A DNA stretch of 34,262 nucleotides from Clostridia bacterium (GTDB lineage Bacteria > Bacillota > Clostridia > Christensenellales > Borkfalkiaceae). Below are positions 1-34,262 of this stretch, piece after piece. The DNA lies in assembly GCA_017415505.1 (NCBI GenBank), contig JAFQGG010000049.1, positions 1-34,262 on the forward strand, read 5' to 3'. A program made the translations under genes and the position numbers. A model generated the notes under the pieces. The model was not told where the DNA came from and did no database searches. It saw nothing but the letters and a program-made list of their open reading frames with translations. How positions within the stretch are numbered: position 1 is the stretch's first letter; the number at the start of each line of letters is the position of its first letter.

Positions 1-10
1 TAACAGTCTG

Positions 11-26
11 TTTTACGTACGTAAAA
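11..26. repeat. 16-bp perfect palindrome
   Basis: TTTTACGTACGTAAAA reads identically on both strands. It lies about 80 bp upstream of the excisionase promoter, at the extreme left of the window and next to an AAGGAGGA sequence (31-38). It could be an operator or part of an unseen upstream transcription unit. No function can be assigned. Confidence 0.5.
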
Positions 27-102
27 GTACAAGGAGGACTACGTCAGACCTTTAACACTTCCATTATAGCTTAGGCAAGTGAACAAGAAAAGCATTTCTG
101 GC

Positions 103-130
103 TTGAAGTACTTTTCTGGTCAAATATTAT
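103..130 (+). promoter_or_regulatory. Putative promoter of the excisionase/integrase genes
   Basis: TTGAAG (103-108) and TATTAT (125-130) are separated by 16 bp. The excisionase-like start codon follows 21 bp later with an AGGAGGA ribosome binding site between. This is a reasonable sigma-A-type promoter by sequence only. Confidence 0.5.
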
Positions 131-151
131 TGTAACAGGAGGACAAATAAG

Positions 152-373
152 ATGACCGAAAGAACCTGCCTATCCATGTTAAAGAACGAACCCGAAGTCA
201 TGACCGTGATCGAAGCAGCGAAAGTTCTTCGTCTTGGCAAAAACAAAACCTACGACCTTATAAATAGCGGTCGCCTTTCCTCCATAAAAGTCGGAGGAAA
301 AATCATCGTTCCGAAGATGTGTATCGTCTCTTTTCTGACGGACACAAAAAATTATCAATTCAATGCCGTTTAA
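152..373 (+). CDS. Excisionase-like small DNA-binding protein (HTH_17 type)
   Basis: A 73-residue protein with a MerR/Xis-like winged helix-turn-helix at about residues 16-63: VIEAAKVLRLGKNKTYDLI followed by a turn, then the GRLSSIKVGGKIIVPK wing. Such proteins assist site-specific excision of integrated elements or regulate the integrase. It has a strong AGGAGGA ribosome binding site 7-8 nt before ATG. It lies 103 bp upstream of the integrase on the same strand, as expected for an xis-int module. The family is clear. An excision role is inferred from the neighbouring integrase, and a plain regulatory role is equally possible. Confidence 0.8.
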   Translation: MTERTCLSMLKNEPEVMTVIEAAKVLRLGKNKTYDLINSGRLSSIKVGGKIIVPKMCIVSFLTDTKNYQFNAV

Positions 374-406
374 TCCCGAATAATCTCTGGACTTTAATGA
401 CTTTCT

Positions 407-441
407 GTGGTATGTTATAGTCAGGCAGACGAGCATACCAC
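407..441. repeat. Inverted repeat upstream of the integrase gene
   Basis: GTGGTATG (407-414) and CATACCAC (434-441) form a perfect 8-bp inverted repeat with a 19-nt loop, in the gap between the excisionase-like gene and the integrase. There is no T-run after it, so it is not a terminator. It may be a protein-binding site or an mRNA hairpin moderating integrase expression. Confidence 0.4.
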
Positions 442-476
442 CTACATACAAAATAAATAAAAGGAGAAGAAACATA

Positions 477-1682
477 ATGAAACCAATAACAGGTCGCCTT
501 ACCGAAAAGGCAGGCAAGTGGTATGCCGTAATCAATCTGTACACAACCGAAGGTAAAAGAAAGGAAAAATGGATCGGACTCGATCTTGAAGCCAAGAAAG
601 GAAGCAAGACCGAAGCCAACCGCCGACTCAACGAAATCCTCGCCGAATACAATTCAGGAAAGGTTTATCTGATGGAAAACCTCTCCAAAGCCGAGCAACA
701 AAAGCGTAGAGTCGCCGAGCTTCCACTCCATGAGTACCTTGTGGAATGGTTGGATGAATACAAGCACAGCATAGCACCTACAACCTATAGCACCTATCAA
801 GGAATGATTGAAGCAAGGATGATTCCGTACTTCGAAGAACTCAACATCTCGATCAAAGATGTGACCGGCGATGAACTGAACGCCTACTACAACTACTTGA
901 TGGATCAAGGGCTGTCGGGCTGTACCGCACAAAAGCACCACAACCTCCTCCACCTTGCCTTCAAGCACGCAATGAAGAAAAGGATAATCCCTTACAATCC
1001 ATGCGACCAAGCAAACCGCCCCAAAGCGGTAAAGTATGTTGCGAACTACTACAATGAAGCAAAGCTCAAAGATCTGCTCATGGCTCTCAAAGATGATCCG
1101 CTTCGCATCGTGGTAATGCTCACCATCTACTACGGTGTAAGACGAAGCGAGGTACTCGGAATCAAATGGTCGGCAATAGACGAGGAAGAAGAACTCATCC
1201 ATCTCCGCCATAAGGTTATCGAGGACAAGTCAAACGGCAAAACGGTAATCAGAGGAATGGACATCATGAAATCCAAATCCTCTATGAGAAGCCTTCCGCT
1301 GATGACCTTCATCCGTGAGGAACTCCGCAAAGAGCGTGAACGCCAAGAAGAAATGAAGCGAGTGCTTCGTGGATCGTACAACAGACAATATGAAGAATAT
1401 GTCTGCGTGGATGCGATGGGTAACCTCTTCAAGCCAAACTACGTAACGAACCACTTCGCTGTCTTACTGCGACAGCATGGACTCGACAAGATTCGATTCC
1501 ATGACCTGCGACACTCCTGTGCAACCCTCATGCTTTCCAACGGTGAGGACATGAAGAAAATCCAAGCATGGCTCGGACACAGCACGATAGTGATCACCGC
1601 AGACACCTACGCTCACCTTGATGCACAGAGCAAGAGAGGAAGCGCATCCGTCATCGAAAACGCACTTGCAATCACCGCCTAA
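477..1682 (+). CDS. int: Tyrosine site-specific integrase
   Basis: A 401-residue phage/ICE-type integrase. The N-terminal arm-binding domain spans about residues 10-60 (KWYAVINLYTTEGKRKEKW). The SAM-like core-binding domain is about 80-180 and the catalytic domain about 190-395. Visible catalytic residues are R222 in GVRRSE, H342 and R345 in FHDLRHS, H368 in WLGHST and the nucleophile Y378 in ADTYAHL; a lysine near 265-267 is plausible. The ribosome binding site is AAGGAG. The 3' end lies 66 bp from a tRNA-Ser gene on the opposite strand, the usual place for an attachment site. Base and codon use are more balanced than in the GCG-rich backbone to the right, consistent with acquired DNA. The rest of the element must lie to the left of the window. 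Confidence 0.95.
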   Translation: MKPITGRLTEKAGKWYAVINLYTTEGKRKEKWIGLDLEAKKGSKTEANRRLNEILAEYNSGKVYLMENLSKAEQQKRRVAELPLHEYLVEWLDEYKHSIAPTTYSTYQGMIEARMIPYFEELNISIKDVTGDELNAYYNYLMDQGLSGCTAQKHHNLLHLAFKHAMKKRIIPYNPCDQANRPKAVKYVANYYNEAKLKDLLMALKDDPLRIVVMLTIYYGVRRSEVLGIKWSAIDEEEELIHLRHKVIEDKSNGKTVIRGMDIMKSKSSMRSLPLMTFIREELRKERERQEEMKRVLRGSYNRQYEEYVCVDAMGNLFKPNYVTNHFAVLLRQHGLDKIRFHDLRHSCATLMLSNGEDMKKIQAWLGHSTIVITADTYAHLDAQSKRGSASVIENALAITA

Positions 1683-1713
1683 CGAGTCAAAAAATGATAC
1701 GCAGTAAGCAAAG

Positions 1714-1744
1714 AAAAAAGCCTTGGAGCGTAATGCTCCAAGGC
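1714..1744 (-). terminator. Terminator of tRNA-Ser
   Basis: A perfect 10-bp stem (1720-1729 with 1735-1744) and 5-nt loop, followed on the minus strand by six T residues. It starts 5 nt after the tRNA-Ser 3' end. Confidence 0.85.
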
Positions 1745-1748
1745 AAAG

Positions 1749-1837
1749 TGGCGGAGGGTGTGAGATTCGAACTCACGCGCCGTTGCCGGCAAACGGTTTT
1801 CAAGACCGCCTCGTTATGACCGCTTCGATAACCCTCC
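1749..1837 (-). tRNA. tRNA-Ser (anticodon UGA), CCA encoded
   Basis: An 89-nt class II tRNA on the minus strand. The acceptor stem GGAGGGT/ACCCTCC is perfect. The anticodon loop CTTGAAA gives anticodon TGA. It has a long variable arm and the TTCGAAT T-loop, and ends in G-CCA. Its D-arm to anticodon segment (1796-1830) is repeated exactly at 1953-1987. No convincing promoter lies in the 115 bp immediately upstream of this copy, whereas a strong one lies beyond the second copy of the core. Confidence 0.93.
1796..1830. repeat. 35-bp direct repeat, copy 1 (inside tRNA-Ser): probable integrase core site
   Basis: Identical over 35 bp to 1953-1987. It covers tRNA-Ser from position 8 through the D-arm and most of the anticodon arm. 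A long exact repeat of a tRNA segment next to a tyrosine integrase is the usual signature of an attachment site. Which copy is attL, attR or a remnant cannot be settled here because the far end of the element is outside the window. Confidence 0.75.
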
Positions 1838-1860
1838 GTAGAGAAAATTGCGAGAAATCT

Positions 1861-1925
1861 GCGAGAAACGCTTCTCGCAAAGTGCATATTAAGTTGTGAA
1901 AAACCCAATAAAATCAAGGGTTTTT
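1861..1925. repeat. Hairpins between the two att-like copies
   Basis: GCGAGA-6 nt-TCTCGC (1861-1878) overlaps short direct repeats of GCGAGAAA (1850s-1860s). AAAAACCC-11 nt-GGGTTTTT (1899-1925) is a bidirectional terminator-like hairpin. Short repeated motifs beside an att core could be integrase arm sites. The second hairpin would intercept transcription coming from the promoter at 2011-2039 before it reaches the intact tRNA-Ser. Confidence 0.45.
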
Positions 1926-1952
1926 AAGAGATTACATAAACAGACGAAGGAA

Positions 1953-1994
1953 GTTTTCAAGACCGCCTCGTTATGACCGCTTCGATACGCCTGC
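1953..1994 (-). pseudogene. Truncated tRNA-Ser 5' part / second att copy
   Basis: 35 bp (1953-1987) are identical to the D-arm/anticodon region of the intact tRNA-Ser, in the same orientation. The seven bases upstream (minus strand GCAGGCG, 1988-1994) match the normal acceptor strand GGAGGGT at only four positions. No variable arm, T-arm or acceptor 3' strand follows. A good promoter lies just upstream (2011-2039), so this looks like the 5' part of a resident tRNA gene cut by integration, with a decayed acceptor strand. An attP-like core that merely resembles a tRNA is the alternative. Confidence 0.6.
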
Positions 1995-2010
1995 ACGCAT
2001 TTACTTATAT

Positions 2011-2039
2011 ATTATACCCCGTGCAAACGAAAAAGTCAA
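2011..2039 (-). promoter_or_regulatory. Strong promoter reading into the truncated tRNA-Ser copy
   Basis: On the minus strand TTGACT (2034-2039) and TATAAT (2011-2016) are 17 bp apart. The predicted start falls about ten bases before the tRNA-like segment, which is the geometry of a tRNA promoter. It does not face any protein gene. Confidence 0.75.
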
Positions 2040-2059
2040 TGATTTTCACGCGAAAAAGA

Positions 2060-2095
2060 AAAACTCCGTGCCAATCGGCACGGAAATTTTTATTT
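2060..2095 (-). terminator. Terminator of the epimerase operon
   Basis: CCGTGCC-AATC-GGCACGG (2066-2083) is followed on the minus strand by AGTTTTTC and also has T-rich sequence on the plus side, so it may work both ways. It starts 7 bp after the epimerase stop codon. Confidence 0.8.
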
Positions 2096-3016
2096 TTCGT
2101 ACGTGTATTTCATATATTCTTCCAAAATATCTGCGATCGTGTATTTTGGCGCAACGCCGAGCAGGTTCACGCTTTTTTCTACGCTACAACAAGGCGAGTG
2201 GAATATATGGTCCATGGAAATTTCGTAGTTTTCTTCGCCTACCGTTTCACGGAACTCTTTTTCCGAAACGTAGCGTATATTCGGCTCGTGTCCAAATCTT
2301 GTATACAGCTCCTCGCTCATGGCACGCATCGTCATACAGGTACGCGCGACGGCGATAAACGCTTCGCCGTTTGCTTTGTCGCTTTGGGTAAGGCAAGCGG
2401 TGATAATTGCCGAAAGGTCGGCGGCGTGTACGTGTTGAAAGGTGGGTAAGCCGTAAAAGGGGAGGATGATTTCTTCGCCTTTATAGATTTTTTCGTACAC
2501 CGATTCGTCGAGGTTTCCCTGCGGGTTTACGGGTCGCCATTCCTTGGCGGAGATGTGCCCGGGGTGCACGATAGAGCAACGTAGCTTTCCCGCCTTGGAA
2601 AGTGAAATCAAATATTCCTCGATTTCACCTTTTCCTTTCCCGTACGCACTCGTTGCGTTGTGGGGGTGGTTTTCGTCCACGGGCAAATATATCTTATTTT
2701 CGTAAGTCCAAATACTTCCCACGTGCAGGAAAAATTCCCCGTGTATGAGTTTTTCAACGAGCGCTTGTACTTGCGAGATTTCGAAAGACACGAGGTCGCA
2801 CACCGCGTCGAATTTTTCCTTTTCGAAAATATCCGATTGTAACAGTTCCTCGCGCGAGGCGCGAAGCGTCTTTACTTTGCTCCAAACGGATTCGTCGTAA
2901 GCGTAGGGCAAACGGTTGCCACGGGAAACGACGAATACTTCGTGTTCGTTTGCAACGAGTTCCTTGACGAGATACGAGCCGATATGCCCGCAACCGCCGA
3001 TAATAAGAATTTTCAT
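2090..3016 (-). CDS. NAD-dependent epimerase/dehydratase (extended SDR)
   Basis: A 308-residue Rossmann-fold protein. It begins with the dinucleotide-binding motif GGCGHIG (residues 7-13) and has an active-site YGKGK motif near residue 130. The C-terminal half carries the substrate-binding part typical of nucleotide-sugar epimerases and related reductases. The substrate cannot be told from sequence. The ribosome binding site GAGG sits across the stop codon of the small Arc-like gene upstream, with start and stop 8 nt apart, so the two are probably co-transcribed and translationally coupled. A hairpin terminator follows the stop. Confidence 0.85.
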   Translation of the reverse strand: MKILIIGGCGHIGSYLVKELVANEHEVFVVSRGNRLPYAYDESVWSKVKTLRASREELLQSDIFEKEKFDAVCDLVSFEISQVQALVEKLIHGEFFLHVGSIWTYENKIYLPVDENHPHNATSAYGKGKGEIEEYLISLSKAGKLRCSIVHPGHISAKEWRPVNPQGNLDESVYEKIYKGEEIILPFYGLPTFQHVHAADLSAIITACLTQSDKANGEAFIAVARTCMTMRAMSEELYTRFGHEPNIRYVSEKEFRETVGEENYEISMDHIFHSPCCSVEKSVNLLGVAPKYTIADILEEYMKYTYEK

Positions 3017-3024
3017 TTTTTACC

Positions 3025-3228
3025 TCATTTTATATCCAATTCGGGCGGGACGTCGATTTCGTCGGAAACGTATTTCCCGTTTTTCTTGCGTTGACGGACG
3101 CATTCCGTTAATAAATACTCGATTTGCCCGTTTACCGAACGGAAATCGTCTTCCGCCCAAGACGCGATTGCGTCGTATAGCTTCGGGGATAGCCGTAAGG
3201 GGACTTGTTTTTTCTGGTTATCGTTCAT
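3025..3228 (-). CDS. Arc-like ribbon-helix-helix protein
   Basis: A 67-residue protein. [20 protein letters not shown] followed by [19 protein letters not shown] matches the beta-strand/two-helix layout of Arc/MetJ-type repressors: a basic strand PLRL, then a helix, then the SVNGQIE helix. These dimers bind short palindromes. Two adjacent 18-bp palindromes lie 27 bp upstream (3255-3290) and are attractive candidates for its own operator. It sits between an SPFH gene (upstream) and an epimerase (downstream). SPFH genes neighbouring Arc-like genes is, to my knowledge, recurrent in Firmicutes. A toxin partner is not evident. Confidence 0.75.
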
Positions 3229-3254
3229 AATCTCGTACCTGCCTGCTTCTTTTT

Positions 3255-3290
3255 GCGTTCGTTTACGAACGCTTACGGCGTACGCCGTAA
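3255..3290. promoter_or_regulatory. Two abutting 18-bp palindromes
   Basis: GCGTTCGTTTACGAACGC (3255-3272) and TTACGGCGTACGCCGTAA (3273-3290) touch without a gap between the SPFH stop codon and the Arc-like gene. Each is a perfect inverted repeat. Neither is followed by a clear T-run on the minus strand, so an operator or mRNA-processing role is as likely as termination. Confidence 0.6.
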
Positions 3291-3299
3291 TAAAAAATC

Positions 3300-4325
3300 T
3301 TAATAAAGACTACCCGTATTGACGATAGGCTGAGCGTCGTGATTCCCGCAAAGTACCACCAAAAGATTGGAAACCATCGCGGCTTTCCGTTCCTCGTCAA
3401 GCTGTACGAGTTGATTTTGATTGAGCCGTTCGAGCGCCATTTCCACCATACCCACCGCGCCGTCTACGATCATTTTTCTCGCGTCGATAATCGCCGAGGC
3501 TTGCTGTCTTTGCAACATCACCGCCGCAATTTCGGGCGCGTAGGCAAGATAGGTGATTCTCGCTTCGATAATTTCAATACCCGCTTCGTCTACGCGCGTT
3601 TGAATTTCGTCGCGGATACGCGAGGCTACGATTTCGCTCGAACCGCGCAAGCTTCCGTCGTCCGCCACGCCGTCGCCCGTCGTATCAACGCCCGGGGCAA
3701 CGTCGTAGGGGTAGATACGCACGACGTTACGGAGCGCGCTGTCGCATTGAAGGGAAAGATATTCTTTATAGTTATCTACGTTGAAAACCGCTTTCGCCGT
3801 ATCCACGATTCGCCACATTACGGCGATTCCAATTTCCACGGGATTGCCAAGACAGTCGTTGATCTTTTGGCGGTTGTTGTTCAAGGTCATGATTTTCAAG
3901 GAAATCTTTTTGCTCGTAAGATCGGGCAAATTAAGAGATATTTCTCCGCCTGTCGCATTCGCGCCGTGTTTTACGTCACCGCTTTGGTTGAGTTTGGTCT
4001 GCGCGGCGGGATTCACCGCAACGCAAAAGGGGTTGATCGAGTAAAAGCCTTCGCCTTTTATCGTGCCTATGTACTTACCGAACAAAGTCAACGCGAGCGC
4101 TTCTTGCGGTTTTAACACGCGTAAGCCAACGAGGGGAATCCAAACGATACACGCAAGCACCGTGGAAACGGCAAACAAGGGTACGCCGATCCAGTTCAGC
4201 CGTTCTATTTCTTCCATAATGATTGCGCCCGCAACCATGCCTGCAATCATGACGATTTCCGCTAAAATGCAAAGCAAAAGCGTCCGCATACCGTGTTTTT
4301 TGTTCTTTAAGATAATTTCTTCCAT
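3300..4325 (-). CDS. SPFH/Band 7 domain membrane protein
   Basis: A 341-residue stomatin/prohibitin-like protein. Two hydrophobic segments near the N terminus (about residues 15-37 and 45-70) are followed by an SPFH domain starting at [22 protein letters not shown]. The domain continues through the [20 protein letters not shown] region and ends in an Ala/Gln-rich coiled coil. Family members form membrane-anchored oligomeric scaffolds. I chose ATG at 4325 rather than the in-frame ATG at 4340 because GGAGG lies between them at the right distance. A promoter (4358-4386) precedes it. Molecular role in this organism is unknown. Confidence 0.85.
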
Positions 4326-4357
4326 AATTTTATCCTCCATATGGATTTGATATTAAA

Positions 4358-4386
4358 ATGATATCACAATACTTAGGGGTTGTCAA
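4358..4386 (-). promoter_or_regulatory. Promoter of the SPFH gene
   Basis: Minus strand TTGACA (4381-4386), 17 bp, TATCAT (4358-4363), 33 bp before the start codon. Confidence 0.75.
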
Positions 4387-4436
4387 GCAAATCCACGGCG
4401 TTTTGAGAAAATTATAGATTTTTTTCGTAAAAAAAC

Positions 4437-4484
4437 ACATATGAACACATGAACATATGTACATATGTTCATGTGTTCATATGT
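4437..4484 (-). terminator. 48-bp perfect palindrome, probable terminator of the ABC-F gene
   Basis: Two 24-base halves (4437-4460 and 4461-4484) are exact reverse complements with no spacer. Each half is built from ACATATG, AACACATG and related words. It starts 14 bp after the ABC-F stop codon and is followed on the minus strand by GTTTTTTTACG, so RNA from ABC-F would fold into a roughly 22-bp hairpin and then meet a U-run. The length, the perfect match and the low GC content are unusual for a rho-independent terminator. Confidence 0.75.
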
Positions 4485-4498
4485 TATTTGAGGGGGAT

Positions 4499-6385
4499 TT
4501 AACCGAGCGTTTCGTATTCGGCGTAAAGCTCGTCCAATTTTTGTTTAATTTCTTCCAAACGGTTGCATTTTGCCGTCAAAAGTGCAAAGTTGGAAGTCAC
4601 TTCGGGGAGCGCAAGCTCGCCGTTGATCGTCGATTCTTCCTCTTCGAGTGCGGAGATTTCTTCTTCTATCTTTTTAATGCGCGTACGGCGTTTCGCTTCC
4701 GCGGCGCGTTCTTCTTTGGTGCGGTAAAAGCTTTCCTTTTGTTCGGAATCCTTTTTAGGCGTTGGCGTCGTGGGCACGACGGTTTCTTTCGAGGCGGTTT
4801 TGTAATCGGTGTAATCGTCGTAGTTGCCCGTAAAACAAACGGCGTTCCCGTTTTCCAATTCAAGCACTTTTCCCGCGAGCGCGCGTATAAAATAACGGTC
4901 GTGGGAAACGAAGAGGAGCGTGCCGTCAAATTCTTGCAACGCCGATTCAAGGCTTTCCCGTGCGGAAAGGTCGAGGTGGTTGGTCGGTTCGTCCAAAAAT
5001 AAGGTATTTGCGTTTTCACATTCGAACACGGCAAGCGCGAGTTTTGCCCGTTCACCGCCCGAAAGCATACGCACTTTCTTGTCCATATCTTCCGCGCCTA
5101 AACCCGCTTGCGCCAAAATCCCGCGCACCTTCGTTTGATCCCATAACGGATGCCTGCCCCACAGCTCGTTCAAGACGGTGTTTTCGGGGTCGAGGTTGGC
5201 GTTTTCTTGATCGTAACAGGCGATTTTGACGAACCTGCCGAAGCGGACGGAGGGATTTTTCCCTCGCGCGAGTTCTTTGAGCAAAGTGGATTTTCCCGCG
5301 CCGTTATCGCCGACGACGGCGCATTTTTCCCCGCGCATAAGGGTGAAAGAAAAGTTGGAAAGTAGCGTTTTTTCGCCCGCCGTAAGGCGCATATCCGACA
5401 CTTCCAAAACCTTTTCGTACGGTTTATCGGCGTACGGGAAACGGAATCGGGGCGGGGGCGGAGGGAGTTGCGGTTTTTCGATTAACTCCATTTTTTCAAG
5501 CGCTTTTCTGCGCGATTGCGCCATTTTCGTCGTACTTGCGCGGACGAGATTTCTGTCCACGTATTCTTGCATGTGCGCCCGTTCTTCCTGCTGTTTTTCG
5601 TACTCTTTGGTAAGGCGCGCCACCTTTTCCGCTTTCAAAATTTTATATTTGCTGTAATTGCCCTTGAATACGCAAAGTTTTTTCCGTTCCAGCTCGTAAA
5701 TATGCGTGACGAGCTTGTCGAGGAAATATCTGTCGTGCGAAACGGTGAGGATTGCGCCCTTGAACGAAGCGAGGTATTCCTCCAACCAAAACAGCGTTTT
5801 CATATCGAGGTGGTTGGTGGGTTCGTCGAGGATAAGCAGTTCGGGTTCTTCCAAGAGCAATCGGCAAAGTTTCAATCGCGTTTTTTCACCGCCCGACATG
5901 GTGCAAATGCGTTGGTTTTGCGCGTTCTCAAACCCCATACCGTTCAAAACGGTACGGATACGCACTTCGAAGTTATAACTATCGCGCGCGGCGATTTTTT
6001 TATTCAAACTTTCGTATTTGGCGGAAAGGACTTTATAATCCTGTCCGTTTCCGCTCGTGGAAGCGATTTGTTTTTCCACCTCGCGAAGCGCGTCGATTAA
6101 GCGGATATCTTCCGCGAATACCTCGCGCATTTCTTCCTGAACCGTATTTTGCGAGTCGTAACCGCCGTTTTGCGCGAGATACCCGATTCGAATCCCGTTT
6201 TTCACGAACAGCTTACCGCTTTCCGATTCCAATTCTCCCAATAACAAGCGAATGAGGGTGGTTTTGCCTTCGCCGTTTCCGCCGATAAGTCCCACCCGAT
6301 CGCCCTCGTTGAGCGCAAAAGAAATTTGTTCCAACAGCGTTTCGCCGTTGAAACCAAAGGTTAAATTTTCGGTAGAGATTAACAT
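4499..6385 (-). CDS. ABC-F family ATPase (ribosome-associated)
   Basis: A 628-residue protein with two ABC domains and no membrane segment. The first Walker A is GGNGEGKTT (35-43), with signature MSGGEKTRLKL and Walker B LLILDEPTNHLD. The second Walker A is GDNGAGKST (about 358-366), with LSGGERAKLAL and LFLDEPTNHLD. Between them is the charged inter-domain linker (about 250-315) that reaches the ribosomal E/P site in family members, ending in a proline run. A C-terminal coiled coil (about 545-625) is present, as in Uup/YdiF-type proteins. ABC-F proteins act on stalled or early elongating ribosomes; some give antibiotic resistance, but nothing here identifies a resistance subclass. It is followed by the 48-bp palindrome. 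Confidence 0.9.
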   Translation of the reverse strand: MLISTENLTFGFNGETLLEQISFALNEGDRVGLIGGNGEGKTTLIRLLLGELESESGKLFVKNGIRIGYLAQNGGYDSQNTVQEEMREVFAEDIRLIDALREVEKQIASTSGNGQDYKVLSAKYESLNKKIAARDSYNFEVRIRTVLNGMGFENAQNQRICTMSGGEKTRLKLCRLLLEEPELLILDEPTNHLDMKTLFWLEEYLASFKGAILTVSHDRYFLDKLVTHIYELERKKLCVFKGNYSKYKILKAEKVARLTKEYEKQQEERAHMQEYVDRNLVRASTTKMAQSRRKALEKMELIEKPQLPPPPPRFRFPYADKPYEKVLEVSDMRLTAGEKTLLSNFSFTLMRGEKCAVVGDNGAGKSTLLKELARGKNPSVRFGRFVKIACYDQENANLDPENTVLNELWGRHPLWDQTKVRGILAQAGLGAEDMDKKVRMLSGGERAKLALAVFECENANTLFLDEPTNHLDLSARESLESALQEFDGTLLFVSHDRYFIRALAGKVLELENGNAVCFTGNYDDYTDYKTASKETVVPTTPTPKKDSEQKESFYRTKEERAAEAKRRTRIKKIEEEISALEEEESTINGELALPEVTSNFALLTAKCNRLEEIKQKLDELYAEYETLG

Positions 6386-6429
6386 AGTTCGCCTCTAAAA
6401 AGTATATTTTCTCTTGCGTTGCGCAAGGT

Positions 6430-6567
6430 ATGTTTATGAGAAATAAAAAAGAAACGCTCATGAAGAAGATTCGAAGCGCCGAGGAAGCGATCGCGTACGC
6501 TTCGCCCAATAAAGCGGCGAAACTTGCCGAGAAAATCGCCTATTGGAAAGCGGTCGTGTTCGACTAA
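6430..6567 (+). CDS. Small hypothetical protein (43-45 aa)
   Basis: A short frame from ATG at 6430, or more likely ATG at 6436 (AAGG about 8 nt upstream), to TAA at 6565-6567. The product is MRNKKETLMKKIRSAEEAIA followed by about 20 more residues ending WKAVVFD. It is basic and strongly helix-forming, and uses the same GCG/GCC/CGA codons as the backbone. It lies between the divergent ABC-F start and the convergent end of the radical SAM gene, overlapping the latter's stop by 4 bp. No family is recognised. It could be a real small protein or chance. Confidence 0.4.
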   Translation: MFMRNKKETLMKKIRSAEEAIAYASPNKAAKLAEKIAYWKAVVFD

Positions 6568-7448
6568 AAATCCCAATCGGGGATAAACCGTTTCCCGCTC
6601 GAATTCCGTTCCTGTAAAAAAAGACGTTCTATATTTTCCGCGAACGCCGCGTTTACGACGGCGTCGTATTCCCGCACCGTAATCGGGCGGGATAGTTCGG
6701 GATAGCCGTCCGTTTTTCCAAACGGCGTATATTGGCTCATTAAACTCAAATAGGTCGTTTTCGGCAATTCGCGCGCGAACCATTTCACGATCCGCACGGA
6801 ATCCGCGCTACATAAAGGCATGACGAGGTGGCGAACGATACATCCCGAAAGCATTTTGCCGTCCTCGCGCATGCGAAGCGGTTTTTTCGCCATAAAAGCG
6901 ACGGCTTCGCTCGCGATATCAAAATAATCCTCTTTTCCTAAATAGCGCAAGGAAAGCGCAGGGGAGTAAAATTTTACGTCGGGCAAATAGATATCCACGA
7001 ATTCGTCGATCAGCCGTAGCGTTTCCGTTTTTTCGTACGAACCCGTGTTGTATACGACGGGGATTTTCGGTTTGTAAATTTCAAACGAGCGCACCAAGTA
7101 CGGAACGAAATGCGCGGGCGTTACCAAAGAAATATTTTCCGCGCCCGTATCTTCCAATTCTTTATATATATCCGCCAAGGATTCGGGGGTAAGGGATTTT
7201 CCGCGTTTGGCGCGGGAAACCTCGTAATTTTGGCAAAACGGACAACGCAAATTACAACCGCAAAAAAATATCGTTCCGCTACCCTTTTCAAACGAAATAC
7301 AAGGCTCTTCAAAGGGGTGAAGATAATATTTTGCGATTTTCAAACCTGAAACACCGCACGCGCCGACGCCTTCTAAGCGGTTCGCACCGCAAGAAACGGG
7401 GCAAAGCGTACAGTTTCGTAAAAGTTTTTCCCAGTCGTGGATAGCCAT
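6564..7448 (-). CDS. PflX-like radical SAM protein (COG1313 type)
   Basis: A 294-residue radical SAM enzyme. The SAM-binding [4Fe-4S] motif is C65-N-L-R-C69-P-F-C72 within [18 protein letters not shown]. Extra N-terminal cysteines (C13, C16, C20, C31) resemble a second metal-binding cluster. The order (N-terminal Cys-rich segment, CxxxCxx[18 protein letters not shown]) matches the uncharacterised PflX family, related to pyruvate formate-lyase activating enzymes. The substrate is unknown and no glycyl-radical enzyme is nearby. The promoter TTGCAA-17-TATACT ends 9 nt before ATG with no ribosome binding site, so the mRNA may be leaderless. It is divergent from metK. Confidence 0.85.
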
Positions 7449-7457
7449 AGTATTTAT

Positions 7458-7486
7458 AGTATATCATGAACGAAAAAAATTTGCAA
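7458..7486 (-). promoter_or_regulatory. Promoter of the PflX-like gene
   Basis: Minus strand TTGCAA (7481-7486), 17 bp, TATACT (7458-7463). ATG begins 9 nt after the -10 box, leaving essentially no 5' leader. Confidence 0.65.
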
Positions 7487-7515
7487 GCGTGTTTGCGCCA
7501 AACGGGCAGAATAAG

Positions 7516-7544
7516 TTGACAAAGAGGGTGAAAAGGTGTATAAT
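7516..7544 (+). promoter_or_regulatory. metK promoter
   Basis: TTGACA (7516-7521), 17 bp, TATAAT (7539-7544): both hexamers match the sigma-A consensus exactly. The predicted start near 7551 gives a leader of about 110 nt before metK. Confidence 0.9.
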
Positions 7545-7550
7545 GAATAT

Positions 7551-7662
7551 CCCGAGTGAAAAACGCGGCTTTTTCTTTGCGGAAAAAAGCGTATTTCGAG
7601 TGGGAACTTTCCCGCAAATCCCAACGGCGGGAATGAACTATGTTAAAAAGAGGAGTTTTTAC
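7551..7662 (+). promoter_or_regulatory. Structured metK leader with possible H-type pseudoknot
   Basis: The leader has a stem around GCTTTTTC/GAAAAAAGC (7568-7591). TTCCCGC (7609-7615) can pair perfectly with GCGGGAA (7627-7633), while the loop bases TCCCA (7619-7623) complement TGGGA (7601-7605), making interleaved helices. Alternatively GTGGGAA (7600-7606) can pair with TTCCCGC. Such competing helices ahead of metK suggest SAM-responsive control. The sequence does not match the SAM-I or SMK-box consensus as I know them. The ribosome binding site AGGAG is at 7650-7654. Confidence 0.4.
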
Positions 7663-8823
7663 ATGAAAAAGTTTTTTACCAGCGAAAGCGTCACGGAAGG
7701 ACATCCCGACAAGGTTTGCGATAATATTTCCGACGGGATTCTCGACGCGATTTTAACCGTTGACCCGCACGCGCGGGCGGCAATCGAATGTTCGGCGGCG
7801 TTCGATACCTTGCTTATTATGGGCGAAGTAACGACGACGGCGAGCGTGGACTACGAGCAAAAGGCACGCGAAATTATCAAGCGTATCGGCTACGATTTCG
7901 GGACTTTTGCCTACGACAAATGTAAAATTATTACGGCGATCCATAGCCAATCCCCCGATATCGCCATGGGCGTAAACGCGTCCGTGGAAAGAAAAGCGGG
8001 CGGGGACGAGGCGGATACGATCGGCGCGGGCGATCAAGGTATGATGTTCGGCTACGCTTGCCGTGAAACGGACGAGCTTATGCCGTTGAGTATTTCCCTT
8101 GCGCATAAATTGGCGGCACGGCTTACGAAGGTTCGCAAGGACGGTACGTTGCAATACCTCCGTCCCGACGGAAAAACGCAGGTGACGGTGGAGTACGAGG
8201 ACGGCGTGGCGAAGCGTATCGACGCGATCGTCGTTTCCACGCAACACGACGCGGTAGTATCGCAAACGCAAATTCGCGCGGACATGAAAAAATTCGTAAT
8301 CGACGAAATTATACCCGCTTCGCTCATGGACGAAAATACGAAAATTTTCGTAAATCCGACGGGTAGATTCGAAATCGGCGGTCCGGAAGGGGACAGCGGA
8401 TTGACGGGCAGAAAAATCGTCGTGGATACCTACGGCGGTAGATGCGCGCACGGCGGCGGCGCGTTTTCGGGGAAAGACCCCACGAAAGTGGATAGAAGCG
8501 CGGCGTACTATTGCCGTTATATAGCAAAAAACCTCGTCGCGGCGGGGCTTGCCGACGAGGTGGAAATCCAAGTGGCGTACGCAATCGGCGTTGCGAATCC
8601 CGTTTCCGTGTTTGTCGATTCGCACGGCACGGGAAAAGTAGACGACGAAAAGATGGTGGAGATCGTGAAAAAAGAGTTCGACCTTCGCCCGTATTCGATT
8701 ATTCGTTCCCTTGACCTTCGCAAACCCGTGTTCGCACAAACGGCGGCGTACGGACATTTCGGGCGCGACGGCTTCGCTTGGGAAAAGACGGATAAAGCGG
8801 AAGCTTTGAAAAAATACTTATAA
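7663..8823 (+). CDS. metK: S-adenosylmethionine synthetase
   Basis: A 386-residue enzyme making SAM from methionine and ATP. The N-terminal [15 protein letters not shown] motif, the ATP-binding [12 protein letters not shown], and the P-loop-like [19 protein letters not shown] are all present. The length fits the family. The start ATG at 7663 is set by AGGAG 8 nt upstream and by the family N terminus [11 protein letters not shown] longer upstream frame back to 7489 runs through the promoter and leader and is not credible. It stands alone behind a consensus promoter and ends before a strong bidirectional terminator. Confidence 0.98.
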
Positions 8824-8911
8824 TATGGCGAGGTTCTGTTCGAAGCAAAACACAAGGTTTTGGCTTTGATACGGAATATCGTTGACGGTACGCAAGTAAT
8901 TGAATTTTGAG

Positions 8912-8948
8912 AAAAACCGCTCCGAAACGGAAATTCGGAGCGGTTTTT
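8912..8948 (+). terminator. metK terminator
   Basis: A 15-bp perfect stem (8912-8926 with 8934-8948) with A- and T-runs on both sides, so it can act in both directions. The 88 bp between metK and this hairpin hold nothing I recognise. Confidence 0.9.
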
Positions 8949-8956
8949 GCATAAAG

Positions 8957-8986
8957 AAACACCCTTTTCCACGGAAAAGGGTGTTT
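8957..8986 (-). terminator. Terminator of the tRNA-CAU/tRNA-Asp unit
   Basis: An AAACACCCTTTT...AAAAGGGTGTTT stem, 12-14 bp, directly after the tRNA-Asp CCA on the minus strand. Confidence 0.8.
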
Positions 8987-9063
8987 TGGCGACCCAAAAC
9001 GGGCTCGAACCGTCGACCTCCAGCGTGACAGGCTGGCGCTCTAACCAACTGAGCTATTGGGCC
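8987..9063 (-). tRNA. tRNA-Asp (GUC), CCA encoded
   Basis: A 77-nt cloverleaf on the minus strand. The acceptor GGCCCAA pairs with TTGGGTC (one G-T), and the anticodon stem CCAGC/GCTGG carries loop CTGTCAC, giving GTC. The T-loop is GGTTCGAGCC. It is co-transcribed with the CAU tRNA upstream. Confidence 0.95.
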
Positions 9064-9079
9064 GTATATTATCAAATTT

Positions 9080-9155
9080 TGGTGGGCCTTCACGGATTCG
9101 AACCGCGGACCAATCGGTTATGAGCCGACAGCTCTGACCACTGAGCTAAAGGCCC
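9080..9155 (-). tRNA. tRNA with CAU anticodon (elongator Met, or Ile2)
   Basis: A 76-nt cloverleaf, acceptor GGGCCTT/AAGGCCC, anticodon loop CTCATAA, CCA encoded. The sequence resembles clostridial elongator tRNA-Met. A lysidine-modified tRNA-Ile2 has the same anticodon in DNA and cannot be excluded. It lacks the initiator features (C1-A72 mismatch, three G-C pairs in the anticodon stem). Confidence 0.9.
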
Positions 9156-9175
9156 ATGCGTCACAACGCTTGAAT

Positions 9176-9204
9176 ATAATAAACGATTTGTAAAAAAAAG
9201 TCAA
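9176..9204 (-). promoter_or_regulatory. Promoter of the tRNA-CAU/tRNA-Asp operon
   Basis: Minus strand TTGACT (9199-9204), 17 bp, TATTAT (9176-9181), about 20 bp before the first tRNA. Confidence 0.8.
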
Positions 9205-9231
9205 GTGTTTTTTTGCAAAAAATCAAAAAAA

Positions 9232-9264
9232 CTTTTCGACAAAAGAAAAAACTTTTCGACTTTC
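9232..9264 (-). promoter_or_regulatory. Two Spo0A-box-like sites upstream of spoIIA
   Basis: The minus-strand sequence TTTTGTCGAAAAG (9232-9244) contains the full Spo0A box core TGTCGAA. A second, GAAAGTCGAAAAG (9252-9264), differs at the first core base. The centres are 20 bp apart, two helical turns, on the same face and in the same orientation. In Bacillus, Spo0A~P binds such boxes to activate the sigma-H promoter of the spoIIA operon. Here the sites lie 75-107 bp before the spoIIAA start. A GCGAATTT sequence (9309-9316) resembles a sigma-H -10, but I see no clear matching -35. Confidence 0.7.
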
Positions 9265-9338
9265 TTTTACAAAATTCTCTTCCTGCTTTCCTTTACAATA
9301 GATTCGTAGCGAATTTAGAGAAACGAAGGAGGGATTCC

Positions 9339-9647
9339 ATGCAAATAAAAGCAATGACGAATAATAATATAGTATACATGACTTTGCAAGGCGAGATCGA
9401 CGAACATTCCGCCGAAAGAGCGAGGCGGGAGGCGGACAGGCTTATCGACGAATACGCGGCGGCGGAAAGCGCCGTAATCGATCTTTCGGGGGTGTCTTTT
9501 ATGGACTCGACGGGGATAGGATTTTTGATAGGCAGGTACAAACGCTTTCGTCGATTCGGCATACCCGTGTACGTAACGAACCTCACGCAAAGCACGGATA
9601 AGATATTGGAAATGAGCGGTGTGTACACCCTCATTCCGAAAATTTAA
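9339..9647 (+). CDS. spoIIAA: Anti-sigma F factor antagonist SpoIIAA
   Basis: A 102-residue STAS-domain protein. The motif VIDLSGVSFMDSTGIGFLIG places the phosphorylatable serine at S57, equivalent to S58 in B. subtilis. Unphosphorylated SpoIIAA binds SpoIIAB and frees sigma F in the forespore. The start at ATG 9339 is set by AAGGAGGG 7 nt upstream; an upstream in-frame extension is AT-rich and covers the Spo0A boxes. It is the first gene of a spoIIAA-spoIIAB-sigF operon. Confidence 0.92.
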   Translation: MQIKAMTNNNIVYMTLQGEIDEHSAERARREADRLIDEYAAAESAVIDLSGVSFMDSTGIGFLIGRYKRFRRFGIPVYVTNLTQSTDKILEMSGVYTLIPKI

Positions 9648-9663
9648 GAAAAGGAGAAAAGTT

Positions 9664-10137
9664 ATGGAAAATTATATGAAATTGGAAATTGCGGCGATTA
9701 GCGAAAACGAGAGTTTTGCCCGTAGCGCGGTGGCGGCGTTCGCCCTTTCTCTCAATCCCACCCTCAACGATCTTTCGGATATCAAAACGGCGGTGAGCGA
9801 AGCGGTGACGAATTGCGTGGTGCACGCGTACGGGAGCAAAAGCGCGCGGGATAAAATCACGATAGAGTGTAGGACGAAAGAAGAGGACGGCTTCGGCGTT
9901 ATACATATCACCGTGACGGATAGCGGGTGCGGTATCGACGACGTGGAACAAGCCACCGCGCCCTTTTACACGACGCTTCCTAGCGAAGAACGCTCGGGTA
10001 TGGGCTTTACGATTATGCAAACCTTCATGGACGAATTTTCCGTGCGTAGCGCGAAGAACGAGGGCACGCAGGTGTGCATGAGCAAACGGATCGGTTGGGT
10101 GAAAAACGGGGAGATTAGGGAATTGGCAGATGCTTGA
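9664..10137 (+). CDS. spoIIAB: Anti-sigma F factor / serine kinase SpoIIAB
   Basis: A 157-residue GHKL-fold kinase. The N-box is around E46-N50 (SEAVTNCVVHAYG), with G1 DSGCGIDD (86-93) and G2 RSGMGFTIM. It holds sigma F inactive and phosphorylates SpoIIAA. The ribosome binding site AAGGAG precedes ATG 9664. The stop codon overlaps the sigF start by 8 bp, indicating translational coupling, which helps keep anti-sigma and sigma in balance. The C-terminal tail after about residue 140 is slightly longer than I expect for the B. subtilis protein. Confidence 0.93.
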   Translation: MENYMKLEIAAISENESFARSAVAAFALSLNPTLNDLSDIKTAVSEAVTNCVVHAYGSKSARDKITIECRTKEEDGFGVIHITVTDSGCGIDDVEQATAPFYTTLPSEERSGMGFTIMQTFMDEFSVRSAKNEGTQVCMSKRIGWVKNGEIRELADA

Positions 10138-10855
10138 CGATAAAAGCACGATGGAATATATACGGCTTGCAAAGACGGGCGACGCGCGCGCGAAAGAAGA
10201 GTTGATTACGCACAATATATCGCTCGTGAAATGTATCGTGAAACGGTATTTGGGGAAAGGCGTGGACTACGACGACCTTTTCCAAATCGCCTGCATGGGG
10301 TTTTTGAAAGCGATCGCGGGTTTTGACGAACGCTTCGGAGTGAAGTTCTCCACCTACGCCGTACCCATGATCGCGGGGGAGATTAAACGCTTTATGCGGG
10401 ACGACGGCTCGGTCAAAGTTTCCCGTTCCATGAAACAAACGGCAAAGGAAATGAACGCTTTCGTGGAAGCGTATATTCTCGAACACGGCGTACAACCGCC
10501 CGTGAGCACGATTGCAAAGCAATTTGGCATGGACGAGGCGGAAACGGTGTTCGTAATGGGCTCGTCCAAAATGCCCGTATCTTTGCAAAGCGGTAGCGAG
10601 CGCAAGGACGGCAAGGAAAGGGAACTTATCGAAACTTTGCCCGCGACGGACGATCAAGAGGATATGCTTGATAAAATGTTATTGCGCGGAGCAATCGAGG
10701 GGCTTTGCGAACGGGATAGGAAGATTATCGTTTTGCGGTATTTTCGGGATATGACGCAAAGCGAGGTCGCGGAAAGAATCGGCGTGAGCCAAGTACAGGT
10801 TTCCCGTATCGAAAACCGCATCATTAAAGAGTTTCGGGAAAAGCTTATCGGGTAG
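10130..10855 (+). CDS. sigF: RNA polymerase sporulation sigma factor sigma F
   Basis: A 241-residue sigma-70 family factor. Region 2 includes DYDDLFQIACMGFLKAIAGFD and the KFSTYAVPMIAGEIKRFMRD segment. Region 3 follows, and region 4 holds the helix-turn-helix MTQSEVAERIGVSQVQVSRIE. Its place third in the spoIIA operon fixes the identity as sigma F rather than the close paralogues sigma G or sigma B. It would direct early forespore transcription. The start ATG 10130 lies within the end of spoIIAB. A hairpin terminator follows. Confidence 0.95.
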   Translation: MLDDKSTMEYIRLAKTGDARAKEELITHNISLVKCIVKRYLGKGVDYDDLFQIACMGFLKAIAGFDERFGVKFSTYAVPMIAGEIKRFMRDDGSVKVSRSMKQTAKEMNAFVEAYILEHGVQPPVSTIAKQFGMDEAETVFVMGSSKMPVSLQSGSERKDGKERELIETLPATDDQEDMLDKMLLRGAIEGLCERDRKIIVLRYFRDMTQSEVAERIGVSQVQVSRIENRIIKEFREKLIG

Positions 10856-10872
10856 TAAGACGGATAAAAAAG

Positions 10873-10909
10873 AAAACGGACGGAAAAATCGCGTAACCGT
10901 TCGTTTTTT
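10873..10909 (+). terminator. Terminator of the spoIIA operon
   Basis: An 11-bp stem (10873-10883 with 10897-10907, one G-T pair) ends in a T-run, 17 bp after the sigF stop. Confidence 0.8.
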
Positions 10910-10911
10910 GT

Positions 10912-10939
10912 TTGCAAATACGGAAAAATTTGTTATAAT
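10912..10939 (+). promoter_or_regulatory. Promoter of the CPBP protease gene (possibly leaderless)
   Basis: TTGCAA (10912-10917), 16 bp, TATAAT (10934-10939). The start codon begins 7 nt after the -10 box with no ribosome binding site, so transcription probably starts at or next to the A of ATG. Confidence 0.65.
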
Positions 10940-10945
10940 AGTAAT

Positions 10946-11893
10946 ATGAAAAAGGTAAACGAAAACGGGGGCGTTACGCCCTTTTCAAAACTACTCGGAC
11001 AGCCTACGGGCGCGAAAGCGTCGGGGGTAGCTTTTTCTTTGGCGGCGGTAATACCCGTAATTTTGTCGTTCGTGTTTCTCGTGTTCGCGGCGGCGCTTGG
11101 GGGAATGAAAGAAGAGGGCTACGAAACGCAGGATTGGTTTTTGTACGCCAATTTTTTGTTACCGCAAATATCTTTCGTACTCGTCGCCGTTTTTTATTTT
11201 GCGTATACGGGCAGTTTTAAGAAAACGGTAAACGCACAGAAATGCGCGCCCAAATATTATTTGATTGCCGTTTTGTTGCAAATAGGACTGCTTTCCCTCT
11301 CCGAACTCAACGCGCTCTTTTTATCGTTTTTAGAAAATTTCGGGTATACGGACGCGGGAATATCCCTGCCGAGCACGGACGGCGCTGGGTTTATCGGCGT
11401 GTTTTTCGTGATTGCGGTGTTGCCCGCGCTGTTGGAAGAATTGATTTTTAGGGGCGCGATCTTGGACGGCTTGAAAACGGCGTTCGGAACGCTTGGGAGC
11501 GTTTTGATTTGCGGTGCGCTCTTTGCGCTGTATCACCAAAACCCCGCCCAAACGGCGTATCAGTTTTGTTGCGGTACGGCGTTTGCGCTCGTCGCCGTTC
11601 GTTCGGGGAGTATTCTTCCCACCGTTTTGTCGCATTTCCTCAATAACTTATTCGTTCTTTTCATGTATAAATTCGGCGTTACGCAGTTTTCCCCGACCGT
11701 GTTTACCGTAATCGTTTGCGTATCCGTTTGCTGTTTGCTCGTTTCTTTGGGTTGGTTGATTTTCTTTGACAAAAAACCCGATTGTAAGCAAGAAAAAGAA
11801 AAGGGGAACGCGAAACGCTTTTTCCTGTTTTCGGCGGTGGGGATTTTCGTGTGCGCGCTCACTTGGATAAGCGTGCTTTTGTCGGGGGTATAA
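10946..11893 (+). CDS. CPBP family intramembrane glutamic endopeptidase
   Basis: A 315-residue polytopic membrane protein with about eight hydrophobic segments. The family's EExxxR motif is E164-E165-L-I-F-R169, followed by H197 in ALYHQNP and H230/N233-234 in LSHFLNN, so all catalytic motifs are kept. Members (Rce1-like) cleave membrane-associated substrates and have varied roles; no substrate can be named. It lies directly upstream of rlmH with one base between stop and start, so the two are probably co-transcribed. The N-terminal 30 residues are soluble and of low complexity. Confidence 0.88.
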   Translation: MKKVNENGGVTPFSKLLGQPTGAKASGVAFSLAAVIPVILSFVFLVFAAALGGMKEEGYETQDWFLYANFLLPQISFVLVAVFYFAYTGSFKKTVNAQKCAPKYYLIAVLLQIGLLSLSELNALFLSFLENFGYTDAGISLPSTDGAGFIGVFFVIAVLPALLEELIFRGAILDGLKTAFGTLGSVLICGALFALYHQNPAQTAYQFCCGTAFALVAVRSGSILPTVLSHFLNNLFVLFMYKFGVTQFSPTVFTVIVCVSVCCLLVSLGWLIFFDKKPDCKQEKEKGNAKRFFLFSAVGIFVCALTWISVLLSGV

Positions 11894-11894
11894 A

Positions 11895-12332
11895 ATGCAA
11901 AAAATTACTTTTGCCGTCGTGGGTAAGATAAAAGAAGCGTTCTATCGCGACGCGGTCGCAGAGTACGCGAAAAGACTTTCCCGCTTCGTGAAATTGGAAA
12001 TCAAAGAACTTGCGGAGGGGGCGAACCCCGAAGCGGAAGAAGCGGATATTCTCCGCGCCTGTAAGGGGTACGTTATTGCGCTTTGCGTGGAAGGGGAGAA
12101 GCTTTCCAGCGAGGGCTTAGCGAAAACGATCAAAAAACGCACGGACGAGGGAAAGGATATCACTTTCGTTATCGGTTCTTCGTGCGGTTTGTCCGACGGC
12201 GTGAAACGGGCGGCGGATTATCGGCTTTCCTTTTCGGATATGACTTTCCCGCATCAACTCATGCGGGTGATTCTCGCCGAACAGGTATATCGCGCGTTTA
12301 TGATAAATTCCGGATCGGCGTATCATAAGTAA
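11895..12332 (+). CDS. rlmH: 23S rRNA (pseudouridine1915-N3)-methyltransferase RlmH
   Basis: A 145-residue SPOUT-class methyltransferase. It modifies pseudouridine 1915 in helix 69 of 23S rRNA using SAM. The C-terminal knot region is clear: FVIGSSCGLSDGV, LSFSDMTFPHQLMRVIL and EQVYRAFMINSGSAYHK. It is about ten residues shorter than the common 155-159, and the usual GGPYG is replaced by GSSCG. It follows the CPBP gene with one base between and has no obvious promoter of its own. Confidence 0.93.
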   Translation: MQKITFAVVGKIKEAFYRDAVAEYAKRLSRFVKLEIKELAEGANPEAEEADILRACKGYVIALCVEGEKLSSEGLAKTIKKRTDEGKDITFVIGSSCGLSDGVKRAADYRLSFSDMTFPHQLMRVILAEQVYRAFMINSGSAYHK

Positions 12333-12370
12333 CGGGCACTTTTCTTCGCCCGTTCGCGTATATTGTCGGT

Positions 12371-13201
12371 ATGGATATATACGAGGAAATAGAACGGTTT
12401 TACGATAGCACTAAAACGGAAAAACGAATTATCGGCGAGAGCGTATTCCATCGGAAACTGTTTGCGCTCAAAATTGGCGAGGGTGCGCCCGTGGGGATTG
12501 CGCAGTACGCGATACACGGTAGGGAATTTATTACGGCGAAGCTTGCTTTACACCATTTCAAAACGGGTGTGAAAACGGGTAGTTTTTGGCTCGTTCCGCT
12601 CGTCAATCCCGACGGCGCGTTGCTTTCGCAAAAAGGCTTGCAAAGCGTAGAGGACGAGGAAACGAAAAAACGGCTAATTGCTTGGAACGGCGGGGAGGAT
12701 TTTTCGCTGTGGAAAGCGAACGGGCGTGGGGTGGACCTCAATCAAAATTTCGCCGCGCGTTGGGGGAAGGGTAGTAAAAACACGCGGGAAGCGGGCGCGG
12801 AAAATTATATAGGCGAAAGACCGTTCTCCGAGCCGGAAACGATGGCGTTGAAACGGTTTACCGAAGAAATTTCCCCTAATTATACGGTGAGCTATCACAC
12901 CAAAGGCGAGGAGATATATTGGTATTTTTATCAACCGATATACGCTTGCGCGTTGGATAAATCGCTTGCGCTGGCAATTTCCCGTTCGACGGGCTATCCG
13001 CTTTGCTTTGCAAAGGGGAGTGCGGGCGGGTATAAAGATTGGTGTATTGAAAAACGGAAAATTCCCTCGTTTACGATCGAGGCGGGCGCGGACGGACTTT
13101 CGCACCCGATAGGCGAAGCGGGGCTACAAGATATTATAGAAAAGAACGGGCGCGCGTTGCGCGACTTGGCAAAGGAATTTCAACGAAGATGCGGAAATTA
13201 A
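12371..13201 (+). CDS. M14 family zinc carboxypeptidase (murein-peptide type likely)
   Basis: A 276-residue metallopeptidase. Zinc ligands H49 and E52 are in AIHGREF and H176 in SYHTKGE; the catalytic Glu E237 is in TIEAGADG; GVDLNQNF contributes substrate-binding residues. The small size and compact motif spacing resemble bacterial gamma-D-glutamyl-diaminopimelate peptidases rather than digestive carboxypeptidases. No signal peptide is visible, so it probably acts in the cytoplasm on recycled wall peptides. It starts 38 bp after rlmH without a good ribosome binding site; TATATT 7 nt before ATG could be a -10 box, but no matching -35 is seen. Its end overlaps tadA by 13 bp. Confidence 0.85.
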   Translation: MDIYEEIERFYDSTKTEKRIIGESVFHRKLFALKIGEGAPVGIAQYAIHGREFITAKLALHHFKTGVKTGSFWLVPLVNPDGALLSQKGLQSVEDEETKKRLIAWNGGEDFSLWKANGRGVDLNQNFAARWGKGSKNTREAGAENYIGERPFSEPETMALKRFTEEISPNYTVSYHTKGEEIYWYFYQPIYACALDKSLALAISRSTGYPLCFAKGSAGGYKDWCIEKRKIPSFTIEAGADGLSHPIGEAGLQDIIEKNGRALRDLAKEFQRRCGN

Positions 13202-13719
13202 CGAGAGAAGAAAAATTTATGAACGAGGCGCTCAAAAGCGCGAAACGCGCGCTCAAAGAGGGCGAAGTGCCTATCGGCGCGGTGGTAGTATACCAAGATA
13301 AGGTAGTATCGCGCGGATATAACCGCCGTACGAAATTACAGCTCGCTTCCGCGCACGCCGAGATGACGGCGATAGACAAAGCGTGTAAAAAATTCCATTC
13401 TTGGCGGTTGCCCGAGGGGTGTGAACTGTTCGTTACCTTAGAGCCGTGCCCCATGTGTATGGGCGCGTGCTTGAACGCGCGGGTGGATAAAATTTATTTC
13501 GGCGCGTACGAGCAAAAGGGCAGATCGCTCACCTTGGCGATTGCGGAGGCAAATCTTCTCAATCATAAGACGGAAGTAATCGGCGGAGTGCGCGAAGCGC
13601 AATGCTCGGGCATACTCACCTACTTCTTCTCGTCTATGCGCCAAAAGCAAAAAGAGGAAAAAGAGCGCAAAAAAGCGGAGCTTTCGGCTTTGGTCGAGGA
13701 AGACGAGAACGGAAAATAA
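13189..13719 (+). CDS. tadA: tRNA adenosine(34) deaminase TadA
   Basis: A 176-residue deaminase that makes inosine at the wobble position of tRNA-Arg. Zinc ligands H56, C87 and C90 and the proton shuttle E58 are in AHAEMTA and EPCPMCMGAC. The usual GGxxGS-type loop after the second motif is changed to YEQKGRSLTLA. The C-terminal 30 residues are highly charged (KQKEEKERKK...). The start at ATG 13189 fits the family N terminus (REEKFMNEAL) and gives a 13-bp overlap with the M14 gene. Confidence 0.92.
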   Translation: MRKLTREEKFMNEALKSAKRALKEGEVPIGAVVVYQDKVVSRGYNRRTKLQLASAHAEMTAIDKACKKFHSWRLPEGCELFVTLEPCPMCMGACLNARVDKIYFGAYEQKGRSLTLAIAEANLLNHKTEVIGGVREAQCSGILTYFFSSMRQKQKEEKERKKAELSALVEEDENGK

Positions 13720-13751
13720 AAAAAGATTTTCAAAAATCACCCGTTATTCCC

Positions 13752-13780
13752 TTGACTTAATTTTCAAAAACGGGTATTAT
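13752..13780 (+). promoter_or_regulatory. prs promoter
   Basis: TTGACT (13752-13757), 17 bp, TATTAT (13775-13780). An ACCCGTT/AACGGGT inverted repeat brackets the -35 region and might be an operator. The leader of about 80 nt contains short GC-rich stems (CGTCG...CGACG) but no structure I recognise. Confidence 0.75.
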
Positions 13781-13866
13781 AATATACGGCTACGTTAAGA
13801 CAAAACCGCATTCGTCGATCGCGGAAAAGCGACGGCGGCGGAAAAAATATTTAAGGAAGGTTACTT

Positions 13867-14811
13867 ATGATAACTCACGGCAATGAAATTAAGTTGTTTT
13901 CCGGTAACTCTAACAGCGATTTGGCAAAGGCGATTGCGAAGAAGCTCAATACCGAGCTCGGCGAAATCGAAGTTACCACCTTTTCCGACGGCGAAATAAA
14001 CGTGCATATCGCGGAAAGCGTCCGCGGTAGAGACGTTTTCATTATCCAATCCACCTGTTCGCCCGTCAACGATAATTTGATGGAACTTCTCATCATGATC
14101 GACGCGGCGAAGCGTGCTTCGGCGGGTCGTATTACGGCGGTTATACCTTACTTTGGTTATGCCCGTCAAGACAGAAAAGCGCGTTCGCGCGATCCCATCA
14201 CGGCAAAACTCGTGGCAAACTTGCTTACGGAAGCGGGCGCAGACCGCGTTTTGACGATGGATTTGCACGCGGATCAAATTCAAGGATTTTTCGATATCCC
14301 CGTGGACAATTTGCTCGGCGGTCCTACGCTTTATAACTATTTTGCAAAGCAAGGGAATATCGACGTCGTCGTCGCGCCCGACCTTGGAAGCGTTAAGCGT
14401 TCGAGAAAGGTTGCGGAGAAGTTCGGCGTACCCCTTGCGATTATCGACAAACGCCGTCCTAAGGCAAACGTTATGGAAGTTATGAGCATTATCGGCGACG
14501 TAAACGGCAAGAGATGCCTTATGATCGACGATATGATCGATACGGCGGGCACGCTTTGCCAAGGCGCGCAAGCGATTAAAGACGCGGGTGCAACGGAAAT
14601 TTACGCGGGCTGTACGCACGCGGTATTGAGCGGTCCTGCAATCGAGAGATTGAAAAACTCCGCGATTACCAAGCTCGTTATGCTCGACACCATTCACCTC
14701 CCCGACGAAAAGAAAATCGACAAGTTCGAAGTTCTTACGGTTGCGGATATCTTCGCGGCGGCGATCGAGAACGTATATCTCGACAAGCCGATGTCGAAAC
14801 TTTACGACTAA
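13867..14811 (+). CDS. prs: Ribose-phosphate pyrophosphokinase
   Basis: A 314-residue PRPP synthetase. It transfers pyrophosphate from ATP to ribose 5-phosphate, feeding purine, pyrimidine, NAD, His and Trp synthesis. Motifs: [16 protein letters not shown], the flexible-loop region [35 protein letters not shown], and the PRPP loop [15 protein letters not shown]. The length is standard. AAGGAAGG precedes ATG 13867. It is followed by a hairpin and then pth, an arrangement common in Firmicutes (prs-pth-mfd). Confidence 0.97.
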
Positions 14812-14828
14812 TAAAAAAGACACCAATG

Positions 14829-14861
14829 AAATTGCCGCCGCTTCTATTGTGGCGGTGATTT
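14829..14861 (+). terminator. Hairpin between prs and pth (partial terminator)
   Basis: An 11-bp stem with two G-T pairs (14829-14839 with 14851-14861). It ends in TTTT but has only a short T-run, so it may attenuate rather than stop transcription into pth, which has no clear promoter of its own. Confidence 0.45.
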
Positions 14862-14877
14862 TCACGAAGAGGATATT

Positions 14878-15438
14878 ATGTATTTAATCGTTGGTTTGGG
14901 GAATCCCGAAAAACAGTACGAAAAAACTTTTCATAACATAGGCTTTATCGCTGTGGGCGACGCCGCGGAAGCGTTGGGCGCGAAATTCAAAAAGAAAGAA
15001 TGTGAAGCGTCGGTCGCGGAAGCGTACGTCGGGGGCGAAAAGGTAATACTCGCCCGCCCGCTTACCTATATGAACAATTCGGGCAGGGCGGTGAAACAAC
15101 TCATGTCCAAATACAAAATCCCCGCGGAAAATTTGCTCGTCATTTACGACGACTACGATTTGCCGAAAGGAAAAGTCCGTATCCGCGCAAGCGGGAGCGC
15201 GGGCACGCATAACGGTATGCGTAGCATTATCGGGGAAACGGGCTTGAAAGATTTTGCCCGTATCCGCGTGGGGATTCGCGACGAAGAAGTGAATATCCCC
15301 ATTATCAATTACGTGCTTTCCGAGGTGCGGAAAGAGGACTACGAATTGTTTGGCAACGCTTGCAAAAAGGCGGGGGATGCCGCCGCCGATTTTGCAAGAG
15401 GTTTGGATATAGAAAAGGTAATGTGCAAATATAATTGA
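14878..15438 (+). CDS. pth: Peptidyl-tRNA hydrolase
   Basis: A 186-residue esterase that releases peptides from stalled peptidyl-tRNA. The catalytic His is in TFHNIGF, with TYMNNSG, YDDYDLPKGKVRIR (Asp) and SGSAGTHNGMRSI all matching the family. The ribosome binding site is AGAGGA. The stop codon TGA overlaps the mfd start (TGATG), so mfd translation is probably coupled to it. Confidence 0.97.
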   Translation: MYLIVGLGNPEKQYEKTFHNIGFIAVGDAAEALGAKFKKKECEASVAEAYVGGEKVILARPLTYMNNSGRAVKQLMSKYKIPAENLLVIYDDYDLPKGKVRIRASGSAGTHNGMRSIIGETGLKDFARIRVGIRDEEVNIPIINYVLSEVRKEDYELFGNACKKAGDAAADFARGLDIEKVMCKYN

Positions 15439-18400
15439 TGAAACGGGAATTTTTCACTTTTGAAAATTTAGGCGGAGAATATCCTTCGCTAAATACGGAA
15501 CTCCGCCGAGGTACGCCTACGGCGGTTTTCGGCGTTTCCGATTCCTTAAAGTATTTGATTGCGGGGCTTATTCCCGCCCCGATCGTGTATATTACGGCGG
15601 ATAGCGTGTCCGCGCGCAAAGCGGCGCAAAATATTTCCGCGCTTTCGGGCAAGAAAACGGAAGTACTTTCGGCAAAAGACGAGGTGCTTTCGTATCGCAA
15701 GGCGCTGTCCAAAGACTCCTTGTTCCGTCGCTTGAACGGGGTGTACGCCATGCAAAACGGTTGCCCTGTAATCGTTGCGGAAATCGACGCACTCATACAG
15801 CTTTTCCCCAAAAAACTCCCCGTAATCGCGCTCGAAGAGGGGGAGGATCGCGATTTTCTTTCCCTGCCCGAGGACTTGACGAAAATGGGGTATATCCGTA
15901 CCTTTGAAGTGGAGAGCAAAGGCTCGTTCGCTTTACGCGGGGATATTTTAGATATCTATCCCGTCAACGCCGAAAACCCCGTGCGCGTGGATTTCTTCGG
16001 GGATACCGTGGAGAAAATTAAGCCGTACGATATCGTTACGGGGGAACGGCTCGCGGGGGTGAAGCGGGTGGAAATTTTGTCCGCAACCGACGTAATCGTT
16101 TCGGGAAACGATTTGCCGAGAATCGCTTCCGCGCTTGATAAGGGCGTAAAAGCGTTCAAAACTTCCGAATCGTACGCCCGCGCGAGCGAGATCGCGGGGG
16201 AAATACTCTCTGCGGAAAACGGCGAATCCTCGTTCGTGCTTCCCTTGCTGGAAAACTCGGTGGATTTCTTCTCCGTTTTACCGCCCGATTGCGTGCTCGT
16301 ATTCGACGAGGGAAAAACGCTGTTTGATAAATTCAACGGGCTTTATAAAGAGCACGAGGAACGTTTTCACCGCTTGACGGCAGGGGGCGAAGCGTTCGAT
16401 TTTTCCTTTGCGCAGTACACGGACAAAAACGCGTTTTTGTCGGGGATTTTACGCTGTCGGCGGTTGGCGTTGCAAACCTTTACGGGGAATCCGTTCTTCT
16501 TCGAACCGTTGAAAATTTTCAACTTCACCGCCACGCCCGTGGCGCGGTACTTAAACGGCTTTCCCGCGCTGTTGACGGATATCAAAAATTGGCTTCGGGG
16601 CGGTTATCGCGTGCTCCTTTGTTGCGGGGACGAAAAACGCGCCGTCAAAATGACGGAGAACCTTTCCGAGCAGTATATATCCACGGTAAAACTGCCCGAT
16701 TCCTTGCCTGAAATGAAAGGCGTTTGCGTGTTGGAATCGAAAGTGGATAAGGGTATGGTGCTACACGATAGCAAAACGGCGATCGTGGGCGAGGGAGATT
16801 TGTATACCAAAGCCCCCGACAACCGCCGTATTCGCCGTAAGCGCGGGGATATGTTTTCCGCGCCCGAAGTGGGCGATTTCGTCGTGCACGAAACGCACGG
16901 GATCGGTAAGGTTGTCGGCACGAAAAAGATAGAAACGACGGACGGAACGAAAGAATATATCGCCCTTGCGTATAAGGACGGGGATATGCTCTACGTGCCC
17001 GCGGAAAGCATGGACGTACTTTCCAAGTACGTGGGGGAAAGCAATCCCCATTTGAGTAAAATCGGCGGGGCGGAGTTCGAACGGGTGAAAGCGCGCGTAA
17101 AGGCTTCGTTGAAAAAGCTCGCGTTCGACTTGAAACAGCTGTACGCGGAACGCGCGGAAAATAAAGGCTTTGCCTTTCCCGCGAACGAGGCGTTCATGCG
17201 GGAGTTCGAGGACTCGTTCGAGTATCTTCCTACCCCCGACCAAGCGGCGTCTATCGAGGAAATCAAAGAGGACATGACCTCGAATAAGGTCATGGACAGA
17301 TTGCTTTGCGGAGACGTGGGCTTTGGGAAAACGGAAGTGGCGTTCCGCGCGGTGTATCTTTGCGTTTTGGCGGGGAAACAGGCGGCGCTTATGTGTCCGA
17401 GCACCGTGCTTTGCCGTCAGCATTTCCAAACGGCGGAAGCCCGTTTCGCGCCGTTCGGTTTGCGGATAGCCTGCTTGAACCGCTTTAATACGCCCAAGGA
17501 AACGCAACGGGTATTGGAGGGACTTGCCGACGGAAGCATAGACCTCGTAATCGGTACGCACCGTTTGCTTTCCGCCGACGTCAAATTCAAGAATTTGGGA
17601 CTTTTGGTGTTGGACGAGGAACAGCGTTTCGGCGTGGAACATAAAGAGAAGATCAAGCATTTGCGCAAGGATATCGACTGTCTTACCATGACGGCTACGC
17701 CCATACCGCGCACGCTGCATATGTCCCTTTCGGGGATTCGAGATATTTCCACCATTCACACTCCGCCTCACGAAAGATTGCCCGTGCAAACCTACGTCGT
17801 GGAAGAAACGGAAACGCTTATCCGCGACGCGTGTATCCGCGAGCTTTCCCGTGGCGGGCAGGTGTTTATCCTGTACAATAAAGTGGAGAGTATTTTCACC
17901 TTCGCCGCCACCGTTCGAAGACTCGTGCCCGAGGCAACGGTGTCCGTTGCGCACGGAAGAATGGATAAAAATACGCTTGAAAACGCCGTACTCGATTTTT
18001 ACGGCGGGCACTCGAATATCCTCGTTACGACGACGATTATCGAAAACGGAATCGATTTGCCCAACGCGAACACGATTATCGTTATCGACAGCGATAGATT
18101 GGGCATATCCCAACTCTACCAGCTCAAAGGACGCGTCGGACGCGGGGCGAGATTGGCGCACGCCTATTTCACTTTCAAGCCCGAACGGGTAATGACGGAG
18201 AACGCCGCGGCGCGCTTGAAAGCGCTTATGGAGTTCACCGAATTGGGTTCGGGGTATAAGCTTGCCATGCGGGATTTGGAAATCCGCGGTGCGGGGAACG
18301 TGCTCGGTGCGGAACAGCACGGGCATATGGATAGAGTGGGTTACGAGCTTTACGCAAAACTCCTCAAAGAAGAACTTACGGGCGAAAGTCATCAATCGGC

Positions 18401-18845
18401 GGAATTGGATATTCGCGCCAACGCCTACATTTCCGAGAAATATATCGAATCCTCGGCGGGGCGATTGGATTCGTATAAGCAAATCGCGGAGATTTCCTCG
18501 ATTGCCGATTATAAGCGGGTATACGCTTCCTTGCGCGATACCTACGGCGAGTTGCCCCGCGCCGTCGAAAACCTTATGGTGATCGCCGTACTCAAAAGTT
18601 ACGCTTCGAAATTCAATATCCGCAAGATCTCCGTCGTCAACGGCGTGGGCGCGCTCGAATTTCCCTCGCTGGATGCGATCGGGGACGAACGGATTCTCGC
18701 GGCGATGGATAAATATAAATCCGTCGTGCGCTTAAATATGACCGAAGCGCCCGTGATAGAGCTGTTTGGGAAGCGCGACGCGGCGGAATTGATGGCGGAA
18801 ATGACGAAATTTTTGAAATTTGCGCTAACTTTCACGAAAATGTGA
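15438..18845 (+). CDS. mfd: Transcription-repair coupling factor Mfd
   Basis: A 1135-residue DNA translocase that removes stalled RNA polymerase and recruits nucleotide excision repair. The N-terminal UvrB-like module is followed by a CarD-like polymerase-interacting domain starting near residue 474 (PEVGDFVVHETHGIGKVVG). The RecG-like motor has Walker A LLCGDVGFGKTEVAFRA near 623, the DEEQ box near 724 and TATPIPRTLHMS. The C-terminal TRCF domain is about 990-1135. I start at ATG 15438, one base inside the pth stop, rather than the TTG just upstream. The length is typical. Confidence 0.97.
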   Translation: MKREFFTFENLGGEYPSLNTELRRGTPTAVFGVSDSLKYLIAGLIPAPIVYITADSVSARKAAQNISALSGKKTEVLSAKDEVLSYRKALSKDSLFRRLNGVYAMQNGCPVIVAEIDALIQLFPKKLPVIALEEGEDRDFLSLPEDLTKMGYIRTFEVESKGSFALRGDILDIYPVNAENPVRVDFFGDTVEKIKPYDIVTGERLAGVKRVEILSATDVIVSGNDLPRIASALDKGVKAFKTSESYARASEIAGEILSAENGESSFVLPLLENSVDFFSVLPPDCVLVFDEGKTLFDKFNGLYKEHEERFHRLTAGGEAFDFSFAQYTDKNAFLSGILRCRRLALQTFTGNPFFFEPLKIFNFTATPVARYLNGFPALLTDIKNWLRGGYRVLLCCGDEKRAVKMTENLSEQYISTVKLPDSLPEMKGVCVLESKVDKGMVLHDSKTAIVGEGDLYTKAPDNRRIRRKRGDMFSAPEVGDFVVHETHGIGKVVGTKKIETTDGTKEYIALAYKDGDMLYVPAESMDVLSKYVGESNPHLSKIGGAEFERVKARVKASLKKLAFDLKQLYAERAENKGFAFPANEAFMREFEDSFEYLPTPDQAASIEEIKEDMTSNKVMDRLLCGDVGFGKTEVAFRAVYLCVLAGKQAALMCPSTVLCRQHFQTAEARFAPFGLRIACLNRFNTPKETQRVLEGLADGSIDLVIGTHRLLSADVKFKNLGLLVLDEEQRFGVEHKEKIKHLRKDIDCLTMTATPIPRTLHMSLSGIRDISTIHTPPHERLPVQTYVVEETETLIRDACIRELSRGGQVFILYNKVESIFTFAATVRRLVPEATVSVAHGRMDKNTLENAVLDFYGGHSNILVTTTIIENGIDLPNANTIIVIDSDRLGISQLYQLKGRVGRGARLAHAYFTFKPERVMTENAAARLKALMEFTELGSGYKLAMRDLEIRGAGNVLGAEQHGHMDRVGYELYAKLLKEELTGESHQSAELDIRANAYISEKYIESSAGRLDSYKQIAEISSIADYKRVYASLRDTYGELPRAVENLMVIAVLKSYASKFNIRKISVVNGVGALEFPSLDAIGDERILAAMDKYKSVVRLNMTEAPVIELFGKRDAAELMAEMTKFLKFALTFTKM

Positions 18846-18855
18846 GTAAAAACGT

Positions 18856-18884
18856 TTGCACTTTACGAAAAAATAGGTTATAAT
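18856..18884 (+). promoter_or_regulatory. Promoter of the lipoprotein gene
   Basis: TTGCAC (18856-18861), 17 bp, TATAAT (18879-18884), about 90 bp before the start codon. Confidence 0.7.
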
Positions 18885-18904
18885 ATAGAATAGCTGTATA
18901 TGGA

Positions 18905-18930
18905 GTTAAAAGGAGAACTCTTCTTTTAAC
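18905..18930 (+). other. 5' leader hairpin of the lipoprotein mRNA
   Basis: GTTAAAAGGAG-AACT-CTTCTTTTAAC forms an 11-bp stem with a tetraloop, burying an AAGGAG sequence. There is no T-run, so termination is unlikely. The real ribosome binding site (GGAGAG) lies downstream, next to ATG 18973. The hairpin at the 5' end may stabilise the mRNA. Confidence 0.45.
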
Positions 18931-18972
18931 GGCACAGAAAAAATCGCGATAAACAAAATCGGAGAGATTTTT

Positions 18973-21141
18973 ATGAATAAAAAACAAATGTTAAAAAAGA
19001 CTGCGGCGATCTTCCTTGCGCTGGGGCTTACGGTAGGGGCGACGGGTTGTCAATTCCTCGTAACGGACAGCATGAAAGATTTGGAACAAATCGTTGCTAC
19101 CGTGGACATTTCGGAAAAGCTTGCTAGCGATACGGAATACCAAAATTATGCGGACGAAGTGTCCACGCTTATTTCGGAGGGCAAGCTTTCCGCCGATATC
19201 CCCAAGCGCGACCTCGTTGCTTACTTCCTCAACGTGGGTTATAACTACGTGAACAACTACGGCTATTCCTACGAAGATACTTTCAATATGTTGATGGACG
19301 GGCTTACGCAACGCAAAATCTTGACGCAGTACGCCGTGGCGTATTTCTTGAAAAAGGGCGCGGAGTCTACCGATTCTATCACTTCGTTCGAAACCTTTAA
19401 GACGAACGAACTCAACGGTGTTTCGGATAGGGTAAAGGAACTTTACGAAGCGTATCCCGAAGTGCTTACCATGAAATATTATCTTACCGACTTCGGTAAG
19501 ACGGACGCGGAATCCATGAAAGCGTACTACGAAGCGGAATACGGGCTTTTGAAATCGCTCAACGATTCGTTGGACGCGGGCGAGGCGAATTTCATTTCCG
19601 AAGAGGACGAAACGCATTCGCACGGCGAATCCCGTACCACGCCCACGAACGTAGGCACGGAAAAGGAAGACTATCTTCCCATGAAGGACGGTAAGTTGGA
19701 TTACGGCGTATATACGGGTCGCAACACGCTCGATTCGTGCGGTGCGTACGAAAAGGTAGACGGTTCTACGCCTACGACGAGAAAGAAAGCGTATAACACC
19801 TTCCTTGCGAATATCGAAGGCTACGGCTTGATCAAGGACGGGGAAAATACGGCGGCGGTTACCGAGCTTGAATACTATTATATGGAACTTTCTTCCACGC
19901 TCGGACAGGCACTCGTTACCAAGTATCAAGACGAAATGAAAGACGCGGCGATCGCGCGTATGACGGACGCGGACGTGCTTGCGAAGTATAACGAGCTTAA
20001 AGAGGGGCAACAACTTGCGTATACGGACGACTATACGGTGTTCGATACGGCGCTTGATAGCGTTTCCGACGATAAGTTCATTCTTTACGGTTTGCAAGAC
20101 TTCGGTTTCGTGTACAATATCTTGATCCCGTTCTCCGACGCGCAAAACCAAGAATATTCGGCGGCGGAAAAGAAAGGTCTTTCCGAAGCGGGCTTGTTCG
20201 AAGTTCGTAAAGATATTCTTGCCAAGGTCGAGGCAAAAGATTTGCGTTCCGCTTGGATTTGCACGGACGAACACACCAACTACGGTTACGAAGTAACGGC
20301 TACGGCGGACGGAGATTTCTACGGCGCGACGGCAAACGCAAAGGGTTGGTTGTTCTTTGAAGATAACTTCACGAACACGGAAAAATACGAAACGCTTACG
20401 CAATATACGGGCAAATACCCGTATCAAGGCACGGTAGCACTCGTGGACGACGAATACAAGACGACGCCGACGAAGCTTTCCATTAACGAATTTATCACCG
20501 AAATGGAAAACTATATCAATTACAGCGTAGGCAGTAGCGTGGCAAGCGGTGCTTACGCAACGAAGTACGACGACGATACGCCTTATTCGGTGAACAACGT
20601 CGTAGATTACAGCAAGTTTATCTATTACGAAGGCAAAGTGGGCGATTTGAGCACGACGGCGAAAGCGTCCGAATACTTCAAGAAAGATACGCCTGCGTAC
20701 AAAGCGCTTTCGGCTGTCAACGAATTGATGTTTGCGTACAGCACGGATACGGGTTGCTTGAACACCTATATGGGTTACGCGGTATCTCCCTATAAGACGG
20801 ACTTCGTTCCCGAATTCGAATACGCGGCGCAGTACGCCGTAAAGAAGGGCGTAGGTACGTACGTGGTTGCGCCTTCGCAATACGGTTGGCATATTATCTA
20901 CTGTACCTATAAGTTCGACGGCGGGGAAGTGTTCGGCGACGACGCGAACGCGGAAGACGGGTTTATCGCGTCGGAGAAGGAAACGGAGGGAACGTTCTCC
21001 TACCTCTTCTACGAATCGTTGAAATCCACCTCGGCAACGAACCACGCGAACGCGATGCAAAACACGGTGTTGAACGATTATAAGGACTCCGTAGAACTGT
21101 TCACGAAGCGTTATCAAGACTTGCTCGATATCGAGAACTAA
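18973..21141 (+). CDS. Large secreted lipoprotein, PrsA/SurA-like foldase candidate
   Basis: A 722-residue protein. A lipoprotein signal peptide (KK start, hydrophobic core 10-22, lipobox VGATG-C26) anchors it outside the cell membrane. The rest is acidic, rich in Tyr, Asp and Glu, with helical N-terminal segments like SurA/PrsA chaperone domains. Near the C terminus, KKGVGTYVVAPSQYGWHIIY resembles the end of a parvulin (PpiC) domain, and an earlier DFGFVYNILIPFSDAQNQEY stretch resembles its start, but the core is not clearly conserved and is interrupted by long insertions. I infer a foldase-like role for secreted proteins, with or without isomerase activity. It has its own promoter and terminator, so it is monocistronic. 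Confidence 0.7.
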   Translation: MNKKQMLKKTAAIFLALGLTVGATGCQFLVTDSMKDLEQIVATVDISEKLASDTEYQNYADEVSTLISEGKLSADIPKRDLVAYFLNVGYNYVNNYGYSYEDTFNMLMDGLTQRKILTQYAVAYFLKKGAESTDSITSFETFKTNELNGVSDRVKELYEAYPEVLTMKYYLTDFGKTDAESMKAYYEAEYGLLKSLNDSLDAGEANFISEEDETHSHGESRTTPTNVGTEKEDYLPMKDGKLDYGVYTGRNTLDSCGAYEKVDGSTPTTRKKAYNTFLANIEGYGLIKDGENTAAVTELEYYYMELSSTLGQALVTKYQDEMKDAAIARMTDADVLAKYNELKEGQQLAYTDDYTVFDTALDSVSDDKFILYGLQDFGFVYNILIPFSDAQNQEYSAAEKKGLSEAGLFEVRKDILAKVEAKDLRSAWICTDEHTNYGYEVTATADGDFYGATANAKGWLFFEDNFTNTEKYETLTQYTGKYPYQGTVALVDDEYKTTPTKLSINEFITEMENYINYSVGSSVASGAYATKYDDDTPYSVNNVVDYSKFIYYEGKVGDLSTTAKASEYFKKDTPAYKALSAVNELMFAYSTDTGCLNTYMGYAVSPYKTDFVPEFEYAAQYAVKKGVGTYVVAPSQYGWHIIYCTYKFDGGEVFGDDANAEDGFIASEKETEGTFSYLFYESLKSTSATNHANAMQNTVLNDYKDSVELFTKRYQDLLDIEN

Positions 21142-21151
21142 TCGTTAAATC

Positions 21152-21186
21152 AAAACCCGCCTGCCCACAAAAGCAGACGGGTTTTC
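21152..21186 (+). terminator. Terminator of the lipoprotein gene
   Basis: AAAACCCGCCTGC pairs with GCAGACGGGTTTT (one mismatch), followed by CTTTT. It ends 15 bp before the MATE gene. Confidence 0.85.
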
Positions 21187-21200
21187 TTTTGGAATAAAAT

Positions 21201-22562
21201 ATGGAAAGAATAAAATTATCCGAACATTTTAATTACGGTCGCTTGCTTCGTTTCGTTTTACCGTCGATTATTATGATGGTATTCGTTTCCGTATACGGTA
21301 TCGTAGACGGCTTTTTCGTTTCCAACTACGTAGGGGATATCGAGTTCGCCGCGCTCAACTTAATTTTTCCTTTGATCATGATTCTCGGCTCGGTCGGGTT
21401 TATGCTCGGCACGGGCGGGAACGCGGCGGTTGCCAAGGTACTCGGCGAAGGGGACAACGAGCGCGCGAATCGCATTTTTTCCATGCTCGTATATACGACC
21501 GTCGTTATCGGCGCGGTGCTTTCGGTGATTGGGATATCGATTGCCCGCCCCATGGCGGAACTGTTTGCGCGAAACGAGAAAAACTTGTCGGCGGACGATA
21601 AGGCGTTGCTAATCGAGTATTGCGTTATGTACGCCCGTACGATTCTCGCCGTGTTGCCCGCGTTCATGTTGCAAAACGCGTTTCAAGGCTTTTTCATAAC
21701 GGCGGAGAAACCCCGTCTTGGTCTGTACGTCACGATTGCGGCGGGTTGCGGAAATATCCTGTTCGACGCGCTGTTCATTCTCGTTTTCAAGTGGGGCTTG
21801 TTCGGCGCGGCGGCTGCCACCGCTCTTAATCAATTTATCGGCGGGGTGTTACCGCTTATCTATTTTGGTAGAAAAAATGATAGCTTGTTACGGCTTGGAA
21901 AAACCAATTTTGACGGGAAAGTGCTCGGCAAAGTATGCGTCAACGGGCTTTCCGAGTTAATGACGAATATTTCTCTTTCCGTGGTCGGGATCGTGTACAA
22001 CGCGCAACTCATGGGACTCGTCGGTATCGACGGCGTTTCCGCGTACGGGGTATTGCAGTATATCGGCTTTATTTTCATTGCCGTGTATCTCGGTTACTCG
22101 GTAGGAAGCGCGCCGATTATAGGCTATCATTACGGTGCGCAAAACCATGACGAGCTAAAAAACGTATTCAAAAAAAGCGTGATTCTCACTTCCGTCGGCG
22201 GTGTGGTAATGACCTTGATTGCGTTTTTGTTTGCCCGACCGCTGTCGGCGATTTTCGTCGGCGGAAACCCTGCGCTTTTGGAAATGACGGCGCACGGCTT
22301 GCGCGTGAACGCGTTCGCGTTTTTGGTATGCGGTTTTAATATTTTCGGCTCGGCGTTTTTCACCGCGCTTTCCAACGGCGGAATTTCCCTGCTCATTTCC
22401 TTTTCGCGTACCTTCTTTTGTCAAGTAGTGGCGGTGCTCGTGCTTCCCGTATTTTGGGGACTTGACGGCGTTTGGGCGGCACTCGTCGTAGCGGAGGGGG
22501 TTACGCTTATATTGACGGTGATTCTCATTTTTGCGCAAAAAAAGCGTTATCGTTATATGTGA
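21201..22562 (+). CDS. MATE family multidrug/cation exporter
   Basis: A 453-residue protein with twelve predicted membrane helices. The start LLRFVLPSIIMMVFVSVYGIVDGFFVSNYVG is typical of MATE proteins, with duplicated halves and the second-half counterpart around GLSELMTNISLSVVGIVYNAQLMG. MATE transporters exchange drugs or metabolites for H+ or Na+; the substrate is unknown. No clear promoter lies between the preceding terminator and the start, and the ribosome binding site is weak (GGAA), so expression may rely on read-through or be low. It ends before a strong terminator. Confidence 0.9.
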   Translation: MERIKLSEHFNYGRLLRFVLPSIIMMVFVSVYGIVDGFFVSNYVGDIEFAALNLIFPLIMILGSVGFMLGTGGNAAVAKVLGEGDNERANRIFSMLVYTTVVIGAVLSVIGISIARPMAELFARNEKNLSADDKALLIEYCVMYARTILAVLPAFMLQNAFQGFFITAEKPRLGLYVTIAAGCGNILFDALFILVFKWGLFGAAAATALNQFIGGVLPLIYFGRKNDSLLRLGKTNFDGKVLGKVCVNGLSELMTNISLSVVGIVYNAQLMGLVGIDGVSAYGVLQYIGFIFIAVYLGYSVGSAPIIGYHYGAQNHDELKNVFKKSVILTSVGGVVMTLIAFLFARPLSAIFVGGNPALLEMTAHGLRVNAFAFLVCGFNIFGSAFFTALSNGGISLLISFSRTFFCQVVAVLVLPVFWGLDGVWAALVVAEGVTLILTVILIFAQKKRYRYM

Positions 22563-22565
22563 ATA

Positions 22566-22606
22566 AAAACAAGAAATTGCAAACTTTGCGATTTCTTGTT
22601 TTTTTT
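22566..22606 (+). terminator. Terminator after the MATE gene
   Basis: A 15-bp stem (22566-22580 with 22588-22602, one G-T pair), 7-nt loop, then T8. Confidence 0.9.
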
Positions 22607-22648
22607 GCGAAAATGGCGTAAAATGTAGAAAAAGTTCGGTTCGTGTTA

Positions 22649-22677
22649 TTGACAAAAGTGGGATAAAGTGGTATAAT
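22649..22677 (+). promoter_or_regulatory. V-ATPase operon promoter
   Basis: TTGACA (22649-22654), 17 bp, TATAAT (22672-22677): exact consensus hexamers, 40 bp before the first gene. It is the only clear promoter before the nine-gene operon. Confidence 0.9.
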
Positions 22678-22717
22678 AAAATTAATAATGTTATAAACTA
22701 TTTGCAACGAGGCAAAC

Positions 22718-23038
22718 ATGACGGAAGAGATTATCAAAGCAATTACGGAAGCGGAGGCGCAGGGCGCGAAAATTAGAAGCGACGCAACGGAAAGGGCGGC
22801 GCAAATAATTGCCGTGGCGGAAGAGCAGGCTGCCCGTGAGGAAAAGACCTCGGCAGAGGTTTGTAAGGCGTACGCCGATACGCAAATGAAAGCGGCGAAA
22901 GCGGAGGCGGACAAACGCTACGCGGAAACGGTTGCAGGCGAAGAACGCAAAGCCCGCGAGTATTGCGCGGAAGCGTTGAAGAACGCCGACGACGAAGTAA
23001 GCGAAATCGTAGGGAGGATTATTCGTGGCGATTGCTGA
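22718..23038 (+). CDS. V-type ATPase subunit H-like (peripheral stalk)
   Basis: A 106-residue, Ala/Glu/Lys-rich protein predicted to be one long helix with heptad character. It matches the small stalk subunit that pairs with subunit E (called H in clostridial and G/H in archaeal systems). It is the first gene of the operon and overlaps subunit I by 14 bp. CGAGG precedes ATG 22718. The assignment rests on composition, size and position, because stalk subunits diverge quickly. Confidence 0.75.
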   Translation: MTEEIIKAITEAEAQGAKIRSDATERAAQIIAVAEEQAAREEKTSAEVCKAYADTQMKAAKAEADKRYAETVAGEERKAREYCAEALKNADDEVSEIVGRIIRGDC

Positions 23039-25004
23039 AATGCGAAAACTTAATCTCGTGGCAATGTCGTACGACAAAGACGCGATATTAAACGCTTTAC
23101 AGCGCACGGGCGCGGTGGAAATTACTCTGCATAAGGATGCGGAGAACACCGTCGTACCCGTTTTTGACGCGGACGCGGAGGAATTGCGTGTGCGCCTTGC
23201 CACGGTGGAAGCCGCGCTGTTTTCCCTTTGTTGCGAAGTGGAATCGTACGAAAAAGACTTGGGAATTTCTTCCGGCGCGTTGAAAGACGGCTTTGAAGTG
23301 ACCTATTCCGAGTTCATGAGCGCAAAGGAAAAACGCGAGGAGGCGGAAAACGCCGTTTTGCGTATACAGTCGCTCGTTGACGAGAAAAACCGCTTGATTG
23401 CGGAGCTTGCCAAGACGGTGAAAGAGCTACGGAGCGCGGAAATTTATAAGGGCGTAGAACGGAAATTTAGCGAATTTCACGATACGCTCCGCACGCGGAT
23501 TCGCCTTGGAACGACACCCGCCAACCTCGCGGAAAACGCGAAAAAGGCGTTGAGCGAAATTCCGCTTTGCGCGTTTGAAGTACTTAATTTGGACGGGGAT
23601 AACGCTTTGTTTTTCGTGGCGGCGCATAAGAGCATAACGGCGGAAACGGACGGGGTTTTGGCTTCGTTTGCGTTTGCGGACTGTCCGTATAAAGAAGAAA
23701 TTAACGGCGTGGAGCTGTACGCGAACCTCACGCAAACAAAAGAAAAATTGCAACGCGCGTTGCAGGCAAACGGCGTTGCGCTCTACGAATTAAAAACGCA
23801 AATTCGTCCGTTGAAAATATATTGCGATTATCTCGCGTTTGCGTTGGAAAAAGAGGAAACGAGCGGGAAATTGCGCGCAACGGAACGTACTTTCCTCATG
23901 CAGGCGTTCGTGCCCAAGGACGCGGAAACGGCTGTAAGCGAAGCGTTGAACGGCTTGAATCGAGCGATTTGGTTCGAATTTTCCAATCCGACGGAAGAGG
24001 ATACGCCGCCTACGCTCCTTCGAAATAATTCGATCGTTTCCAACTTCGAGGGGATCACCAATAACTATTCCGCACCCAATTATCGGGAGTTCGATCCCAA
24101 CGCCGTGATGGCGTTCTTCTACTCCCTGTTTATGGGCTTTATTATCGGGGACGCGGGCTACGGCTTATTGATGGCGGTCGTCGGCGGGTATCTTTGGTTG
24201 AAAAATAAGGCAAGACCTACGGGTCTTTCCCGTTTGGCGGGAGCTTTCTCTATCGGCGGTGTGTTCGCCATCGTTTGGGGCGCTTTGTTCAACTCCCTGT
24301 TCGGGCTTACTTTCCTTCCCTTTACGGTGATGCCCAATCCGCAAACGGATATGTGGTCGCTTGCGGGAATATCCGTTCCGAGCGTGTTGATTATCGCCAT
24401 GGAACTCGGTATTTTGCAACTGTTCGTTGGGTATGTTTGTAAGGCTTGGCAGGAGTGGCGCAGGGGAAATATTCTCGACGGTATATGTGAAGGCGTTTTG
24501 TGGGCGCTCTTTTCCGTTGGGGTAGGGCTTGCGATCCTCGGCTTCGTGGACGAGGCGGGTATTCCCGTTCTCGGAACGGTCGGCGGTATTACCGCGGGGG
24601 TTACGCTTTTGCTTGCCATGATTACGGCAGGCAGGCGCGAGAAGTTCTTCGGTAAATTAGCCAAGGGATTCGGCGCGGCGTACGGCGTTATCAATTACGC
24701 TTCGGATATTTTAAGTTACGCGCGTTTGTACGGACTTATGCTTTCGGGCGCGGTAATCGCACAAATTATCGGAGGCTACGGCGTACAGTTTATCACGAGC
24801 GGGAATATAGCGTTTATCGTGCTCGGCGTGATCATTTTGCTCGTAGGGCACGCGTTCAACCTCGTTATGAACCTGCTCGGCGCGTATATTCACGACGCAA
24901 GATTGCAATACGTGGAGTTTTACGGTCGGTTCTTCGAGGGGGACGGCGAATTGTTCGCCCCGCTCGGTTCGAATCATAAATATATCTATTTGATAAATAA
25001 TTAA
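23025..25004 (+). CDS. ntpI: V-type ATP synthase subunit I (a-subunit)
   Basis: A 659-residue membrane subunit that forms the ion half-channels against the rotor ring. The N-terminal cytoplasmic half (1-330) has coiled coils; the C-terminal half has about seven to eight membrane helices. The essential arginine is in the SYARLYGLMLSGAVIA helix. I use the GTG start at 23025: AGGGAGG lies 7 nt upstream and the resulting N terminus MAIAEMRKLNLVAM fits the family, whereas ATG at 23040 has no such site. It overlaps the preceding gene by 14 bp. Confidence 0.95.
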   Translation: MAIAEMRKLNLVAMSYDKDAILNALQRTGAVEITLHKDAENTVVPVFDADAEELRVRLATVEAALFSLCCEVESYEKDLGISSGALKDGFEVTYSEFMSAKEKREEAENAVLRIQSLVDEKNRLIAELAKTVKELRSAEIYKGVERKFSEFHDTLRTRIRLGTTPANLAENAKKALSEIPLCAFEVLNLDGDNALFFVAAHKSITAETDGVLASFAFADCPYKEEINGVELYANLTQTKEKLQRALQANGVALYELKTQIRPLKIYCDYLAFALEKEETSGKLRATERTFLMQAFVPKDAETAVSEALNGLNRAIWFEFSNPTEEDTPPTLLRNNSIVSNFEGITNNYSAPNYREFDPNAVMAFFYSLFMGFIIGDAGYGLLMAVVGGYLWLKNKARPTGLSRLAGAFSIGGVFAIVWGALFNSLFGLTFLPFTVMPNPQTDMWSLAGISVPSVLIIAMELGILQLFVGYVCKAWQEWRRGNILDGICEGVLWALFSVGVGLAILGFVDEAGIPVLGTVGGITAGVTLLLAMITAGRREKFFGKLAKGFGAAYGVINYASDILSYARLYGLMLSGAVIAQIIGGYGVQFITSGNIAFIVLGVIILLVGHAFNLVMNLLGAYIHDARLQYVEFYGRFFEGDGELFAPLGSNHKYIYLINN

Positions 25005-25032
25005 GAAAAACAAAAATCGGAGGATTTTTATT

Positions 25033-25476
25033 ATGGGTTACTCTATTGCTATGATCGGCATTGCGGCTTGCGTTCTGCTTTGCGGCATCGGTTCGTGTAT
25101 TGGTCTTTATAAGACGAGTACGGCGGCAGCCGGCGTTTTGGGTGAAGATCCCAAGAAGTTCGGTAAAGTCATGGTTCTCGTGTTGCTTCCCGCAACACAG
25201 GGTATTTACGGCTTTATTATCGGAATCATTGCTTCCGGTTCGCTCGTGCAAGGCATGAGCACCGAGCTCGGTTGGGCGATGGTCGGCGCGGTGCTTCCTA
25301 TGGCGTTGTCCGGCTTGTTTTCCGCGTATTTCCAAGGCAAATCGGCGGCGAACTGTATCTATGCGGTAAGTAAGCAAGAATCGCTTTCGGGTAAGCTTAT
25401 CGTATATCCCGGTATGATCGAGTTCTATGCAATTCTCGGTCTTATCATCTCGATCATGCTCGTTAGCGCGATTTAA
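25033..25476 (+). CDS. ntpK: V-type ATP synthase subunit K (c-ring), Na+-type ligand set
   Basis: A 147-residue, four-helix duplicated c-subunit. The second hairpin carries the ion-binding glutamate E130 in PGMIEFYAILG. L52, T55 and Q56 (LPATQG), Q101 (YFQGK) and E130 line up, with a constant offset of nine, with L61, T64, Q65, Q110 and E139 of Enterococcus hirae NtpK, the residues that hold Na+ in that rotor. This supports Na+ rather than H+ translocation. GGAGGATTTTTATT precedes ATG 25033. Only one hairpin pair carries the carboxylate, as usual for V-type rings. Confidence 0.95.
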   Translation: MGYSIAMIGIAACVLLCGIGSCIGLYKTSTAAAGVLGEDPKKFGKVMVLVLLPATQGIYGFIIGIIASGSLVQGMSTELGWAMVGAVLPMALSGLFSAYFQGKSAANCIYAVSKQESLSGKLIVYPGMIEFYAILGLIISIMLVSAI

Positions 25477-25486
25477 TTATTGAACG

Positions 25487-26056
25487 ATGAGTACGGAAAA
25501 TATCGTAGAAAAAATACTTTCCGACGCAAACGCAGACGCAGAGGCGATCGTAGCGGAAGCGGAGGCGAAAGCCGCCAAAATTTTGGCGGACGCTTCTTCG
25601 CGCGCGGAAAAGATTCGCCGTGAAACGGAAGCGGAGATTGCGAAACGCCGAGAAAGTATTTTAGAAAAAAAAGCGGCGGACGCGCGCTTGGAAAGCGCGA
25701 AGATCGTCTTGCGGGAAAAACGCAAAGTGGTAGACGCCGTCTACGCACTTGCGCTTTCGCGTATGATTGCGTTGGAAAAGGAAGACGCGTTAAAACTCGC
25801 CGATACGCTTTTACAAAAATACGCCGAGGAAGGGGATACGCTGTACTTTGCGGAAAACTTCCGCTACGGCGAAGAAGTAAGCGCGTTGCCCGTGATTGAG
25901 CAACGCGGGGTAAAAGTGTCTTTGCAAAGACTGCCTCTTGACGGTGGAATGCGTTTGGAGGGGAGAATCGCGGATAAGGATCTTTCTTTCGGTGCAATTC
26001 TTGCTACCGATAGAGAAGCGTATCAAGCGAAATTGGCGGTGGATTTGTTCCGCTAA
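25487..26056 (+). CDS. ntpE: V-type ATP synthase subunit E (peripheral stalk)
   Basis: A 189-residue stalk subunit. Residues 1-90 form a long charged helix with an Ala/Glu/Lys pattern (ADAEAIVAEAEAKAAKIL), and the C-terminal globular domain begins around residue 100. It joins the catalytic head to subunit I. It starts 10 bp after ntpK; the ribosome binding site is weak (TTGAACG), so translation may depend on coupling to ntpK. Confidence 0.9.
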   Translation: MSTENIVEKILSDANADAEAIVAEAEAKAAKILADASSRAEKIRRETEAEIAKRRESILEKKAADARLESAKIVLREKRKVVDAVYALALSRMIALEKEDALKLADTLLQKYAEEGDTLYFAENFRYGEEVSALPVIEQRGVKVSLQRLPLDGGMRLEGRIADKDLSFGAILATDREAYQAKLAVDLFR

Positions 26057-26075
26057 GAAAGTAAGAGGATAGAAC

Positions 26076-27050
26076 ATGGCACGATTCGACGTAACGTATA
26101 CGAACGGCGTAATAGCCGCGCGGGAAAAATATCTACTCAAAGATAAGATTTTCCGCCTCTGCGAATTGACGGCAGAGGAGGCGTTTCGCCTTTTGCTCGA
26201 TTGCGGTTACGGCGGTGGAGCGGAAACGGCGACGAGCGTGTACGAGTATGAAAAGCTCATTGCCGTGGAAGAGGAGAAACTCGACGCGTTTATTCGCGAA
26301 TACGCGCCCTCGGATAAAGAGGCGGCGTACCTGCTTTCTCCGCGCGACTTCCATAACGCCAAGGCGCTAATCAAAGCTTCGTATTTGGAAGAGTCCGCCG
26401 AGCGTATGCTTGCTCCGCAGGGCTTGATTCCCGTGGAAACTTTGTCCGCTTGCGTAAAGGAAAACGACTATCGCGCGATTGCGTCGTGTCCGAGATTGAA
26501 AGAAGCGTGCGAAAACGCCGTTGCGTTACTACACGAAACGCCTTCGGGCGCAAAACTTGGCGAGATTTTCGAAAAGGCGCTGTATACGCATTTGCGGGAA
26601 ACCGTAAAGCGGGGCACGCTTAAAAAGCTCTTGTCGGCAAAAGCGGATATGACGAATATTTTAATCGCGTTCCGCGCAGGAAGCGCGGAGCTTGTCGCGG
26701 GGAAATATTTGCCCTCGGGCACGCTAACGGAAAAACAGCTTGCAACGCTGTTCGACGCGGATACGGAGAAAGCGAAAAAAGCCTTTCAAAGCACGCCCTA
26801 CGCCGAGTTCGTCAAGATTTGCTTTTCCGCAAAGGAAAAGGGCTTGCCGTTTACGGAAGCAGAGAAAATTCTCGGCGGGTACGATACGGCGTATTTTGCC
26901 CAGCGCAAATACGACTTGCAAAAAAGCGAACCGTTCTTATATTACGTTTACCGCCGAAGAGCGGAGAACGCAAACGTGCGAATCGCGTTCGTTTGCTTGC
27001 TTGCAGGTTTGAGCGAACGGGATATCAAGCGTCGCTTGCGGGTTTTTTAA
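26076..27050 (+). CDS. ntpC: V-type ATP synthase subunit C (d-type socket)
   Basis: A 324-residue, all-helical protein of the V-ATPase AC39/d family, which caps the rotor ring and connects it to the central shaft. The length and the terminal pattern (N-terminal REKYLLKDKIFRLCE and C-terminal NVRIAFVCLLAGLSERDIKRRL) fit the family. An AAGAGGAT ribosome binding site is present. It lies in the expected place between E and F. Confidence 0.88.
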   Translation: MARFDVTYTNGVIAAREKYLLKDKIFRLCELTAEEAFRLLLDCGYGGGAETATSVYEYEKLIAVEEEKLDAFIREYAPSDKEAAYLLSPRDFHNAKALIKASYLEESAERMLAPQGLIPVETLSACVKENDYRAIASCPRLKEACENAVALLHETPSGAKLGEIFEKALYTHLRETVKRGTLKKLLSAKADMTNILIAFRAGSAELVAGKYLPSGTLTEKQLATLFDADTEKAKKAFQSTPYAEFVKICFSAKEKGLPFTEAEKILGGYDTAYFAQRKYDLQKSEPFLYYVYRRRAENANVRIAFVCLLAGLSERDIKRRLRVF

Positions 27051-27062
27051 GGGGGTGCGCGT

Positions 27063-27383
27063 ATGACGGGTAAAACGGCAATCGTCGGGAACGGCGATTC
27101 GATTATGGTTTTCAAAGCCGCAGGCGTCGCGACTTTCCCTGCGGAAGACGAAAAAAAGGCGCGCGAGCTTTTGCGTAAGCTCGCAAAAGAATATCAAATT
27201 ATTTTTATCACGGAAGATTTGGCTCGTCCACTCACCGATTTTTTGAAACGGTTTGACGAAGAACCTTATCCCGTGGTAGTGAGTATACCTTCGGGCGCAG
27301 GTAGCGAGGGCTACGGCATGGAAGTGTTGAAAAACGCCATGGAACGCGCGCTTGGCGTGGATATACTTTTTAATAAAGATTGA
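27063..27383 (+). CDS. V-type ATP synthase subunit F (central stalk)
   Basis: A 106-residue Rossmann-like protein (KTAIVGNGDSIMVFKAAGV, then YQIIFITEDLA and VVSIPSGAG), which binds subunit D in the central shaft. In Enterococcus hirae the equivalent gene is called ntpG. AAGGGGGTG precedes ATG 27063. It is followed by a 50-bp gap with a hairpin before subunit A. Confidence 0.92.
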   Translation: MTGKTAIVGNGDSIMVFKAAGVATFPAEDEKKARELLRKLAKEYQIIFITEDLARPLTDFLKRFDEEPYPVVVSIPSGAGSEGYGMEVLKNAMERALGVDILFNKD

Positions 27384-27392
27384 ACTCCCGTA

Positions 27393-27411
27393 CCGTTTCC
27401 GTTTGAAACGG
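27393..27411 (+). other. Intra-operon hairpin before ntpA
   Basis: CCGTTTC-CGTTT-GAAACGG, a 7-bp perfect stem in the only sizeable gap between the F and A genes. No T-run follows. It might mark an mRNA processing or stabilising point ahead of the catalytic head genes. Confidence 0.35.
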
Positions 27412-27433
27412 GGGTAAAAGTGAGGATAAAATA

Positions 27434-29200
27434 ATGGCAGGTAAGACAGTAAAAATTTCCGGACCTTTGATTATAGCCGAGGGCATGGCGGATGCCAAGC
27501 TTTACGACGTCGTTCGCGTGTCCGAAAAGGGATTGATCGGTGAAATTATCGAGCTTCGCGGGGATAAAGCTTCCATTCAAGTATACGAAGAAACGGCGGG
27601 GCTTGGTCCTGGCGAAGAGGTTTATTCCACGGGCGAACCGCTTTCCGCGGAGCTTGCGCCCGGGCTTATAACGGGTATTTTCGACGGCATACAACGCCCG
27701 CTCACCGCGCTGTATTTTAAGTACGGCGACCGTATTTCCCGTGGCGTTTCCGTCAACAATCTCGACCGTGAAAAGAAATGGAAATTTATTCCCAGGGTAA
27801 AAGCTGGCGACAGCGTCGTCGCAGGCGATATTTTGGGTATCGTCAACGAAACGGAAATCGTAGAGCATAAAATCCTCGTACCGCAAGGCGTGGCGGGTAA
27901 AGTAATTTCGATTGCGGAGGGCGAGTACACCATCGAGGAAACGGTGGCGGAAATTAGCACAGAAACGGGAATCAAGCCCGTTTGTATGCTTCGCAAATGG
28001 CCCGTTCGTAAAGGCAGACCGTATAAAGAAAAACTTTCCCCCGATAAACCCATGGTTACGGGACAAAGAGTTATCGATACGCTGTTCCCGATTGCCAAAG
28101 GTGGCGTTGCCGCCGTACCCGGACCTTTCGGGAGCGGAAAAACGGTCGTACAACACCAGCTTGCGAAATGGGCGGACGCGGACATAATCGTGTACGTCGG
28201 TTGCGGTGAGCGCGGGAACGAAATGACGGACGTTTTGAACGAATTCCCCGAGCTGAAAGACCCGAAAACGGGCGAACCGCTCATGAAGCGTACGGTGCTT
28301 ATCGCGAACACTTCGGATATGCCCGTTGCGGCGCGTGAAGCGTCTATTTATACGGGGATCACGATTGCGGAATATTTCCGCGACATGGGCTACAACGTAG
28401 CGATTATGGCGGACTCGACTTCCCGTTGGGCGGAAGCACTCCGTGAAATGAGCGGACGCTTGGAAGAAATGCCCGGCGACGAGGGCTATCCCGCGTACCT
28501 TTCCTCCCGTTTGGCGGAGTTTTACGAACGCGCGGGGATCGTGAAATTGCTCGGAAGCGAGGAAAAAATCGGTTCGGTTACGGCAATCGGCGCGGTTTCT
28601 CCTCCGGGTGGCGACTTGTCCGAACCCGTCGCGCAAGCCACGCTTCGTATCGTAAAAGTGTTCTGGGGACTTTCGTCCGCACTTGCGTATAAACGGCATT
28701 TCCCCGCGATCGATTGGCTTATCAGCTACTCGCTGTATGCGGATAAAATGAAAGAATGGTACAACGAAAATATAAGCGCGGATTTCTTGAAATACCGTCA
28801 ATTCGTTATGACGATATTGCAAGAGGAAGCGGAGCTGGACGAAATCGTCCGCCTCGTCGGTATGGACGCACTTTCCTCCAAGGATAGACTTACCATGGAA
28901 ACGGCGAAGATCGTGCGCGAAGACTACTTGCACCAAAACGCATTCCACGAAGTAGATACCTTCACTTCGATGCAAAAACAGTTTTTGATGTTGAAACTCA
29001 TTTACGAGTTCAATAGACTTGCGGGCGAGGCGATTGGCAATTACGCCGATTTGAACGATATTCTCGCTTGTTCGTGCAAGGAAAAAATCGGACGCGCGAA
29101 GTATATCGAAGAGAATGAATTGGCGCAGTTCGACGAAATTTTCGCCACCATGAGAACGGAGCTTAAAGCAATTGCGGAAGGAGGTAACGACGATGTTTAA
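27434..29200 (+). CDS. ntpA: V-type ATP synthase catalytic subunit A
   Basis: A 588-residue ATPase subunit. The Walker A motif GPFGSGKT is at 230-237, and the non-homologous insert characteristic of V/A-type A subunits lies at about 110-200. [30 protein letters not shown] and the arginine/glutamate region follow as expected. It hydrolyses or makes ATP at the A-B interface. GTGAGGAT precedes ATG 27434. The 3' end overlaps ntpB by 8 bp. Confidence 0.98.
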
Positions 29201-30590
29201 GGAATATAAAACGATTCGTGAAGTCGTCGGACCTTTGATGGTCGTCGAGGGCGTCGAGGGCGTTAAGTATAACGAACTCGTGGATATCGTAAATACGAAC
29301 GGGGAGATTCGTCGCGGTAAAGTATTGGAAATCAACCGCGATAAAGCGGTCGTACAGCTTTTCGAAAATTCGCAAGGCTTGCAAATCGCGGGCGCAAAAG
29401 CACGCTTTTTGGGGCATAGCCAAGAACTTGCCGTGTCCGAGGATATGCTCGGTCGAGTGTTCGACGGTATGGGCAATCCCCGCGACGGCGGTGCGCCGAT
29501 CATTCCCGAAAAGAAAATGGATATCAACGGCGAACCCATCAACCCCGCCGCGCGAGACTATCCCAACGAATTTATTCAAACGGGTATTTCCGCCATCGAC
29601 GGGTTGAATACGCTCGTGCGCGGACAAAAGTTGCCCGTGTTTTCCATGAGCGGTCTACCGCACGCCGAGCTTGCCGCGCAAATCGCGCGTCAGGCAAAGG
29701 TTAGAAGCGGGGACTGTAAGTTTGCCGTAGTGTTTGCCGCGATCGGTATCACTTTCGAAGAAGCACAGTATTTCGTAGACGATTTCAAGAGAACGGGCGC
29801 GATTGAAAGAACGGTACTGTTCACGAACCTTGCCAACGACCCTGCCGTAGAGCGTATTTCCACGCCCCGTATGGCGCTTACTTGCGCGGAATATCTGGCG
29901 TTTGAAAAGGGAATGCACGTGCTCGTTATCATGACGGACATCACCAACTACGCGGAAGCACTCCGCGAAGTATCGGCGGCGCGTAGAGAAGTGCCCGGGC
30001 GTAGAGGGTATCCGGGATATTTGTATACCGACCTTGCAAGTTTGTACGAACGCGCGGGGCGTATTCGCGGTAAAGAGGGCTCGATTACGCAAATTCCCAT
30101 TTTGACCATGCCCGAAGACGACAAAACGCATCCGATTCCCGACCTTACGGGATATATCACCGAAGGGCAAATTATCCTTTCGCGCGACCTTTATAAGCGT
30201 GGCGTAAACCCGCCCATTGACGTTTTGCCTTCCCTTTCCCGTTTGAAGGATAAGGGTATCGGTAAAAATAAAACGCGTGAGGATCACGCGGATACTATGA
30301 ACCAGCTTTTCGCGGCGTATGCGCGCGGTAAAGAATCGAAAGAGCTTTCCGCGATTTTGGGCGAAGCGGCGCTCTCGGATACGGATAAACTGTACGCAAA
30401 GTTTGCCGAAGCGTTCGAAAGAGAGTACGTCAATCAAGGCTTTGATACGGAAAGAGGAATCGAGGAAACGCTCGAACTCGGCTGGAAGCTTATGCGCATT
30501 TTGCCTAAGAGCGAGTTGAAGCGTATCCGCACGGCGTATATAGAGAAATATATGTCGGATAGCGCGGAGGAGAACGATGGCGAGGCTTAA
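29193..30590 (+). CDS. ntpB: V-type ATP synthase subunit B
   Basis: A 465-residue non-catalytic head subunit. The P-loop position reads [17 protein letters not shown], the degenerate form of B subunits. [32 protein letters not shown] is diagnostic. The start is ATG 29193 because AAGGAGGT lies 7 nt upstream and [16 protein letters not shown] fits the family; an upstream ATG at 29172 would add seven residues without a good site. It overlaps ntpA by 8 bp and ntpD by 14 bp, which suits tight stoichiometric coupling. Confidence 0.97.
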
Positions 30591-31197
30591 CGTAAACCCT
30601 ACGCGCATGGAGCTTAAAAAGCTAAAAGCACGTCTTTCGACGGCGGTGCGCGGGCATAAGTTGTTGAAAGATAAATCGGACGAAATGGTGCGGAGATTCA
30701 CCGTGATTTTGCGCGAGGCGAAAAGCTTGCGCGAAGAGGTGGAGAAAGAACTTTCCGAGGTCTTGCGCGCCTTTTCGATTGCGCGGTCCGTAACCCCCTC
30801 GTTCGAGGCGGAAACGGCGTTCGCGATGCCTTCCGTTGCGGTGACGGCGGAGTGCAAGACGGAAAGCGTAATGGGCGTGGACGTGCCGAAAGTCACGCTT
30901 TCGAGCGAGAAACGCGCGGACGGCTTGCCGTACGCGTATTCGGAAATCACGGGCGAGGCGGATTATTCGGTGCAAAAGGCGTCCGACCTGTTGCCGAAAA
31001 TGGTGGCTTTGGCACAAACGGAAAAAACGGTGCGAATGCTCGCCGAGGAAATCGAACGGAATAAACGGCGTGTAAACGCGCTCGAATACGTTATGATTCC
31101 GCAATTGGAAGAAACGATTAAGTATATCAAGGATAAACTTGACGAAAACGAAAGAGCGGCGGTCGTACGACTCATGAAAGTAAAGAGTAAAGCGTAA
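30577..31197 (+). CDS. ntpD: V-type ATP synthase subunit D (central shaft)
   Basis: A 206-residue protein with N- and C-terminal long helices forming the rotor shaft inside the A3B3 head. The N-terminal [33 protein letters not shown] and C-terminal [21 protein letters not shown] are family hallmarks. The GAGGAGAACG ribosome binding site lies within ntpB. It is the last gene of the operon and is followed at once by a terminator hairpin. Confidence 0.95.
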
Positions 31198-31200
31198 AAT

Positions 31201-31232
31201 AAAGTCTTCTCGAAACCAATCGAGAAGACTTT
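31201..31232 (+). terminator. V-ATPase operon terminator
   Basis: A perfect 13-bp stem (31201-31213 with 31220-31232), 6-nt loop, starting 3 bp after ntpD. Its T-run is short (TTT then A-rich). Confidence 0.75.
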
Positions 31233-31275
31233 ACAAAAAAAATTAAAAAATAATGAAAAAAGCGATAAAAAATCG

Positions 31276-31304
31276 TTGACAAAAGAAAAGGAAAGGTATA
31301 TAAT
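31276..31304 (+). promoter_or_regulatory. tRNA-Ala promoter
   Basis: TTGACA (31276-31281), 17 bp, TATAAT (31299-31304), 13 bp before the tRNA. Confidence 0.9.
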
Positions 31305-31317
31305 AGTTAATGCTCAT

Positions 31318-31393
31318 GGGGATATGGCTCAGTTGGTAGAGCGCCTCGTTCGCAACGAGGAGGCCAGCGGTTCGAATCCGCTTATCTCCACCA
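31318..31393 (+). tRNA. tRNA-Ala (anticodon CGC), CCA encoded
   Basis: A 76-nt cloverleaf. Acceptor GGGGATA/TATCTCC includes the G3-T70 (G3:U70) alanine identity pair. Anticodon stem CCTCG/CGAGG with loop TTCGCAA gives CGC, reading GCG, a codon heavily used in this genome. Its last 20 bases (31374-31393) recur at 31716-31735 exactly and at 33039-33058 with one change, and its CCACCA plus terminator is copied twice downstream. Confidence 0.95.
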
Positions 31394-31560
31394 CGCAAAG
31401 GACGGCAATAGCCGTCTTTTTTTTGCTTGGTGGAGATAAGTAACGCTCGACCGCTGTATTAACAGCGGTTCGTGTGACGAGCGTCCGAAAAATCAAATAA
31501 GAAACAAGTACGAAACTTGACGGCGAGAGGAAACTCTCGCCGTAGGCGAGAATCCGCGTA
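31391..31560 (+). repeat. tRNA-Ala-derived repeat unit 1
   Basis: Begins with the tRNA CCA and terminator hairpin GACGGC-AATA-GCCGTC plus T8 (31401-31424), then an inverted copy of the tRNA 3' end, TGGTGGAGATAAG (31428-31440), then the hairpin CCGCTG-TATTAA-CAGCGG. Its first 92 bp match unit 2 with one change. The middle is unique, followed by a GGCGAGAG/CTCTCGCC hairpin and GGCGAGAATCCGC. The closing CTTATCTC is missing: the sequence jumps straight into unit 2. Confidence 0.8.
31401..31424 (+). terminator. tRNA-Ala terminator (copied in units 2 and 3)
   Basis: GACGGC-AATA-GCCGTC followed by TTTTTTTT. Identical copies lie at 31571-31594 and 32892-32915. Confidence 0.9.
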
Positions 31561-31735
31561 CCACGCAAAGGACGGCAATAGCCGTCTTTTTTTTGCGTGG
31601 TGGAGATAAGTAACGCTCGACCGCTGTATTAACAGCGGTTCGTGTGACGAGCAAAAACGGGGAAGTAAAAGATAATCACAAACATGGTTGCGAGAGAAGC
31701 CCTCTCCATAGGCGAGAATCCGCTTATCTCCACCA
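31561..31735 (+). repeat. tRNA-Ala-derived repeat unit 2 (complete)
   Basis: 175 bp. It contains the terminator copy (31571-31594), TGGTGGAGATAAG (31598-31610), two hairpins, and ends in GAATCCGCTTATCTCCACCA (31716-31735), an exact 20-bp copy of the tRNA-Ala 3' end. The first and last 13 bases of 31598-31735 are perfect reverse complements, so a transcript would close into a roughly 138-nt structured RNA with a CCACCA end. It is about 90% identical to unit 3. Confidence 0.8.
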
Positions 31736-31776
31736 AAAATGACCTAAAACGAACCGCTTCGTTTTAGGTCATTTTT
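31735..31776 (+). terminator. Strong terminator hairpin after unit 2
   Basis: An 18-bp perfect stem (31736-31753 with 31758-31775) and CCGC loop, ending in a T-run, starting at the last base of the unit's CCACCA. A related hairpin follows unit 3. Confidence 0.85.
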
Positions 31777-32043
31777 ATTCAAGCCAAAAGGCTTGGTATG
31801 GTATCACGGCTTGCCGTGTATGTCCTCGCCGTAAGACGTATGCCATTTTTTCGGCTTGATTACATACAATTAAAATTGATTACATTCTGCTATTGCAAAT
31901 TCCATACACCGCCTTGGCGGTGATTTTTATTTTTGTGTAATACAACGGCACACCGCAGTACCATTTTTAAGTTTTTATTTCCTAAAAGTAACAACGTAAC
32001 AAGCGAAAGTAACAATAAAATTATAGATTTTTTCTTTGTAATA
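31777..32043. other. Hairpin-rich intergenic sequence before the HTH gene
   Basis: No gene is seen. It holds small hairpins AAGCC-AAAA-GGCTT and CACGGC-TT-GCCGTG, a direct repeat TTGATTACAT (31856-31865 and 31876-31885, spaced 20 bp), and a terminator-like hairpin CACCGC-CTTG-GCGGTG followed by a T-rich run (31907-31934). AT content rises sharply toward the HTH gene. Confidence 0.5.
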
Positions 32044-32052
32044 TGCTATAAT
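32044..32052 (+). promoter_or_regulatory. Extended -10 promoter of the HTH gene
   Basis: TGCTATAAT is an extended -10 element. The -35 region is poor (TAGATT at 17 bp). TTGAGGA serves as the ribosome binding site before ATG 32086. Confidence 0.6.
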
Positions 32053-32085
32053 ATTTGTATCAAAATAATCTCTTTGAGGATAATT

Positions 32086-32844
32086 ATGGAGTTTAAGGAT
32101 AGATTAAAAAAACTTCGAATAGAAAAACACGTATCACAACAAGAATTAGCAAATTCAATATATGTTAGTCGAAGTGCAATAGCAAAATGGGAAAACGGTC
32201 TTGGGTTACCAAATGAAACATCATACAAAGCATTGCTTACATTTTTTAATGTTTCAAGAGAGGAATTTCCATTGAATGAAGAAACAGAAAATATTTCTAT
32301 TGTAAAAAATAAAAAAATACGTAATTTATGGACAACTATTATTAGTTTGTTGTCGCTTGTGATAATAATTCTTTTTTTAACTTTTGTCAATGCTTTTTCA
32401 AATGCCTATGGCTTTACCTCTAAAATGGCGGTTGGCAAAATATGGGCAAATAATAAAATAATTAAAACGTCGGAATATGATTTCTATTATGATACGTTTG
32501 GTGGAGTTGATGATATAAAAGTTATAAATTCATTTTGCGTAGTGGAAAATAAATTGATTGGTTATCAGAAAATTAACGATATTGAAAATTATAAAAAAAC
32601 TGCGTGCGACCACGCAGGTAAGGTCTTAGGATATATTTATTCGTTTAAAGGTGAAAAATGTTATTATCATTTCTTTAAATCTGTATATCAAAATAATCAA
32701 GGTGAAATAGGAGTAACAATCAATTTATTAAATGAAATCACAATTAAAGAAGATACTATATCGGTTTTATATAATAGCTATTTTGAAACGCCATTTGAAT
32801 TAAAGGAATTTTATGCAAATGGTAATCACTATATAGTAGAATAG
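32086..32844 (+). CDS. XRE-type HTH protein with one membrane segment
   Basis: A 252-residue protein. A Cro/C1-type helix-turn-helix covers residues 6-60 (LRIEKHVSQQELANSIYVSR, SAIAKWENG). A single membrane helix follows at about 82-104. The C-terminal 145 residues are probably extracytoplasmic, rich in Tyr, Asn and Lys, and match no family I recognise. This layout suggests a membrane-tethered regulator that senses an outside signal. The gene is far more AT-rich than the backbone, lies between two copies of the tRNA-Ala-derived repeat, and has its own extended -10 promoter, all pointing to acquired cargo. A longer frame from 31933 has no ribosome binding site and crosses the promoter. Confidence 0.8.
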   Translation: MEFKDRLKKLRIEKHVSQQELANSIYVSRSAIAKWENGLGLPNETSYKALLTFFNVSREEFPLNEETENISIVKNKKIRNLWTTIISLLSLVIIILFLTFVNAFSNAYGFTSKMAVGKIWANNKIIKTSEYDFYYDTFGGVDDIKVINSFCVVENKLIGYQKINDIENYKKTACDHAGKVLGYIYSFKGEKCYYHFFKSVYQNNQGEIGVTINLLNEITIKEDTISVLYNSYFETPFELKEFYANGNHYIVE

Positions 32845-32855
32845 GAGAAATGGCG

Positions 32856-32876
32856 GTTCGATTTAGGTTGCTCTTA
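32856..32876. repeat. Stray arm of the unit-terminator hairpin
   Basis: GGTTCGATTTAGGTT (32856-32870) is the exact reverse complement of 33065-33079, the left arm of the hairpin that follows unit 3, and the match continues imperfectly into CTCTT. Unit 3 is therefore bracketed by an inverted repeat. It may be the remaining right arm of an older unit's hairpin, or a decayed tRNA T-arm, since GCGGTTCGA is also shared with tRNA-Ala. Confidence 0.5.
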
Positions 32877-33058
32877 CTCCACCACGCAAAGGACGGCAAT
32901 AGCCGTCTTTTTTTTGCGTGGTGGAGATAAGTAACGCACGAACCACTGTATTAACAGCGGTTCGTGTGAACGAGCAAAAACAGGGAAGTAAAAGATAATC
33001 ACAAACATGGTTGCGAGAGAAGCTCTCGCCGTAGGCGAGAATCCGTTTATCTCCACCA
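32877..33058 (+). repeat. tRNA-Ala-derived repeat unit 3
   Basis: Begins CTCCACCACGCAAAGG exactly like the end of tRNA-Ala and its flank. It contains the terminator copy (32892-32915), TGGTGGAGATAAG (32919-32931), a stem CACGAACCACTG/CAGCGGTTCGTG around TATTAA, then the GCGAGAG/CTCTCGC hairpin, and ends GAATCCGTTTATCTCCACCA (33039-33058), one base different from the tRNA 3' end. Changes in the first hairpin extend its stem relative to units 1-2, hinting that structure is retained. Confidence 0.8.
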
Positions 33059-33109
33059 AGAGAAACCTAAATCGAACCACTTATGTTCGCGTTGGGTTTC
33101 TCTTTTTTT
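33059..33109 (+). terminator. Terminator hairpin after unit 3
   Basis: AGAGAAACC (33059-33067) pairs with GGTTTCTCT (33095-33103) with further pairing inside, then T7. It starts right after CCACCA, as in unit 2, and its inner sequence (CCTAAA-CGAACC-CTT) is related to that hairpin. Confidence 0.8.
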
Positions 33110-33136
33110 ATACATAAATACAAAATCGTTTTTAGG

Positions 33137-33168
33137 GCGTTTCTTTGGGCTAAGGAAACGCTTTTAAT
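33137..33168 (+). terminator. Weak terminator-like hairpin
   Basis: GCGTTTC (33137-33143) pairs with GAAACGC (33155-33161), then TTTTAATT. No gene on the plus strand ends nearby. Confidence 0.4.
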
Positions 33169-33231
33169 TATGCTTTGAATAAATCCCTGCCCTTATGCAA
33201 TTAAGCTAAAAACGGCGGTTTATGCCGCGAA

Positions 33232-33375
33232 AGGCTCTTGACAAGAGAAAGGAATGTGGTAGGCTATTTGCCACGGCAAGAAAAAAAGCCCCTTGGGGCT
33301 GTGGTGTTTGGCGGTATTGCCTTACAACCACGTTCCTAAGAGGCTCTTGTCAAGAGTACCGTGGAATAAATAGCC
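33232..33375. repeat. Nested direct and inverted repeats next to the serine recombinase
   Basis: AGGCTCTTGACAAGAG (33232-33247) and AGGCTCTTGTCAAGAG (33341-33356) form a direct repeat with one change, and each contains a palindrome. Inside, GGAATGTGGT (33251-33260) and ACCACGTTCC (33327-33336) are inverted with one mismatch. GGCTATTT...CCACGG near 33262 recurs inverted near 33359-33375. AGCCCC-TT-GGGGCT sits at the centre. This could be a recombination or resolution site for the recombinase, whose stop codon lies 16 bp away. No gene is present. Confidence 0.55.
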
Positions 33376-33391
33376 GTTTTCTACTTGGCTG

Positions 33392-34262
33392 TTATACTCG
33401 AATTTCTATTTTGATTTCAAATTTCTTCATATCCCGTCTTTGACGGACTTTATAAGCAAATTTAAGCGTTTTATGATAAAAAGAAAAGCCCTGACTTTCG
33501 TCAGGACTAATCGTTGTCGGGGTGTTGTATTTAATGACGATTTCATCATCATATACTAAAATTTCTTTCACAAGATAGTTTATAAGCATTTGCGGTTCAA
33601 GCCGTAACGCCTGTTCGTAAAATTCTCGGATTTCCTTTTCAGATAATACAACTGCCGTTTTACTTTTTTTGATTAAGATTTCTTTTTCAAGATTGGCTTG
33701 CTGTTCTTCCAAATCGTGTAAACGCTTATTTGTCGTATTAGAGAAGATACCGTTTTCAATGGCGTTCATTATATTTTGCAACGCCGTATCAACTTGCCGT
33801 TTCGTTTGTAAAAGATTGTTTAAAGCGTTGTTTTCTTTGTTCAGTTTCATCTGCAAAGCCATTAAACCCTGCACGATTACGTTGACATTGTTTTTGTCGT
33901 TGAGTTGATTTGTAATTTCATCAAGCACAATTCGTTCAAGTAAATCCTTTTGAATAGCTTCTTTATGGCATTTTGTACCGTGTTTTCTTCCCCAACATTT
34001 GTAATAATATTTGCGCTCGCCGTTACGTGCTGTTCCGTTTTCGGCGTTCATAGATAAACCGCAATATCCGCATTTTAATTTGCCTTTTAATAAGTATTCG
34101 ATTTTTACACTTGTTTTACCGTATTTATTCATATCAATTTTTCCTTTAACTTTATCAAAAATTTCTTGTGGTACTATTCTTGGAAAGGTATTCTCGAAAA
34201 CTTGTTCGCCGTGGCGGTAGATTCCCGAATATCTTTCATTGCCTAAAATTTTATAAACGGTA
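33392..34262 (-). CDS. Large serine recombinase, C-terminal part (cut by window edge)
   Basis: About 290 residues of an open frame that continues past the right edge; the frame is open from 34261 (VYKILGNERYSGIYRHGE) without a stop. That stretch plus NTFPRIVPQEIFDKV matches the Recombinase domain. A zinc ribbon follows (LKCGYCGLSM ... YYKCWGRKHGTKCH), then a coiled coil rich in Leu, Asn and Lys, and a basic C terminus. The catalytic serine domain would lie outside the window. Such enzymes integrate or excise clostridial transposons, ICEs and prophages. The gene is more AT-rich than the backbone. It is tied by position to the repeats at 33232-33375; a link to the tRNA-Ala units is inference. 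Confidence 0.93.
   Translation of the reverse strand, partial: TVYKILGNERYSGIYRHGEQVFENTFPRIVPQEIFDKVKGKIDMNKYGKTSVKIEYLLKGKLKCGYCGLSMNAENGTARNGERKYYYKCWGRKHGTKCHKEAIQKDLLERIVLDEITNQLNDKNNVNVIVQGLMALQMKLNKENNALNNLLQTKRQVDTALQNIMNAIENGIFSNTTNKRLHDLEEQQANLEKEILIKKSKTAVVLSEKEIREFYEQALRLEPQMLINYLVKEILVYDDEIVIKYNTPTTISPDESQGFSFYHKTLKFAYKVRQRRDMKKFEIKIEIRV

Follow-up and report, generated by a model that had tools for sequence, protein, structure and literature searches.

Putative serine-recombinase elements and gene cassettes at tRNA CCA tails, with tRNA-linked repeats, in uncultured gut Clostridia

Introduction

Mobile elements that insert at gene ends have been described in several forms. In SCC, Ccr large serine recombinases act at the extreme 3′ terminus of one conserved gene, rlmH; insertion restores the gene and leaves a new site. 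Integron cassettes end in attC sites with RYYYAAC/GTTRRRY cores, and an IntI-type tyrosine integrase accompanies the array. As to tRNA genes, excerpts of one source state that they are not a known target of serine recombinases (PMC4383910, 2014), and in excerpts of a more recent one islands at tRNA/tmRNA or intergenic sites account for 56.6%, a figure not split by recombinase family (PMC12884075, 2026). A separate kind of tRNA-associated sequence is the tRNA-linked repeat (TLR). TLRs stand right behind a tRNA or rRNA gene, number one to five copies in tandem, share their last 18–19 bp with the 3′ end of that tRNA, and are transcribed and processed. They have been known from E. coli since 1978, where tyrT is followed by 178-bp repeats linked with the RtT RNA (Rfam entry RF00391; PMC8144298, citing Egan & Landy 1978 and Rudd 1999), and excerpts of PMC8144298 describe such repeats as mostly without known function. 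A literature search restricted to open-licence papers found no serine-recombinase cassette system at tRNA ends.

Here we describe a locus that combines both kinds of sequence. It lies in a 34,262-nt stretch of DNA, analysed whole and called the window below. We consider it likely that a serine-recombinase element and non-autonomous cassettes integrate and stack at tRNA CCA tails, with tRNA-linked repeats as a separate layer.

Results

Organization of the tRNA-Ala(CGC) locus

The array behind tRNA-Ala(CGC) is two stacked layers, one of tRNA-linked repeats and one of cassette and recombinase elements (Table 1). An initial annotation of this DNA had proposed three units at the tRNA, and direct reading and a repeat search agree, giving lengths of 170, 172 and 174 bp. 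Units 1 and 2 have in common a 93-nt block with one mismatch (repeat D1, 99%). The 20-bp tRNA 3′ end, GAATCCGCTTATCTCCACCA, is found at 31374 in the tRNA, at 31716 in unit 2 and, with one change, at 33039 in unit 3, while unit 1 ends in the degenerate GAATCCGCGTACCA. The terminators are three identical 10-bp stems, each with a T run (31397, 31567 and 32888), and the 13-bp inverted ends, TGGTGGAGATAAG and CTTATCTCCACCA, are present by both methods. The shared block (there given as 92 bp), the tRNA 3′ ends of units 2 and 3, the terminators and the 13-bp inverted ends had been recognized in that annotation, as had the AT-rich regulatory gene between units 2 and 3 and the serine recombinase that follows.

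Table 1. Features of the tRNA-Ala(CGC) locus, in window coordinates
Feature	Position	Strand	Evidence and remarks
tRNA-Ala(CGC)	31318–31393	+	ARAGORN; Rfam tRNA 73.4 bits; CTCCACCA end is the docking site
tRNA-linked repeat unit 1, 170 bp: terminator and foldable part, degenerate 3′ end	31394–31563	+	Repeat search; R1 82.5 bits at 31430–31562
tRNA-linked repeat unit 2, 172 bp: exact 20-nt tRNA 3′ end	31564–31735	+	Repeat search; R1 123.8 bits at 31600–31734 (unit in R1 training set)
Cassette left arm in 19-bp perfect hairpin; ACCTAAAACGAACC is the inverse of the right end	31735–31776	+	Inverted repeat I5
Gene cassette, 1149 bp	31736–32884	+	Left flank CTCCACCA; right end 32855–32884; G+C 0.30; boundary ±1–2 nt because the edge falls in an A run
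Cassette gene, 252 aa: HTH_3 domain and a further region of unknown kind	32086–32844	+	Pfam PF01381, 3.3e-12
Cassette right end GGTTCGATTTAGGTTGCTCTTACTCCACCA	32855–32884	+	Motif in 22/57 genomes, reversed control 0
tRNA-linked repeat unit 3, 174 bp	32885–33058	+	Repeat search; R1 138.7 bits at 32921–33057 (unit in R1 training set)
Serine-recombinase element, start, stopped by contig end	33059–34262		Left arm AGAGAAACCTAAATCGAACC at 33059–33078, which aligns to those of four further elements
Left arm and terminator-like hairpin of recombinase element	33059–33104	+	Inverted repeats I2, I8
C-terminal 289 aa of a large serine recombinase whose gene starts off the contig	33392–34261	−	PF13408, 3.5e-13

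Terminator-like sites on both strands of 31200–33420 number 11, versus 2.0 (sd 1.6) in shuffles, and units 1, 2 and 3 each have a predicted fold superior to that of any of 200 dinucleotide-shuffled versions (z −5.2, −4.9 and −6.4). An Rfam search of 31000–34262 at a permissive threshold found the tRNA, and nine further matches all fell under their gathering scores. A permuted tmRNA in the same interval was rejected at 21 bits versus 47 needed, and a viral-contig match to an 18-mer (L033) looks like chance.

The cargo that had been proposed between units 2 and 3 is present, with limits corrected to those in Table 1 and with terminal motifs of its own that had gone unnoticed. Its left arm pairs with the right end at 13 of 15 positions. 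In-silico removal of the cassette restores CTCCACCA joined to CGCAAAGG, the arrangement seen where the tRNA meets unit 1; this junction is the sole empty form observed. The earlier picture of a landing array holds in that CCA ends bound the incoming cargo; the signals of mobility, however, are the cassette ends GGTTC...CTCCACCA and their inverted partner, not the unit ends.

A family of tRNA-linked repeats across the genus

The R1 covariance model finds units in 50 of the 57 genomes of the genus, with 0 to 19 matches per genome; weak matches, such as window 13990–14105, were disregarded. From 96 matches in 60 loci, 83 distinct units were kept: 6 matches were dropped as duplicates of a place already counted, 6 as antisense and 1 as cut off. 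The units are tied to tRNAs rather than randomly dispersed: a tRNA or tmRNA lies within 900 nt upstream of 70 of the 83, in a sample that is not random since most of these loci had been picked through earlier matches, and the first unit usually begins 23–42 nt after it. Several of the 13 units lacking an upstream tRNA sit at contig ends. In the loci examined, units follow 11 tRNA kinds plus tmRNA, in tandem arrays of four copies (G006:C7) or three (G011:C45 and the window). They usually carry a terminator of their own, and most have no attached cassette. This family at many tRNAs, mostly free of cargo, together with the cassettes found at tRNA or tmRNA genes that have no unit (below), speaks against the suggestion that the units arose through insertion of cargo or as att scars. 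Units also occur at Lys, Val and Gln tRNAs, where no cassette was seen in this limited sample.

On average, units resemble the tRNA that they follow more than they do other tRNAs. Over 70 units, the 3′ end agrees with its own tRNA at a mean of 14.3 of 20 positions, compared with 10.3 for other tRNAs; the own tRNA is strictly the best in 45 of the 70, and unit 2 of the window is exact (20/20). For the T-stem segment the corresponding values are 7.73 and 5.71 of 8. The P2 pairing, evaluated over 36 distinct arm sets after excluding the 15 of 83 units without a GTTC anchor, scores 4.03 of 5 versus 2.92 with the left arm of another tRNA's unit, and 0 of 2000 permutations reached as high. The covariation score of the units exceeds that of every one of 500 shuffles and of every slide; pair types in the units are no more numerous than expected by chance (328 of 500).

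The predicted plan of the units matches that of E. coli tyrT/RtT. In both, tandem repeats of ~170–180 bp directly follow a tRNA and each closes with its 3′ end (degenerate in many of the units here), the reverse complement of the acceptor stands at the 5′ side of the unit, and GGTTCG leads into a foldable insert with a 3-nt-loop hairpin and then the T-stem/acceptor 3′ strand. Unlike the E. coli repeats, the units belong to another phylum, mostly have their own terminator and would also dock serine-recombinase elements. Sequence homology is unsupported: a search with RF00391 gave no match above the cut-off in any of the 57 genomes (a weak match in G025 had E 0.0125; the E. coli control was positive), and R1, with E values allowed up to 10, did not match the repeats of E. 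coli. Homology of the insert to RtT was likewise not supported in the 64 of 83 inserts of usable length, as 47 of 200 shuffled RtT sequences score as high.

Small cassettes with defined ends

The right end of the cassette, GGTTC-N17-CTCCACCA, occurs at ≤3 mismatches in 22 of the 57 genomes, 19 of them at 0–1; the reversed pattern, as a control, occurs in none, and viral contigs gave no exact match to the motif. Cassettes start exactly after the CCA of tRNA-Ala(CGC), tRNA-Ala(GGC), tmRNA, unit ends or other elements. The loci retrieved hold 32 distinct right ends, and for 18 of these we delimited the cassette by hand: 9 follow a tRNA or tmRNA, 5 a unit end and 4 another element. Their gene content differs, so that the anticipated variation of cargo at tRNA-Ala among genomes is borne out and identical cargo in all strains is not what is seen. 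Two species share a 562-bp cassette at 99.5% identity; it comes after a recombinase element in G043 and after tmRNA in G051, and the flanks are unrelated. G+C, taken for 14 of the 18, is 0.30–0.36 in 13 and below that of the flanks in 12; the exception to AT-richness is the G014 cassette (0.45).

For arm pairing, 17 of the 18 were used, as the G005 cassette, from the unit-end group, has no clear left edge. The mean is 10.9 of 15 versus 7.0 in shuffles (maximum 7.8), with 12 of the 17 above shuffles; in the other 5, scoring 5–8, end pairing is no better than shuffled ones allow. Within one cassette family the left hairpins differ between copies. tRNA-Ala(CGC) was located in 30 of the 57 genomes, followed directly by a unit in 16, a truncated unit in 1, a cassette or terminal repeat in 5 and neither in 8. 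Searches with joined flanks found no clean empty site in other species because the flanks are too diverged.

As in SCC, insertion would be at a gene 3′ end, the gene would be restored and a new site would permit stacking. However, the targets are repeat ends and the CCA tails of a range of tRNA and tmRNA genes, not rlmH or any one protein gene, the cassettes are mostly 0.5–1.7 kb, and the insert also brings a terminator-like hairpin. With integrons the locus shares small, putatively mobile cassettes, mostly of one or two genes, arrayed at fixed kinds of site. Here, in contrast, the ends are common to serine-recombinase elements, there is no fixed integrase platform, and any CACCA tRNA end seems usable. 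Inspection by eye of the listed right ends, which are GGTTC...CTCCACCA-like, showed no attC core.

A serine-recombinase element with the same ends

The terminal repeat of the cassettes recurs in the element that follows unit 3. The recombinase of this element is incomplete, without the catalytic part, because the window is a whole contig that ends there; the piece shows the zinc ribbon only, whereas Resolvase, Recombinase and zinc-ribbon domains are all found in the G022 and G043 proteins. It is 50–60% identical, over 87–290 aa, to recombinases of G022, G025, G027, G031 and G039. All five recombinase genes with the window's downstream block face a left arm directly after CCA, the targets being tRNA-Ala(GGC), tRNA-Glu, tRNA-Leu, a tmRNA-like end and unit 3 of the window. 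In the five aligned elements the left arm is ~330 bp from the recombinase stop, and in four relatives a rolling-circle-type Rep lies beside the recombinase. In G022 and G039, a tmRNA-like end or tRNA is followed by ~11.2 or ~9.5 kb with the recombinase, the next recognised end and then cassettes; the G022 end was taken as tmRNA because 101 of 120 positions are identical to the G030 tmRNA, ARAGORN having made no call. We considered reverse insertion of some elements but set it aside, since the recombinase genes of G051 and G035 occupy the left end and read toward the tRNA side.

For a second recombinase lineage the end is GGTTCGGAT...CACCA, and in G054 its other end follows tRNA-Leu. With this lineage as query, recombinase matches were found in 27 of the 57 genomes, namely 14 of the 22 cassette-positive and 13 of the 35 others, a weak association (one-sided Fisher 0.046).

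Insertion at a tRNA or tmRNA 3′ end with the tRNA kept functional is shared with tyrosine-integrase islands of the Islander type, as excerpts of PMC4383910 describe them; the recombinase family differs. Excerpts of PMC5704250 on IMEs and CIMEs show a similar pairing of an autonomous element with decayed relatives that have retained attL/attR and become stacked by accretion. In those excerpts, however, IMEs with serine recombinases disrupt dispensable protein genes, and the non-autonomous forms of the present genomes are small, carry genes and are common to different species.

Discussion

How the two layers might work can be outlined as follows. In the first, found downstream of many tRNA genes, a terminator is followed by a ~136-nt foldable unit with arms resembling the T-stem and 3′ end of that tRNA; the units would most likely act as RNA, made when transcription runs past the terminator and then trimmed at the CCA end that resembles a tRNA's. 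In the second, a large-serine-recombinase element would integrate where tRNA and tmRNA genes end in CCA, as well as at the copies of CCA carried by the repeats, and small cassettes of one to few genes with the same ends would use its recombinase in trans. In a circular form, the ends would join as a ~50-bp imperfect palindrome, GGTTCRAYTTASGTT...CTCCACCA abutting ...AACCTAARTYGAACC, and the attP layout of serine recombinases resembles such a palindrome. Crossover with the tRNA end would do the tRNA no damage, a new terminator-like hairpin would form behind it from the insert's left arm, and the right end would supply a fresh CCACCA, so that elements could stack.

Two alternatives concern the units. 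They might be functionless neutral or selfish tandem repeats arising from tRNA 3′-end copying by template switching or gene conversion, with cassettes landing wherever there is a CCA. The strongly variable copy number, the degenerate ends of unit 1 and many others, and the 8 of 30 tRNA-Ala(CGC) loci with no unit fit such an origin, but retention of the insert and hairpins across tRNAs with compensating changes, and the same plan in E. coli, make it somewhat unlikely. Alternatively, the repeats could be kept as DNA docking or decoy sites that draw elements off tRNA genes, rather than as RNA. The precise copying of the docking sequence, and the 5 of 18 delimited cassettes and the window recombinase element at unit ends, agree with this. 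We think it unlikely, since 9 of the 18 cassettes are directly at a tRNA or tmRNA, a conserved insert, G-U-containing hairpins and covariation would be superfluous for a CCA decoy, and units also occur at Lys, Val and Gln tRNAs, with no cassettes seen there in the limited sample.

For the second layer, accretion of tyrosine-integrase tRNA islands would make the CTCCACCA copies attL/attR scars and the cassettes decayed islands keeping their ends. Tyrosine integrases commonly use tRNA 3′ ends (excerpts of PMC4383910), decayed, att-keeping, stacking elements are known as CIMEs (excerpts of PMC5704250), and the window's genome has five tyrosine recombinases (PF00589), one of them on the window contig at 477–1682, next to tRNA-Ser and ~30 kb off. 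Yet the gene beside the five aligned left ends is in every case a serine recombinase, not a tyrosine integrase; the cassettes have long, well-defined ends (30 nt plus an inverted partner) that are common to serine-recombinase elements; and one compact cassette is nearly unchanged in different species. We judge this origin improbable. That these are integron-type cassettes moved by an IntI-type integrase, with the foldable units as attC-like sites, is hardly credible: single-gene cassettes in one orientation and in arrays, and foldable units of attC-like length, recall integrons, but the attC core is absent from the cassette ends by inspection, most units have no cassette, and elements with the cassette ends encode a serine recombinase, so the reading of units as attC-like sites was dropped.

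On sequence grounds, then, the cassettes and their apparent parent element at tRNA CCA tails look like a gene-capture platform in uncultured gut Clostridia. A more ambitious reading, which we hold to be possible though just short of an even chance, is an integron-analogous gene-capture system built on a large serine recombinase, with CCA tails as attachment sites, a terminator in each cassette arm and repeats that multiply the docking sites. With the universal tRNA/tmRNA CCA tail as attachment site, a genome would have dozens of possible docking sites, and with a terminator woven into the cassette's attachment arm, the host tRNA would stay correctly ended. The tRNA-linked repeats are now found in a phylum distant from E. 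coli and in many tRNA contexts, so that their origin and function are open to comparison and testing. If the proposed system is real, its serine-recombinase elements use a site present many times in every bacterium, which would be of interest for genome insertion, and the cassettes would be an integron-like route for single genes in gut Clostridia.

Layout of the tRNA-Ala(CGC) array

The initial annotation had read this end of the window as three units derived from the 3′ end of tRNA-Ala, with a regulatory gene between the second and third and a serine recombinase behind them; all the elements it listed were found by sequence reading, repeat search, ARAGORN, folding and Pfam. The window is an entire contig. 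The order is tRNA-Ala(CGC), unit 1, unit 2, a 1149 bp cassette (a small gene insert with shared end motifs) carrying an HTH gene, unit 3, and a serine-recombinase element that is cut by the contig end and whose recombinase gene points toward the array. Boundaries between these parts are CCACCA, with the exception of TACCA after unit 1. The sample for comparison was 57 genomes of one genus, including that of the window. In the 30 where tRNA-Ala(CGC) could be located, it was followed directly by a unit (16 genomes) or a truncated unit (1), by a cassette or terminal repeat (5), or by neither unit nor cassette (8).

Coordinates of features in the window and in related loci
Feature	Sequence	Position	Strand
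Tyrosine integrase gene	window	477-1682	
tRNA-Ser(TGA)	window	1749-1837	opposite to integrase
Unit 1	window	31394-31563	
Unit 2	window	31564-31735	
Cassette with HTH gene	window	31736-32884	
Sequence similar to ATGTAATC-rich block	window	31777-31870	
Unit 3	window	32885-33058	
Left arm of recombinase element	window	33059-33078	
Block with CTCTTGACARGAG and CTCTTGTCAAGAG	window	33222-33370	
Serine recombinase gene, C-terminal part	window	33392-34261	-
Three tandem tyrosine recombinase genes	G000:C12 (window's genome)	87995-90484	-
Methyltransferase and endonuclease stretch	G022:C8, L161	7835-11956	
Units, arm and cassette start	L228 (G089)	288-1387	
Cassette-like sequence starting within a unit	L225 (G008:C15)	833-1022	

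The units are tRNA-linked repeats by anatomy

Each unit begins with a terminator followed by ~136 nt, the 5′ part of which complements the tRNA acceptor and is long in the window and short in some relatives. In hairpin P2 the right arm is formed by the T-stem of the tRNA, including GGTTCG; P2 is followed by a ~75-nt insert that holds hairpins P3 and P4, and the 3′ part consists of the second T-arm half plus the acceptor, with CCA at the end. A covariance model built from 11 units (R1; ten after tRNA-Ala, one after tRNA-Arg) matched 50 of the 57 genus genomes at E ≤ 0.01, with up to 19 matches per genome, and 42 of 201 family genomes at E ≤ 0.001, these spanning 7 of 18 genera and including those of the genus itself. 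Units are frequently in tandem, spaced about 145–180 bp apart. In 60 fetched loci, a non-random sample because most were picked via earlier matches, a tRNA or tmRNA lay at most 900 nt upstream of 70 of 83 distinct unit matches: Ala(CGC) 19, Val(GAC) 12, Ser(GCT) 10, Arg(CCG) 7, Tyr(GTA) 5, Ser(TGA) 5, Lys(CTT) 5, Gln(CTG) 3, and Ser(GGA), Phe(GAA), Pro(CGG) and tmRNA 1 each.

Each unit tends to resemble its own tRNA. The 8-nt T-stem segment, part of which is common to all tRNAs, scored 7.73/8 against the own tRNA and 5.71/8 against others, and the 3′ 20 nt scored 14.3 vs. 10.3, with the own tRNA strictly best at the 3′ end in 45 of 70 units. P2 pairing was 4.03/5 (G-U counted), compared with 2.92/5 when the left arm came from another tRNA's unit, and none of 2000 permutations reached the own-arm value; P2 was complete (5/5 pairs) in 13 of 36. 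The named structure has 87.8% paired cells in an unfitted alignment, and its covariation score exceeds all 500 shuffles and every slid version. The number of pair types in the same alignment was not above chance (328/500 shuffles).

The E. coli tyrT repeats (locus L229; Rfam family RtT, RF00391) have the same plan, sharing with the units the acceptor reverse complement, GGTTCG, a foldable insert with a 3-nt-loop hairpin, and a 3′ end of AATCC plus acceptor and CCACCA. PMC8144298 describes 22 tRNA-linked repeats at ten E. coli loci, each ending with 18–19 bp of the upstream gene, and reports transcription via terminator read-through for three at rRNA operons. RF00391 exceeded its cut-off in none of the 57 genus genomes, with a positive E. 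coli control; R1 does not detect the E. coli repeats, and 47 of 200 shuffled versions of RtT scored as high against the unit insert. RtT membership is not supported by sequence; the name tRNA-linked repeats is used here for the anatomy of the units alone.

Cassettes share their ends and vary in cargo

The window cassette, between units 2 and 3, has the right end GGTTCGATTTAGGTTGCTCTTACTCCACCA. With ≤3 mismatches allowed, a degenerate 30-mer built on this end matched 22 of the 57 genus genomes, and with ≤1 it matched 19, while the reversed control pattern gave zero matches across the same genomes. Exact matches were present in 22 stretches of genome_contigs and in none of viral_contigs. The named relatives that have these ends are MAGs that carry the label Clostridia bacterium or Clostridiales bacterium, from ruminant gut (deer, sheep, goat) where a source is given. 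The last bases of the right-end motif are CTCCACCA or close to it, mostly with a local terminator-like hairpin adjoining the 3′ side. Among 32 distinct right ends in the fetched loci, 18 cassettes of 0.5–6.0 kb were delimited by hand: nine directly behind a tRNA or tmRNA, five behind a unit end (with an unclear left edge in the G005 case), and four behind another element. At most left ends an inverted counterpart of the right end is present, as a rule within a terminator-like hairpin. Arm pairing averaged 10.9/15 vs. 7.0 for shuffled sequences (maximum 7.8), with low scores of 5–8 in 5 of 17 cassettes. Left hairpins differ among copies of one cassette.

A ATGTAATC-rich block (CAAGCCGAAAGGCTTGGTATGTAATCGCCG...) follows the left hairpin in many cassettes and also occurs with other genes; it was seen in left cassette parts of G000:C7, G030, G043, G047 and G050. 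In another genus of the family (L228), a unit, the arm AGAGAAACCTAAATCGAACC and a second unit precede AAAAATGACCTAAAACGAACCGCTT, with which the window cassette also starts; this indicates that cassettes reach beyond the genus. In L225, the cassette-like sequence starts within a tRNA-Ser unit, past its GAGGAGC motif; cargo may therefore in some cases lie inside units instead of behind them.

Cargo varies, and one cassette recurs at unrelated places. Products include HTH proteins, a PHP-domain protein, a 23S rRNA-IVP-like protein, a GrpB protein and many unknowns, and G+C content was 0.30–0.36 in 13 of 14 cassettes measured and below that of the flanks in 12 of 14. Six genomes hold a cassette encoding a 93-aa protein, behind tRNA-Ala(GGC), tRNA-Ala(CGC), tmRNA and a recombinase element; its copies in G043 and G051 show 99.5% identity, with flanks at 58–60%, as in other unrelated pairs. 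No clean empty site turned up when other species were searched.

Serine recombinase elements carry the same ends

Cassettes and larger elements have ends in common and CCA as their target, and a recombinase gene lies inside such elements. Five recombinase genes, including that of the window, share a conserved block downstream of the stop codon, and each of them faces a cassette-type left arm immediately behind a CCA; the other four recombinases are 50–55% identical to the window's part. The elements are docked at tRNA-Ala(GGC) in G039, tRNA-Glu in G027, tRNA-Leu in G025, unit 3 in the window, and in G022 a tmRNA-like end (101/120 positions identical to the G030 tmRNA; not called by ARAGORN). 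In the five aligned elements the recombinase gene stops ~330 bp inside the element. The next recognised right end is ~11.2 kb on in G022 and ~9.5 kb on in G039, with cassettes of 517 bp and 778 bp, respectively, behind it. The G022 recombinase has Resolvase, Recombinase and zinc-ribbon domains and is adjoined by a Rep (PF23343, ORF2/G2P type) resembling proteins encoded in G039, G031 and G027. Genes for an AlwI-like endonuclease and a methyltransferase of type II lie in the stretch behind the recombinase, and this restriction-modification pair makes the larger elements possible defence islands. Between recombinase stop and left end, a block that contains CTCTTGACARGAG and CTCTTGTCAAGAG and is strongly conserved is present in the window and at the same place in G022, G025, G027 and G039; this is a possible replication origin or control site.

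In a second recombinase lineage the gene ends in frame at GGTTCGGAT...CACCA, a strict pattern found six times in the 57 genomes and in three of these cases at the end of a recombinase. The other end of the G054 element of this lineage (~8.8 kb) lies behind tRNA-Leu(AAG). Recombinase matches occur in 27 of the 57 genomes and cassettes in 22, with both in 14; a recombinase match was found in 14/22 cassette genomes vs. 13/35 others (one-sided Fisher test, 0.046; genomes often incomplete).

The window also holds a tyrosine integrase gene (PF00589, SAM-like N-terminal domains); ~70 bp separate its end from the 3′ end of the oppositely oriented tRNA-Ser(TGA), and this is probably the end of another tRNA-targeted element. 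The three tandem tyrosine recombinase genes elsewhere in this genome resemble a recombinase trio.

Proposed mechanism and relation to known systems

Joined element ends are predicted to form a ~50-bp attP, with a crossover that would fall within CACCA. Cassettes would use the recombinase in trans, a predicted activity; the left arm would restore termination behind the tRNA, and the new CCACCA would permit stacking of inserts. Comparisons can be drawn with SCC elements, integrons and attP sites. According to the 2014 Islander paper (PMC4383910), no targeting of tRNA genes by serine recombinases is known, and a review of IMEs (PMC5704250) has serine-recombinase IMEs disrupting dispensable genes. 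No system of this kind was found described in the open-licence papers searched, and a later report may exist. We rate the parts as resembling known families, but their combination does not.
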